Assembly: GCA_950022655.1 (NCBI GenBank)
Contig: OX465583.1
Location: forward strand, 67,383,652 to 67,447,651
Origin: Alentia gelatinosa
Lineage: Eukaryota; Annelida; Polychaeta; Phyllodocida; Polynoidae
DNA length: 64,000 nucleotides
Direction: 5' to 3'
The position numbers and the translations under genes are program-made. Below are positions 1-64,000 of this stretch, one piece after another (position 1 is the stretch's first letter; the number at the start of each line of letters is the position of its first letter). The notes below the pieces were generated by a model. It made no database searches and had not been told where the DNA came from. It was given only the letters and a program-made list of their open reading frames with translations.

Positions 1-42
1 TAGGTCTAAATTTCTATCATAGTAGGTGGGTGCCAGGCCTTA
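1..42. mobile_element. Right end of a Harbinger-like MITE (family A), cut by the window
   Basis: The first 42 bases match the right ends of the full copies at 27839-28120 and 48051-48342 (TAGGTCTAAATTTCTATCAT, then AGTAGGTGG...GCCAGGCC), followed by TTA. Confidence 0.85.
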
Positions 43-1304
43 AGCGTCAGATCCGCTGAGGCGAATTCTGGCGAATTTGTGTTCAGCTGGAGTCCCCTGG
101 CCTCATGAGGAAATTGGTTACTCATGGCCTTTGGTCAGGGGTGGTCATTGCTCCCCCTGGTGTCCCCCTCTCACGCGCGACACGAGCGCCCCTCCTGCCC
201 CCTCGCGGCTTTCACACGTACTGCGCAGTCACGAGCGCACCCCCGGCACCGGTCCCGGTCTCACTTCTTCTCCACCCGTACACACATACTCCAGTATTTT
301 CTCGTCCCACCCACCCACAAATTCTTCTTCTCTTCTTCCTACTCACGTAGGGCATTTTTACTACCATATACAATTTACCATGTATTGTATCCCATACAAT
401 TAACATTTATATTGTATATCCTATACTTATCATTATCATAATTGTGTTGTTATATCACTGCATTATATACTATGTTATAATTGGACAATGTTCGTAAAAG
501 ATCACCAGAGTTCGTACTACTGGTCATGCATTGAAACCAGCGTTATATTTACTGCTGAGCACTGGCCAGTCTAAATAAAAGTCTTAAATTTTTTTTTTTT
601 TAAATAATTGACTTTTATTCTACCTGTCAATTATATTAATATGAAGTTATGTAATAAGGTTTATGATAATTATCATATACCTTATTACATAACTTCATAT
701 TAATATCACATTAATATGCCGTCCAGTAAGGTCGACATTAAATTTTACTTCTTTTACTGCCATAAAATTCAATAAAATTTTATTCTCCCAGCCACTGCTT
801 CTCTCCTTCCATCCAGGGATGGGGAAATTCTATTAAGTGGATCAGACATTTGCTAGCCATTCGCTTGAGAGTCGGATGTCACATGCGCATTCTCATGAAT
901 ATGATACCGACATGGGACAATATTAAAACCTTTTAATATTGTCACTTGTGTTTCTCAAGTTTACAGGTATTCGCATCATCGCATTGTCCCAGTCTCATGG
1001 CACCGCACGAGAGTTTATAAAGGGCACAATCCACCAGGCCGATTTCTCACCCGATCGATTGTTCCTAGGACCTTAAGAGGATGCTCACGTATTGTAATTC
1101 ATTTAATTCTGATAAAAATAGTTTAATAAATGACCATTTTCAAAGATTTGAGAAATTACAGGGCATCCGATAATAATCGGCGATTGTCTGGCTACGGAAT
1201 CGGCTACCGTCGGTCCAGTGGAATTCTGCCTTAATACTTATGTGGCGTTTCCACCTGCCAAGAAAATGCAACCGATTATATGCAACCTGTACAAACATCG
1301 GTCA
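43..1304. other. No gene seen; GC-rich patch and two hairpins
   Basis: Contains a C/T-rich, CpG-containing patch (120-345), a poly(T) run near 590-600, the 74-bp palindrome at 633-706, and a smaller hairpin at 916-943 (GACAATATTAAAA / TTTTAATATTGTC). Short open frames here have no recognisable domains. Confidence 0.6.
633..706. repeat. Near-perfect 74-bp palindrome
   Basis: The 28-bp arms (633-660 and 679-706) are exact reverse complements. The 18-bp centre (TTATGATAATTATCATAT) is itself palindromic except at its ends. It could form a cruciform, and is probably a solo foldback or a remnant of one. Confidence 0.9.
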
Positions 1305-1316
1305 GTGGTTCAACTT

Positions 1317-1894
1317 CACTCTCCTAGCAGAGATCCTGCGCTCTACTTCCTGCGGCCGCTTATATCTCTGCTCCGACCTATATTTTTTGACAAATCTGTC
1401 CCATCCGCCTGTTTTTCAAATATCTTAAATTCTGAGGGCTTTTTGGGGTATTTTGTGCCCTACTTGTGAATAGAGAGGAACATATTTATAGGGTTTCCGT
1501 TTTCTGTTACTATTTCTGTCAAGCCAGACATAATCTCTGGGATTACTTTCTACAGTGGAAAGCACCTCATGTGTCATTGGGTTTGGTTTTATCAACAAGA
1601 CCCATGTGCTCCTTTGAAGGGATAGTCTAATCAACTGCAGATTCACATAATAAAATGGTTTAAAGCTGAAAAAAAACCCAACTGGATTGTCTGTGAAGCA
1701 CATTTAACAATTCCTACATTCACAACTCATAATATATCAGTTGTTTGAGTTTCATAACTTTTGACAGTTGCCTTGTTTTGAAACTGAAATTTTAGCTTGT
1801 TTCCCTTGTTCTTAGTGGATACACAGGGAACCAGAGTTGGGTTGAGGCAGAGATTAGTAAGTGCTACTGCCGCGAAAAATCTGCTGGCAGAGTG
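1317..1894. mobile_element. MITE family O, Mutator-like (9-bp TSD), copy 1
   Basis: Ends are CACTCTCCTAGCAG ... CTGCTGGCAGAGTG. The flanks GTTCAACTT (1308-1316) and GTTCAACTT (1895-1903) are identical 9-bp duplications. No transposase is encoded. Related copies lie at 7301-7891 and 19301-19855, with an interrupted one at about 28883-29925. Confidence 0.85.
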
Positions 1895-1984
1895 GTTCAA
1901 CTTGAGAAAGTACTGGTGTGCATAATCGGTGGTGGTCAGCAAAAATGCTATTTTCCGATGGAAAACTGAGGCATTCGCCGACCA

Positions 1985-2226
1985 ATTTTTGACACTCAAA
2001 AATGAGCAACCAGAGGTTGACGGTAATACGACGTCAACCTCGAGTGGTTTACCGAATCGCTTGTATACCCTTATACATGTACCATGGTTTTGAGGTCATA
2101 TACCACAGCTTTGAATCCATATACATTGTACCACAGTTATGGCATCTAACAGGTTTCATATAATGGGTCGTGGTTTACAGGAGCCCCCATACATTTTCAA
2201 TGGGGTCTTCGTATACGATGGATGAT
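1985..2226. mobile_element. Foldback MITE family D, partial
   Basis: From about 2025 onward (CGTCAACCTCGAGTGGTTTA ... GTATACGATGGATGATAA) it matches 26283-26580. The left hairpin arm is mostly missing compared with that copy. A 60195-60437 copy is related. Confidence 0.65.
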
Positions 2227-2810
2227 AAATACTCAGTTGGCCAGACAACAATGCTATACCGCCAGTAATAACCTCTGATATCTTATTTACGCTTATATGT
2301 TCGCCTGTTTGTGCAACGTCTGTCATATTTCAATGTATCTTGTATCATTTAGTGTACCTGTATCTGTACTTTGTAGTTTTGTATTTGTATAAAGACTGAT
2401 AATGCGCTGCTTATGTCTTAATGGACATATCTTGTCGTAGTGTAGATTTTATATATTTATGTTTAAGATTAGGACCTAGCGAATACTTAGATTGTGTTAC
2501 AAAAATGTCATATCTCTGTAGAGATCAGATACTTTACTATCGCTAAACACTGAACAAAGGACTAAAAACCTATTGCAACTGTAAATTGGAACACCAACAC
2601 CTGTCTCCCTTATTTCCTCTAGTTTCATCCCTGTAGCCCTTCGTGGCTTGATATTTTTTTTATTTTGTGTACCAGAGGCAGATGTAATGGAAGATCACAT
2701 CTACATGATTGTAAATCATATTCGTCAGCAATAAAACTGTTTCCATAAAAGATAAAAAGATTGGTGGTCATGAAGGTAAGTGGAAACGCCACATTAGTAG
2801 ATTTGGTGCT
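2227..2810. other. Intergenic, nothing recognised
   Basis: AT-rich sequence without convincing coding frames or repeats shared with the rest of the window. Confidence 0.5.
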
Positions 2811-2812
2811 TA

Positions 2813-3204
2813 AAGCCCAATACACATCTACCGATATCGGAACACTGATGTACCCTTGTCGGCAACAAAGGAATGGTATTTTGTCTTAGGCGAGGTATCC
2901 TAACGGAGTCGGCCCCAGTCGGTAGGTGTAGGACAGTTAGGCAAGGATCAGCCAATGATAAGTGAATGTCCATTCCTTGAGATGTCCTTTTGTTGCTGAC
3001 GCGTTGTGGCTCGATGTTCCTAAATCAGTCACCAAAAGTTTATCAACATCTAGTCGCCGACAATGGAATGTTGGTAAATGGCCCTGATTGGGTGGCCGAT
3101 CCAGGCCGAGGTGTTACGTAATTTGCCTGGGACAAGTTCACGGACTCCTGTACGATTTGGGAACTGATCGTTCAATCCTGAATCGGTAGATGTGTATAGG
3201 GCTT
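2813..3204. mobile_element. MITE family K (TA target), copy 1
   Basis: Terminal inverted repeat AAGCCCAATACACATCTACC, flanked by TA at 2811-2812 and 3205-3206. Full copy 2 lies at 20522-20927 in the opposite orientation, and a partial one at 13194-13345. The TA target suggests a Tc1/mariner-type mobiliser. No protein is encoded. Confidence 0.85.
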
Positions 3205-3206
3205 TA

Positions 3207-3845
3207 TTCTCATCAAATAGAGGCAAACCCATTGTCAAGTCGAAGGTGTTTAAAAGATAAATGAAGAGAGACAAATTGGGATCTCGCTGCCTATTCATTG
3301 ATTAGTAGCTATTGTAAAAGAACAACAAAATAGTTGCAGTATTAGTATTAGAAATGTAATAAAACTAAATACAAATTATGGATTCACTATTAATCTGTCT
3401 CCGGCGGTATTTATTTTGATTGAACACAATATCGTGCAACTCATTGTTATAAGATCCTTTTGGTTGAAGGTTGAATCAAAATGGCCGGGAGCATCTCGAA
3501 TATCTTGGATAATCCATCGTTTTTAGATGTAATTAAACAGTTAGCTTTGAGATGAGGCTTTGAAATTTGGCACTAGAGCTCTCCCTAAAGAGGTAGTCTT
3601 CTCAAAAGGTATGCAGTGTATTGGGTCTTTCAGTAAATCCTATTCTTTCACTGTCAATGATTGCCCAACCCCCACCTTATCTTGGGGTGAAGAATTCTAA
3701 ACTAACGCATTGCCTCCGTAGTGGAACGGTGTTTATCTCACCACTAGTACAGGTTGAGCAAAGAAGAACATTGAAAAATTATACACAACAATCACCCGCG
3801 TAATGTGTCAATAATACCTCATAGTCATGGCAGAGATATGAGAGT
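3207..3845. other. Intergenic, nothing recognised
   Basis: No domain-bearing frame and no repeat found elsewhere in the window. Confidence 0.5.
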
Positions 3846-3847
3846 TT

Positions 3848-4250
3848 TAGAAGGAAACCCACGAGATGAAAATAGCTTGGTCCGTACTCCATCGAGTTTG
3901 ACTGCAGAGTAATTCAAGAAGCGAAGCTGAGTAAACTATGTAGCAGTCAAACGAGATGGAGTGCAGACTAAGTTATTTTCATCGAGTAGATTTCTGATTT
4001 TATCTCACCCCTTATAACATCATTTATTGATTAAATGAACCACCCATTTTTTTTATCTTTTTTTTGTAAATGTCTTTTATTTGAAGCAAAAGTTGCTACA
4101 ACATTTCTTTATCATTATATTCTACATCAGTCAACCAATAAAAGTCGTATGAATATACGAGTTATTGAGTATTGAGTACATGAACTTCATGGCCGTGGAG
4201 TACGAGAACCTAACGTTAAGCCTATGGAGAAAAATGCTGGGGTGAGATAA
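3848..4250. mobile_element. Foldback element family E, copy 1
   Basis: Reverse-orientation copy of 44843-45160. The long hairpin has arms GATGAAAATAGCTTGGTC.. and ..TTATTTTCATCG, with a centre TTCAAGAAGCGAAGCTGAGT (3913-3932). The outer end CTTAAGCC-like module at 4213-4250 (GTTAAGCCTATGG ... GGGGTGAGATAA) is shared with many other elements here. Confidence 0.8.
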
Positions 4251-4254
4251 GGCG

Positions 4255-4505
4255 TCATACACTGCACGTCTTATTCCTATATGCGCCATCGTGTAAATGC
4301 ATAGATCGGCCGTATATTGACATCTTTTCATATATATACATACGTACATATTTCACGCCAGCGTATGAGGCGTATACAAGACTGTTTCCTTTTAAATACG
4401 GACGCGTCTTTGTTGTATTTCACACGCGGCGTATACGAGAGAAATTATCCTCTGCGTGATATATATACGCCGGGCGTATATGTGTACTGGTCAATACCTT
4501 ACCGA
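4255..4505. mobile_element. Repeat family W (TATACGCC-rich), copy 1
   Basis: Rich in GTATACGCC/GGCGTATA motifs. It resembles 14570-14745 and 18870-19125 (TATACGCCGGGTGTATAC, GTCTATAGATGAGGC). Boundaries uncertain. Confidence 0.6.
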
Positions 4506-4550
4506 TAGACAATAAAAAAAGGTTCACATGTACACTCTCAGTGAAGCCCT

Positions 4551-4640
4551 GTCCCCCGCCTCCCCCCGCCTCCCCAAACCTCCCCCCGCCTCCCCACGCC
4601 TCCCCAAGCCTCCCCAAGCCTCCCCAAGCCCCCCCCCCCC
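4551..4640. repeat. C-rich minisatellite (CCTCCCCAAG-type units)
   Basis: About nine degenerate 10-bp units of CCTCCCCNNG ending in a C run. Both strands are open here only because of low complexity, so it is not a gene. Confidence 0.9.
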
Positions 4641-5119
4641 CGCCTCTTTTAAGCCATCTTTGATCCAGCAAAAAAAAAAAAAAGCGCCCTCATCATATTT
4701 TTCAGGGCTTGGTGATGGGAAACAAATTTTTTTTTTTGAGTGGCCTAATAAAATCATATATTTCTCCTCGCCATCACAAACATATACACGCACATTCTTG
4801 CACATGGAATTCCTCCTGCCTTACACAAGGTGCGGCATCAGGAAGTGAGAGGTCGGGAAATACCAGGAAATGCCGAGAAATGTGGACAACATAATGGAGC
4901 TGTAGAGGTAAGGCCCCAGGGGAAATCCGTGTAATTTTCTCCTCCTTAGTGCCACTGCACTCTCAGGACATCGATACCCGCCATCCGGCTACACGCAGAG
5001 GTCAGGTGACTTTTTGTGGTGGTTGTGGTCGTGATTGTGGTCAATTCCAACCAATCACACACCACTCCATTGATAATTATATAGAACTGTATGGAGAATC
5101 GTATAAATAGGCAATACTC

Positions 5120-5190
5120 CACGAGTTTGGATGTGCCACAATCTTCATCGAGGTGAAGCGGAGTGATGATTATGGCACATCCAAACGACT
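5120..5190. repeat. Foldback hairpin
   Basis: Arms GAGTTTGGATGTGCCA... and ...TGGCACATCCAAAC surround a centre TCATCGAGGTGAAGCGGAGT (5145-5164), a variant of the conserved foldback centre. Confidence 0.8.
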
Positions 5191-5420
5191 TTTATAAACT
5201 TTCACAGATAATAGAGAATGTAAAGTACCACAAGTTTTATTTGTTAAAATCGTAGGTCACTGTCCTTATTTTTGATAGAACTGAGGCTTGTTTATAACCA
5301 CGCATCAACCACTGGTGGTTTACCGGCTCCTGTCCACTAAACCACCAGTTAATTTTCTGTACGTACAATAGCCGGAACCGAAACTGAAGATGTAAAGATG
5401 GTAGAAGAAAGGGACCTTAA

Positions 5421-7182
5421 GACCAACGCACACTAGGCGACTTTTCCCGTTTTTAGCGGAAAAGTCGCCGTAAAACACCCCTTGAGACATTGTTACGGTA
5501 CAATATCGCTAAGTGTGCCATGGTTTCCTTGCGATATCGCAGACCCCATTATGCACCCCCTTTTCACCCCCTTTCCCCCCCGCTGATTTGGGGTTTGTCG
5601 CCGACTTTTCCTTGAGACTTTCCTTGAGACTTTCGAATATAAAGACCAACGCACACTTGGCGACTTTTTTCCTTGCGATATGCTTGAGACTTTTTAGGAA
5701 AAATATCGCAAGGGGGGTGCAATAAACACAGCAGGGGTCGGGAAAAGTCGCCGACAAATTCTGTTCGGGCGACGGTCACCCCAGCAGGAGGTTACCCGAA
5801 AATCTCAAGGCCTATGCATGCACACTTTGAGACTTTCCCTGAGACTTTCCTTGAGACTTTCCCTTTCCGAAAGTCTCAACAATGGATAACTGGCTTCTGG
5901 TGGCTACAAAATAGATGCGAGGTGGGCCATTTTGGCACTTAGGTTTTTTTCAACCCTTTAACAGCAGCATGATGCCTCCAGGCATTCCCCTGGCTACAGC
6001 AGCATGATGCCTCCAGGCATTCCCCTGGCTACAGCAGCATGATGCCTCCAGGCATCATAGAGGCATCATTCATACATATATAAAAAATTCAATAAATAAA
6101 AAAAAATTGTTTGAATTGAAAGAAATTTTGACATAATAAAAACAGCATATTGACCTTTGATTTGGTATAACAAAATATCATCAGCTACCAGGGTAGATTA
6201 CTCAAATCACATTACTCAAATCACGAGACCCGGGCCAACGGCCCGCCCAGCGGGAGGTGGCATCCAAAAGTCAAAAGTCGCAAGCGAAAAAATATAACAT
6301 GTTATATTCGAAAGTCTCAAGGAAAGTCTCAAGGAAAAGTCGGCGACAAACCCCAAATCAGCGGGGGGGAAAGGGGGTGAAAAGGGGGTGCATAATGGGG
6401 TCTGCGATATCGCAAGGAAACCATGGCACACTTAGCGATATTGTACCGTAAAAATGTCTCAAGGGGTGTTTTACGGCGACTTTTCCGCTAAAAACGGGAA
6501 AAGTCGCCTAGTGTGCGTTGGTCTTTACATGTTATATTTTTTCGCTTGCGACTTTTGACTTTTGGATGCCACCTCCCACTGGGCGGGCCGTTGGCCCGGG
6601 TCTCGTGATTTGAGTAATGTGATTTGAGTAATCTACCCTGGTAGCTGATGATATTTTGTTATACCAAATCAAAGGTCAATATGCTGTTTTTATTATGTCA
6701 AAATTTCTTTCAATTCAAACAATTATTTTTTTATTTATTGAATTTTTTATATATGTATGAATGATGCCTCTATGATGCCTGGAGGCATCATGCTGCTGTA
6801 GCCAGGGGAATGCCTGGAGGCATCATGCTGCTGTAGCCAGGGGAATGCCTGGAGGCATCATGCTGCTGTTAAAGGGTTGAAAAAAACCTAAGTGCCAAAA
6901 TGGCCCACCTCGCATCTATTTTGTAGCCACCAGAAGCCAGTTATCCATTGTTGAGACTTTCGGAAAGGGAAAGTCTCAAGGAAAGTCTCAGGGAAAGTCT
7001 CAAAGTGTGCATTGTGCATGAGATTTTCGGGTAACCTCCTGCTGGGGTGACCGTCGCCCGAACAGAATTTGTCGGCGACTTTTCCCGACCCCTGCTGTGT
7101 TTATTGCACCCCCCTTGCGATATTTTTCCTAAAAAGTCTCAAGCATATCGCAAGGAAAAAAGTCGCCAAGTGTGCGTTGGTC
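5421..7182. mobile_element. 1.76-kb nested palindromic element flanked by TTAA
   Basis: TTAA at 5417-5420 and 7183-7186. The terminal repeat is GACCAACGCACAC at both ends. Layout: a ~220-bp unit P (5421-5640, itself with hairpin GGCGACTTTTCC / GGAAAAGTCGCC); a ~660-bp arm (5641-6300); an inverted copy of P in the centre (about 6303-6534); and the reverse complement of the arm (6535-7182). The arms also contain tandem 37-bp units with GATGCCTCCAGGCAT (5965-6060, mirrored 6770-6868) next to a CCCTTT motif like piggyBac-type ends. No transposase frame. Confidence 0.85.
6303..6534 (-). mobile_element. Unit P inserted at the palindrome centre
   Basis: Reverse complement of 5421-5640 with few differences. 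It is bordered by GACCAACGCACAC on one side and TATTCGAAAGTCTC on the other, and separates the two inverted arms. Confidence 0.8.
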
Positions 7183-7300
7183 TTAAGAACCTGCCAACCA
7201 CAGAACTCAGTAACCACGCCCCACGCAATACCCATGAGCAGAATCATCGGCTCTCTATAGGCTCGTTGCCATTGGCAGACGAAAATGGTGGAGACTTTTT

Positions 7301-7891
7301 CACTCTCCTAGCAGATCTTTCACGGCGCTAGCGCTTTCTTATCTCTGCCCCGACCCACTGACGTCATACGCTGGTACCCCGGGTATCTACTAAAGACAGT
7401 AGGGACCAGCTAACATTTGAGATTCAAAACAAGGCAGCTGTCAAATGTTATAAAAGTCAAACAACTTATACATCTTGAGTTGGGAAATATGGGGATTGTT
7501 AAAGGAGCTTCACAAACAATCCAGCTGCTTCTTCTTAAGATTTTAACCACTTTATGATGAGAATCCACACTTGATTAGACTGCCCCTTCGAGTGAGCACA
7601 TGTGTTATGTTGAAAAACAAAACCCTGCAACACATATGGTGCTTTCCACTGAAGAAAGTAATCCCTTATAATATGTTTGATTTTAAATATTGAATTACAG
7701 AAACTAGTGTAAATCATTTATCATGTAATATCTGTATCTTTATATACATGTAGAACCCAAAATACTGCCCAAATCGCTAAGGATTTAGGATATTTGAAAA
7801 ACTGGCAAATGGGACAGATTTTGTCCCAAACAGGCAGGTCGGTGCAGAGATCCAAGCGGCCGCAGGAAGTAGAATATCTGCTAGGAGAGTG
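7301..7891. mobile_element. MITE family O, Mutator-like, copy 2
   Basis: Ends CACTCTCCTAGCAG ... CTAGGAGAGTG. The 9-bp duplication AGACTTTTT lies at 7292-7300 and 7892-7900 (identical). 591 bp, no coding capacity. Confidence 0.9.
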
Positions 7892-7979
7892 AGACTTTTT
7901 GAGTTACCCAGATAGTCTGTCAGTGGTGCCACTGACTGTGCGTCGGTATAGAATAATCGGATTTCACTCAGTGATGCTA

Positions 7980-8202
7980 GGGACACACCAAGCGAGTCAA
8001 GGCGGCGATCTCCGGAATCGCCAGTACAAAATAGCATTTATGTGAGATATTATTTCACAGAAATATCTCTCACTGATAGTTTAGCGCATCAGAAGCAATA
8101 ATCAGGTGACAAATTAAATAATAGCTCACATATAGTCAATTTTGTGTTAGCAATTCCAGAAAATCTAAGAAATCGCTGCATTACTCGCTTGGTGTGTCTC
8201 CA
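7980..8202. mobile_element. MITE family U, copy 1
   Basis: Terminal repeats GGACACACCAAGCGAG ... CTCGCTTGGTGTGTCTCC, with AT-rich interior. The second copy is at 35336-35543. Confidence 0.8.
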
Positions 8203-8261
8203 GCTTGACCAATCTTTCACTCAGTGGTGGGTTGTGCCACATCGCATAATCTAATCAGATA

Positions 8262-8395
8262 AAGTCGTGGGTCATTTCACGAGCTGCATCGTTTTCATTG
8301 ACCGATTTTGGGTCACCAGTGCCAAAAGTCTGTCGGTGGTTCCTGACTCTAGATCGGTGACGGGAAATCGGCCAATGGAAACGGGCCTTTAGGGA
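8262..8395. mobile_element. Fragment of repeat family V
   Basis: The part around TCTGTCGGTGGTTCC and the end CCAATGGAAACGGGCCT match parts of the copies at 15163-15452 and 27057-27345. Confidence 0.5.
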
Positions 8396-8590
8396 TGTAT
8401 CACCGACACCCCCACCCCGACATATATACACGTACTCAGACAAGGAATCGGGGGGGGGAGACCGGAAGTGATGCTCATCCAGGAAGTTCCCCGAGAAGCT
8501 CGTCGGGAAACTCCGGGAAATGTTTAAGAGGCGTGGAGTGGGGATGAGTCAATGGACTGAATCATGACGGCTGAAGCACGAGGCAGACCG

Positions 8591-9392
8591 ATGCTAGACT
8601 TGTTCAAGTCTTTGATTATGGACATTCATGATTAACCCTTTAAAGACGGGGGTCTATGGCAGAGCCCTGTTGGTTGGGGCGGGTACTTTGAATTGGCATA
8701 ACTCCAGGGGACGGGTCAATTTTTGTCTAAACCCATATTCCATTATTTGATCACGTGATATGACACATCATTCTTATTTATATTATCTGTTTTACCAAAT
8801 AATATCAAATGCTATATCATAGACCTGTATATTCTCTGAAAGTTTCAGATATGTTGATCAATTATTTCTTCATAAAACAATGAAATGGTAAATATTAATA
8901 AATTCCATAAATAATGCCTCAAGGCATTATCCGGTCTATGCTGGGGAATGCCTCAAGACATTATCCGCCCTGAAAGGGTTAAACAAAATTACGATCAAGT
9001 ATGTTGCGGTGTGACAGGTCCAGGAATATAAGACTTGTCCATTTGGAACGAAACCTCCTGTAGATTGCAACCCAAGCCACTCCCTGTAACCCTACACCTC
9101 CCCCTACCCCTCCCTCAGTTTCCTGAGTGTTATGTTATGAGAGCAATAAATCTCGCCTGTGGCCATTTAAAATCTCGACTCCATGTTTACAGTTTCAAAC
9201 CACAGCCCGCCAGGAAGAGAGGGTACAAGTTGGGGGGTAGATATCAGGTATCAATCTCCATGTAGATATTCTGACCAGTTTCAAGGATCTCTGCATGGAG
9301 AGTGTTGGCGCAAACCAGCGCCAGAAACCAGGCACCATTACCGATTGGACCAGTCCCTGTATCAGGGCGAAGATGGGTGGGTAGATTGAGGG
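8591..9392. mobile_element. Repeat family H, interrupted by a TTAA element
   Basis: The left part TAGACTTGTTCAAGTC... (8594-8631) and right part (8983-9392) together match, in reverse, 47030-47415. 8636-8978 is a later insertion, and a family C foldback is inserted at 9394-9702. H sequence (GGGACTGAAGCCAGTCTAG) resumes at 9703. Confidence 0.75.
8636..8978. mobile_element. piggyBac-like MITE with TTAA duplication
   Basis: TTAA at 8632-8635 and 8979-8982. Ends are CCCTTT... and ...AAAGGG, the typical piggyBac terminal pattern. 343 bp, no coding capacity. It contains subterminal AATGCCTCAAGGCATTAT-type palindromes. A diverged relative lies at 40503-40806, and related motifs occur in the arms of 5421-7182. 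Confidence 0.85.
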
Positions 9393-9393
9393 G

Positions 9394-9702
9394 ATACTAT
9401 CGTAAAACTGGATGAGTTTTAACCTTGGCCACCGTATGCCACGCGTGGAGTTTGGCATAGTGACTTCATGAGGCAAAGCCGAGTGAAATCCGGGGCCAAA
9501 TCTCCAGGAGTGGCATGTGGTGGCCAAAATTAAAACAAATCAGGTTTAGATTTTATACTACCCTGTCTCCTCGATTTTGGAATATTACGTGATAACAATT
9601 CTGTATGCCACTAGTGACATATAAAACTCTGTATGCCAGTCAGTGTGGCATACGGAAACTCAATGTTAAGCCTATGGGATTTTATATTAGGGGTAGGATA
9701 AA
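9394..9702. mobile_element. Foldback MITE family C, copy 1
   Basis: Hairpin arms GAGTTTTAACCTTGGCCACC and its complement GGTGGCCAAAATTAAAAC, with centre TCATGAGGCAAAGCCGAGTG (9466-9485). The outer end is AATGTTAAGCCTATGGG ... TATTAGGGGTAGGATAAA. Nearly the reverse complement of 59488-59795. Confidence 0.85.
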
Positions 9703-10059
9703 GGGACTGAAGCCAGTCTAGACGGATCCCTGTGTGGGTGTTTACCTCACGGCACCGCCCGCCTAATGTATACAATAGTGTCTTTTATGTCGCATGCCAA
9801 CTGTGGCACTGGGTCAGGACCCCATGTAAAAACTAGACTGGTGAACTTCATGCCTTGGTTGGTTATCAATGTGGAACTGATACTGTTGCATATTGTCGTT
9901 CTCATTTTTCATCATTAGCTATAGGTTAGCTTTAAGCCTTGATGTATACTACACCTGTTTATACTTTATCGAGTTCAAATTGTATATTGTACATTGATTA
10001 GTGCCTTATGCCCTCTTTTTCTTCATATTTACTTATATTTAAGCAGAACTGTCTTTAGA

Positions 10060-10460
10060 AACGTATTTTTAACCACTACGAGTTTGGATGTGTAGTAATC
10101 GTCACTCGGCTATGCCTCGTGACGATACGGAGCATCAAAACGAGTGAGCGTAGTGGTTCAAAATACGTTTCGAAAGCGGTTCTGTTTTTATCTCACCCCC
10201 AACACGGACCTTACAGTCGATTTTAAGCAATAATATAACATTACTCCCGATAGATAACTGTCGCTCTCCATGTTTGTGCCAGTGCGGTTCAAGCAATGGT
10301 GCCGGAACTATTTTTTTTAACTCGACGTTGATTGGATGCTGCGTTGCTACGTATCTCTGCCACCACCATGGCGTAGTACTGTAACTTTACGTAGGTAATC
10401 GTTGCGTATTTTCTTTTAACGTTAATCCTATGGGAGAACCTATACCAGGGGTGGGATAAA
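10060..10460. mobile_element. Foldback element (family E/C-like)
   Basis: The hairpin starts AACCACTACGAGTTTGGATG, with centre CACTCGGCTATGCCTCGTG (10103-10121). A TTTATCTCACCCC module lies at 10187-10199, and the other end GTTAATCCTATGGG ... GGGGTGGGATAAA at 10420-10461. Confidence 0.7.
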
Positions 10461-10589
10461 TGTTTTTATAAAACTGTGGTAAAAACAAATAATGTACGAA
10501 TGATACAGATATCAACAGCCACGCTAGGTGTTATGGAAGATCGCGGACCTGTACTGACGAATGATACCTGAATAAAAAAAAATGGGACG

Positions 10590-10660
10590 GGTGGCCCTGG
10601 GGCCTCTTTAAAAATTGGGGATCGTATATGAAGACCCTTTTCTGTACATCGTACAAGTGT
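10590..10660. mobile_element. Fragment of MITE family I
   Basis: The GGGATCGTATATGAAGACCC region matches the terminal repeats of 47448-47640. Confidence 0.5.
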
Positions 10661-11049
10661 TATGGTTTTATAGACTATGCTAAAATAATTCAACCATGTA
10701 TTGTAGGCCTAAGTAACAAATCGGGAAAAAAAATACAAAACAACATTGAAACAGAATACTCGCAAGACTTGCTTCAGGTAAAAAAGTGAATACTGACCTC
10801 AGCATCAAACTCTCGTGATATGAGTGATATACATCTCTTTATTACTCCAGATATCAGAGGAGGATAGCACGTTCATTCCATATCTAACTGTATGGATCTG
10901 ATTCTACATTATTTGTGTCTGAAACCAAATACATTCCGAGATTATGTATTCGATCGGTAACAGCTACTCTATGTATGATTCTAATCTAAATTCCTGAAGT
11001 AATAAGTTGCAGACAAGTGATGATTAAATTACTTGCGAACAGAGGGGAA

Positions 11050-11664
11050 ATACAGGTGTTGCCGTTCAACGCCACCTAACGGTGGGATGGTTAATACAGG
11101 TGTTGCCGTTCAACGCCACCTAACGGCCCACTCTCTAGTTACGCGGCCGCTCGGACAAACACGGCCGAGTCAGGCGGCTTGTATATAGAGACACACAGCA
11201 ATCACACCTAGAGTATGAACGGTCGGTGTGATTGCAGGAGTGTTGTTTTTTGACAGATTAAATTGCTGGAACAAACTATGGTATTGTCTTAATGGGTCTG
11301 AGCTGTCTAAACTTTATAGTTGATTATTATCTTGGTTTTAACTTGGAAAAAGATAAGCATATTATAGCTAGGCCTGCCAATGTATTAGTGTATATGCAGT
11401 TTCGGGGTCCCTGTGTTATCTAAGGTATATCTAAGGCATCATTGAGTTGATATGCATGTATCATACATCAAATTGGAGCTGAAATACCATAAAATTTGAT
11501 GCGATCGCTTTTATTTCTATGGAAATACTGTGCATGGGTATTATAAACGTTTTACACTCATAGACCCAGTGCTCCAATGCTAAAGAATACGTTGCGAGGG
11601 GGTTGTTTGGCTGCAGACACTGCGTAACCAACAAGATAAGGTGCGACACCGGCCTATGGAAAAA
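11050..11664. mobile_element. Repeat family Q, copy 1
   Basis: Begins with a duplicated ~42-bp unit (TACAGGTGTTGCCGTTCAAC..., 11052 and 11094). It then shares CGGACAAACACGGCC, the CAATCACACCTAGAGT region, and an end TTTGGCTGCAGACACTGCGT with copies at 11665-12600 and 21120-21765. Confidence 0.75.
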
Positions 11665-12600
11665 GGCCTAATAGGCCGTCGCTCGGACAAACACGGCCGA
11701 GTCTGGCCACATGTGTATATGGAAACACAGCAATCACACCTAAAGTGTAAACGGTCGGTATTATTGCAGGAGTGTTGGCTTTTAACAGATTGAATCGCTG
11801 GAATAAATACACAGTATTGACTGGTTTCAGATACAAGCGGCCGTATTCTCCGAGGAGTTGACGTGTAGTAATATCCGTGCGTATGTGAGGATATTGCGTA
11901 TCTCCGAAGAGCATACAACGGCTTTTATCTGAAACCAGTCTATATTGTATCTTTATCATCCACCTTTACTGGACAAGTGGCATGTCGATATCAGTTTTTT
12001 TAGTTATGTACTATTTTTCCATACGCACTATTTTCCCGTATGCGCGACCCGGAGCATACACCATATATCCATATGCGCCCGGTATGTCCATACAAACTCC
12101 CTATGTGTTTTCTATGGACACTTTGTATTAGGTGGATATATCTGTATGCTCCGGGTATGGCGATACACACTCCCTATGTGTTTTCCATGGACACTTTGTA
12201 TTAGGTGGATAATAAACTAGGGTATTGTATCCACGGCTTTAGGCTGTCTAAACTTCATAGTCGATAATTATCTTGGTTTTAACTTGGAAAAAGGTAAGCA
12301 TGTTATTAGCTAGCCCTGTCAATGTATTATTGTGCATCCAGTTTCGGTGGTCCTGTTTTATCTAAGGTATACCTTAAGTATTATTGAGGTGATATGCATG
12401 TATGACACATCAAATTTGAACTGGAATACCATGGTATACGATACAATCACTGTTACTCATATAGAAATGTTTTATAGGGGTATTATAAACGTATTACATT
12501 CACACACTCAATGGTTTAATGCTAAACAATACGTTGCCAGGCGGGTTGTTTGGCTGTAGGCATTGCGTAACCTAGCAAATAAGGTGGAAAAATGTCTATT
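11665..12600. mobile_element. Repeat family Q, copy 2, with nested insertions
   Basis: Tandem with copy 1. A foldback is nested at about 11820-11945 (GGTTTCAGATACAAGCGGCC ... GGCTTTTATCTGAAACC), as are two units of the 73-bp minisatellite family R (12085-12215). Q sequence resumes at about 12216. Confidence 0.7.
12085..12215. repeat. Minisatellite family R (73-bp unit), ~2 copies
   Basis: The unit CTCCCTATGTGTTTTCTATG, then GACACTTTGTATTAGGTGG, then TGTATGCTC.GGGTATGG is shared with 43064-43262 and 51124-51650. Confidence 0.85.
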
Positions 12601-12724
12601 GGCATGACATCTGAAAGCAATTTGAAAATGAATGCATTCTAACAATATCTCTACCTGTAGCTTTTAGCTATAACATGGACTAATTACCCCTTGCATCGTC
12701 ATCCTAACGGGTATCTATGCATCT

Positions 12725-12910
12725 ACGAAATACATGTATAATATCGTAAAACCGGATGAGTTTTAATCTGGACTCCCGTATGCGACGACTGGAGTTTGGC
12801 GTAGTGATATCACGAGGTGGAGCCGAGTGATATCCGGAGCCAAAACTCCAGGAGTCGCATACGGGAGCCCAGATTAAAACGAATAAGGTATTGATTTTAT
12901 CCAACCCCCT
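12725..12910. mobile_element. Foldback MITE family C, copy 2
   Basis: Arms GAGTTTTAATCTGGACTCCC and its complement GGGAGCCCAGATTAAAAC. The centre is CACGAGGTGGAGCCGAGTG (12811-12829). Arm sequence differs from copy 1 at several paired positions, so pairing is kept. Confidence 0.85.
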
Positions 12911-12912
12911 GT

Positions 12913-13016
12913 GAACGATATTTTTATGTGAGGATAATAACAAAAAACACGATAAAAACTTTCTGAACGATATTTTTATGTGAGGATAATAACAAAAAAC
13001 ACGATAAAAACTTTCT
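12913..13016. repeat. 52-bp unit, two tandem copies
   Basis: GAACGATATTTTTATGTGAG... starts at 12913 and again at 12965 with no visible differences. Recent duplication. Confidence 0.9.
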
Positions 13017-13193
13017 GAAGTCCTCCATATAGCTTGCTGCTCTGAAGGCGCTTGGAACTACTTTCAGCTGCTGATCTCTGATTGGTCCATTTTTTGTATG
13101 CTCCTAGGAGCGATTTTTTATCCGTATGCGACATACGGGCGCATACGGAAAGTCAATGTTAATGCTATGGGATTTTATATTAGGGGTAGGATA

Positions 13194-13345
13194 AAGCCCA
13201 ATACACATCTACCGACTTCGGAACATATTTGTACCTTTGTCGGCGATAAACGAACGTTAATTTGTCTCAGGCGAGGCATCCTAACGGAGCTAGGCAAGGG
13301 TCAGGCAACAATGAGTGAACCACCTCCTTCAGATGTTATATTTTT
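13194..13345. mobile_element. MITE family K, partial copy
   Basis: The left terminal repeat AAGCCCAATACACATCTACC follows TA at 13192-13193. The right end is missing. It starts directly at the GGGTAGGATAAA end of a family C remnant (13120-13193). Confidence 0.75.
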
Positions 13346-13644
13346 GTATCCTTGAACTGTCCTAGCTCTAGGATGAATAGAGGACAATTTCTAGGATATA
13401 TCCTTGATTTTTCAACGGGCCACATATCAAGTTGACTCAGTGTGCTGGTCTAAGCAGTTTTCGGTGAAACTGAATCTCCGTAGGCCAGATACGGTGACGA
13501 CTGAGAAGTGTAAGCTATCAGGTAATCAACATATGCCTGGTCCATAAACGAGTGAAACAGGCAAAAAGCCGATATCACCAGCCAATTCCTAATTTAGCAA
13601 ATCTAACAGCCTGGATGGGAATGCAACAGTCGACATCTCTGGCT

Positions 13645-13941
13645 GCACCCCTCTCATAAGATCTCTAGGTCGTATTCTGTGCTCTCACTATGCTCTATAG
13701 GAGAAGAATTCTTAATGAACTAGGCTTAGAGCCTTGAGAGTCCACTGGCCTGCCTCCCGTGCTAAAAACGTACATCAATGCAACCCAAAGATTCCTCTAA
13801 TCGCAATGATGCCTCCTAGCGGGAATACTGTGTGTCAGTGGATTCTCAAAGCTCTAAGCCTAGTTCGTTAAGAATTCTTTTCCCCTAGAGAACCTTGTAC
13901 AGAATACCACTTAGAGAGTGTGAGATCTTATGAGAGGGGTA
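13645..13941. mobile_element. MITE family L, copy 1 (long terminal inverted repeats)
   Basis: About 100-bp inverted ends. CACCCCTCTCATAAGATCTC is matched by GAGATCTTATGAGAGGGGT, and internal GAATTCTT / AAGAATTC with TAGGCTTAGAGCC is also inverted. Related to 25619-25845, 32150-32612 and 47703-48003. Confidence 0.8.
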
Positions 13942-14220
13942 CACCCAAGCAAATTGCGTTTTGTCTATCATTGCAATACCTGGAGGGTTAGGACGTGATT
14001 CCTGGCTGTGTAATCAATGAAGTAGGCTCAGAATAGAATATAGATTTTTTTGTAATTATCGGAAGCTTGCCGATGCGGCCTCCTCCCGCCCACGCACGCA
14101 TCGAGCGGTGCAGTGCGTTCCCGTGTACGAGAGCTGCATCCGGATTTAACACTAGATAACGTGACCATCGTCAAGCACAAACGAGGCGTTCATTTTAAAA
14201 GAGTGGTAGCATGGAAGCCT

Positions 14221-14916
14221 GGGGCCTGTTTAATAATCAAAGATCTTACATGAAGACCATTCACTGCATGCGCGAAAACCTCTACAATCAAAACTTCTTA
14301 AAGGCTTATAAATGGTTATATGCAGAACCCTACAGAAGAGTGGTGTTTTGAAAGTAAAATCTATTTAAAAAACGTTAAAAGAACCAAAGAATGCTGGGTT
14401 TATTATTTGTATTTAATGAAAAGATAATAAAAAGGGTTTTAGAACGATTTTATAATAAAAATTGATAATATGACATTGGATTTTCCATATACCAAGGACT
14501 TAATGACTAATGGCAAATGAAATAAAACAACAGTGGTGTCCCCTAGTTGCAGAGATCGGAATTATTGGATAAATAAATACAACAGAATCAGGTGTATATA
14601 TGACGTATATATGACTGCAACATGGACGCTTGAATATGTCTATAGATGAGGCATATACATGACGGAAAATAGGACTACCTTGTATACGCAAAATGATACC
14701 TATATACGCCGGGTGTATACATATGTAAAATAGGGCTTTTGATTTTCTGTATGCCAAGGAAGCCCAGGCAGGATGTGGGTAAACTTTATTCAACACTTAT
14801 GGATGCCCTCATGGATGGCTGAGCTTGTCTTAGTGAACAAACTTAAATATTATCAAACTATAATCCTTGTACGAGGTACAGTAAAGGGTCTTCATGTACG
14901 ACCCCAATCCTTTGAA
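14221..14916. mobile_element. MITE family I ends enclosing repeat family W
   Basis: The left end GGGGCCTGTTTAATAATC and right end GGGTCTTCATGTACGACC match the family I terminal repeats at 47448-47640. 14570-14745 inside is family W. Confidence 0.55.
14570..14745. mobile_element. Repeat family W, copy 2
   Basis: Near-identical to 18990-19115 (GTCTATAGATGAGGCATATA, ACGGAAAATAGGACTACCTT, TATACGCCGGGTGTATAC). Confidence 0.75.
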
Positions 14917-14949
14917 AGGTTGATTTTGTATCATCGTAGATTATGATCA

Positions 14950-15605
14950 ATTATTTATAAGTTTTTTGGGGAACCTTGTGAGGGAGAGTGGTTGTGCTGG
15001 TTATTCTTGCCACTGCAAAAAGCAGGGAATCAGCGAAAGTTCAAAGTCGCTCTCTAGCTGGGCGTTACTTGTCCTATATTTGTTTGGGGCAAGGAACCAG
15101 TCTAGGCGAGTGGTGGTGGCAGGTGAGAAGGACAGACCAAGGGATTGCTCAAGCATATAATCCTGTTTCCTTTGGCTGAATATTCACCAGTGATCTGCTG
15201 TTGGGAACCACCAACACCGACACCAGATCGATTAATGGAGACAAACATGCAGAGCAGTGCTCACCAATTAATTGTGCATAGATTGAACAAAACGTCACCA
15301 CCAAATGACTTCAGTCGATACGGAAACAAGAAATATAGTGCACCCTCACCAATTTTTTTTATACTGATGTACAGTCTGTGGCACCACCGACAGACTTTTG
15401 GGAGAACTCAATAAATCTCTGCCGTTTACATTGGCCAATGGAAACAGGCTTATACAGGTTGGACAGTCAAGGGTTTGTTTTGTTTTCACGCCAGCGACAA
15501 CTCCCACATAGGGAACAGTTCTATACATTTATCTCTACAAAGCCCTGCAATTCTTTAAAGAAATCCAACGGCATTAGATTCAAATAACATGAATGTTTTG
15601 GTGAA
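14950..15605. mobile_element. Composite repeat J+V, copy 1
   Basis: The right half of family J (GGCGTTACTTGTCC ... GGAACCAGTCTAGG, to 15112) is followed by V (CCTGTTTCCTTTGGCTG ... CCAATGGAAACAGGCTTA). Together they are the reverse complement of 26895-27560. The two composites keep the same internal junctions. Confidence 0.75.
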
Positions 15606-15639
15606 GTGAAACTACTCAAGGTTGACGTCGTAACACACT

Positions 15640-15955
15640 CACTATCACTATTATTATTATATACCTATGTCCGAATGTCTATTAGATACTGCCCGCTGCT
15701 AGGGGTGCAGTAATAATAGTGTTTGTGCCCGCTGTGACTGCGACTTTGTATGTCATTAAAATGGTGTTTTTTCACCAATTAGAGGTATAATAAGCAAACA
15801 TCCTTACTGTAGACGAAATGGTTCTTGTTCTCGGTCAGTCGTCGATTTCATACGGCCTTCCGCCTTTGGCGTCAGACAGTATGAAATCGACGACTGACCT
15901 CGAACAGGAACCGTTTCCTCCACAGTAAGGACGTTTCCTAATATTACTCCGGTCA
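15640..15955. mobile_element. Foldback element family F, copy 1
   Basis: Starts TATTATATACCTATGTCCG. The hairpin GAAATGGTTCTTGTTCTCGG...TCGAACAGGAACCGTTTC encloses GGCCTTCCGCCTTTGGCG. The second copy is at 44285-44592 with paired arm changes. Confidence 0.85.
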
Positions 15956-16878
15956 ACCACTCGTAGTTTACGGCCGCCCGTCCAAAAATTTCGTCGATAA
16001 TTGTCTATATTTGAGAACGCAATAATGATAGAGGGAAAAAAGCGGATAGTTGACCAAGAGGCAAAACAAGTAAAACCTGAGACGAGAGAATTTGGGAAAA
16101 GAGCAAGTTATCAGCAGACCTTCCGGCCTGAATCTAATTTTCCTAAATGATAATATATGGAGACATGGTTAGTGTGGCTGAATGGAATATGTTCAGAGAT
16201 ACTTTGGTTGAAAATATTCACCAAGTTCGGAGAACGAGGTGAACATATCCGATCAAATTATCGAGGAACATATGAAATTCAGAGACACTCACTATGTCTC
16301 CTTATTGTTATATACCTAGAAGCCATTTTACAACTTCACATTTTTTTCGAGAATGAAAGTGGTCACGTGGTACGGAAAGACGTATGAATATTCTTTCGTC
16401 ACTTAGCGACGAACGGAATCTGTACTACTGGTCAGTAAAAGTGGGACATTCGCCCACAGGTATATAGTAATTTATCATACTACTAACCCATATGGCTAGG
16501 TTTTTGTTTTTTAAAAAGATACAAAGGCGTCTTGAACCATGCCCTGTAGAGAATAATAGCCCTACTGTTTCCCGAACGACAGAACCTATTTTACGTGTGA
16601 GAAGATGAACAGACTAATCTGACATCCTTAACAGAAGGGAGGTTTTTTTCATCTGATGTAGTCAGAGAGGTGACGGAAAGCGAACACTAATCTTCACTAT
16701 CAAGGCGAGGTGGCTGCATCTGTGAGGTCTCATCCACTAAAAGCGTCAGGAGGCAATCCCTGTGCCTCTCCCTGTGTTTAGACTCGTACTGTATACAGTC
16801 GTAATTTCTAGGTAAACACTGTTCATTGTTTAGAAGGAGTGTTCTACAGCTGACACGAGCTTTATCTATTTGAAATTA

Positions 16879-17361
16879 CAGTAAAACCCCGTTTCTGGGA
16901 CACCCCGCTTAAGGGGGCATCCCGCTTTAGGGGACAATTTGCTCGGAACGGAAATTTCTTCCTCTATTAAGAGTTTATTTTAACCTCGCTTACAGAATGC
17001 TTCTTAACCCCGCTTAAGGGCACACTTTGGGGGGACACCTTATCAAATCTGTGGGGACAGTGTTGGGACAACACTCCAAATTATCCTGAGTACTTGTTTA
17101 TGGTGTGTGTGTGTAAGGTGAGTAGACTGGTCTCTCGATGATCAGACACCAGGCAACAGCCTATGTAGGCCCCTGTAGGCAGCAGGTAGGCGTCTTTGGG
17201 CTGTCTGTATGGTTATATCAGTGTCTCTATACCATAGTGCTACCTGTATACACATTGATAACATATCCTTCAACTGACTGAAAACCCCGCTTAAGGAGAC
17301 ACCCCGCCTAAGGAGACACTTTGCTCGGAACGGAGGGTTCCCCTTAAGCGGGGTTTTACTG
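16879..17361. mobile_element. pogo/Tigger-like MITE (family T), copy 1
   Basis: TA at 16877-16878 and 17362-17363. Ends CAGTAAAACCCCG ... CGGGGTTTTACTG. It has internal repeated TTAAGGGGACA units and CTCGGAACGGA near both ends. The CAGTA end and TA target fit the pogo/Tigger branch of Tc1/mariner. No transposase. Other copies at 33117-33437 and 50002-50424. Confidence 0.8.
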
Positions 17362-17604
17362 TAAATTCTATTATACACGGTGTGCAAAGTACCAATTGAG
17401 AATTATGGGGACTCGGTAAACCATTACCCATTGTTTATTAACCATGGAATTTTATTTATTTTTTTAAGCAATTTTTATTAGGGAATTTTATATGTACACA
17501 ATCACCGAGTTCGGCAATACAACCGTTCTTCCACTTGGGCCCTTGCCCCTACTCCTCATTCTAATGGCGGGTGTTAAACCGAATGGGCAGTGGGTACCAT
17601 TTTT

Positions 17605-18173
17605 GTGTAAAGCCCATAAGACAGCGACATTTTCCACAGATTGTCCCCGATCCGATCACCGATTATAATCGGGAACAAGAATGTCGCTGTCTTATACCCT
17701 TTGCCGATCACACATCTCTACTTTATGGCCTTGTACAGCGACCCGATTGAGATCAAAGAGAGCCGCGGGGAGCCGAGCCGGGGTGAGCCACAGGCCGCTG
17801 GTGTGGATTCATAGAAAATAATTTAAAATCTAATAACTTCGGACCCAATTAAGATATTCGGAAATAGTTTTCAGATTCATTATCACCTCTGTCTCCCCTA
17901 CAAATCAATATAAGGCACTTGTAAATCGGACTAGGGGATAGGTAGCATCGATGTGCAAATGGCCTTCACAGAATCGGGAACAGTCGGTGAAGTGCGTACA
18001 GCGACACGATTATGGTCGGGCATTACCCCCACGCTAGTAATGCCCGACCCGATTAAAATCGGGTCTGTGAAGTGCGTACAGCGACCCGATTCTGACCGAC
18101 CCGACGGATTCGTCGGGCAAAGGTGTGATCGGGGACAATGTTCGGGTCGCTGTCTTATAGGCTTTAGTCTATG
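17605..18173. mobile_element. Foldback repeat family X (AAGACAGCGAC ends)
   Basis: CATAAGACAGCGACATT ... AATGTCGCTGTCTTATA form a hairpin (17610-17695). Further inverted blocks TGCGTACAGCGAC, GGGCATTAC/GTAATGCCC and a closing GGGTCGCTGTCTTATAGGC follow, to 18170. Probably two overlapping elements. Confidence 0.6.
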
Positions 18174-18179
18174 GTATGA

Positions 18180-18515
18180 CCCGACCGGGGTTTGAACCCA
18201 CGACGAAAGCATCTTAGTAATTCTTTTTTTTTTTTACCAATTTTGGACTGAATTGTCGCCAAATTCTGAACATCGACCATATTTACATATATAATATGTT
18301 TATATATATAGATATATAGATATAGATATATAGATATATTTCCGTTAAAGAAAGTAATGATAGTAATGTCTAGTCACAATTACTATTCTATTCTATTCTA
18401 AAGCTATTCTATTCTGAATTCAGAACCTTTCTATTTAGTTATTTGGTTATTTTTCATCATTGAAATTGCCTATGGTTGAAACAACGCTAAACCGATACCA
18501 CTAGGCCCTTGGCAT
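18180..18515 (-). repeat. tRNA-like SINE head split by an insertion
   Basis: The plus strand shows GGGGTTTGAACCCACGAC (18187-18204), the complement of a B box, followed by a T run. About 290 bp further on is CCGATACCACTAGGCC (18492-18507), the complement of an A-box half (GGCCTAGTGGTATCGG). The two halves are in the order and orientation of one tRNA-derived head, but the normal spacing is 30-45 bp. The material between (about 18215-18485) is AT-rich, with a TA microsatellite and TTCTA repeats. They could also be two independent degenerate SINE fragments. Confidence 0.4.
18296..18346. repeat. (TATA/GATA) microsatellite
   Basis: Alternating TATATA and GATATA units inside the insertion that separates the tRNA-like halves. 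Confidence 0.85.
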
Positions 18516-18869
18516 GTCTACCCGGAAGCATTGCTGGTGGTCCAGCTACAGCGGAAGTGATCATCATTAGAGGTCAGGGGAACGCCCGGTTCACGGGACG
18601 CCCGGGTCACAGGCATGCCTGGGGCTGCAGAGTGCCTCGTCCACGGGGCCTGGACCTGTCTGTGTCTAGGGCACTGCCGGGAGTAGATTTACATAGGCGT
18701 ACTTCAGAAAGAAAAATATCCGGAACTCCATCCCGGAAATATAGACCATAGAAGTTCTTAGTAGACCGTCAGGCGCATGGTTATTACTGTAATGGCATCA
18801 CGAAATGGGATTTTAGAGAATGGATTTATTTCTTTTACCTCACTGCGCAAAAACCACCAGTTTATTCAG

Positions 18870-19125
18870 ATATACGCCATCGTTTAAGTGCATGTATCGG
18901 CTGTATATTGAATACACGTTTCCTCTTCTATACGTCAGTGTAATGGCTGTATTTACCGCAAAGCTTATATGAAGAGAAATATCGTGTATGGGACATATAT
19001 GCGCGAGTCATATACATTTTACATGTCTATAGATGAGGCGTTTACACAACGGAAAATAGGACCACCTTGTATACGCAAAATCATACCTATATATGCGGGT
19101 GTATACATATATAAACTAGGGGTTT
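18870..19125. mobile_element. Repeat family W, copy 3
   Basis: Shares TATACGCCATCGTTTAA-type and GTATACGCAAAATCATACC blocks with 4255-4505 and 14570-14745. Confidence 0.7.
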
Positions 19126-19300
19126 TCGAACAGTGCCTGTAATAAGGGATTCTGAATAATGGAACTTAGTTTCAGATCGCATTCGATCGTTTGAATCAAT
19201 GTTGTTCTTGAGGAGATCCGCAAACTTTCGTATTTCATAAAATGGTCACTGGGAGGGGGTTTTCAAGAGGCTCACTTGACTTGAGTCTGCTATGATTTAG

Positions 19301-19855
19301 CACTCTCCCAGCAGAACTTTCGCAGCGCTACTGCTTACTATTCTCTGCATTAACCCAATGCTGGTTCTGCAGGTATCCACTAAAGACTAGGGGAAACCAG
19401 CCAACATTTCAGACTCAAAACAAGGCAACTGTCAAAAGCTAAGAAACTCAAACAACTCATATATTATGAGTTGGAAAATGTAGGAATTGTCAAATGAGCT
19501 TCACAGACAATCCAGCTGTTTCTTTTTCAGCTTTAAACCACTTTCTAATGTGAATCCACAGTTGATAAGACTGTCCCTTCGAAATAGCACATGGGTCATG
19601 TTGACAAAACAAAAGAAAAGAAAACTGAAGAAAGTAATCCCAAAGACTGGTTCGAAATAACAAGGAACAGAAATGGTAGTACATTATTTACCATATTAAT
19701 ATGTGTATCTCTATTTAGAAGCAGAACATAGAATACAAAAAAAGGCATATTTGAAAAACTGGTGGATGGGACAGATTTTGCCCCAAACAGGCTGGTCATT
19801 GCAGGGATAGAAATGGCCACAGGAAGTAGAGCGCAGGATCTCTGCTAGGAGAGTG
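19301..19855. mobile_element. MITE family O, Mutator-like, copy 3
   Basis: Ends CACTCTCCCAGCAG ... CTGCTAGGAGAGTG. 9-bp flanks ATGATTTAG (19292-19300) and ATGATTGAG (19856-19864), one mismatch. Confidence 0.85.
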
Positions 19856-20521
19856 ATGATTGAGGAGCTGGAGACCCGGATGTACACCCGTCGGTGTTCA
19901 CACTGCAGAGCTCACCCCTCTCTCTCACCCCACTCCTCCACACTGCACCACCTCACACCACCACTCCACCCTAATGCACGGGCTCCATCTCACTATAAGC
20001 TAATGGGGCTTCTTCATAATTCTTGACAAAGTCAAAGACCATGAATTCTTTATCGTCCTGTTGAGTAGGCTTTCTGCGGGCTACCAGTGTACAGTCAGCC
20101 GTCTTGGGCGAAACATAGTGCTCTTCCTGAAAAGGTTCAGGTCAGGTATGCCTCTCAAATTCAGTTGCCCACATCCGGTTGTGTCAAAGAAGAATGCAAT
20201 GTGAAATAACTCATTTACTTGAATTATAGCGAAAAGGTTTTTCTCCTATGTACAGAATATGTTAGGGGAAGATATTTTTTTATTGAGCATTTTTCTTATT
20301 AAGTTGAAATAAAGGGATACTGAATTCCTCCTCAGGACCGTATGTATTAGAAGAAAACTCTTTTATCGAGCATTCTTTTCATTGAGTTGGAATAAAATGA
20401 AACCGATTTCCCCCTCAGTACAATATATTTTAAGGGAAAACACTTTTATTCAGGGTGCAAATATATCTATGTAATGAAATAAAGTATGCTGCCACTGTAC
20501 AACGAGGAAACATGCCTCATA

Positions 20522-20927
20522 AAGCCCAATACACATCTACCGATTCAGGATTGAACGATCAGTTTCCAAATCGTATAGGAGTCGGTGAACTTGTCCCAGG
20601 CGAATTACGTTATACCTCGGCCCGTGTCGGCCACCCAATCAAGCGCCATTTACCAATGTTCCATTGTCGGCGACTAGATTAATCAACATGTTGATAAACT
20701 TTTGGCCACCAATTTAGGAACATACTAACCACAACTTGTCGGCAACAAAATAACATCAGAAGGAGGTGGTTCACTAATCATTGCCTGACCCTTGCCTAGC
20801 TGTGCTACATCTACTGACTATGGCCGACTCCGTTAGGATGCCTCGTCTGAGACAAATTACCGTCTGTTTGTCGCAGACAAAGGTACATAAGTGTTCCGAA
20901 ATTGGTAGATCTATGTGCATCGGGCTT
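20522..20927. mobile_element. MITE family K, copy 2
   Basis: TA flanks at 20520-20521 and 20928-20929. Reverse complement of 2813-3204, with good conservation throughout. Confidence 0.85.
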
Positions 20928-21119
20928 TAGGGTACAACCGCACGACACATCCCAATGAGCTTCACGTTTGTGATCACATTCAAAAGCCTTGTGAGCCTTT
21001 TTTCACCTACTCGCTGCATTCAGTGATTATATATAGGTAGCTTTTGCCAGGAATGTATTTTCATATGTTTACTGGAAGGATCTTGGCTCGGGGGAATCTG
21101 CCCATAACGTGTAAATATA

Positions 21120-21765
21120 TGCAGGTGTTACCGTTTAACGCCACCTAACGGTGAGTTGGTCAGTTAGGCCGCCGTTCGGACAAACACGGCCCAGTCTGGC
21201 CTCATGTGTATAAAGGAATATAGCAGTCACACCTAGAGTGTGAATAGTGGCTGTGATTGCGGGAATGGTCACTGGGGGGGGGGGGGGGGGGGAGGGGCAC
21301 AGGTCCCACCCGACTACGGACTGCTCACGCCAGAATGAAATTTATCACATATTTTATTAACAAGTCTGGGCTGTCTAAACTTCATAGTTCATAAACGATT
21401 TAGCTTTTTAACTCAGAAAAAGATAAGCATATATGATAGCTAGACTTTCCAATGTATTTTTGTGTAGTCAGTTTCAGTTTTCCTGTGCTTTCTAAGGCAC
21501 ATCTAAAGTATTACTGAGGCAATATGCATATACGACACACCAAATCCGAGCTGGAATACCATAGATACGATTGTATCACTGTTTTTTTTCTCTGGAGATG
21601 ATCTAAATAGGTATTATAAAAGTATTACACTCATACACACAGTGATCCAATGCTAAAGTATACTTTGCCTGCGTTTGTTTGGCTGCAGGCATTGCGTAAC
21701 CAGGCAGATAAAGTGCGACACAGACCTGTGGAAAAAGGTCCATTGGTGAGTTACCTCCGAGGGAC
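21120..21765. mobile_element. Repeat family Q, copy 3, with G run
   Basis: Starts GCAGGTGTTACCGTTTAACG and ends TTTGGCTGCAGGCATTGCGT / GTGCGACACAGACC. A ~20-base poly(G) run at 21271-21292 interrupts it. Confidence 0.75.
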
Positions 21766-21769
21766 AGCT

Positions 21770-22748
21770 CAGAGACAGTGTCATTGAAGGTCGACCTCGA
21801 ATGGGTCCAGCCATATATGGATTAAAGGGGTTATAACAGCAGATAAAAGTGGTTGTCCCCAGAGTACAGTGGCTCTGTCAAATAATTTCCTGGTGGATGA
21901 TGGCAGAACTAGCAATCACTTTGTGCCCTATACTTGTGATGCGCACTAAAATTACCTCCTCATCTGTGGCATATTTCCTCACCGGTTCTCTTACGAACTA
22001 CACCGACGGATTTATTATGGTCTGTTTTGTCTTTTTTTTTTTTTTTTTTTTTCAGTCAAATGTTTAAGGCTCCACAGTCCCCCCATAAATGCATGGGAGT
22101 ACTTGGAGATAAAAAAAAGTTTAAGAAATATCAGTTTCAATATAACATATAAGAAACTATAAAGTGGGATGATATGGTAGGGGATAATAATGAAATTCCT
22201 AACTTTATTAATTTTAATTTTGGTCCTGATGAGTTTAGTTTTATTCTCAGACTCTTTTTAAATTCTGGTCATCAGCATTATGGGGGCAATTACGCCATGT
22301 AAATTAGTGAGCATGCATGCCCTGGGCCTAATATGAGCGTTAAAACATGGGACACCCATCCATCAGAGAGTAACAGGCCGCTGCTTTACGAGTAAAATCC
22401 CAGAACAGGGTTTTATCCACCTGGAATATGCATGAGACCCATACCTCATCGGCGAAGTGTGCCGTCCTTAACATTGCATGTATTTTACAAAACCTGATAC
22501 TTTTTGCGCACACAAAATAGTAATATCTTTTGAAATGACAATTGATTCAATGAATATGTTAATCTTTTTTATTTTTATTGTATGATATTAGATCATAGCT
22601 TTTCTCAAGCCGCCTTTCTCTGGAGATCTTCCTATATGAAGTTGAACCTTGTTTTTTTGTAGTGTTTGGGTGGTGCTATGAAGTTATTGAAGAGGCCTAG
22701 AGGTAGCTTCACGTTGCATCTTTATTTAGGTACCGGCGGGAACGCCCA
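21770..22748. other. Intergenic, poly(T) run; nothing recognised
   Basis: A T run of ~20 at 22031-22052, otherwise unremarkable. No gene supported. Confidence 0.5.
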
Positions 22749-23057
22749 GGGACCTGTTTCACTAGTTTTGTGACATGTCTGTGACACCATACAGAAATTG
22801 GGGTTGTCTAGTTTCGTGACAACACAAGTAGCTGCCCTTAGGAAAAGACAGACCCCAAACATTAGAATTAGACAAATCTAAACATCATGGACCTGTTTCA
22901 CTAGTTTCGTGACAAAAGTATTAGACAGACATGAAAAGTGGCACCAACAGTGCAAGCAAGAACGGACAAAACGAAGTCTAATGTCTAGTTCTTATAGAAC
23001 CGGACACACCATCTAGACGCCATCTAGACATGTCACGAAACTAATGAAACAGGTCCC
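22749..23057. mobile_element. MITE family S
   Basis: Terminal repeats GGGACCTGTTTCACTAGTTT ... AAACTAATGAAACAGGTCCC. The left terminal sequence is repeated inside at about 22890, suggesting a partial tandem duplication. A fragment also lies at 49668-49812. Confidence 0.8.
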
Positions 23058-23154
23058 AGAAGTTCAGGGTTGAAACATTACATGATACACCATCAGTTTC
23101 TACATCCGGTACAAAGAATAACAAGGCGCTAGTCGCGAACAGGTAGTGCTTTAA

Positions 23155-23455
23155 CTAGCCTGGCAGCCTGGCCTAGTTAGACTATAGGTCAGGTAACGGG
23201 TTGCAGTTTCGTGGTGCACTATTGGTAACGCCTCCATTTTTCTGTTGCATTGTGGGATTGGCAGACCACCAGATACACTGGTTCCGGGGGTATCCACTAG
23301 GGGGCTCGGCGGAGATATATGCGGAACCCAGCCAAACCACTAGTCCACTAGTGCCCTGGCCCTAGCGACAACGGCACGTACTACAGTCTAGTTGAAGGTC
23401 GTAGGAACCCGTTACCTGTCCCTTATTTCATTGGGGGAAGGGAACCAGTCCATGC
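23155..23455. mobile_element. MITE family J, copy
   Basis: AGCCTGGCCTAGTTAGACTA, then TAGGTCAGGTAACGGGTTGC ... CGTTACCTGTCCC ... GGGAACCAGTCCATG. Relatives at 27395-27778, 38710-39040, 39299-39715 and 60730-61205. Confidence 0.75.
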
Positions 23456-24726
23456 TTTAACGTACACAGCACTTTGTTTCAATATGACAAAAATCTCTTC
23501 TAACAGAGTCACACGTTGATATGCCACACAAACAATCTCCTGAATTTACATATTATTATCTTATGTACAACGTCCTGTAACATCATGTATAAAGTCTAGG
23601 GGCCTAGACTAGTTAAGCACAGACCTTATGGTTATTACCTACCATATCTAAAATACTATGATTCTGATCGGATCCGCTAGGCGATTCTCCCGTACATAGG
23701 GACAGAGTGAACCAAACTTAGGCTTGGAGACTAAAGACCCACAAGAATGAGAATCTCGTTGAGGTAAAAACTCGAACCTGCTATTGTTTTTTGAGGTCTA
23801 CACTTAGATTTGATTCTTCTCTTATGATACATTTTTACCCATTTTGAAAACATAATTTGGAACTGTAGTTTCCCGATCCATTTACTCTGAGATCAGCCTC
23901 CGAGACCACAACCTCATGCTGGTTCTAGGTGTGTGCTAAATGAACGCCGATAATCAGCTTATGTACCTGTGTCATACGAAATGATAGACGTCGAATCGAA
24001 AGGCGTCACCAGGCTCTTGTACAGTATAAATTACTTTTCTTTCAAATCTTATTTCATACTATGTCTAAACAGAACTTGAAATACAGATTCAATAGTTCAA
24101 AAAACGAAACAATCTTCTCCAGATGGCTCCAGAAGAATTGCTTACGTCTGACTAATCATGTTCTAAAGATTAGGATCCTTTCTTCTCACGTCACTAATGA
24201 CAGCAGATGGTGAGAATTTAGAACTTTCCTCTAATAATACAGAATCAGAACTCTGTGTACTGTTACTCGCACTTAGTGAGGCTGGTATTGTAGCTACACA
24301 AAAGCCGTGTGGATTCTTCAAAGATTAATCTCCTCTGATCGTATCCAATCAACCATCAACTCCCCATCCCTCCCCAACCTGCACGCGTCCAATGGCCTTG
24401 ACCTTGACCTCATTGCACTCGTCCGCCGCTGGTGCCTGGATGAGCCTGCTTGTGATGACATTAGCGATAAGGTACCAGCCAAAAGACCCATCTAAGCTTC
24501 TAGCCCAGCGCCTGGACGTTACGATACGGAGCAAAAACTGGACCAAACATGGCGGACACTGAGGCATGCCGGGAGTATGATGAGGCGCCCGCTAGAGGGC
24601 CTGCACAACGGGAAGTGAGATAGGGAGGCGCAGAGCCCCCTGGGACGGGACATGTGAGGCTGGTACGACCCCTGGTGGTGGACCGTGACGACGACCAGAC
24701 TTCATCCGGTCCGTGCCTGGACCGGG
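23456..24726. other. Intergenic, nothing recognised
   Basis: Contains an open frame at 24307-24495 with no recognisable domain. No repeats shared with the rest of the window. Confidence 0.5.
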
Positions 24727-24890
24727 CTAGACTTGCTCAAGTCTTTGATTATGAACATTCATTAAATGATTAATCAAAATCAGAATAAAGTTCATTATAG
24801 TATGTATCCTCCTCTGACTGGCCCATGAACCTGTATCCCACTGAGGAGGGTAGCCATAGGATGCAGGGACTGGAGCCAGTCTAGGACGGG
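24727..24890. mobile_element. Repeat family H, fragment with a single minisatellite unit
   Basis: TAGACTTGCTCAAGTCTTTG...ACTGGCCCATGAA matches the reverse of 47310-47415. It continues into one copy of the 46-bp unit (CTGTATCCCACTGAGG AGGG...GGGACTGGAG) that is repeated about nine times at 46612-47030. Confidence 0.8.
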
Positions 24891-25618
24891 GGCAATATCA
24901 TCTCCCAGGGACCACGTCCACCAAGCGTAGACATTCCGTCACATGTAGGCTAATGCTGCTTGTTTACAAAATAGACAGAGGCTCGCCTAGCCTTAGTTTC
25001 GAGTGGATTGATCATGTTTTTGGGGTATTAATTTTTTCTCGTCCGCTTTTTTCCGGTGGAAAATAGTTTTTGGAAAAAATATTTTATTGATTGTGTTTAC
25101 CGCTTAATGCACCTTCCATCGCAATGAACTTGATCTTGTAGAGGAGGAACTTGATACGTGGAAATTAAGGGAAGTATATGTATTATCCTCGTGCAATGTA
25201 TTCATGCAATATAAGATGCATGGCATACTGACCCTGTCTCAATGCACTCTCCACTATTACACCAAACTACTGGTCGTATGAAGAACAAACTAAGGATTGT
25301 CAGTTCATGCCAATATCTAACTCTCGACTTTTGAGGTCTGTATGTACGTGTTTTTGTCCTGCAGTGTCATCGAATTGCTACGCTCTCCTGTCTGTGTATA
25401 GTTCCTGTTTTGAATGACTCTGTACACAGCATTCATTATACACCTGGGTACGTCAGTCCTATGCTTACAAACCTATGTTGTTGCTGTTGTTTTTATCTAT
25501 TTCATTTTATTATATACCCATGCAGTATATTTGATAATTACGTACTGCTGCTCCCTATGCAGTATAAATTGTATACTGAACCCTGTGCAGAATACTGTGT
25601 GTCAGTGGATTCTCTTTC
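24891..25618. other. Intergenic, nothing recognised
   Basis: No supported gene or shared repeat. Confidence 0.5.
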
Positions 25619-25845
25619 TGAGATCTCACACTCTCTAAATGGTATTCTGTATTCCAGTCCAAATAAAGCCACTAGGGCACCAAATACACAATATTTGGGT
25701 CGCATGTGTTTAGCACGGGAGGCAGGCCAGTGGATTCTCAAGGCTCTAAGCCTAGTTCTTGAAGAATTCTTCTCCCATAGAGCGTAGTGAGAACCCTGTA
25801 CAGATTACGACTTAGAGAGTGTGAGATCTTATGAGAGGGGTGGCT
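25619..25845. mobile_element. MITE family L, copy 2
   Basis: AGATCTCACACTCTCTAAAT ... TTAGAGAGTGTGAGATCT inverted ends. The interior GTGGATTCTCAAGGCTCTAA matches 13645-13941. Confidence 0.8.
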
Positions 25846-26017
25846 ATAGTCCATTGACTCGGAAATAGAAGAGTCACTGAGTCTACTCTAAACACTGCTC
25901 GGCGAATTAACAACCTTATTTGCTTCAAAAAATAAATTGAAATTGCTTACTTACCAAATTGTGAGTTGAGGATGACAACCAAGACGTCCACATATTAACC
26001 GAGTTTGGCTTATAGTC

Positions 26018-26606
26018 TTAGGCCTGGCATCCACCTACTACTATAATGATTTAAGACCTCCCCATGCTTTATAATGCAAAGTGTAAAAAATCATGGACAA
26101 TCGGGACTATCATTATCTTACACAAATATCCAGACAAGGAACATCGGCGTGCACGGTGATCGATTTTGAGGTACATCGTAAAGCCTATCGTAGACATAGA
26201 CAATAATCGATAATTTTGTGGACAGGCGGCCGTAAACCACGAGAGGTTGACGCGTAGTAATACATAAGCGCTAGCTACAACGCCAACCTCGAGTGGTTTA
26301 CAGAGCCGCCTATCCACATAACCATCGTTTGTTGTATTTATTATGCTTCTTTTCGTATAGTTTAAACCCAGTAATTGCCATTTTAAAGGGGATTATTTCT
26401 TTGCTCTATAGCAAAAAGGGACTATTTTTCCCGTATACCATGGTTTTGAGTCTGTATACCACAGATGTGAATCCGTATTCCACAGTTATGGTATCTGACA
26501 GGTTTTTATACAATGGGTCGTGGTTTACTGAGTCCCCATACATTTTCAATGGTGTCTTTGTATCCGATGGATAATAAAGTTTTGAGCTCAGTGGATGCCA
26601 GGCCTA
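26018..26606. mobile_element. Harbinger-like MITE ends (family A relative) enclosing foldback D
   Basis: Left TTAGGCCTGGCATCCACCTA and right TGGATGCCAGGCCTAA are family A-type ends. Between them lies a family D foldback (hairpin GGCCGTAAACCACGAGAGGT ... CCTCGAGTGGTTTACAG, 26232-26306), whose right part matches 2025-2226. Confidence 0.7.
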
Positions 26607-26894
26607 ACTCTCATTTGATATACTACTTGCCTAAAATCTGAGGGCGTATTGAGATGTATACATGTAATCAAATGTATATGCACAGAATCATGGTACAACA
26701 ATGGAGATTCCCATTCACAGGGAAGCAAGAATCCAAGCACAATGATATTTGGTAATATAAAATGCCCTTCAGTAATATTCTCTTCTTATAATGAGAATTC
26801 TACTCGTCACTGTAGACCATGGACTAGGGAGGCAGCCAACAGTATCACGTTGGGGCATTATTAGAGCAGACAATTTATGATATAAATCGAATCA

Positions 26895-27560
26895 CTACAC
26901 CAAAACATCCATGTTATTTGAAACTAATGCCGTTGGATTTATTTTAAGAATTGCAGGGGGTTGTAGAGATAAATGCTTAGAACTGTTCCCTCTATGGGAG
27001 TTGCCGCTGGCGTGAAAACAAAACAAACCCTAGACTCTCCTAATTGTAATCCTGCATAAGCCTGTTTTCATCGGCCAACATAAATGGCAGAAATTTATCA
27101 AGCTCTCCCAAAAGTCTGTCAGTAGTGCCACAAATTGGTGAGGGTGCAGTGTATGCCTTGTTTTTGCTGCATTTGACAGGTCCATACTGGCTTAAGTCGT
27201 TAGGTGGTGGCCTCTTTGTATAATCTATGCACAATTAATCAGTTAGCACTGCTTTACATGCCTGTTTCCATTGACTGATCTGGCATCAATGGTTCCCAAG
27301 TGCAGATTGGTCAATAGTCGGCCAAAGGAAACAGGATTATACGCTTGAGCAATCCCTTGGTCTGTCCTTCTCACCTGCCACCATCACTCTCCTAGACTGG
27401 TTCCCTGCCCCATTAAAATATCGGACAAGTAACGCCCAGCTAGACCAATGAGACAGTGACTTTGAACTTTTCCTGGTTCCCTGCTTATTTGCAGTGTCAA
27501 GGATAATCAACACAATCTCTCTCCCTCACGAAGTTTCCCAAATAACTTACTAATACCTGT
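26895..27560. mobile_element. Composite repeat V+J, copy 2 (inverted to 14950-15605)
   Basis: Reads CCATGTTATTTGAAACTAAT, then GCCGTTGGATTT ... CAATCCCTTGGTCTGTCC ... GACTGGTTCCCTGCCCC. This is the reverse complement of the first composite, including the V/J junction. Confidence 0.75.
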
Positions 27561-27778
27561 TTATAATGTACGATGATATAAAATAATATCAACCTTTCAA
27601 AAGATGAAAGATAACTCATAAGAATGTTTCTTAAAAAAAAAACAGATTTCGCCACGCCCTCAAGCGGGTAAACCCCTCCAGCGTAAAAATGGCGGGCGTT
27701 ACCCATAATGCAAAAAGAAATTGCAGGCATTACCTGGCCTTATATGTGAGTGAACACATAGGCCAGGCTTACAGGCTT
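27395..27778 (-). mobile_element. MITE family J, full copy
   Basis: CTGGTTCCCTGCCCC at one end and GGCCAGGCTT at the other. GGCGTTACC and GGTAACGCCC are inverted inside. Overlaps the composite above. Confidence 0.7.
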
Positions 27779-27838
27779 AACAAACCCTAGCTCTTCTGGC
27801 TTGATGGAGAGAGTGGTAGATAGGTGCTAGTCGCCTAA

Positions 27839-28120
27839 GGCCCGGCGTCCACCTACTACGATATGGCTCCGATATGGTCTACAATGCACCTCCCGATAAA
27901 AAAACAAAATCGCGTCGGAAGGTCCCCTAATATCAGGTCAGTTGACCACATTTCTACAATTAGACATCCACAAAAACCCCATACGATGCATGGTGGATTG
28001 GCATGTCAAGACATATGTCTATGATTTTGCACCTTCCCGATATGTATCCGATATTTTCTTTTTGTATCGGTGCCATATCGGTAGGTCTAAATTTCTATAG
28101 TAGTAGGTGGACGCCAGGCC
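27839..28120. mobile_element. Harbinger-like MITE family A, full copy 1
   Basis: TAA at 27836-27838 and 28121-28123. Ends GGCCCGGCGTCCACCTACTA ... TAGTAGGTGGACGCCAGGCC. 282 bp, no coding. The 3-bp TAA/TTA target and the GG-start ends are typical of PIF/Harbinger. Confidence 0.88.
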
Positions 28121-28124
28121 TAAC

Positions 28125-28880
28125 TCTAACTCCAGGGTAGATAAATACCTTTAAAAAGAATTTTGTCATTCAGTTCAAAAGCGCTGAAGAAGCATCTCCC
28201 GGCTTCCCTCTCCGCGTGCCAGCCAATAGTACGTTTCCTGTGCGTCGCATGCTACTACGCAGAGGACAACTACAGGTTATATTTGTCGTATGCAATTTTC
28301 GATATTGATAAAATAATAACTATAGTTTGATGTCAAGATTTGCTCTTTTTTAATCACTACAGTTATAGTGGGACAATAGATGAATTAATTTTGATTCAAT
28401 GCCTTCAGTGTCTTGGGAGAGACAATGAAATGCGATGAACTTATTTACATTCGAGGTATGTGTCTGTCAGAGAGATTGCATTAGAAGATAACAGTTGCAA
28501 CTGCTGCTCTAGCATTATTCAATTAGGATACAATGCAAGGTTCCATCCCTAACTACAAGGAGGGAGAATACCGATCGATCTACTAATATAGGTACCCTAT
28601 CCTTAAGTAGAACATGGAAGGGAGGGACCGGTGAACCCTTACCAGCACGCATACCTAGGACTCGTGCCTCTAATTGCAGCATGATTTGCTCAGATCTGCT
28701 CGGACCTGCTCAGATCTGCTCGGAGCCGCTGACAGGACATTGATGGAGCTGAGGCTGTGAGTTTATGTTCTCCCTGACGCGTGGCTGCGTGCACGTTCCG
28801 AGTGTCACGCAATCCCCGTCCTCAGACCCTTACACCGAGGCCAAGTTCAGCACAGGTGTAGGAGGGCCTCGCGTTCACCC
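28125..28880. other. Intergenic, nothing recognised
   Basis: A short CTGCTCGGA/CTGCTCAGA repeat lies at 28690-28725. Otherwise no supported feature. Confidence 0.5.
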
Positions 28881-28882
28881 TT

Positions 28883-29925
28883 CCAGCAGAGATCTTGCGC
28901 TCTACTTCCTGTGGCCGCTTGTATCTCTGCCCCAACCTGCCTGTTTGTTAACCTGCCTGTTTTGGCCCAAAATACGCCACCGCTTATATATCTGTCTATA
29001 CCTGCCTGTTTGGGCCAAATATGGCCAATACGCCACTGCTTATTTATTACCCACCTGATACGGAGTCTCCATACTAAGCCTATGGAGATTACAGATCGCT
29101 ACTGAGGAGGATACGGACCTGCGTACCCTCCTAGGAGGATACGGATTTTTGAGATGAAAGTAGTCCCATTGAGATGAAAATAGTCCCAAACTTAACTTCT
29201 TAACTAAGTTGAAAAGTTTTCTAACGATCATATTTATTGCTTAAATCTAAAAATAAGTGAGTAATAAAAACAACATTACCATAATTTCGATCTGTGTGGC
29301 CGTATTCTCCTTGTAGTTGACGCTACGCAATACACCTCGCTATCGCTCGGAGTATTACTACGCGTCAACTACGCGGAGAATACGGCCACTCAGATCGAAA
29401 TCATGGTAATATTGTGTATATCTCTGCCCCAATCTGCCTGTTTGGGCCCAAATCTGTTTCTAAAATATCCTAAATTCTTAGGACTTCCGGGTGTATTTTG
29501 TGGTTTACTTGTAAATAGAAATGTACATATCCATATGATAAATGATATACACTCATTTCTGTCATTTGTTATGTCAAATCAGACAGTCATAGGGAATACT
29601 TTCTTCAGTGGATAGCACATCATGTGTTGCAGGCTTTGTTTGTCAACATGACACATGTGCTCATTCAAAGGGGCAGTCTAATCAACTGTAGATTCACATA
29701 ATAAAGTGGTTTAGAACTAAAAAAAAAAAAGAAGGAAACTGTGAAGCTCCTTTAACAATTCCTATGTTTCTATACACTTGATATGTGAGTTGTCTGACTT
29801 GTAGATCTTTTGACAGTTGCTTTGTTTTAAATCTGAAATGGTTGCTGGTCTCCCCTGTCTTTAGTGGATACCCAGACAACCAGCTTTGGGTTGGGGCAGA
29901 GATTAAGCCAGCGCTAGCTGGGGCG
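28883..29925. mobile_element. MITE family O, interrupted and truncated copy 4
   Basis: 28883-29030 matches the left end of family O with a duplicated TGCCTGTTTGGGCC segment. 29410-29910 matches its main body (GGATAGCACATCATGTGTTG, AATCAACTGTAGATTCACAT). Between them are other sequence and the foldback at 29275-29410. The right end is lost at a poly(G) run (29925-29938). Confidence 0.7.
29275..29410. repeat. Foldback hairpin
   Basis: TTTCGATCTGTGTGGCCGTA...GTAGTTGACG pairs with CGTCAACTAC...TACGGCCACTCAGATCGAAA. The centre CCTCGCTATCGCTCGG (29335-29350) is a variant of the shared centre. The same arm type occurs at about 11820-11945, and half of it at 33000-33045. Confidence 0.85.
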
Positions 29926-30080
29926 GGGGGGGGGGGGGGAGCTCGCTTTGAAAGCACTGCGCCCTGCTACAGGTGAGTATGTCAGGTAACTGTCTGACCA
30001 GGACGCTACCAGAGTACTAGGGCAAAGAGTAAGTGCATCATTGAATGAGCATACAATTATAGATGAATAACAATTAAAAG

Positions 30081-30435
30081 GTTTGGGATATATATTTATC
30101 AACTCACCCCTGTTATTTTATCCCCATAGACTTAACATGGGAACTTATATCCAACACCCATGGAGTATTTAGAAAAAAATACTCAATGGGGAATTAGGGT
30201 TTGGGATATATTTATCATCTCACCCCTGGTATTTTTCCCCATAGACTTAACATTGGGAACTTATATCCAACACCCATGGAGTATTTAGAAAAAAATACTC
30301 AATGGGGAATTAGGGTTTGGGATATATTTATCATCTCACCCCTGGTATTTTTTCCCCATAGACTTAACATTGGGAACTTATATCCAACACCCATGGAGTA
30401 TTTAGAAAAAAATACTCAATGGGGAATTAGGGTTT
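30081..30435. repeat. ~117-bp tandem repeat, 3 units, made of the foldback end module
   Basis: Each unit has TTTATCATCTCACCCCTGG, then TTTCCCCATAGACTTAACA, then CCATGGAGTATTTAG. Starts near 30081, 30197 and 30314. A single diverged unit lies at 58290-58400. Confidence 0.9.
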
Positions 30436-30464
30436 TGAATGTTGGCGAAATTTATTCTTAAAGT

Positions 30465-31235
30465 GGGTTTCACATGTAAAGACCCACGTACCTGAGATTG
30501 GGGTACTTCACACCTTTCACCTAGTCTCAGACAATTCGTGGTTGGTACAGAGCTTTCATGGCAAAGTGCTTTTATCAGTCTCAAGGAAAAATGGTGAATT
30601 TGATTCACATGGGAGGACACACCTGGAACATAATCCCAGACATAGTCACAATGAACAATCACCCTGGGACTCAATTACTCTTGAGGTGAGGGGTGTTACA
30701 AACATGTAATTATGCTTGCTGGCCTCTTATTGGCTAGGGGCAGGTACATAGTCGCAGCAGGTGCATCTGTCTCACCAAAATGCCCTGTGAATTTTAAATG
30801 TGTTTTAAGTGGGATTCAAACGATGGGATTCATGTACCTCACAGGGTGTTTTTCTGAGACAAATCCTGCTGGAATTTGGTACCTGAACACAATTTTTTCG
30901 TATAAGTTATAGGGATTCATTTTAATGAGACATGTTTACCTCCTTGTAATTGTTAAAGACATTTTCTCTTAAAAAGGAACAAAATCGCATGAGATTTTGA
31001 GTCCTGTGAGGTACATGAATCCCACCGTGTGAATCCCACTTAAAATCAAAATCTCATGAGATTCTGTATCTGGTTAGAGCCAATTGTCGCAGGGAAAATA
31101 CCTTGTCTCTGGGAAATGGAACCCTACAATTCAGACAAGGAGATTGTGTTCGAGTACAGAATCTCAGCAGGATTTGTCTCAGACAAACACCTTGTGAGGT
31201 ACATGAATTCCATCGTGTGAATCCCGTTTTAAGCG
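30465..31235. mobile_element. MITE family N (GTGGGATTCACACG ends), one or two copies
   Basis: The AGTGGGATTCA / TGAATCCCACTT ends are repeated at 30466, 30807, 31045 and 31225. The interior has GAGACAAATCCTGCTGG, CCTTGTCTCTGGG and AATCTCATGAGATT. Related to 37026-37390. Confidence 0.7.
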
Positions 31236-31417
31236 CTCGAAGGTACCTCCAGTTTGTGGCTGGGCGTACCTAGGTACCTCTAGTCGCAAAGTGTGAAGCG
31301 GGCATATTAAAAATCGCCTTTCAGTTTCTATTCCTCTTTGCTGGAGGAGTGGTTTGAGCCACCATTGGTGGCATTTTCGACATACTCAGCACCTGAGTCT
31401 GGCGCTGAGGCTAAGAG

Positions 31418-31699
31418 ATGTATCCATTATTCACTTTTCCTCTTCCGTTAATCCTGCCAAGCTCTGAGAAAACTTGTGAATTTGCTGCTCTAGCAGTTCA
31501 ACACCTCCGAGAACCGTTCTGCAAAGTAATCCCTCAAAGGAAAAGTCCTCCAAATGATGGCTGGAGAGATTTCTGCATGGAAAGGGATTTGTTGAGCGAT
31601 AAATGGCGCAAGAAACGTCTTGCACACCTCAGTGAATTCAGACAAAGCCTTCATCATTTATCTCCCCCGCTAATTGTGTCCTTTTCGTTAGAAACATAA
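31418..31699 (+). other. Unassigned open frame of 93 codons
   Basis: Open plus-strand frame containing SSEKTCEFAALAVQHLREPF and ERDLLSDKWRKKRLAHLSEF. It is richer in charged, protein-like composition than the other orphan frames here, but no domain is recognised and no splice sites were verified. It may be a fragment of a lost gene or chance. Confidence 0.2.
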
Positions 31700-31824
31700 T
31701 ATTTAACTTGTTTCTGCATATTGTGTCAACTAAGTGGATGGCTTCTATAGAATCATCGTATGATGCTGCTTCAGTCAAGGAGTTTGCCAAATCGGTTAGT
31801 GTTTGTCTGAGGGAAAAGTGGAGA

Positions 31825-32010
31825 GCTCGACCCATGGAAACCTCGACCCGTGGAAAACTCGACCCGTAATGAACTCGATCGATGAAAAACTCCACCCTAA
31901 AAAACTCGACCGGTTATAAGAACTCAACCCGTAAAAAACTCGACCCTGAAAATTCGACCCATGAAAAACTTGACCCGTTTTAAGAACTCGACCCATAACA
32001 AACTCAAGTC
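31825..32010. repeat. Short tandem repeat of AACTCGACCC units
   Basis: At least eleven AACTCGACCC-like units with variable TGAAAA/GTTTTAAG spacers. The same motif is scattered at 58690-58800 and 59110-59150. Confidence 0.85.
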
Positions 32011-32149
32011 ATTTTAAATCTTCTCAAGTCAAGTGTCTCAACTGTGGATAAATACTAAACATGATATTTAACTTGTTTCTGCATATTGTCTCAACTTAAT
32101 GGATAGTTTCTAGGTAGAATGATCGTATGATGCCGCTTCAGTCAATTCA

Positions 32150-32612
32150 GTGGATTCTCAAGGCTCCAAGCCTAGTTCGTTAAGAATTCTTCTCCTATAG
32201 AGCGTAGTGAGAGTATAGAATACCACTCACCCGGCGTTTACACCAGACGATTATAGGCGGCGATTCTTGAACCTGACGACTTTCAGCTGTAAAAGTCTAG
32301 AAATTGTCTAATGTAAACGCCAAGCGTGTGGCGACTGCAGATCGTCTGATTACATCTGATTATGCATAAAGCACCACCTAAATAAAGCAGCATGACTATT
32401 AGACACTCTCTGACCCCGGCGACTATTTCAAGCCGGTTTGAATTAGTCATCTACATAGGTTGCGATTCTGTGAGAACTCAAAGTCGTAAGTGTAAACGCA
32501 CGGGTAAATTCTGACGTCGACGACTTTTGCGGTGACGATCTACAGTCGACACGTATTTAGTCGTTTAGTGTAACGCCAGGTTAGAGTGTGAGATCTTATA
32601 AGAGGGGTGCGA
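32150..32612. mobile_element. MITE family L, copy 3, interrupted by family M
   Basis: 32150-32226 and 32584-32612 read together as one L right end (GATTCTCAAGGCTCCAAGCC ... AGAATACCACT | TAGAGTGTGAGATCTTAT). The break is filled by the M element 32230-32580. Confidence 0.8.
32230..32580. mobile_element. Harbinger-like MITE family M, copy 1 (nested in L)
   Basis: Ends CCCGGCGTTTACACCAGACG ... GTGTAACGCCAGG. Flanks TCA (32227-32229) and TTA (32581-32583). Copy 2 is at 38344-38690 with clean TTA flanks. Confidence 0.8.
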
Positions 32613-32689
32613 GAACAGGGTGCAGATGCTGTACACACAGGACAGATAGTCTCAAGAAACATCACAGAGTTTTAACGATTGTTATATGG

Positions 32690-32955
32690 CGAGAATTGTC
32701 TACGTGGAATAATTTCATGAAGCGGAGCTCAATGATATCTGTAGCGGAAGACAACCTATGCCATGTAAACAATGATATGAAATCGAGTGACATTTAGATT
32801 TAGATCCCGTCATGTTTTCTAAGTTCATATGTCACCTGTGGCATATAAATACTTTATGGCATAACCGTAAGGCTTGGAAAGGTTTGGAAAAACTACTGCC
32901 CGCGGCTATGCCTTAGACAGTAATTTTTCCAAGCCTTACCTCGTAACTTTGACTT
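32690..32955. mobile_element. Foldback element (ACTGCCC...GGCTTGGAA type)
   Basis: The left part (TTTCATGAAGCGGAGCTCAA ... GACATTTAGATTTAGATC) matches 56820-56930. The right part holds a hairpin, GTAAGGCTTGGAAA / TTTCCAAGCCTTAC, with centre CCCGCGGCTATGCCTTAG (32898-32915). Confidence 0.75.
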
Positions 32956-33116
32956 ATTCCCACCGGAACATAGTTTCCCTGTATTCCCATGATTCTGATC
33001 CGTACGCTCGTATTCTCCATGTAGTTGGTGCGTATTGATATCCAAGACACTATGAGGATGAAAATTATGGCAATGATGTGTTTATCATCCACTATTCTAA
33101 ATATAAGTTAAAAATA

Positions 33117-33437
33117 AAAAGAGGACCCCAGGCATTGGCCTGCGTAGGCCCCTGTAGGCGTCAAGTAGGCGTCTGTGGGATGTATGTGTGGTTATAACTG
33201 TGTCTCTATGCATTAGTACCACCTACATAAAAGAAATTATATATTCCTATATTCTTATGGCATAGACATACACATAACATAACAGTGTCTCTATGCCTTA
33301 GTATCACCTATATAAAAGGTACTATATATAACATAGCCTAACCATCGACAGACTGGAAACCCCGTGTAAGCGGTCATCCCGCGTAAGCGCACACTTTGAC
33401 CCGGAACGGAGGGTGATTCCTTAAGCGAGGTTTTATT
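33117..33437. mobile_element. pogo/Tigger-like MITE family T, partial copy
   Basis: Shares AGGCCCCTGTAGGCG, GTGTCTCTATGC, CGGAACGGAGGGT and the end AGCGAGGTTTTATTGTA with 16879-17361. The left terminus is missing. Confidence 0.7.
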
Positions 33438-33499
33438 GTATATACCACAAAAGAAGTATTGCCAATGCATATGTATAAATCAATAAGGTCGTGGCATAA

Positions 33500-33919
33500 G
33501 GGGGGGCGTCCACCAACCACGACAAGGCTACGACAATGGCTTTCCGACAAGGTCCACGACAGCTCTACGATTGGAAGCCTTGTTGTAGCCTTGTCGTGGT
33601 TGGTGGACCACAGTTCCCGACAAGAGGCTACGACAAGGCCACGACAGGCTGCGACATGAAGCTTGTCAGGGGCCTGTCGGGGGGGCCTTCCAACAAGGTT
33701 ACGACAAAATCGAGCCGTGTCGTGGCGTGTCATGGCGTGTCGGGAGGTTGTCGCAGAGGTCTACGATAGAATATTTAGGTGGAGTGTGCACTTCCCGACA
33801 GGCTGCGACAAGGGCTCACGACAACTCCCCTCCTCATGACAATGCAGCGACAAGGCACCGATTGGAACTTTCTTGTCTGCTCTTGTCGTAGCCTTGTCGT
33901 GGTTGGTGGACGCCCCCCC
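33500..33919. mobile_element. Harbinger-like MITE family B
   Basis: TAA at 33497-33499 and 33920-33922. Ends GGGGGGGCGTCCACCAACCA ... TGGTTGGTGGACGCCCCCCC. The interior is almost entirely repeats of CTACGACAAGGC / GCCTTGTCGTAG. 420 bp. Long open frames here are by-products of this repeat. Confidence 0.88.
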
Positions 33920-33924
33920 TAAGT

Positions 33925-34972
33925 GTAGTGACACGACTACTCCACTAAAGTGGCCAGTTGGATGTGGCGGTGGTCTGATATGAACTGTTCTCTACCGGTG
34001 ATGGACGTGTATTGTAATCTAGACAAGAGCTTCATAAACACGTATAACACCGAGATCCTGTTTCTTGTCCAGTATAATGGATAAACAAAATCGCTACATA
34101 TATATGCAATGGCTTTCTGGTGTTTGTACCAAGGAGAGACATCAATATTCATGTTCCTAGATCAAGAGGAAAATACCAAATTGAATTGCAAAGCTGTCCC
34201 TGATGGTTTCAATTATGAGACAGAAGAAAGTTTGTAAATATTGCTATAAACATGGAGGAGAAATTGTGAGGCTGAATGAGAATTTATATTTATGGAAACC
34301 AAACGCGTGTGCTCCAGTGTTATGAGAATGATCTCCACTTTTTTTTCCCTCTGTGAAACTCACTGTGAAAGTTTACCAGCCAAGTAAAGATAGGCCCACT
34401 CTGCATCTGAACAGAAAAGGACCAGTGACTTCATCTACATATTACATGTAGTCCCTGGGCCAAAAGCCCAAATTTCCATTTCCGCTGCTCCATTGGAAAC
34501 ATTTGTTTTATTGTTTTATCTTGTAGATCCATTCTTCTAGTTAACATTTCCACTTGTTGTCGCTCTGGCAAATGTTCGGATTACCATGACAACAGCTGTT
34601 GAAGAAACCAAAAGTCAAAATGCCTGAACACCTATAATTCTAAGTTCTGAAAATTATTACTTGGTTCTGTGTTATTTTAAGTATTACAATGATCATTAGA
34701 TTAATCTTTGCACGGCCAGTTCTAAGGATATAGTAATTAAATGTTCTTAGGGGACGCCACAATATGGCCACATAGCAAATAAACTGCATATGAAAAGATT
34801 TTATTATGTAAGAAACAAATATATGTGGAAAATTGCCAATATGTGAAGGGGACATAAATAATACACATATATGAAAAAGGCTGCTGTTGGCAAATAATAA
34901 GACATATAATGATTCTGTTTGCTGTTCTGAGCCCAGAAAGGACCAGAATATTAAGTCAAATACCAGAATTAT

Positions 34973-35020
<48 letters not shown>

Positions 35021-35335
35021 TCATTAGTATATTGTATCTCTCAAATATTGAGACCTCAGACATGAAGCAGACATAGACAAGCCAGACATTTCTTATACAC
35101 ATATATCATTGTAAATTGCTATAAAAGTGAGACTAAGAAGTGGCAGAGTAAAATTGCGGGCAGTGACAAGAAACTGTTTGGTTTGGCCTAAGGAGGCCCT
35201 CCAACCATTCCATGCGGTGGGCATGTACCTAAGTGCCTCTACATCATGTTGACTGACACTATAGCCACTGAGTAGACGTGAGCTGTTGACATGCTCACGA
35301 GCAATAATGGCCACCGAGCTTCTAGAACTTATGCC
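33925..35335. other. Intergenic; (TA)n microsatellite at 34973-35012
   Basis: A pure TATATA tract of about 40 bp, otherwise nothing recognised. Confidence 0.6.
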
Positions 35336-35543
35336 GGAGACACACCAAACGAGAAACGCAGCGATTTCCGGAATCACCAACACAAAATGACGTGTATGTG
35401 AGATATTATTTCATAGGAATATCTCCTGCCTTTCATTAAGCATCTTGGAAGCAATAATCAGGTGAAATATGAAATAATAGCTCACATACACGCCATTTTG
35501 TGTTGGCGATTACGGAACTCGCTGCTTTTCTCGCTGGGTGTCA
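35336..35543. mobile_element. MITE family U, copy 2
   Basis: GGAGACACACCAAACGAG ... CTCGCTGGGTGTC. The interior GTGAGATATTATTTCA and GCAATAATCAGGTGA match 7980-8202. Confidence 0.8.
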
Positions 35544-36289
35544 CAATTTATATTATCCAGAGGTATTTGTTAAAATCAATAGAATTTAGAAATCACCCAA
35601 CTACCAGCTTTTGTTTTTTACTATTGGTGTCTATGGGAAATTGCAATATTTGAAATCATTTTGTGGCTAGATGACACTGATGTTCTATTGCTATCTTTAA
35701 ATGATTCTAGATTACGATAGTTGAGAACATATACAAATAAGAAATACTAAAAAAAATACTTTGTCCATACCATACACCTTCATATCTAAAGGCCTGGATG
35801 AACCTATAGAGACAGTTTCCTTTACTATGCTATTGTATCGCCTGATTATTCTTCTTATTATTATCCGTTTCTACAATTTGTAGATGTCTATATTTATGTT
35901 ATGCATTACAGACACATTTAATAAGGTTGATTTGAATATTTCAATTATGAAAATGATACAGATATAATAATAGATCGAAGAAATGTCTTACATATCGTGG
36001 GTATACCATATTCCTATATATCTATAGCCGTACACTCTATGCTTACACCACGTTCTGGGGGGTGGAGTAACTTATGGATACTACCCAAGGCTGCCGTATA
36101 CTACCCAAGGTAGCCGTATACTACCCTAGGTTGACATTTAAACCAATCAGATCGCCTCTTACAAAATTCATTTGAAAAGCGCTGTGGGGAGAAAATATAG
36201 TGTTAAGTTACTCAATAAGGTTGGATCTGGCTTGAGGTTTGATGGTGGGTGAGCAAATAATGATAATTATCATTATTAAACCACATTTT
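35544..36289. other. Intergenic; short 20-bp repeat at 36075-36135
   Basis: Three units of GCCGTATACTACCCAAGG. Nothing else recognised. Confidence 0.5.
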
Positions 36290-36400
36290 AAGGTATATAA
36301 GAATAGGTATATAAGAATAGGCCAAGGCCTTGGGCAGTCATTTTTCCAAGCCTTGCCTCGTAACTTTGACTTTCTCTCACCGGAACATAGTTTCCATCTA
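36290..36400. repeat. Foldback fragment with one arm only
   Basis: GGCCAAGGCCTTGGGCAGTC and TTTCCAAGCCTTGCCTCG, then CTCACCGGAACATAGTTTCC match the right side of 32855-32955. The left arm is absent. Confidence 0.75.
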
Positions 36401-37025
36401 GTATTTCAAGGCAAAACCCAGATACACAAAATTAATTTTTACTGGGTGAATAGTCGGATGAATCAAAGCAGACATGACTTTTTGTCATGGCTTTATCGTA
36501 GCCGTGTCGGAGTGTTTCAGAAGCAGTGGGAACCCGACTTAAGCCATCATGTTTCCACCAATAGTTAGGCACTTACTTTTTCAGATGGCCCTCCCATAGA
36601 AGTTAGCATGGTGTCATGCCATTTTTTTTTGCATTTTCTAATGCTGATATATGGAACTCATATCATCCTGAGTTATTTGCAAAACTCAATAGAATTTATT
36701 ATTGGCAAAAATCAATAGAATTTAGAAATTGCCCAACTACCAGCTTTTGTCTTTAAGCCATCATGTTTCCACCTGTTTCAGCTCATAGACTTAAGGAAGT
36801 TTACATAAGCAGATAAATATGATGTTTTCTAAGTTAAAACGGTCTCTCGAGTCTCGTGTAGAATGAGGCGGTGGTCGGCCGCCTGTCTTTCCTCAAATTT
36901 TCTATCTGCTTGATAAAAGTTGTTCTCGCTGTTTGCCGCCCACTCCCTGTTTCTCACCTTACTGCACAATCTGAGCTTCGCGCCTTTTTCTCCTCAATCC
37001 GGGCCTGCCGCGTCGTCTGCAGCTT

Positions 37026-37390
37026 TACAGCGGGATTCACACGATGGGATCCATATACCTCACACAGAGTGTTTGTCTGAGACAAATCCTGTTGAGATTC
37101 GGTACTGGAACACAATCTCCTCGTCTGAATTGTAGGATTCCACTTTGCTGAAGTGGGATTCACACGATGGGATCCATGTACCTCACACAGTGTTTGTCTG
37201 AGACAAATCCTGTTGAGATTCGGTACTGGAACACAATCTCCTCGTCTGAATTGTAGGATTCCACTTTGCTGAAGTGGGATTCACACGATGGGATCCATGT
37301 ACCTCACACAGTGTTTGTCTGAGACAAATCCTGTTGAGATTCGGTACTGGAACACAATCTCCTCGTCTGAATTGTATGGTTCAATTTTGC
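37026..37390. repeat. ~122-bp tandem repeat, 3 units (family N derived)
   Basis: Each unit is GTGGGATTCACACGATGGGA...GAGACAAATCCTGTTGAG...CTCGTCTGAATTGTAGGATT. Units start near 37029, 37152 and 37274. A solo N end TCGTGTGAATCCCACTTTAG lies at 37804. Confidence 0.9.
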
Positions 37391-38343
37391 TAAGAAGAGT
37401 TTTTTACTTTGTAATTGTCCGCGATAATCACCTCTCACAAGGAACAGAATCTTATGAGATTTTGAGTTTAAACAGGTTTAAAATTTAGAGTGGCATTTTG
37501 GTGAGACAAATGTACTTCACACGTTCTCCCCCAGTTTGCGTGTCTCAGTGGTACCAAATTACACCTATTCACACGGGGAAGTACCCTGAGTCGGCGACTG
37601 TGTACCCTGTGTACCCAGTATACCCTGTGTAGGGGTGAAGGGGTGAGACTATGGACCTATTAAGTCTTCCCATGTGAATTGAATCCGCCATGTTTCCCTG
37701 AGACTGTAGAACACCCCAATCTGTGAAACTTTGTACCTAGCGGACAATAGTCGGCGACTGGTGAGAAGGTGTGAAGTATACCAGTCTCAGGTCCATTTGT
37801 CCTATCGTGTGAATCCCACTTTAGCTTGAGGCTCAAGGTTATAGCGGCCCAAGTCAGGTCTATTCCTTTCACTACGTTCATTTTATACATGCATGTAACA
37901 TCTAAAGGAAATACCTGCAAACCGGCTATTGTTCAATCAAATGATCTACACTCCAAACTACATTATTCTTGAATCATACGTCTTTTGTTTTTCCAAACAA
38001 AAAGCAAACAAACAAGCAGCTACGAAATTACCTATTGATGCTTCACACTGATAATTTATTGTTTATTGAATATTGATTTGAAGAGTGCCAATAATCTGCT
38101 TTAAAAATACAAAAAGAAAACATATCAAAACAATGCCGAGTTGGACTCATGTATTCACCTCATGTCAATATATTTGCCTATCGTCTGTTCACCTGTCAAA
38201 AGAACTCACTTTGGCCATTTGGATAGGAAAGGATTAGAATCTCAGTGTTTTTTACTGAACCTCACAGTAATCAGATAGGAGTAAATCCAGGTCATACATT
38301 GCTGATGGCGAATGTGTTAGGACTGCTGGCTCTTTCATACTTA

Positions 38344-38690
38344 CCCGGTGTTTACACTAGACGATTCTGGCCGGCGATTCTGGCATTTTGCACCTCATGA
38401 CGACTTTCAGCAGTAAAATGATAGAAATTGTCTAATGGAAACACCAAGCGTATGGCAACTGCATACCGTCTGATTGTGTCAGATTATTCGATTTGGCACC
38501 ACCTCACGACTATTGGATACGCTCTGACGCCTGCGACTATTTCTAGCAAGCTTGAATTCGTCATCAGTGTAAACGTTCATGTGCATTCTGAATTTGATAA
38601 CTTTTGCGGTGGACTTTGCTACCACCTGACGACTACTGGCATGATGATCTACAGTCACTACATATTTAGTTGTCTAATGTAAACGCCAGG
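38344..38690. mobile_element. Harbinger-like MITE family M, copy 2
   Basis: TTA at 38341-38343 and 38691-38693. Ends CCCGGTGTTTACACTAGACG ... GTCTAATGTAAACGCCAGG. Confidence 0.88.
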
Positions 38691-38709
38691 TTAGTCGCTT
38701 CGTAGCCTG

Positions 38710-39040
38710 GAAGCCTGGCCAGCGTACACTCACATATTAATTAGGCCAGGTAATTACCACCATTTTTCTGCTGTATTGCAGGATTGCATTCAGCTGGCAA
38801 AATCTGTTTTATAGAGGAATATTTCGATAAGTTGTCTTTGATCTTTAGAAATATTGTCATACTTTATATTCATTGTAGAGAAGGGCAAATAAGTTATTTG
38901 GGGAGGAGAGAGGTTGTGCTGGTTTTTCCCTCCACTGCGAATGACCGGGAATCCAGCATAAGTTCAAGGTCGCTCACACGTTTCTCATGCCGGGCGTTAC
39001 CTGTCCCAATTGTTCATTGGGGCAGGGAATCCGTCTAGTC
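38710..39040. mobile_element. MITE family J, copy
   Basis: GGAAGCCTGGCC ... GGGGCAGGGAATCCGTCTAG, with AAGTTCAAGGTCGCTC and GGCGTTACCTGTCCC as in the other J copies. Confidence 0.75.
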
Positions 39041-39298
39041 GCTTCATAGTTGGCTGCTTTCCCTCCCATCCCGAACCTCCGCTAGTCCAACTTCCGGAAC
39101 CCATCGTGGAAGCGTGTACTAGAGTGTACTGCTCTGCATGGTCCCCCCTAGCGGATGTCTTGGGAACCGTCGTAGGACTACTATTTGGTGTGACACAAGT
39201 AATACAGTGTTAATACTCAGGGTATTGATGATAACTAACGCAATTCTGACTCGGTTATTATTTGAAATGACAAAGGTACTACATCTCAGGGTCAATAG

Positions 39299-39715
39299 TA
39301 GCCTGGAAGCCGGGCCTAGTCACATTATAGGCCAGGTAACGGGTTCCATTTTGGTGCACTATGGGTAAAAGCTCCATTTCTTGTTCTCTCCTAGCAGAGA
39401 TCATGTACTCTACTTCTGCGATCTTTTCTTTTTATTTCATTTATTTTATCTGGACTATTAGGCCTACAGACCTATCTTCCTTACAGCCAGTACAACAGGA
39501 TTGCTGTTAAACATTCAGCAGCAGTATTTCTTCAGAATAAAGCACTTAAGGTAGTAAATTATTAGTATAGACGAATAGAAGAAAAAATGACTTGTGCAAG
39601 TCTATGTTGAGCCAAGATAGGTGGCGTAATTGTCAGTTCAAGGTCATTCTCTAGTATTACGTAAGAAGTAGTTACCAGTCCCTTATTTCATCTGGGCAGG
39701 GAACCAGTCTAGGTA
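39299..39715. mobile_element. MITE family J, copy
   Basis: TAGCCTGGAAGCCGGGCCTA ... GGGCAGGGAACCAGTCTAG. The interior is diverged and longer, and contains a family O-like CTCTCCTAGCAGAGATCATG fragment. Confidence 0.7.
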
Positions 39716-40017
39716 AATAGATCAGAAAACTACAGTATCATATTCTGTTTTCGGCATGGCTAGACTGCTTTTAGTCAGCAAACCTCATCCCATCAAGAAT
39801 GGGGATGTTGGGTAAATTAATTGGGAATATATACCTTAGTGGTTCTGGCCAGAGAGTTAGTACATGTGTATTATTCTTTTTTCCTCATAAAAAGTAATGT
39901 ACATTTACACCTACCATGGTAGCCACGTTTCAGGGTACCGTAGATGCACTGTGGACGAAACAGGATGAAATCTTAGGCAAGCCTTACCCATTTATATTAC
40001 TACTTATCTATATCTAG

Positions 40018-40354
40018 TAAACCATTTGCCCGATTCATGCGATTCGTAATTACTTCGTAATGGGTATCATCATAAATCAATCTCGTATCATGATAGTAAA
40101 CATTTTAATGTAGGTTTTGAGTTCAACCAGAACCTTTTTCAGAGCAGCTCACAATCTGGTCGCTGATTGGTCGATGTTTTTATGCCCCTAGAGGCATAAA
40201 TCGCACTTTATGCCCCGGTATACCGCATAAAATCATCTAATGTTAAGCCTATGGCAGTTTTTTATTAGGGGTAGGATAATATTGATATAAACCATTTACC
40301 CGATTCATGCGATTCGTAATTACTTCGTAATGGGTAACATTATAAATCAATCTC
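40018..40354. repeat. ~67-bp direct repeats flanking a foldback end remnant
   Basis: AACCATTTGCCCGATTCATG...ATAAATCAATCTC at 40019-40086 recurs at 40289-40357 with few changes. Between them is a C/E-type remnant ending AATGTTAAGCCTATGG...TTAGGGGTAGGATAA (40240-40280). Confidence 0.8.
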
Positions 40355-40421
40355 TCATTCATTTATTCATCTAAACCATTAAGAATGCAAGGACACCACA
40401 AGCACAACACCCAGAGTACTG

Positions 40422-40945
40422 GGGCCCGTTTAATAATTTAGGATCGTGCATAAAGGACCTTTTCTGTACCTTGTTCAAGGGTTATCGTTTAATGATATTT
40501 AGCCCTTTGGCGCCGGGTGATGCCTTAAGGCATCGCCGCACGTGGCCGGATGATGCCTTAAGGCATCGCCGGGTGTGGCCGGGTGATGCCTTTAGGCATC
40601 ATTTTCTATACTTATGATTCTGAAATACTCATAAAATAATATTAAAGATCACGTGATAAAACACGTGATCTTTAATATTATTTTCACGTGATCAAAAAGT
40701 AAAATAATTAAAATTGGTGTGAAAAGACCCGTCCCCTGGCGGTATGTACTAACACCCTACCCAGCCTTACAGACATTGCTTCCCCAGAGGTACCCGGCGT
40801 GAAAGTTCGTTCGCTATGGCAGTCTTAGCCGTCCATTAGGTCGTCCATGAGTGTTGAATAAAGTTGACCCACATCGTCTCTGGGTCTCCTTGGCGTACAT
40901 TAAAGGGTCTTCATGTATGAGCCTAGATTATTCAATGGGCCCCAG
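40422..40945. mobile_element. MITE family I interrupted by a TTAA-type element
   Basis: 40422-40500 and about 40845-40945 together resemble 47448-47640 (GGGGCCCGTTTAATAATT ... CATGAGTGTTGAATAAAGTT ... GGGCCCC). Confidence 0.7.
40503..40806. mobile_element. Diverged piggyBac-like MITE
   Basis: CCCTTTGGCGCCGG at the left, three GATGCCTTAAGGCATC units, and an end near GGCGTGAAAG. Target flanks are degraded (TTTAG/TTCG). It contains a perfect hairpin of 23-bp arms (40633-40655, 40662-40684). GGGACGGGTC/GACCCGTCCC is shared with 8636-8978. Confidence 0.6.
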
Positions 40946-41221
40946 TACAAGGTACAGAAAAGGGTCTTCATATACGATCCTAGGGTCTGTTACATTAATT
41001 GTAAAAGATCAAGTAAAAGATCGTACAACGGCCGTAGGGCGCATATCGTTACATAAATGGGTTTTGTCATACACGTACGACCTTTGTATGATACGATCAA
41101 ATGAGAATGGCAAATATTGTTTCATAAACATTGACCTACATTGTGTAAATGGTCTTATATCGTCCAAAATCGTCCTAACATACGACACCTGTAGAGAGTG
41201 TCGTGGGTGTCAATTCATGCA

Positions 41222-41460
41222 TTATTATATACCTGTGGCTGTATGAACTACGTATACTACCCGCTCTTACCCATGGCGTATTTATACCCGTACGCCACAC
41301 TGTGACGTACGGGGTATGTGATCACGAGACTAGGTAAAATTTCGCCATTTTTAGGTATAGAATAATACGAAAACAGGCTACGGCATCGGGATGTATGTGA
41401 TCAATAATTTCACAGCGTATCTTTGACGTACGAAGACAGTAAGCCAGTTTCCGTATATTA
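41222..41460. mobile_element. Foldback element family Y, copy 1, left hairpin arm missing
   Basis: Aligns with 41571-41870 over TATTATATACCTGTGGCTG...GGTATGTGATCACG...TTTCGCCATTTTTAGGTAT. It then jumps from CAGGCTA to CGGCATCGGGATGTATGTGA, skipping the whole left arm. Confidence 0.8.
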
Positions 41461-41570
41461 ATTTCATTCATTCAGATCTCAAGTCAAAATGCATAATTCC
41501 ATAAAGCACTTAAGACCATTAGTGATATAAGTGATAAACAAGATATGAGAAATACAAGCTATATATATCA

Positions 41571-41870
41571 TATTATTATATACATATATGGCTGTAGGAC
41601 CTACACATACTGCCCGCTTCTACCTATGATGTATATATGGCCGTACATCACACTGTGACGTACGGGGTATGTGATCACGTGACAAGCTGAAATTTCGCCA
41701 TTTTTAGGTATATAATAATACAAAAACGGGCTGACTGTCTTAGTACGTCAAAATACTTGGTAAAATTGTTGATCACATACATCCCTCTGCCTTCGGCATC
41801 GGGATGTATCTGATCAATAATTTTACCGCGTATTTTAGACGTACGAAGACAGTAAGCCAGTTTCCATATA
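41571..41870. mobile_element. Foldback element family Y, copy 2, complete hairpin
   Basis: Arms ACTGTCTTAGTACGTCAAAA...GATCACATACATCCC and GGGATGTATCTGATC...GACGTACGAAGACAGT. The centre is TCTGCCTTCGGCA (41786-41798). The related end ATATACCGGTGGCTGGATGA occurs alone at 63495. Confidence 0.85.
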
Positions 41871-41879
41871 TTATATATA

Positions 41880-42727
41880 TGGAGCAGTGTGTGTGGATGG
41901 GAGGGGGCGTGTGAAGAGCTTCCACATAGTAGACCTATTGATCCCTTACAATCTATGTCAAAGATACAATAATTTATACAAACGATTCACGTGTCTTCCT
42001 ACAACCTATTTTATGTAACCAAATTGGACGAGGATCGTCCACGAGGTCGTATATCGTTAGATAGATCGTATCGTACAAGGGTCGTATCATTCAAAATTTT
42101 ATGTAACAGACCCCTAGATTGTTCAACGGGCCCCTGGTGTATAGAAACGATCCCTGGCTGACCCAACCGTGTTGCTGTTTTTACCACGTTCTCCATTGAT
42201 TGGCATCGCATAGCCAGGTCTGCCCGGAAACGTGTCTAATCAAAAAGCTCCAATCAATACTGATGGGAGGGGTTGTTTTTTTTACATCTACTTACCTCCC
42301 ATTTCCAACACAGCGACCGCACAGTAGAAAGGTGCCACGTGAATGCAGAGTTTATTTGGCATACGATCTAATTTGGTCTCTAATTGATCCAGATATCTAC
42401 TGATCCGTTCACACTCATTGGACCATGAAGACATGGTTTGAATAATAGCCATTCAGGGTAGAATATGACTGTATGATAAATTTTCACTACACTATGATTG
42501 TAGACACATTTATATGCTCAATGGCAACCAACGAATCATATTGTCTCTCTCACCATGGAACTTGTGTCAACTAGGTCGATTAGCACATTTGTAAATACAT
42601 GCTTTTAATTAGATACCTTTTGTGTTACATATCCTACAACTCACAATGGCCACCTGGTGATTTTTCAAATCTTGTCAATCATCAGTCAAAACTGGCTCCT
42701 TGGGATTCATTCTAATGCCAATTGAGT
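41880..42727. other. Intergenic; family I remnants, nothing else recognised
   Basis: CCCCTAGATTGTTCAACGGGCCCC (42110-42133) is a family I end. No gene supported. Confidence 0.5.
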
Positions 42728-42729
42728 AA

Positions 42730-43062
42730 GGCCCGGCGTCCACCTACGACGCTATGGCTCCGATATGGCCTACGATGCACCTCCCAATAACAAACCAAAA
42801 TCGCGTCGGAAGGTCACCTAATATTGGGGCAGTTGACCACGTTTCTGCGATTAGGCACAGAAAAAAACTCTTACGATGTGTGGTGGATTGGCATGTCTAG
42901 ACATATGTCTACGATTCTGCACCTTCCCGATATTTATCCTACCCCTAATATAAAATCCCATAGGCTTAACATTGGGTTTCCGTATGCCACGCTGACTGGA
43001 GTTTTATATGCCACTAGTGGCATACAGCATTGTTATCACATAATATTCCAAAATCGAGGAGA
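42730..43062. mobile_element. Chimeric repeat: family A joined to family C
   Basis: 42734-42932 is the first two-thirds of MITE A. At CCCGATAT|TTATCC it switches to a family C end (TTATCCTACCCCTAATATAA, then CCATAGGCTTAACATTGGG), which continues to 43062. It then meets minisatellite R. Confidence 0.8.
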
Positions 43063-43063
43063 T

Positions 43064-43262
43064 GTATGGTGATACTTTGTATCAGGTGGGTATATCTGTA
43101 TGCTCTGGGTATGGTGATACACACTCCCTATATGTTATCTATGGACACTTTGTATGAGGTGGATATATCTGTATGCTCTGGGTATGGTGATACACAATCC
43201 CTATATGTTATCATATGCTATTCATATATGTTTTCTATGGAAGCTTTGTATTAGGTGGATAG
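43064..43262. repeat. Minisatellite family R, ~2.5 units
   Basis: GATACTTTGTATCAGGTGGG and following 73-bp-spaced GTATGCTCTGGGTATGGTGA units. Confidence 0.85.
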
Positions 43263-43264
43263 CA

Positions 43265-44284
43265 ATATTAAAGAGGCCCCCGATTGCTCAGGGTGGGCGT
43301 TGGTCATCGCACACCCTTTCATTAGAAATAAAACAATCTTTCCCGAAATGTCTCTTTGAATACCTTATCTAGATTGTAATTGCAAATAAGGTTAGGTCAC
43401 ACAGAAGGTCATCTCTGTTACTCTGCCTTCCATCACTAATTACCGTGGTCAATGATATTGTGATTGCAGCTATTGATCATTTCTTGCTGTTGTATGGAGG
43501 ATATACTCCACTATGATTGCCTATACCTAGACAAGGCTGTTTTAACAATGACTGAAACCTAGTGCTTTAAAGATGATGTACAGAAATGAGTCTTGATGAT
43601 AAATTCATTAAAAATAAAGACCCGCCCCTCACACAGTGAGAGTACGGGTCTGTGTAGAGGTGGTCATGACATGTCAGGTCATATAGATACATATGATACA
43701 CAGAGTTTCATACATACCTCCCCCCAACACACACCAGTACAACCTTGACCTGTCATGCCTCACTGCCCCTGCCACCTTTCTCTCACCTGGCTTTGTAAAT
43801 TCATTAGAAAACATGCACAATACTGTAAGATTATCCTATGAAACTACAGATACATGAGATACAGATACCAGATAGACATATAGAGATACATAGATATTGT
43901 GTATATTGTATTAGTTACCATGTTTTCATGTTGTGGTCAGTGTACTGCTAGTATTCCTTGTCATAGTCGGTAATCACAGAGCCTTTGTGTGGGCAGGTAG
44001 AGGTCTCTACACTCTCCTACGTGTCAGGCTTGACTGGATCACCTGCAGAGGTTCTGGTCTTATAAATGCCCGTGTAGAGGTACCAAGAGAGTCGTCCCGT
44101 TTTGAGACAGGGCAGACTGCTTCATACTAGGCAGTATAGTACTCATAAGTGACTCTGTCGCAAAGGTCGCCAGTGTTATACAAAGGCCAGCGTATACAAC
44201 CCACGCTCCTCCCAGAGGGGCTTACTCTTTAGGATTAATTAACAGAGCTTAATTGGTTTATATAAGCTTTAAGTTAACAGTTAC
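43265..44284. other. Intergenic, nothing recognised
   Basis: No supported gene. Open frame 43933-44130 has no recognised domain. Confidence 0.5.
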
Positions 44285-44592
44285 TAATATTATTATATAC
44301 CTGTGTGTGAATGTCTATCAAATACTGCCCGCTGCTAGGGATGCAGTAATAATAATGTTTGTGCCCGCTGTGAGTGTGACTTAATAAGTCATTAAATTGT
44401 CGTTTTTCTATCGATTTAAGGCATTTAATAATAAGCAAACGTCCTTACTGTGGACGAAATGGTTCCCCTTCTCGGTCAGTCTTTGATTTCATACTGCCTT
44501 CCGCCTATGGCGTCAGGCAGTATGAAATCGACAACTGACCTCGAACAGGATCCGTTTCGTCCACAGTGAGGACGTTTCCTAATATTACTGAC
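44285..44592. mobile_element. Foldback element family F, copy 2
   Basis: Matches 15640-15955 from TATTATATACCTGTGTGTGA to AGGACGTTTCCTAATATTAC. The centre CCTTCCGCCTATGGCGTCAG is kept, with paired differences in the arms. Confidence 0.85.
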
Positions 44593-44842
44593 TGCCCAAA
44601 TATAAAACATTTACGATGCTTAAGACCCAAACATTTATCTCTTCTCATCATTATCATTATAATAGATGTGTAGGTTACTGCCGTGTTAAGAGACTTGAAT
44701 GTGGTAAAAACCCCAAAGGACCATGCGGAAGAACGGCATCCTGCCCAGCACGGAAACAAAATGTACCTTTGTTTACCAAATAAACGAAATTAAGGTAATA
44801 TATGTAAAAAAAAAATGCTGGTTGCATAACACTAATCACACA

Positions 44843-45160
44843 CTTTATCTCACTCCGGTATCTTTCTCCATAGGCTTAACGTTAGGAACTCATACTCTAC
44901 GGCCGTGAAGGTAGTATACCCAATACTCAATGGCTAATGGAGTGATTCATTTGATCAAGAAATAATGTTATACGGGGTGAGATAAAATCAGAAACCCACT
45001 CGATGAAAATAACTTGGTCTGTACTCCACCTCATTTGACCTCATTTGACCTCATTTGACCGCAGAGTAATTCACTGAGCTTCGCTTCGTGGATTACTCTG
45101 CAGTCAAACTCAGTGGAGTACGACCAAGCTGTTTTCATCTTGTGGGTTTCCTTATAATAC
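44843..45160. mobile_element. Foldback element family E, copy 2
   Basis: The end TTTATCTCACTCCGGTATC, then CCATAGGCTTAACGTTAGG; inner GGGGTGAGATAAAATCAGAA; hairpin with arms CTTGGTCTGTACTCCACC and TGGAGTACGACCAAG; centre CACTGAGCTTCGCTTCGTGG (45072-45091). CTCATTTGAC is tandemly tripled in the left arm. Confidence 0.85.
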
Positions 45161-45524
45161 CCATGCTGTATATACTGTAAATATGCACCGTTTCACCATA
45201 TAACGTAAAAATACTGTACAGACCACTGGTCCATACAGAAAAATACGAACTACCTTCCCATACACGTTTATTAAAATATTGGTTGTTAAGCCAAATGAAA
45301 TTTATGATTGTTTTTTTTTAATTTTGAGTATATTGTAAATAAAGAACGACCTACCATGCTTGTACAAGCCACAAAACTCGATAATGATTCATGGTTTGTA
45401 CAGAACTCGGCGTAAACGCCTGGTTCCGTATAAACCATGATTTTTTATATTTTTTTATTTCACATTCAAATTCAAATCGTCGTAAAAGAAAATTTACGTT
45501 AACGGGAATAGACGTCTTCACGCA

Positions 45525-45956
45525 CTAACCCGCCGTAGAAATTTTAACAAACAAATTCAAATCGTCATTCACATTTAAATCATTAAGATTAATTCCGATT
45601 TGACCATGTCTCTTAGTATACTCTTTGCGCATGTACACCAAGATGAGCTCTGCCCTTCTGCGCTCCAGAGGTTTAGTTCTAGTGTTATGATGAAGCTGTT
45701 CAGTAGAGATTAACCTGCTATTATCTTTTAGGCATACCCGAAGCGCCCTGTTCTGGAGTCTTCGCATTTTTGCAAGGATATGCTTAGATGCTCCATCAAT
45801 GACAATGCTTGAATAGTCAAAGATGGGCAAGATCGCTTGTTTGTAAAAGGTAATTGCTACCTGCCTGGTCAGTAGGTATCTGATTTTCTGGAATTGGAAG
45901 ATTTTACTGTTTACTTGCTTAAGTACCTTTTGTGACTGTTTATCAAAGTTATCATC
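45525..45956 (-). pseudogene. Non-LTR retrotransposon (LINE) reverse transcriptase, C-terminal fragment
   Basis: Continuous minus-strand frame of about 143 codons with no ATG of its own. It contains QKIRYLLTRQVAITFYKQAI, then LPIFDYSSIVIDGASKHI, then LQNRALRVCLKDNS, STEQLHH, and LERRRAELILVYM. The order matches the thumb/post-RT region of jockey/CR1-type LINEs (K..LLRYLLP..TF.K..ILP.FDYCS, LQN.ALRI). The catalytic palm (YADD box) and endonuclease are missing, and a stop lies just upstream at 45957. It is therefore a 5'-truncated, dead copy. The 3' part carries AATAAA and an A/T-rich tail near 45448-45465 on the minus strand. Confidence 0.8.
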
Positions 45957-45969
45957 TCATATTGTAGCT

Positions 45970-46610
45970 TGTACATCATGGTCAGGGCGTTCTATATAAG
46001 TATTACCTGTCGAGCAGAGCCTATAACACAGAGAGCAGCTCAGTGAGCTATCGGACCTGCTCAGACGGTTGGCGTGTCTCTCACAAACTCTCCATGTGTG
46101 TGCCACACCCCGCCCTGCCCTGCCACTCCCAACTAACCCGCACCACACGCGTCTTACCACCTGGAAGGCGAGGCCGATCGAAACTCGATACAATCCTGAC
46201 AGAGATAGAATCTCCACTTACCTTGGTGAATGTAGAGGTGAGGTAGAGACTTTATCCCAGGTGTGGAGGTTTATATGTATGTACATGTATAGATCCGGGG
46301 TTTGGGGGCAGGTAGCACACTGCGCCGCTCCGGTTTATTATGCCGCAAAACCTTAAGGTTGCTCTAGCGGTGCAGTGTGGGCAGGTACCCACGTGCACGA
46401 TACGCATGCGTGGGGACGTTGGGAGTCGGTAGATGGCGCACCTCGTTGGGGGCAGGGTGAGGGGAGAGGGGGGGGGGGGGGCTGCTGGATCCCCCTACTC
46501 CATCATCTCCAGTAACTCACCGCTAACAAACCACCTCGTGCATGCCACACTCCAACCACCTCCCAGTGTTACTCTCTTTGTTGTTGTTGTTGTGGTAGAC
46601 TGGGGTAGAC
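45970..46610. other. Intergenic; poly(G) run, no gene supported
   Basis: A G run lies at 46459-46480, and GTTGTTGTTGTTG at 46578-46592. Open frames here (for example 46069-46356) lack recognisable domains. Confidence 0.45.
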
Positions 46611-46611
46611 T

Positions 46612-47030
46612 GACTCCAGTCTCAGCATCCTATGGCTACCCTCCTCAATGGGATACAGGCTCCAGTCCCTGCATCCTAAGGGTACCCTCCTTAATGGGAT
46701 ACAGGCTTCAGTCCCTGCATCCTATGGCTATCCTCCTCAATGGGATACAGGCTCCAGTCCCTGCATCCTATGGCTACCCTCCTTAATGGGATACAGGCTT
46801 CAGTCCCTGCATCCTATGGCTATCCTCCTCAATGGGATACAGGCTCCAGTCCCTGCATTCTATGGCTACCCTCTTCGCTGGGATACAGGCTCCAGTCCCT
46901 GCATCCTATGGCTATCCCCCTTAACAACTGGGATACAGGCTCCAGTCCCTGCATCCAATGGCTACCCTCCTCAACAGGATACAGGCTCCAGTCCCTGCAT
47001 CCTATGGCTATGCTCCTCGCTGGGATGCAG
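46612..47030. repeat. 46-bp minisatellite, ~9 units
   Basis: The unit reads GCTCCAGTCCCTGCATCCTA, then TGGCTACCCTCCTCAATGGG, then ATACAG. One unit has a 4-bp insertion (AACAACTGGG). 46 is not a multiple of three, so open frames cycle through it. They are not genes. Confidence 0.95.
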
Positions 47031-47415
47031 GGACTGGTACAATCGGTAATGGTGTTGGATTTCTGGTGCTGTTTAGCTCCGGTATTCCCTACACTCTCCT
47101 TACAGATATCCTAGCTACTGGCCAGGATATCTTCTGGGAGATTGATACCCTCTCACTTTGATCTCAATCGGGTCACAGTCATATTTAATTGTTATAACAA
47201 CACAGGTGGCCAGGGAACTGGAAGAGGGGAGGGGGAGGAGGTGTAGGGTTACAGGGAGCGGCTAGGGACCATAAAAAGGAGATCCTGTTTATAGTGAACA
47301 AGTCTTTGATTCATGGGCCAGTCAGAGAAGGATACCTACTGTAATGAAATTTATTCTGATTGTGATTATTCATTTAATGAATGCTCATAATAAAAGACTT
47401 GAGCAAGTCTAACTC
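47031..47415. mobile_element. Repeat family H, copy adjoining the minisatellite
   Basis: Reverse complement of 8591-9390 over GGTGTAGGGTTACAGGGAG, ACTGGTACAATCGGTAATGG and AAAGACTTGAGCAAGTCTA. The minisatellite at 46612-47030 is an expansion of a single unit of this family. Confidence 0.75.
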
Positions 47416-47447
47416 TGGGGTTGTTGTGCAAGGTGTCTGGGAACGAT

Positions 47448-47640
47448 TCAGGGGCCTGTTTAATAATCTTAACTCGCAAATGATGACCCTTTTATCTACC
47501 TCGTAACCAAGGGTTATTGTTTAATGATAATTAAGTTTGTCCATGAGTGTTGAATAAAGTTGACCCGCACCGTCCCTGAGTCTCTATGTACAGAAAAGGG
47601 TTTACATATACGAGCCTAGATTATTAAACAGGCCCCAGGC
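47448..47640. mobile_element. MITE family I, full copy
   Basis: GGGGCCTGTTTAATAATCTT ... AGATTATTAAACAGGCCCC inverted ends, with CATGAGTGTTGAATAAAGTT inside. Confidence 0.8.
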
Positions 47641-47702
47641 TTATTTTCCTAAATTTTCATAAATCAGGTATGTAGGGGTCTCCAGCTCTGGCCTCTTCGG
47701 GT

Positions 47703-48003
47703 GCACCCCTTTCATAAGATCTCACATTCTCTAAGTCGTAATCTGTACAAGGTTCTCACTGCGCTCTATTCTTCAAGAACTAGGCTTAGAGCCTTGAGAA
47801 TCCACTGGCACACAGTATTCCCGCTAGGTGGCATCATTGAGATTATAGGAATCTTTGGTTGCATTTGATGTACGTCTGAAGCACGGGAGGCAGGCCAGTG
47901 GATTCTCAGGGTCCTAAGCCTAGTTCGTTAAGAATTCTTCTCCACAGAGCGTATTGAGAGTACAGAATATGACTTAGAGAGTGGGAGATCTTATCAGAGG
48001 GGT
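47703..48003. mobile_element. MITE family L, copy 4
   Basis: GCACCCCTTTCATAAGATCT ... AGATCTTATCAGAGGGGTGC. The interior matches 13645-13941. Confidence 0.85.
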
Positions 48004-48050
48004 GCCAGGTTTACCCCCTCCGGATTAGATCATATCTTTTCCGGCAATTA

Positions 48051-48342
48051 AGCCCGGCGTCACCTACTACGATATGGCTCCGATAGGGTCTACGATGGAC
48101 CTCCCGATGCAAAATCAAAATAGCGTCGGAAGGGCTCCTAATACCGGGGCAGTTGACCACGTCTCTGCGATTAGGCATCAATTAAAAATGGGGGTCTACC
48201 CCTGACGACTCGTGGTGGATTGGCATGTCTAGACATATGTCTATGATTTTGGACCTTCCCAATATGTCTCTGATATTTGCTTTTTGTATCGGTGACATAT
48301 CGGTAGGTCTAAATTTCTATCATAGTTGGTGGACGCCAGGCC
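48051..48342. mobile_element. Harbinger-like MITE family A, full copy 2
   Basis: TTA at 48048-48050 and 48343-48345. The interior GATATGGCTCCGATAGGGTC, CATGTCTAGACATATGTCTA matches 27839-28120. Confidence 0.85.
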
Positions 48343-48604
48343 TTATAGTTGCTATGCTATGAGAACTCACTTAGGTTTGGTTCAGATATTGTCAGTATAT
48401 AAGGCAGATAACTATATATGCCTAATAGTCTGGCATCGAGAGGGGTATACCTTGCTTTAGCGTCCAGACAGTTTTTTATTGATGATTATTTATCTCCAGA
48501 ATCTTCTGATTTCAAATATGGGCCACGTTATCGTTGCATATAATTTTTCAATTTTATTCCTCTGGCTAAACTTGTACCATGGGTGAGATAATAAGATAAA
48601 ATGT

Positions 48605-48735
48605 ATATACCTTACTGGTACATACTGGTGTACCGCGTTTCTTTCTTGAAATAAAAATATTCCATGAGCTTGCAGAGCGAGTGGAATATTTTCATTGAAA
48701 GAAATAATGTACACGACTATGTACCAGTAAGGTAA
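48605..48735. repeat. Foldback hairpin 3' of CLN3
   Basis: ATACCTTACTGGTACATACT pairs with GTACCAGTAAGGTA. TTTCAATGAAA-type inner arms surround CCATGAGCTTGCAGAGCGAG (48663-48682), a diverged member of the shared centre. Confidence 0.8.
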
Positions 48736-48827
48736 TAAATTTGTGTTTTATTATCTACCTTCAAATATAAGTATTTGATGAATTACATGAGGAAATGTGA
48801 CGACATCCAAGCTGGATTCAAAATTCA

Positions 48828-48833
48828 TTTTAT
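48828..48833 (-). terminator. CLN3 polyadenylation signal AATAAA
   Basis: TTTATT on the plus strand (AATAAA on minus) lies 41 bp past the CLN3 stop codon. It is the first such hexamer after the stop, implying a short 3' UTR of roughly 60-75 nt. Confidence 0.7.
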
Positions 48834-48873
48834 TTTTCTTCAACTCCCATGATCTTTAAAGATAGGCAATATG

Positions 48874-48990
48874 CTATAAGGTGCACAGATAATTATGGAC
48901 AGGGATGGCAAGAAAAGCAGCCATGGCAATACCAATACTGTCTCCTACGGAGGTAGCCCCTATACTGTACTCTCGTTCTTCCTCCTCGAT
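48874..48990 (-). CDS. CLN3: CLN3 terminal exon and stop codon
   Basis: 117 nt including TAG. Acceptor TTCTGTTGGTGCAG. It encodes IEEEEREYSIGATSVGDSIG followed by IAMAAFLAIPVHNYLCTL. Human ends [20 protein letters not shown] followed by LHDFLCQLS. Here the chain stops two residues after the cysteine, so no CaaX box is present. The aspartate of VGDSIG matches human D416. Confidence 0.96.
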   Translation of the reverse strand: MEEEEREYSIGATSVGDSIGIAMAAFLAIPVHNYLCTL

Positions 48991-51900
48991 CTGCACCAAC
49001 AGAAAACAACAATATACATAAACATGAAACATATACGAGTTTAACCTTACTACTTACTCTCCATCATCATTACACTTTTCATGCAAATGCCACTTATTAT
49101 CATGGGCAATATCAGTAGCTTATAAATGATGTTTCATGTCCTAGCATATTCATGTTTAATATCTTGTTTAATATCTTGTCTTGTCTTGTATTTGTATCAT
49201 AATTTATGTCTTAGCATGTCATGACAAAGTGTTAGCCACTCTTTTTGGGTACTTTTTTCACAATCCCTTGCCAATACTAACAAACTTAGTGTTCATAATT
49301 TTTCAATATTCATAATATTTGCTATCGATGTTAATGTAACTCTTATGTGATTCTAGATAACACTTTGAGCTGTTGTACTTTGGTCCAGATTTATAATTCT
49401 ATAATGGAAGACCACCTACTCTTCATGTGAGTTATATATGAACGAAAAAAACTTTTTTTAGATATCATCATTTGAAAGTCACTTACAATCTCAAAGAAGT
49501 ATCAAATGGAAAAACATATTTAAAACGAAACATTGAGTTAAAAGATCAATGCTCGATAGGAACAGAAAATCAAATAAATAAATAAAATAAAATTTTGAAA
49601 AAGGAAATAACAAACATGTGCCGCTCCTGGGTCAAGGCGGCCGCTTATTTAACAAGACTAGGGACCCGTTTCACTAGCTCCAAGACATTACCCAAAGTTA
49701 GATATAAATAAAGGCAGCAGCAGTGGCATCAACAGTGGGAGAAGTCAAATCTTGTTTCAAAAGCAATGTCTAGTTTGCTCACCTTGTTGGTGCCACTGTT
49801 TAGTCCCAAGACTCACCCGGCGTTTACACTAAACAAAAGTACTGCCCACGGCCAAGGCCTTGGGCAGTAATTATTCCAAGTCTTACCTCGCAACTTTGAC
49901 TTTCTCTAACCGGAACATAGTTTCCCTATATTCCTAGAGCAACACTTTTCCCACATTTTTAGGAGCAACGAACCTCAGGGAGGGTAATTTTAGGTGGTAT
50001 ACAGTAGAACCCCGCCTGACGGACACCCCACGTAAGCGGACACCCCGCGTCAGCGGACACTTTTGCTCGGAACGGAAACTTTGCCCTCTATTAGATGTTT
50101 AACTTAACCCCGCGTAAGTGGTCACCTTGCGTAAGCGGGCACCCCGCGTAAGCGGACAGTTATTTCGGTACGAAAAGGCCTAAAACCCCGTGTAAGCGGA
50201 CACCTTCGACGGACCCCCTACCAAAGATAGATTAATCTGTCTTTTTTCATTGTGTATTCATAGAAAATAATTTTGTAATTCCAGGTTTAGTAACATATTA
50301 ATAATAATATTCGGATATCAGAAAATGGATTTCAGATCTATTATCGCCTCTGTCTCCCCTATTCATCGGTATATAACACATTTATATTTGGCTGGAAGAC
50401 ACTTGAAACCCCCACGTTTTACTGTACTTACCTCTTCAGTTATGGTGTAAAATGCGTTGGCATAGATGGCGCCACCGAGCAGGCCTTCGTAAAAAGAAAG
50501 TCCGAACACAAACCAAACACTGGGCAAGAACTTGTAGAAGATTTGAAGCAGGAACAAAACCATATTCAACGTCTGTAATAAAACGGAACGTGTGTAGTTT
50601 CTCAAGTATGTAGATTCCAATGCCTTTTTATGTATGTGTATCCTCTTCACATGCGACTATAATTATCTCGTGAATTTCTTTTATCTAAATTATCCCATAT
50701 AAAATAGATGGAGACATTTTTCTAATCCTAATTATTACGTATTTACATTGAGTAATCTACGAGATAGACATAGTGCATGTGGGACATATGATAAAGCTAT
50801 TATCCTATCCGTAACGAATTATCTATCTTATCTTATATCAAGCCAGAAGTGGTAGTTCCCTAGCTAAACGCTAGAGGACGTGGCGGCGCTGGCGTGTGCT
50901 TACACTGGCCACTAGAGCAACACTCCGTTAGCACTGGCGGGGTGAAATCCGTGGCCGCCTTGACCGACTTGCTATAAGTGTCTGCCAATCTCCACCAAGA
51001 TTCTTTGTATTGCTTGGACAGTCTATCATTTTGTACTATTGAACCCAAATTAGCATTCTATTATTTCCTTTCGTATATCTAAAAAAATATGAACATAAAG
51101 CTAGGTTTCATTATCAATTTGTTGATAAACATTCCCTATGCGTTTTCTATTGACATTTTGTATTAGGTGGATATATCTGTATGCTCTGGGTATGGTGATA
51201 TAGACTCCCTATGTGTTTTCTATGGAGACTTTGTATTAGGCGAATATATCTATATGCTCCAGGTATGGTGATACTCGTACGCTCCCTATGTGTTTTCTAT
51301 GGAGACTTGGTATTAGGTGGATGTATCTGTATGCTCTGGGTCTGGTAATACACACTCCCTATGTGTTTTCTATGGACACTTTGTATAAGGTGAATATATC
51401 GCTATGCTCTGGGTATGGTGATACACACTCCCTATGTGTTTTCTATACACACTTTGTATTAGGTGGATATATCACTATGCTCTGGGTATGGTGATACATG
51501 CTCCCTATGTGTTTTCTACGGACACTTTATATTAGGTGGATAAACATGTTTGCTCTGGGTATGGTGATACACATTCCCTATGTGTTTTCTATTGACACTT
51601 TGTACTAGGTGGATATATCTGGATGTTCTGGGTATGGTAATACACACTCCCTATGTATTTTTTATGGAAAATAAACTGAGATATGCTCCCCAATGGGTGT
51701 AACATCACAAACCTGAAGAATGGGCAGAATCCATAATTTCTGTATGCGTATGCAGGGCAGAGATGATCGTGATATAAAAACACCAAGCTGGTAGAGCATC
51801 TGGTACCTATAAGATGAAGTAAATGGCAATTACCCTGTGTGCAGCACATGCAGGTATAAAGATGCACTTGTTGTTCTGTGTCTAGAGACTAAAGAAGAAA

Positions 51901-54900
51901 CCAACAAGTTTTGGTCAAAGTCGTTGTTTTCAACGTGTTTGATGCGGAGTGATTTGAACAAGGCGACAGCCGAGAGAATATCACATAGCATTCAAACGAG
52001 CTGGAGAATGACTTCTTTGACCAAAACGAGTTGCTTTCTGTATTTATTTCACCCCTGTACACACTAAAACAATGGACAACACACACAATATAGACCATGG
52101 AGAACTGACTGCAATACTCATAGAGGCATGGCGAACGAGTTCCCAATGTTAAGCCTTTGGACATTTATGCCAGGGGTGAGATAATAAAAAAGAAATTGAT
52201 GAGTGCTTGGATTGTGTGCCTGTTTGCTACGAGTTTGGAGCATGCAGTAGCATGAACGAGGCGATAGCCAAGTGAATATTCCGAAGTGCCCCAAATGAGA
52301 CACGAATATATGTTTCTGATTTTATCTTAGCCTGGAAATATCTGTTTATCGGCCATTGAGTATGAGTTACCATTCTCACAACCCTGTTGGTAACGAGTTC
52401 CTATTGTTAAGCCTGTGGATGTTTATTCCAGGCTAAGATAAAACTTATACCAGGCTAAGATATGACCTTTTTCTTGTTTATTTTTTCGGAAAGGTTTGTT
52501 CAGGGTAATGCCGAACTCAGCATGTGGCTGTTCTTCCGTCTGGTCCCTCTGTCTTTAAAGTTACAAGAAGCTCTCAATGTTTAAGAACCGAGACTAATGT
52601 GAGTTCTTTCGATGATATGGAAAGAGCACAATCCCTTTCAAAATGTATTATAAACTGTTTCAGTAGACATGTACTTACCATCTATATTGCTGATCTACAG
52701 GTACCGAGCTGTCTTCGAAGTAAACAAGTTCATCCTTAAAGGGAAAAAAAAATCTTAAATGTTTTCTTAGAATTTTCAAATATACTAGAAATGGTAATCC
52801 AGTATGAGGAAAAATTGTTTTCGCGTTACAAGAAAAGAGGAAAAGAGAAATCTGGGTTAGTCCGTGGGTATTCCTTTCCAGAAACAAACCTTGAAGGACA
52901 CATATAAGAAAGAATATGAAGAAAGAAATTAATGAGTGCTTGGTAGGTGTCCTCATTCGCCATTGAGTTTGGAGTGCGCAGTAATATGAACGAGGCGATA
53001 GCCGAGTGAATACTCTGAAGCACCCAAAATGAGATAGTGAACAGGGACTCAGACCAAGCACGAATATGTTTCTGATTTTATCCTAGCCTGGAAATAATTA
53101 TCTGTTTATCTCCCATTGAGTATGAGTTACTGTACTCGCAATCCTGTTGAGAACGAGTTCTTAATGTTAAGCCTATGACAGTTTATACTAGGCTAAGATA
53201 ATATAAGATATTGAATGTCCCACTAATGTGGGTGTTCCACCAGCACACAAGATCAAAGGAGATTTACCACAATTTGGTTGTCTTGCTAAATCTCGCTAGG
53301 TTTCAAGTAATCACATGCACCTTAAGCATTAAGCAACAGTATGATTAACCTCCACAATTGTGGCCGCAATAGATCACAGTATGCTACGATATGTCGGGAC
53401 AACCAAATGTTTTTAACATAACATTAACAGACATAACATGGCAAATCCGTCGTGCCTGTGGAACCAACCCATAATGTGGCGCTTCCACCAACACGCCCGA
53501 CGACTCACGATGTGGTCGTCGGGTTACATCGCCCTAGGATTGACCCGTCGTGTGCCGCCAGGCCGCGAGGCATCGGGTTGGTTAAGCAGCTCGTGTTATT
53601 TGTCGCGACCTATCTCGCCTAGCCGCGTAGTGTCGGGCCAGGTATTGCATCATGATATAGGTCACCCAACGCATCGCGAAAGGGGTTAATTGGGCTTCCA
53701 CCAGCACGCGTTGCTGCATGGCTATACGCGATTCTACCCTCAGAAATGTATCGGCTAGGGGGCTGTATTGTCGTGAATAGTCCTGGGTGGTCGTCCTTGC
53801 CCATGCATGCATGCGGCGCCTGCCGACAGAAAGTTAAATTTTTGAATTTTTTTTGGCTTGGTGTAAATACTGCTTGGAAATATGTTTGTTTTGTTCTGTA
53901 ATTAATGATAGGCCGTATCGATTCCATTTCTATGTGGATATCGCCCATCACAAATGCAAGCACAAAACAAAAAAAAATCCCATCATGCACCAGGCAAAAA
54001 AAACATTTCCATGATTCTACATCGCGCTCCCTCAGCTTTTCTCGGCTTTTTCCGCCAGTCGCATGGCCGTCACGTCCCCTGGCACATGCCTCGGCCAGCT
54101 GGTCACTTCGCTGCTGACCACGACCAGGAAAACAACGACAAACCCATGTGCTACACGGTACCCGCCCACTCCACTCCACTCCACACGCTCTCATTTTTCA
54201 CGATGCCGCCCAAACGAACAACCACTGCTGCCTCAACTGCTTCCTCCACTGCCGAAGATCGTGTAGAGACCCGGCAAGTTCGCCTCGCCGATCTCAGCAA
54301 CGCAGAAGAGATACTGGATCTTTTTGCGGCTCTGCAGGATCAACAAGAGGAAATTGTCCTAGCAAATTCCTCAAGTTCTGCTGTTCGGATGCAGCAGGTG
54401 GGGATCAACGTTTCTGCGATCCCCAGCAGGCAAGGACAGTCTCTGCTTCACTCGTCCCTCCCGGTGGTGGAAGCAAGGTTCCTCCCCCCCAACAACCAGA
54501 ACACCGACGATCAGGAGGAACAAGAGGACGGAGACAAAGAGGAAGAAGATGACGAGGACATCGTGCCGCCATCCCGGCACCAAACACCGAGGAGCCCGCC
54601 ACGGAGGAATACCTCCGGTTGAAGCAGCCGGATCTTTGTCATCTTTGGGAGGCCCATCGGTACCTGTACGAACTGGGCCAACCACTCTACCACGATCCCC
54701 AGGCCAGGAAGAGTGCCATTCGGCGGATGGCGCAGGAATTGGGCCTCGACGGTGAGTTTTTTAAAAATTATTTATCACTTGTGACCCATTTGTATGTCTA
54801 TGTAATTATACCCAGATCGTGGTTAACTGTCTTTCTTCCATATTGTTGTATAACTAATTGTATGCTCCTCAAAATGTGTGTATTTAGGTTTGCTGTAATG

Positions 54901-57900
54901 GCTTGTGGTGGGAATGGCGGGAAAAGCTAGGTTATCCGGCGAGAGTGTCCAATTGTGGGTCTTTTCCATTTATTCATGCCATGTTCTATTGTTCTATTGT
55001 TGATTTTTTCACGTTATAGGCAACATTTTAGACCACCAGTTTGGCCTAAAAATCACCTGCAGAGACGAGTAAGGTCGAAACTATTGAGCACCAAAAAGAT
55101 CACTTTTCAGCCTTATACAAAAGACAGAGCACAAGTTCACCACCTCTACACCAGATGGCAGGCAGTACCATGTGCACCCTGCACAGGGCAGTAACACCAG
55201 TAGGGACACCAGAAAAGTACAGTACACAGTTTTCTATTGGCGTACATATTTTCCCGCTGCTCTTTGTCTGTCACAACAGCCAATCACAGACAAGAATAGG
55301 CCTACTGATCATGTGACCATGTGATCATGTGATCAACAGTAGCCAATACAAGTCTTGCTCTGCGAAGAGACGAAAACTTGCAAAGGTCCAACCGCAGTGG
55401 TGGCACAGCCAAAGTGAACAGAACACCATTTCCAGAGTCACTTAATACTTTGAGAATATACGTTTGAGATTACATTCTCCAATCTTTTAAATGCATATCA
55501 TTGATTCACTTAACAACTGTCATTGTAGCCTCCAGATAGACTTATTCAGAGACGCTAGTGGTACACTTCAATAGTAGCTTTAGCACTAAGCCTCGTTCTT
55601 AATGGATCCGGAAATGTTGTTCTGAGCACGGGTATCTACCGTTTTAGCGGGTTATCCTTGTCTCCCTATTGTCGCGTGGGTGGGCAAGTATCGATACATG
55701 CTTAAAGGCATATCAGACAATTTGGCTTGAAAATCAAAACCCATGTCAATTTCCTGAAAATTTTATATGATGATCTCCAAGTGTTGTGGAACACATATCT
55801 AACTTAAATATCATGGTAATATTACAAAAGAATACACAGGAATTCTAATGGTTTTCATATAGTAAAACCCATGTCAGTTTCTTAAAACTTTCACATATTA
55901 TAGGAAATGTATAGAACAACACATTTAAGTTTTAAAAACCATAGCTCACCGTCCTTGTTTTTGAATAAATTTAAGACAACTATATTTTACAGTACATTTC
56001 CTATGTAAGTCAGTCAAATGTAAATTAACCTAATTTAGCTATTGGGTTTGGTCAAACTCGATGATATGTTATACTTTACTCATTTGGTATTAGAGTAAGT
56101 CAAGGAAACTAGATTTGATTGATAATCGCCAAAATTTTAAAATCACCAGTTGTCGCCACTGAGTATGGAAGGATATGCCTTTAACGGATATCATGAATGT
56201 ATAGACGAGGTGCACAGCTTCAGCGACTGCTGGTAAGTGACCGGGTTTATGCTCCTCACCTCCGATATCAGGTGTGAGCGACCTGCCGACCTATTTAGTG
56301 CCTGTCCCATTGGTTTATGTGGTCAGTTTACCTGTACGCTCAGTGTAATTGGACACGGTTTGACCGGGGTGCTGGTCTGTGTTGAGTTTTTATGTTTTTG
56401 TGTCTGCCCTCTAGTGTGAGGTACTTGTAAAAAAATTCGGCCACAGGGGGCGTCATAGGTCCCATCCGACCACCGACCGTCCACGGCAGAAAGAATTTTA
56501 CCACTTTAAAGGATATCAGACTGTGTCATGCTCACCAATCCCTGGTTGATGAAAAATTCCATGAAGTAGACCACCATCAATGGGAGAATGAATCGCCGAA
56601 GGAACTTCAAGGAATAAAAATGTGAAAGATGTAAAAGACAGAATGATCAATAACAAAAACTTCTGTTTATAATATCAAAAGACGTCACGAGTTTGAGTCT
56701 GAGTTTATTTATGTCACACATTTTGTTGGCTCCGTAATTTCACGAGTCGAAGATGGAGTGACAATGCGGAGACAACAAAATGAGTCACATGATTCTTTAT
56801 ATGGAATGAGTTGTCTTCCTGGAATGATTTCACGAGGTCTAGATCTGAGTGATATCTGTAGTGGAAGACAATGAACGCCATGTAAATAATCAGATAAAAT
56901 CGAGACATTTAGATTTGATCCGATCCCGTCACATATTTCTAACTTCATATGTCATGCATGGCATATAGATATTTTATGTCATAACTGTGGCATACAGTCA
57001 CTCCATGCCTATGGGGATTTATATGAGGGGTAGGATTAACTCAATCACGGGTCTGTGACTCAATACACAAGTCAACATAAGACCAGAAATAACGATCACA
57101 CTGATACCCATAGTAATGTTTATACTTACAAAAATCATTTTCAGTCTAGATTTGAATTCAAACCACACACGTTCACCTGCAAAACAAATACACAAACAAA
57201 ATAAATATCAATTTAAATTAGTACTTGTCTCGCTTATCATATATGGTACAAACCCATAGTACGCCTGCACACGGGCACTCTCTCCAGTTGGTGGGGATTG
57301 GAGAATATTCATTTCCAATTTTCTCCATGGCGTGTGTGCAGTAAAAACATTTCCAAATACGACACCCACGCCATGGAGAAAATTCGGAAAAAAATGTACC
57401 TCATAGTGTACCTACACATGACTACGAACTATACTTACATTTAGACATCTCCTTTGCGAGTAATCGTGTACTTTGGTCAGGTTTTTCTTCGTTCGACTGA
57501 TTTTCCATGATGTACTTTTTCCTCGGGGCTAAGTTAATAGTAGGTGGCATAACTATGACTACAGAGTACCTGAAAACATCAGAATGCTCACAGTTGTCAA
57601 TATTATACACTTTTTCTCATTATCGATTAGCATTATGCAATTAGTAGGAAAAGCTGACAAATATAAGGATACATAATTTAGATGATTTCAATTCTTACTA
57701 TGCTTTTTTCTATTAGTTCCAACTGTATGATGAATATTGTAATAGATACTGAAACTAGAAATAAATATGTATATATGTATTTTCAAAGATACTAAAACTA
57801 GAAATAATAAACATGTATTGTAATAGATACTAAAACTAGAAATAAATGTGTATATATGCAGTGTAAAAGATACTAAAACTAGAAAAATAAGTATATATAT

Positions 57901-60900
57901 ATATATATATATGTATTGTAATAGATACTAAATTTACAAATAGATAGGTATATGTATTGTAAAAGATACTAAAACTAGAAATAATAAACATGTATTGTAA
58001 TAGATACTAAAACTAGAAATAAATGTGTATATATGTAGTGTAAAAGATGCTAAAACTAGAAAAAAACTATATATGTATTGTATAAGATACTGAAACTAGA
58101 AATAAATACGCACACTATGAGCATGGTTATTGGGACACAGATCATGAGTAGGATGGTCAGTCGGGGAGACAAGCCAATCGCCGAAAGTGCAGCATAGGCG
58201 AATGCTGGTAACAGCAGAGAGGCTCCGGATCCCGACGAATAAGATGCCAGCACGCTCCTGAGCAGAGAAAGAGATTTATGAAGATTTTAAAGCTTTATCT
58301 CACCCCTGGTATTTTTTCTCCATAGACGCAACATTAATAACATATATCCAATGCCCATGAGATATTTAGGAAAATTATCGAATGGGGTTTATGTCACAAA
58401 TATTTGCCCATTAGTCAATTTGAGATGAATTTAGAAACCTATTCAAGTTTAGGGTCAGAGCTCGATCCCATCTTGTTTGTGAATTAGTACGCGATTCAAA
58501 CTATAGTATACATACGGTTTCTTAGGTTTTTATATTTTTTTTATATTTGCATCGTTTATTTCCAAAGTACCATGGTACACAGATTGTAATTAGCATACAT
58601 TTTTCCTTCAGAAGAGCATGGAAGTTGCCTTCCCTGTTTTAACACTGGTATTTTTTCGCCTCTTTTTAATCATCCCTTCTAATTTTGAAAAGGTTACTGG
58701 AGAACTCGACCTGAAATGAACTCGACCCGTAGTTGGCAGAAGAACACGACCCGTTTTGGTGAAATCGATTGGAGAACTCAACCTGATACAGATATTTATG
58801 AGTAAGACTTTTTCATATAGAAGTAAAGGTCTGACTAGTTAGCTTTTAGACAAATAAACTAACGGATATAGAAAATGAGTCTCATTTAGGTGTAGGGTTA
58901 GGGATAGGGATAGGTTAGGTTAGGGTTAGGGATAGGGTTAAGGTTAGGGATAGGGTTAGGGTTAAAGTTAGCGATAGGCTCAGGGGAAGGGTTTTCTGTT
59001 TGTTTCTTTCCTAGAGAAGACCGAATTTGAAGCCAAGATAACATACTTACTATTAATAATATATTAGTGTTTATCCACAGTTGTAATGAGATACTCGAGT
59101 TGGGAATATTTAAAACGGGTCGAGTTCGTCACAGATCGAATTCTCCAGTATTCATTGAAAACTCTATTCACAATGGGTGCAGCATTATTCTGTGTTTATA
59201 AATTGGAGTTTATGTAAGTGTCAATAAAATCTTTTGGAGAGCCCCATTGGTGTATTTGACAATATACTTATTGTACCTACTTGTCAAAGAATGTTGTTAA
59301 ACTGAGAAATGTCAATTCTCCAAAGCCAGATTGAATGCTTGCACAGACAACACCTGGAAAAAGATATTATGAATTGTTATCTTACAAGAGGTTGTTCATT
59401 TGGAATCCTTGAGGAGCCCAAACATAAGCTTGAGGAGGTTCAGGAGATGCAATGGCGGACTTAGCATGCAAACAGTGGCTACGTTTGCATGTTTATCCTA
59501 CCCCTAATATAAAATCCCACAAGCTTAACATTGAGTTTCCGTATGCCACGCTGACTGGCATACGGAGTTTTATATGCCACTAGTGGCATACAGAATTGTT
59601 ATCACGTAATATATCAAAATAGAGGAGACGCAGTAGAATAAAATCAAACCTGATTCGTCTTAATCTTGGCCACCGCATTCCACTCCTGGAGTTTTGGCTC
59701 CGGACTTCACTCGGCTTCGCCTCGTGAAATCACTATGCCAAACTCCAGTCGTGGCATACGGTGGCAAAGATTAAAACTCATCCATTTTACGATAGTATGT
59801 AGGCTTCTGGGATTTATCTGAATGACACCGGAAGCAGTTTATCCTGGATAAATAAACTCTATTGGGGTATCCCATAATTCAGTCTGTTTACAGGATTCGG
59901 TGTTCGCTGTATGGTAATAGACCCTTGATCCATAACCCGCAATTATTGCAGTTTAATGGTTTTTAAAAATCTTCAAATTGGAAATCGGATGCCAGAAATG
60001 GAAATTTCAATTATTTCTACGTATACATTTCAAATTATATTCAGTTTCTCCGATTATAAATCGGAAAATGATTGTTCATCAGAAGACAGGCGGCCGAGGT
60101 GCGGCCAGCCAGTTGGGAGTGGATCCTGTACTTACCAAGTGCGATATTAGGGAGTTTAGTAACCTCTAGAGGGTCTATGTGCGTGTGTATTTCTTACCCC
60201 TGGATTACAAAGTCCCCATTGAAAATGCATGAGGCCCAGTGAACCAATACCCATTGTTTGATAGTGGCAGTAAACCACACCCATGGTTTACGACTTCCAA
60301 AAGTACAAAGTTCATTGATTATATAGACAATAATCAATGGTTTTGTGGACACGTGGCCGTAAACCACGAGAGTTTGACGCGTAGTAATACACAAGGGCCA
60401 GTAAGTGTTACAGCGTCAAACTCTCATGGTTTACATAGCTTACAAATGCGGGTAGGTAGCGCTGTGCCCCTGTGTCTACTAGATATAACACTAGTGCTCC
60501 CATCTGGTCTCATGAAAACATAGCAGTTTCCCATAGACACTTATAGTTAAGCACTTACATTTTTAGATGGCCTTCCAATAGAAGTTAACATGTTGACATG
60601 CCAATTATTTGCATTTACTCTTTTCTGATATATGGAACTTATATCATTTGCAAAAATCAATAGAATATAGAAATTACCCAACTATCAGCATTTGCCTTAA
60701 ACCACACCAGAGCTAACGGGCATAGCAAGCGTTTGGTCTGGTGGTTAGTATAAGGTATGAGTAGCCAGGAACCATGGCCTATGTCTCCACATATTAGGTC
60801 AGGTAACGCCCACCATGTTTCTGGAGCATCATGGGTAACAGCCACCATTGTTCTGGTTCACTGTGGGTGTGGTTGCATCCAGCTAGTACCTGACTAATAC

Positions 60901-63900
60901 TTGTTGCATTTTACGCTAGTTCACCCGCTAGAAGGGGTGGTAAAATCTATCAGTTTTTAGAGAGATATTCCAATATATTATCTTTTATCTTTTGAAAGGT
61001 TGCCATTATTTTATTTTTTATCCTCTTTCATGATAAGTAAGTACAAATAAGGTATTTAGGGAATCTCGTGAGGGAGAGAGGTCGTGCTGTTTTTCCTTGC
61101 CACTGCAAATCGGCAGGGTACCAGTGAAAGTTCAAGGTCGATCACACATTGCTCTTGCAGGACGTTACCTCTCCAATTGTTCATTGTTGCAGGGAACCAG
61201 TCTAAATCTATGATTTTTGTTTGTTTGTTTGGTTTGATGTAACATCCAGTCAACCATAAGTCCTTACCAGACTTTCTCAAGGTTCTTTTACACCATGAGG
61301 GTGGTGATCGAATCTATGTGATGAATTCAGGTAGAAATCTCACCCCTATACATTTACTGAGGTGAGAGTTATTTAAATTCCCTCACCACATACACATGGC
61401 ATGAGCAGGATTGGCCTTTGATATAGCAGTAAATCTACCACTGGCGGGGTGGGACTCGAACCCACAAAATCCTACAACCTTGGGGTTACAAGTCCAGTGC
61501 CCTAACAACTGAGCTAACTCCCCATCCCCCGAAAGTTATGAGCTGCCGATGGTGGCGGCAGTGTAGTTGTTGTGAAACGACCCAACAGGTGGCATCACTC
61601 CTTTTATACCTTTATCAGAGCGTGCTTCCATGCCCTATATGTTGACTAAAGGTTAGAGTGGCCACATATAGAATTCCAGGCACTGCAAAGACACTATCCC
61701 TTCACTATCTGTGTGCTACTCACTGTGCTACTGGCAATGGAGCAGGGTGCCATTGTCTCAGAGTATTAGAAGCATACCCAGCTGATCATGACCAATCACC
61801 CTAGACCCCTAAAATACCACTCAAGACCCACTGGAGCTGGATCCATCTTAGGCAGTTGCAGAAATGGCAAGTTTACTGGGTGCACGTTATAATTACATGC
61901 CCATTTAGCAATGAAGGATATGCTATTTACTCCTAGTAATACGGTATATGCAATGTATTTCCTTTATATAGTTGAACCGAATTACTCTCATCAATTTTCG
62001 GATTTAATAGATCCAAATGAAAAGACTGTGACCATTACATGTGCAAAAATAAAAGAATGTATTAGGCAACGAATGTTTTGTTAATGTAATACACCTACCG
62101 AATAGAGTTCCCCATAATGAATGTGAGCCTGCTATAATGGGAAAGCTGATGAGTCCAAAGAAGAAAATGATTGCGAAACGAAACCTGAAAAATACAAGTC
62201 ATAGATATATGTCTTGACTGTCAACCTTTTCCCACAGTTTATAAATGTATCAAGAAGAATGCAAGCGTGGAATATGGCCTTTGTAACCATTTGTTTGTAT
62301 TAATATATAACAATCAAAAGAAATTATTGGAATTAAGATATGAAGATATTATATTATTTCCAATTCATCCTTTTTCATCCATTTTTCGCCTACCATGACG
62401 TTGCTTTTATATATGGCAGATATCATAAAGGGGCTTTTTGCTACTTTTCCATTTTCATGACAAAACAGTTTATTTTGACTTCTACAATGTGTACAACGAA
62501 AGTTATGGTATAACAATGACTATAAATGAATTATCTATTCAACTAAACTGGGTTTAGATTTTGCTTCCACATGGAATTCTTCAGAATCTTCACTCATTTT
62601 TTAGAAGTCAAACATTTTACCAAACTTTAAACTTGATTTCTGGGAAAGTACATCGAAAATGAAAACAGATATATCCTCCAAATAAATCAATGTTAAGCCT
62701 ATGGGATTTTATATTAGGGGTAGCATAAAGTTCTGAACTTCATAGGCAACAGAGACATACAGATATAACAATAGAGAGATATAACAATGTGTAATAAATA
62801 GCATACCAATAGGAAAACTTATTTATGAAGAACGGGCAAATAGCTTTGCAGAGAAGTGTTGGGATTATTGCGACTAGAAGCACTCCCTGAAAAGAAAATA
62901 CAGAAAAAAATTTGAATTACACGTTAATATATTTCTCTTATGAAAGTGAAAATCGTATGTCTAGGCTTGTGTATGAAAATATACATGTTCCGTAGTGTTG
63001 ATATATTTCTTGTTCCTTAGTTGAGAATATTCAAGGTATGTCGTGAGGATTTACCAAAGATGTTTAAGTGATCCAGATTGTAAATTTAACGTTGTGTCCA
63101 GTTTCTCCAATATGAATAGGTAAAATAGTCCAATTTGCGTTTACTTGATTTGGAGAGGAAATATATTGAAAAAACAATATTATAAGGATATTGATCTTTT
63201 AATCAAAATTTAATACGGTAACCCCCGACCCCCGATTTTCAAGTTAGCTATCTGTTCTACAACGCTTAGAGATCTTCATATTTAATTTTTAGGAAATTTA
63301 CGTTGGTTTTATTTTTCAAGCCAAAGTGTCCGAAGTTCATGTTGTAATTTCATCAAACAAGGAGAAGCCGAGTGGAACTGCATATTGTAACCCTATAAGT
63401 GACGAGAGACAACATTAAAAATCCCCCCCTACCCCACCCAACCTTCAAAGTTCTGGGGATTAAAGAAAGGCATCAAAGGCATATCCTACATAATTATATA
63501 CCGGTGGCTGGATGAACTATGAACTATTCAACCCGCTCCTTAAATGGATTAATTGTCCGATATGCCATTCACATGCACAAAACAGCCGTACAGATTATGC
63601 CGTACTGTGCCAGTATAATTTGCGCAATTTTGGTAACAGAGGTGTTTTTATGAACAGTTTAAAAACAAAAGGCCTAGCAATAAACTAATCAGATGAGTAA
63701 AATATTGCGTCATAACCTGTATATTTTCTTTTAGCACATGCATTCAAATTCTATGCTTTTTAAAAGTTCTACCACTGTGCAATATGATTTAGTTATGATA
63801 CACTGAGCATAGGTTAGTACATATAGGACTGACATGCACGGGTGTATAATAAATCCACGAATCTCTAGACCAGTAGGTAGTAAGAAGACATTGATACAAA

Positions 63901-63964
63901 CCCCAGTGCTGATCTGGTTGCATTGAGAAATGAGATTTCCGGTGCGGTTTTCTGGAAGGTCTAC
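48874..63964 (-). CDS. CLN3: CLN3 / battenin, lysosomal membrane protein (3' portion, 12 exons)
   Basis: Multi-exon gene on the minus strand. Exons in transcript order: 63902-63964, 62807-62886, 62099-62184, 59281-59353, 58114-58257, 57439-57569, 57130-57176, 56536-56604, 52679-52734, 51713-51806, 50432-50572, 48874-48990. All junctions are GT-AG and in phase: 1,101 nt, 366 codons plus TAG. Human CLN3 is 438 residues, so about 70-85 N-terminal codons lie outside the window. Seen: multiple hydrophobic helices; motifs ATSVGDSIGI, FYEGLLGGAIYANAF, QQYRWYQMLYQ, VVYFMEFFINQGL, GLSPRLTILL. Residues equivalent to human E295, R334 and D416 (Batten disease positions) are kept. Known family role: multipass lysosomal/endosomal membrane protein needed for clearance of glycerophosphodiesters; loss causes juvenile neuronal ceroid lipofuscinosis. 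The C-terminus ends CTL, so the CaaX prenylation box of mammalian CLN3 is absent. Identification is by recalled motif similarity, with no database search. Confidence 0.95.
49668..49812. mobile_element. MITE family S fragment (CLN3 intron)
   Basis: GGGACCCGTTTCACTAGCTC and GTTGGTGCCACTGTT match parts of 22749-23057. A family M end (CCCGGCGTTTACACTA) follows at 49817. Confidence 0.6.
49845..49925. repeat. Foldback fragment with one arm only (CLN3 intron)
   Basis: ACTGCCCACGGCCAAGGCCT, then TTCCAAGTCTTACCTCGC, then CTAACCGGAACATAGTTTCC. Right side of the 32855-32955 hairpin with the left arm missing, as at 36290-36400. Confidence 0.75.
50002..50424. mobile_element. pogo/Tigger-like MITE family T, copy at a CLN3 splice donor
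   Basis: TA at 50000-50001 and 50425-50426. Ends CAGTAGAACCCCG ... CGTTTTACTG. The interior carries repeated GTAAGCGGACACC units and CTCGGAACGGAAAC. The right TA is at intron positions +6/+7 after the CLN3 donor GTAAG. Confidence 0.85.
50432..50572 (-). CDS. CLN3: CLN3 exon (last membrane helices, FYEGLLGGAIYANAFYTI)
   Basis: 141 nt, phase 0 at both ends. Acceptor TTTTATTACAG, donor GAAGAG|GTAAGTA. It encodes TLNMVLFLLQIFYKFLPSVW and the block GLSFYEGLLGGAIYANAF, nearly identical to human FEGLLGGAAYVNTF. A TA-flanked transposon starts immediately after the donor (see 50002-50424). Confidence 0.96.
51124..51650. repeat. Minisatellite family R, ~7 units of 73 bp (CLN3 intron)
   Basis: Units of CTCCCTATGTGTTTTCTATG...TTTGTATTAGGTGGATATAT...TGCTCTGGGTATGGTGATA with scattered substitutions. 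Largest of three R arrays in the window. Confidence 0.92.
51713..51806 (-). CDS. CLN3: CLN3 exon (YQMLYQLGVFISRSSL)
   Basis: 94 nt, phase 2 in and phase 0 out. Acceptor CTTCATCTTATAG, donor CTTCAG|GTTTGT. It corresponds to human YQMLYQAGVFASRSSLRCC. The arginine matching human R334 is kept. A 73-bp minisatellite ends about 60 bp from this exon in the downstream intron. Confidence 0.95.
51890..52195. mobile_element. Foldback element (CLN3 intron)
   Basis: Arms AACAAGTTTTGGTCAAAG and CTTTGACCAAAACGAGTT. The centre is GAACAAGGCGACAGCCGAGA (51956-51975). The outer end is AATGTTAAGCCTTTGGAC...CCAGGGGTGAGATAATA. Confidence 0.85.
52200..52442. mobile_element. Foldback element family Z, copy 1 (CLN3 intron)
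   Basis: GAGTGCTTGG...GAGTTTGGAGCATGC, centre GAACGAGGCGATAGCCAAGT (52254-52273), end GTTAAGCCTGTGG...TTCCAGGCTAAGATAAAA. Confidence 0.85.
52679..52734 (-). CDS. CLN3: CLN3 micro-exon (56 nt)
   Basis: 56 nt, phase 0 in and phase 2 out. Acceptor CTTTAAG, donor AGATG|GTAAGT. It encodes DELVYFEDSSVPVDQQYRW, equivalent to human FELLFF...SHAQQYRW. It is flanked in the two adjoining introns by same-orientation foldback elements (52200-52442 and 52925-53205). Confidence 0.93.
52925..53205. mobile_element. Foldback element family Z, copy 2 (CLN3 intron)
   Basis: Same orientation and plan as 52200-52442: GAGTGCTTGGTAGG, centre GAACGAGGCGATAGCCGAGT (52988-53007), end AATGTTAAGCCTATGAC...CTAGGCTAAGATAATA. 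Confidence 0.85.
54204..54751 (+). CDS. MADF/Myb-SANT-like gene exon, antisense in a CLN3 intron; apparent frameshift
   Basis: An ATG in fair context (CACGATGCC) opens a frame starting MPPKRTTTAA, with a serine/threonine-rich part and then an acidic tract (DDQEEQEDGDKEEEDDED). That frame stops at 54620-54622. In the next frame, 54553-54751 reads NTEEPATEEYL and then CHLWEAHRYLYELGQPLYHD and ARKSAIRRMAQELGLDG. This is the first two helices of a MADF domain. A splice donor G|GTGAGT follows at 54752. The two frames join by one missing base near 54553-54600, so this is either a sequence error or an inactivating deletion. The later W and LR positions of MADF should lie in a downstream exon that I could not place. 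MADF/Myb proteins occur in host transcription regulators and as the second protein of PIF/Harbinger transposons; the intronic antisense position favours a mobile origin. Function unproven. Confidence 0.45.
55200..56530. other. CLN3 intron sequence, nothing recognised
   Basis: ATGTGATCATGTGATCA repeats near 55313-55335. Otherwise no repeat shared with the rest of the window and no supported coding exon. Confidence 0.5.
56536..56604 (-). CDS. CLN3: CLN3 exon (FLRRFILPLMVVYFMEFFIN)
   Basis: 69 nt, phase 0 at both ends. Acceptor ATTCCTTGAAG, donor GGATTG|GTGAGC. It corresponds to human VPLVVVYFAEYFINQGL. The glutamate matching the human E295 disease position is present in YFMEFF. Confidence 0.95.
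56690..57040. mobile_element. Foldback element, two hairpins (CLN3 intron)
   Basis: Hairpin 1: CATTTTGTTGGCTCCGTAAT ... GGAGACAACAAAATG, with centre CACGAGTCGAAGATGGAGTG (56741-56760). Hairpin 2: GAGTTGTCTTCCTGG...GTGGAAGACAATG, with centre CACGAGGTCTAGATCTGAGT. The end TATATGAGGGGTAGGATTAA is the shared outer module. Relative of 32690-32860. Confidence 0.75.
57130..57176 (-). CDS. CLN3: CLN3 exon (47 nt)
   Basis: 47 nt, phase 1 in and phase 0 out. Acceptor TTGCAG, donor TTTTT|GTAAGT. It encodes ERVWFEFKSRLKMIF, aligned with human LRERWTVFKGLL, leading into a membrane helix. Confidence 0.9.
57439..57569 (-). CDS. CLN3: CLN3 exon, cytosolic loop with acidic/dileucine-type sorting region
   Basis: 131 nt, phase 2 in and phase 1 out. 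Acceptor GATGTTTTCAG, donor AAAT|GTAAGT. It starts with the end of a helix (YSVVIVMPP), followed by a hydrophilic loop containing NQSNEEKPDQSTRLLAKEMS. Acidic residues before a leucine pair resemble the lysosomal sorting signal of mammalian CLN3 (acidic patch followed by LI). A sorting role is inferred. Confidence 0.93.
57735..58112. repeat. Intronic minisatellite (~42-bp unit) abutting a CLN3 splice donor
   Basis: About nine degenerate units of AGATACTAAAACTAGAAATA followed by ATGTGTATATATGTATTGTA. The last unit reads GATACTGAAACTAGAAATAA then ATACGCAC, in which GTGCGT (minus strand) is the donor of exon 58114-58257. Confidence 0.9.
58114..58257 (-). CDS. CLN3: CLN3 exon (SSGSGASLLLPAFAYAALS ... 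GLSPRLTILL)
   Basis: 144 nt, phase 2 in and phase 2 out. Acceptor TTCTCTGCTCAG. The donor is AGT|GTGCGT, chosen because only it keeps phase with the next exon. The exon matches the human segment SSGTG...GLSPQQTLL. The donor lies inside the last unit of an intronic minisatellite (57735-58112). Confidence 0.93.
58290..58400. repeat. Single diverged unit of the 30081-30435 repeat
   Basis: TTTATCTCACCCCTGGTATT, CTCCATAGACGCAACATT and ATATATCCAATGCCCATGAG match the tandem units. Confidence 0.75.
58893..58985 (+). repeat. Interstitial telomere-like (TTAGGG)n tract, degenerate
   Basis: GTTAGGGATAGGG and GGTTAGGGTTAGGG units with scattered changes, in the CLN3 intron between exons 58257 and 59281. 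Confidence 0.85.
59281..59353 (-). CDS. CLN3: CLN3 exon (GVVCASIQSGFGELTFLSL)
   Basis: 73 nt, phase 1 in and phase 2 out. Acceptor TTTTTCCAG, donor CAA|GTAGGT. It encodes GVVCASIQSGFGELTFLSL and then TTFFDK. This is one of the best conserved CLN3 blocks (human GVVFASISSGLGEVTFLSL). Confidence 0.95.
59488..59795. mobile_element. Foldback MITE family C, copy 3 (CLN3 intron)
   Basis: The end TTTATCCTACCCCTAATATA, then CCCACAAGCTTAACATTGAG. Short inverted GTATGCCACGCTGACTGGCA and TGCCACTAGTGGCATA. Long hairpin CTTAATCTTGGCCACCGC...GGTGGCAAAGATTAAAA with the consensus centre CACTCGGCTTCGCCTCGTG (59708-59726). Confidence 0.88.
60195..60437. mobile_element. Foldback MITE family D, copy (CLN3 intron)
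   Basis: ACCCATTGTTTGATAGTGG, GACAATAATCAATGGTTTTG, then hairpin CGTAAACCACGAGAGTTTGA ... TCAAACTCTCATGGTTTACA. Related to 26140-26580. Confidence 0.75.
60730..61205. mobile_element. MITE family J, copy (CLN3 intron)
   Basis: ATTAGGTCAGGTAACGCCCA ... GTGAAAGTTCAAGGTCG ... GCAGGGAACCAGTCTA. The SINE follows directly. Confidence 0.7.
61212..61524 (-). mobile_element. tRNA-derived SINE with (AAAC)n tail
   Basis: Minus strand. The head, 61524 to 61441, is tRNA-like, the body is about 200 bp, and the tail at 61212-61240 is (AAAC)n (GTTTGTTTGTTT on plus). The head has an A box (TTAGCTCAGTTGTTAGG) and a perfect B box (GGTTCGAGTCC at 61452-61462). The anticodon loop CTTGTAA would read Thr (TGT), but the anticodon stem has several mismatches and the variable region is too long for a working tRNA. 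A pol III-transcribed retroposon is the best reading. No clear target duplication was found. It lies in the CLN3 intron between 59353 and 62099. Confidence 0.8.
61452..61462 (-). promoter_or_regulatory. Pol III B box of the SINE
   Basis: GGTTCGAGTCC on the minus strand, an exact match to the consensus internal promoter B box. The A box lies about 45-55 nt upstream, as expected for tRNA-type promoters. Confidence 0.8.
62099..62184 (-). CDS. CLN3: CLN3 exon (membrane helix)
   Basis: 86 nt, phase 2 in and phase 1 out. Acceptor TTTTTCAG, donor TTCG|GTAGGT. It encodes FRFAIIFFFGLISFPIIAG and then SHSLWGTLFG, which matches the human helix ending AFSHSVGTSLCG. Confidence 0.93.
62690..62732. repeat. 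Solo foldback end module
   Basis: AATGTTAAGCCTATGGGA, then TTTATATTAGGGGTAGCATAAA with no hairpin beside it. Lies in the CLN3 intron between exons 62184 and 62807. Confidence 0.75.
62807..62886 (-). CDS. CLN3: CLN3 exon (membrane helix, GVLLVAIIPTLL)
   Basis: 80 nt, phase 0 in and phase 2 out. Acceptor TTTTCTTTTCAG, donor TG|GTATGC. It encodes GVLLVAIIPTLLCKAICPFF and then INKFSY(W), aligned with human AVLLADILPTLVIK followed by the LLPYSP region. Confidence 0.92.
62890..63895. other. CLN3 intron, nothing recognised apart from a solo family Y end
   Basis: AATTATATACCGGTGGCTGG at 63490-63509 is a family Y left end. The rest is AT-rich single-copy-looking sequence. Confidence 0.5.
63902..63964 (-). 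CDS. CLN3: CLN3 exon, luminal loop with N-glycosylation sequon (first exon visible)
   Basis: The acceptor is a good polypyrimidine tract ending GTTCAAG, and the donor is GGG|GTTTGTA. It has 21 codons, phase 0 at both ends. It encodes VDLPENRTGNLIS followed by QCNQISTG, which corresponds to the human loop ending DCNSVSTA just before a membrane helix. The NRT sequon matches a luminal, glycosylated loop. The donor is weak (GTTTGT), so this boundary is the least certain in the gene. An open frame continues to the window edge, but the pyrimidine tract favours the acceptor given here. Confidence 0.8.
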
Positions 63965-64000
63965 CTTGAACGACAAAAGAAGAGATTCATTATTCAGCAT

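What the first reader, a model, noticed from the sequence alone, without database searches (positions are those of the whole stretch)
59488..59795. Foldback elements with different arms share one conserved hairpin centre containing GCGAAGC
Seen: at least ten foldbacks have a near-identical centre, about CACGAGGCGAAGCCGAGTG, at 59708-59726 (exact), 9466-9485, 12811-12829, 10103-10121, 5145-5164, 3913-3932 and 45072-45091. GGCGAYAGCC versions are at 51956, 52254 and 52988, and more diverged ones at 29335, 32898, 48663 and 56741. Their arms (20-60 bp each side) fall into several sequences that are not obviously related, while arm pairing is kept. The centre folds as CAC-GA-GGC-GAA-GCC-GA-GTG, that is, tandem G/A mismatches and a GAA triloop. 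Known: d(GCGAAGC) is an exceptionally stable DNA minihairpin, and tandem GA mismatches are stable in DNA. Inference: the centre is selected as a cruciform nucleator or a recognition site for a shared transposase, and arms can be replaced around it.
Basis: partly seen in the sequence, partly recalled or inferred. Interest (0 to 1): 0.8.

Follow-up and report, generated by a model that had tools for sequence, protein, structure and literature searches.

The report
Rolling-circle transposons ending in armoured DNA hairpins
The repeated hairpins are the ends of a very numerous family of small jumping DNA elements in a 1.2-billion-base eukaryotic genome, and the hairpin seems built to fold on only one DNA strand, from unusual guanine-adenine pairs and an ultra-stable tip, which hints at how the mobility enzyme recognises it.

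Summary
A near-identical hairpin tip (CACGAGGCGAAGCCGAGTG) recurs in the window and about 50,000 times in the 1.23 Gb genome (25,169 + 25,092 matches at up to 3 mismatches; 60 for the reversed control). The hairpins are one end of short, non-coding elements that insert without target-site duplication. Layout on the 'GA' strand: terminus, ~150-nt hairpin, TTATCYYACCCC, interior, its inverted copy GGGGTRRGATAA as the far terminus. This is the asymmetric subterminal-repeat plus hairpin layout of Helitron2/Helentron non-autonomous elements, but the hairpin has about 50-70 pairs instead of stems of 5-11. The target is not TT, and a Rep/helicase partner could not be searched for (tool busy).

New here: tandem GA/GA mismatches at the tip, about 25 bp below it in several families, and often again near the base. 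They lie on one strand, in families whose outer arms are unrelated. Tip loops are mostly GNA/GNNA minihairpins. This points to a strand-specific DNA structure read by the transposition machinery. I rate it a new variant of a known kind. The mechanism is inferred.

The parts
59493..59794 (-). Complete family-A element (302 bp), the element behind the finding; ends GGATAA (59493) and TATCG (59794)
   Evidence: boundaries agree with genomic copies and empty sites of other copies
59646..59794 (-). Terminal hairpin; GA/GA sites with left-arm plus-strand coordinates 59657, 59686 and 59713 (read as TC/TC on plus)
59708..59726 (-). Hairpin tip CACGAGGCGAAGCCGAGTG, GAA triloop
59631..59645 (-). Proximal (internal) subterminal inverted repeat, decayed in this copy
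59493..59504 (-). Distal terminus GGGGTAGGATAA (inverted copy of the subterminal repeat); conserved TGTTAAGC box at 59517-59530
9398..9701 (+). Family-A element (304 bp); tip loop AAA
12742..13194 (+). Family-A element carrying a 52-bp tandem repeat; GA/GA at 12758 and 12787 plus tip
3850..4250 (+). Family-B element; GA/GA at 3863 and 3894 plus tip; start approximate
44845..45158 (-). Family-B element, tandem duplication in one arm; hairpin-side end approximate
10030..10459 (+). Family-C element; tip inverted relative to the element; start approximate
51888..52184 (+). Family-D element, GACA tetraloop; start approximate
52185..52441 (+). Family-D element directly abutting the previous one head to tail; decayed hairpin
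52918..53201 (+). Family-D element, GATA tetraloop; start approximate
29044..29421 (-). Family-E element: hairpin 29264-29421, distal AGGTGGGTAATAA (2 mismatches to the expected inverted repeat)
41222..41877 (-). Family-I element: hairpin 41709-41877, subTIR TTATTATATACCT matched exactly by AGGTATATAATAA ending at 41222
11799..12216 (+). Family-M element: decayed hairpin, central 73-bp tandem repeats, distal AGGTGGATAATAAA at 12203 (1 mismatch)
26200..26577 (+). Family-J element: hairpin with GA/GA at 26243, distal GATGGATAATAA at 26566 (2 mismatches)
15785..15947 (-). Family-H hairpin (80-nt arms), GA/GA at tip and 26 bp below; no distal partner found
44428..44589 (-). Family-H hairpin, second copy (91% to the first); no distal partner found
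16150..16311 (+). Family-K hairpin, GGA triloop, tip AA/GA, AGA/GAG at 25 bp; no distal partner found
48582..48759 (+). Family-F hairpin, GA/GA at tip, non-GNA loop; no distal partner found
5125..5186 (+). Isolated inner hairpin (C5155), degenerate
56711..56790 (+). Inner hairpin G56751, GAA triloop, tip GA/GG

Best explanation
These are non-autonomous, rolling-circle (Helitron2/Helentron-like) transposons. Each ends in a hairpin of about 50-70 pairs placed just outside one of two subterminal inverted repeats; the other repeat forms the opposite terminus. The hairpin is built to fold as single-stranded DNA on one strand only: tandem G.A/A.G mismatches at the tip, about 25 bp below it and often near the base, closed by a GNA or GNNA minihairpin. 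When the Rep/helicase machinery opens the element, this strand folds. The structure is then recognised as the end mark, either as a helicase or polymerase stop (the 'terminator' role shown for the short Helraiser hairpin) or as a docking site. Shown here: the architecture, strand bias, copy number, TSD-less insertion and head-to-tail junctions. Inferred: rolling-circle mechanism, recognition by the transposase, selection on the G.A structure, DNA rather than RNA as the folded molecule.
For: Subterminal repeats: the sequence after the hairpin recurs inverted at the far end and changes in step between families (CTCACCCC/GGGGTGAG, CCTACCCC/GGGGTAGG, CTTAGCCTGG/CCAGGCTAAG, TATATACCT/AGGTATATA). 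No TSD: of 16 hand-picked insertion/empty-site pairs (10 insertions, from 51 queried), 14 have no gap at the junction; L030 has a 1-nt gap and L054 is gapped. Head-to-tail: L042, a full A copy joined GGATAA|TATCG to a copy truncated within its hairpin; L061, a hairpin-less A copy then a full one; L051, another family then A.

GA sites: 14 of 44 motif-free 2x2 loops. In tip orientation 11 of 31 stem loops are GA/GA and 0 TC/TC; 0 of 20,000 permutations reached 11. The consensus of 44 genomic A hairpins keeps GA/GA at tip, mid and outer sites (the tip is fixed by how copies were chosen). Strand: of 70 copies 58 canonical, 5 inverted, 7 unclassifiable.

DNA rather than RNA: loops are GNA/GNNA in 12 of 18 hairpins (hand tally), and 5 more are CANA, one CpG transition away. 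The four tetraloops (three in family D) are GATA or GACA, which fit the stable DNA GNNA class (PMC4686876 passages) but not RNA GNRA (recalled). Single G.T and A.C mismatches are balanced, 16 to 14. Pairs changed on both sides: 5 in A, 6 in D.
Against: No Rep/helicase gene was found; the search did not complete. Described Helentron/HINE hairpins are short and their target is TT, whereas here the flanks prefer RTAY and A. The 5'-hairpin expected of Helitron2 forms clearly only in the three D copies of 12 termini folded. By Helitron convention the hairpin is at the 3' end of the top strand, which would put GA on the bottom strand, so the simplest 'folds on the displaced strand' story needs the opposite polarity or a template-strand role. 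DNA nearest-neighbour energies favour the GA strand in only 12 of 18 hairpins (mean -1.6 kcal/mol); RNA parameters favour it in 15 of 18. Families H, K and F have no distal partner found. Mid-stem sites are not GA/GA in all: E and I have GC/AA there, D has no clear one. In H and B arm changes are mostly not compensatory (0 and 1), and every within-family comparison also has broken pairs, 1 to 16. Five sampled copies carry inverted hairpins.
Confidence: 0.6

Rival explanations
1. The hairpin works as RNA: transcripts of the element fold into long hairpins (small-RNA precursors or protein-binding RNAs), and the GA/GA and loop features are RNA structure.
For: Strand asymmetry also fits RNA; RNA parameters make the GA strand more stable in 15 of 18 hairpins, mean -5.9 kcal/mol. 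Tandem GA is stable in RNA too (recalled).
Against: No clear excess of G.T over A.C single mismatches (16 vs 14); tetraloops GATA/GACA are not GNRA; GNA/GNNA loops are described as extraordinarily stable in DNA (PMC4686876 passages); no Rfam family matched the window; the element lands without a target-site duplication, which argues against spread as a SINE.
Confidence: 0.13
2. Ancestral sequence only: one ancient element had this hairpin, long palindromes homogenise their own arms, and the tip persists because it lies at the fold where this does not act; no selection on GA/GA.
For: Families share weak inner-arm similarity; inverted hairpins show that arm exchange happens; compensatory changes are rare in two families.
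Against: Palindrome homogenisation should erase GA/GA mismatches inside the stem, yet they persist at similar depth in several families with unrelated outer arms; loops vary (GAA, GGA, GATA, GACA) while keeping the GNA/GNNA class.
Confidence: 0.17
3. Ordinary DDE-transposase MITEs with long terminal inverted repeats, the centre acting as a cruciform nucleator in duplex DNA.
For: Long inverted repeats and high copy number.
Against: Empty sites show no target-site duplication in 14 of 16 chosen pairs; the repeats pairing the element ends are short and asymmetric and the palindrome lies at one end; strand-specific GA argues against a two-strand cruciform.
Confidence: 0.07

Closest known systems
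HINE / DINE-1 (non-autonomous Helentrons; PMC4067079, PMC2374699, PMC7492417, passages seen)
   Same: Subterminal inverted repeats, one at or near a terminus and one internal; palindrome following the internal repeat; no coding capacity; central tandem repeats in some copies; high copy number.
   Different: Described stems are 5-10 bp (mite HINE palindromes) or 7-11 nt (DINE-1); here 47-68 predicted pairs with tandem GA/GA sites. Described target TT; here RTAY on one side and A on the other. The conserved TGTTAAGCCTATGG box is not mentioned in the passages seen.
Helitron2 (PMC3627910, PMC5148889, passages seen)
   Same: Short asymmetric terminal inverted repeats; the 3' one upstream of a hairpin; element begins with T. 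The quoted Fusarium FoHeli1/2 5' hairpins also have a C-GAA-G loop.
   Different: 3' repeat 20-30 bp from the end in Helitron2, ~150 nt here; the 5' hairpin is clear only in family D.
Helraiser / Helitron1 (PMC4778049, PMC5876387, passages seen)
   Same: A hairpin near one end with a shown terminator role; a loop change abolished its effect while a stem exchange did not.
   Different: 19-bp palindrome; 5'-TC and 3'-CTAG ends and A/T target, none of them seen here.
d(GCGAAGC) minihairpins, GNA/GNNA loops (PMC4686876, passages seen)
   Same: Same tip sequence and loop class.
   Different: Seen there in aptamer design; here it caps a transposon terminal hairpin.

Membership tests
Helitron2 / Helentron (HINE) | Asymmetric (subterminal) inverted repeats, one at the terminus | tested here: met
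   window: 10 of 17 hairpins have a plausible partner and 3 more by alignment; 4 (H x2, K, F) have none. Genome sample: 56 of 70 tips have the distal end
Helitron2 / Helentron (HINE) | Hairpin between the internal repeat and the other terminus | tested here: met
Helitron2 / Helentron (HINE) | Short stem (5-11 bp) | tested here: not met
   47-68 predicted pairs in nine copies of families A, B, D, H; 59 in the family-A consensus
Helitron2 / Helentron (HINE) | No target-site duplication | tested here: met
   14 of 16 chosen insertion/empty-site pairs without a gap at the junction, L030 1-nt gap, L054 gapped; family A only
Helentron (HINE) | Insertion into TT | tested here: not met
   family A: left flank T at -3 in 50 and A at -2 in 53 of 59; right flank A in 42 of 51
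Helitron2 | 5'-terminal hairpin involving the terminal repeat | tested here: inconclusive
   forms clearly in 3 of 12 termini (family D)
Helitron2 / Helentron | Autonomous partner encoding RepHel (HUH nuclease plus helicase) | not tested
   The genome search with PF14214 did not complete (20 tries)
Helitron1 | 5'-TC, CTRR-3' ends, A|T target | tested here: not met
   family-A ends are TTATC.. and ..CGATA
DDE-type MITE | Target-site duplication | tested here: not met
Replitron | Short direct terminal repeats and 2-8 bp TSD (PMC10741241 passage) | tested here: not met

The most novel reading that the evidence does not exclude
A lineage of rolling-circle transposons in which the transposase reads a strand-specific DNA structure rather than a sequence: a long hairpin carrying tandem sheared G.A steps at a roughly fixed ~25-bp spacing and a GNA/GNNA minihairpin cap, so the arm sequences are free to turn over and new families keep mobility as long as the pattern of G.A steps is kept.
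Probability: 0.33. Interest if true: 0.78.

Novelty: new variant of a known kind. Interest (0 to 1): 0.58.

Why it matters
As far as I know (recalled), how Helitron-type enzymes recognise the end of their element rests mainly on one reconstructed bat element with a 19-bp palindrome. Here tens of thousands of natural hairpin tips in many families point to a defined DNA structure, with positions and bases to mutate. If the G.A pattern is what the enzyme reads, it would explain how such families diversify while staying mobile, and would be a natural use of the d(GCGAAGC)-type minihairpin and tandem G.A steps in a genome-wide parasite.

Tried and rejected
Prokaryotic origin: rejected (longest stop-to-stop frame in the window 236 aa, no tRNA, no Rfam match); the genome is 1.23 Gb in 101 contigs. 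Host species: not identified. An ORF that looked to me like the tail of a reverse transcriptase (no Pfam match) and a MADF-like ORF found no homologue at E 0.001.

Relatives in other collections: the exact 19-mer found 14 contigs of bacterial or archaeal genomes and one viral contig. In several of the 14 it is a CCAC-GA-GGCGAAGCC-GA-GTGG hairpin; in the 50-nt flanks that I looked at none has the long-arm design; taken as chance or convergence. The element terminus pattern (exact match) found nothing in viral or prokaryotic contigs. The GATA tip found 4 viral contigs, none with the long-arm design in 60-nt flanks; a family-E tip pattern found none.

Covariance model: not built. Geminivirus-like TAATATTAC at the family-H end: noted, not pursued. 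Pairing of the terminal nucleotides with the subterminal repeat (a possible switch): seen in single alignments, not tested. The DNA-energy test gave only weak support for the GA strand and was kept as evidence against.

Literature: among the titles and abstract starts listed by searches I saw none on long GA-mismatched hairpins at Helitron ends. Only listings were seen, and most subscription papers are not in that library, so this does not show that none exists.

Full report
WHAT WAS CHECKED. The centre CACGAGGCGAAGCCGAGTG is at 59708-59726 on the minus strand; with up to 3 mismatches the window has 6 matches against 0.01 expected, and the 13-base core with up to 2 has 8 against 0.39. The listed foldbacks were folded and aligned arm to arm from the tip.

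WHERE IT IS. The window is DNA with almost no coding capacity: positions 67,383,652-67,447,651 of contig 5 in a 1.234 Gb assembly of 101 contigs, by its size a eukaryote. In that genome the 19-mer at up to 3 mismatches gives 25,169 forward and 25,092 reverse matches; the pattern read backwards gives 32 and 28. The tool calls counts of repeats lower bounds.

THE HAIRPIN IS AN ELEMENT END. A conserved box TGTTAAGCCTATGG lies 0.1-0.4 kb after many of the hairpins, followed by GGGGTGAGATAA, GGGGTAGGATAA or a variant. Alignments of the copies show one layout on the strand that reads GAGGCGAAGCCGA: a terminus, the hairpin, TTATCYYACCCC, an interior, the box, and the inverted repeat as the other terminus. 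The two repeats change together between families: CCTACCCC/GGGGTAGG in A, CTCACCCC/GGGGTGAG in B, CTTAGCCTGG/CCAGGCTAAG in D52259 (CCTAGCCTGG in D52993), TATATACCT/AGGTATATA in I, TCATCCACCT/AGGTGGATAA in M. With up to 2 mismatches within 3 kb, one search found a plausible partner for 10 of 17 hairpins (A9476, A12820, B x2, C, D52259, E, I, J, M; E, J and A9476 only with 2 mismatches; 0.07-0.52 hits expected per query). It missed D51961, D52993 and A59717, whose termini are seen in the alignments, which makes 13 of 17. H (2), K and F had none.

GENOMIC COPIES. I took 70 copies with an exact tip (30 and 40, all from contigs 1 and 2, the first listed; chosen for an exact tip, so tip conservation in this set means nothing). 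Of these, 59 begin with TATCGTAAAAC (up to 2 mismatches) and 56 have the distal end; in 58 the inner repeat follows the tip in the canonical order. The script also flagged 8 as inverted. Three of those (L042, L051, L061) are explained by another element's terminus just upstream, which leaves 5 true inversions (L029, L040, L072, L081, L082) and 7 unclassified (L042 among them). Of 51 copies with both ends within 700 bp, 25 are exactly 304 bp and 48 lie between 279 and 316 bp. The element in the finding is 59493-59794, 302 bp.

INSERTION. The flanks of these 51 copies were joined and compared with the window and the loci in hand (whose printed output was cut). From the hits that span the junction I picked 16 that were not microsatellites, from 10 insertions. 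In 14 of 16 the empty site aligns without a gap at the junction (the two L049 pairs have a 9-nt gap 5 nt away); L030 has a one-base gap and L054 is gapped. So there is no target-site duplication and no deletion in the clear cases. All of this is family A. The left flank prefers R-T-A-Y (54, 50, 53 and 49 of 59) and the right flank A (42 of 51); several empty sites show the TA step already there, so this is at least partly a target preference. Three copies sit directly behind another terminus: in L042 a full A copy is joined GGATAA|TATCG to an A copy truncated inside its hairpin; in L061 an A copy without its hairpin precedes a full one; in L051 the preceding element is of another family. In the window D52259 directly follows D51961. 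Such junctions could also be independent insertions next to a terminus.

THE GA SITES. A foldback scan that used no motif gave 33 foldbacks and 44 two-by-two internal loops; 14 were GA/GA or its complement TC/TC, and after merging strands no other class had more than 2. With 18 hairpins oriented by their tips, 11 of 31 stem loops were GA/GA and 0 were TC/TC; shuffling right sides among loops gave a mean of 5.0 and never reached 11 in 20,000 trials. Some of these hairpins were added because one search had shown GA/GA in them, so one search is the fairer count. Tip flanks were GA/GA in 11 of 18, one change away in 6 and further in one. The mid site is 21-27 bp below the tip: GA/GA at 25 in A59717 and A12820, 21 in B3923 and 26 in both H; GC/AA at 24 in E and 27 in I; AGA/GAG at 25 in K; no clear one in D, and A9476 has GT/GT in a shifted alignment. 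A strict tip descriptor found 14 structures of which 5 are GA/GA on one strand or the other, one of them in a microsatellite; five shuffles gave 21 structures with no GA/GA on the scanned strand (TC/TC was not counted there). In 134 kb of genomic DNA around the copies, with the A hairpins masked, 3 of 9 structures were TC/TC, against 0 of 2 in 3 shuffles. The 44-copy consensus of the A hairpin keeps GA/GA at the tip, mid and outer positions. Two exact-tip copies belong to another family (L035, L038) with unrelated arms that also show GA sites in the mid and outer stem, read by eye.

LOOPS. By hand tally, 12 of 18 tips have GNA or GNNA loops (GAA, GGA, GATA, GACA; C5155 has an irregular stem). 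Five have AAA or ATA preceded by C, one CpG transition from CGNA; one (F) is different. PMC4686876 (passages) states that GNA and GNNA loops with at least two G-C pairs make extraordinarily stable DNA minihairpins. The four tetraloops (three of them family D) have a pyrimidine in third place and so are not RNA GNRA loops (recalled).

ARMS. Between 10 family representatives, identity is 0.66 for tips (0.54 shuffled), 0.60 and 0.59 for inner arms (0.50) and 0.48 and 0.49 for outer arms (0.48 and 0.47). Within families, pairs changed on both sides number 5 between A12820 and each other A copy, 0 between A59717 and A9476, 6 in D, 1 in B and 0 in H; broken pairs in the same comparisons number 1 to 16.

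WHICH MOLECULE FOLDS. RNA selection should make G.T single mismatches commoner than A.C; they are 16 and 14. DNA energy parameters favour the GA strand in 12 of 18 and RNA parameters in 15 of 18, so energies alone do not decide. The loop class and the balance of G.T and A.C favour DNA.

COMPARISON. HINE and DINE-1 elements have subterminal repeats, a palindrome after the inner one, often central tandem repeats, and TT targets (passages of PMC4067079, PMC7492417 and PMC2374699); DINE-1 stems are 7-11 nt. Helitron2 has asymmetric terminal inverted repeats and hairpins at both ends (passages of PMC3627910 and PMC5148889). In Helraiser the hairpin acts as transposition terminator and its loop matters (passages of PMC4778049). 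The present elements share this layout, but the hairpin is far longer, the target differs, the 5' hairpin is clear only in family D (3 of 12 termini), and no RepHel partner could be looked for. I therefore call them Helitron2/Helentron-like and do not file them as members.

MECHANISM. The most economical reading is that the strand-specific hairpin marks one end for a rolling-circle enzyme. Which strand is mobile is open: by the usual Helitron convention GA would lie on the bottom, template strand, where a very stable hairpin could stop leading-strand synthesis at the terminus. If the polarity is reversed, the hairpin forms on the displaced strand near its 5' end. Finding the autonomous relative would help decide.

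Noticed in passing
L003, L004, L007, L008, L010, L011, L013, L014: The exact 19-mer also occurs in 14 prokaryotic contigs (about 2 expected by my own rough uniform estimate); in these eight it folds as a short hairpin with GA/GA below a GGCGAAGCC tip, without the long-arm design in the flanks viewed; may be a convergent DNA hairpin motif.
   Followed up: partly
window, about 15945 and about 44590 (family-H ends): The hairpin-side end of both family-H copies reads TAATATTACT, which contains the geminivirus origin nonanucleotide TAATATTAC (recalled); could be chance in AT-rich sequence.
   Followed up: no
L029, L040, L072, L081, L082; window 10112: Hairpins or tips inverted relative to their element, suggesting stem exchange or hairpin inversion.
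   Followed up: partly
L061 446-630 (oriented as): An A element that lost its hairpin between the outer GA sites, sitting directly before a full copy.
   Followed up: no
window 12063-12211, 43074-43217, 51123-51668: 73-bp tandem repeats (7.4 copies in the last array); the first array lies inside the family-M element; possible satellite-like repeats carried by these elements.
   Followed up: partly
window 30080-30435: Three tandem 116-bp copies of a related distal terminus (TGTTAAGTCTATGG .. CCAGGGGTGAGAT) without a hairpin.
   Followed up: no
window 54553-54930: ORF with a marginal MADF/Myb-like domain (PF10545, E 0.00015, 22.4 bits against a cut-off of 22), perhaps from a PIF/Harbinger-type transposon (recalled link).
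   Followed up: no
window 58893-58993: TTAGGG-like interstitial repeat (6-bp unit, about 17 imperfect copies).
   Followed up: no
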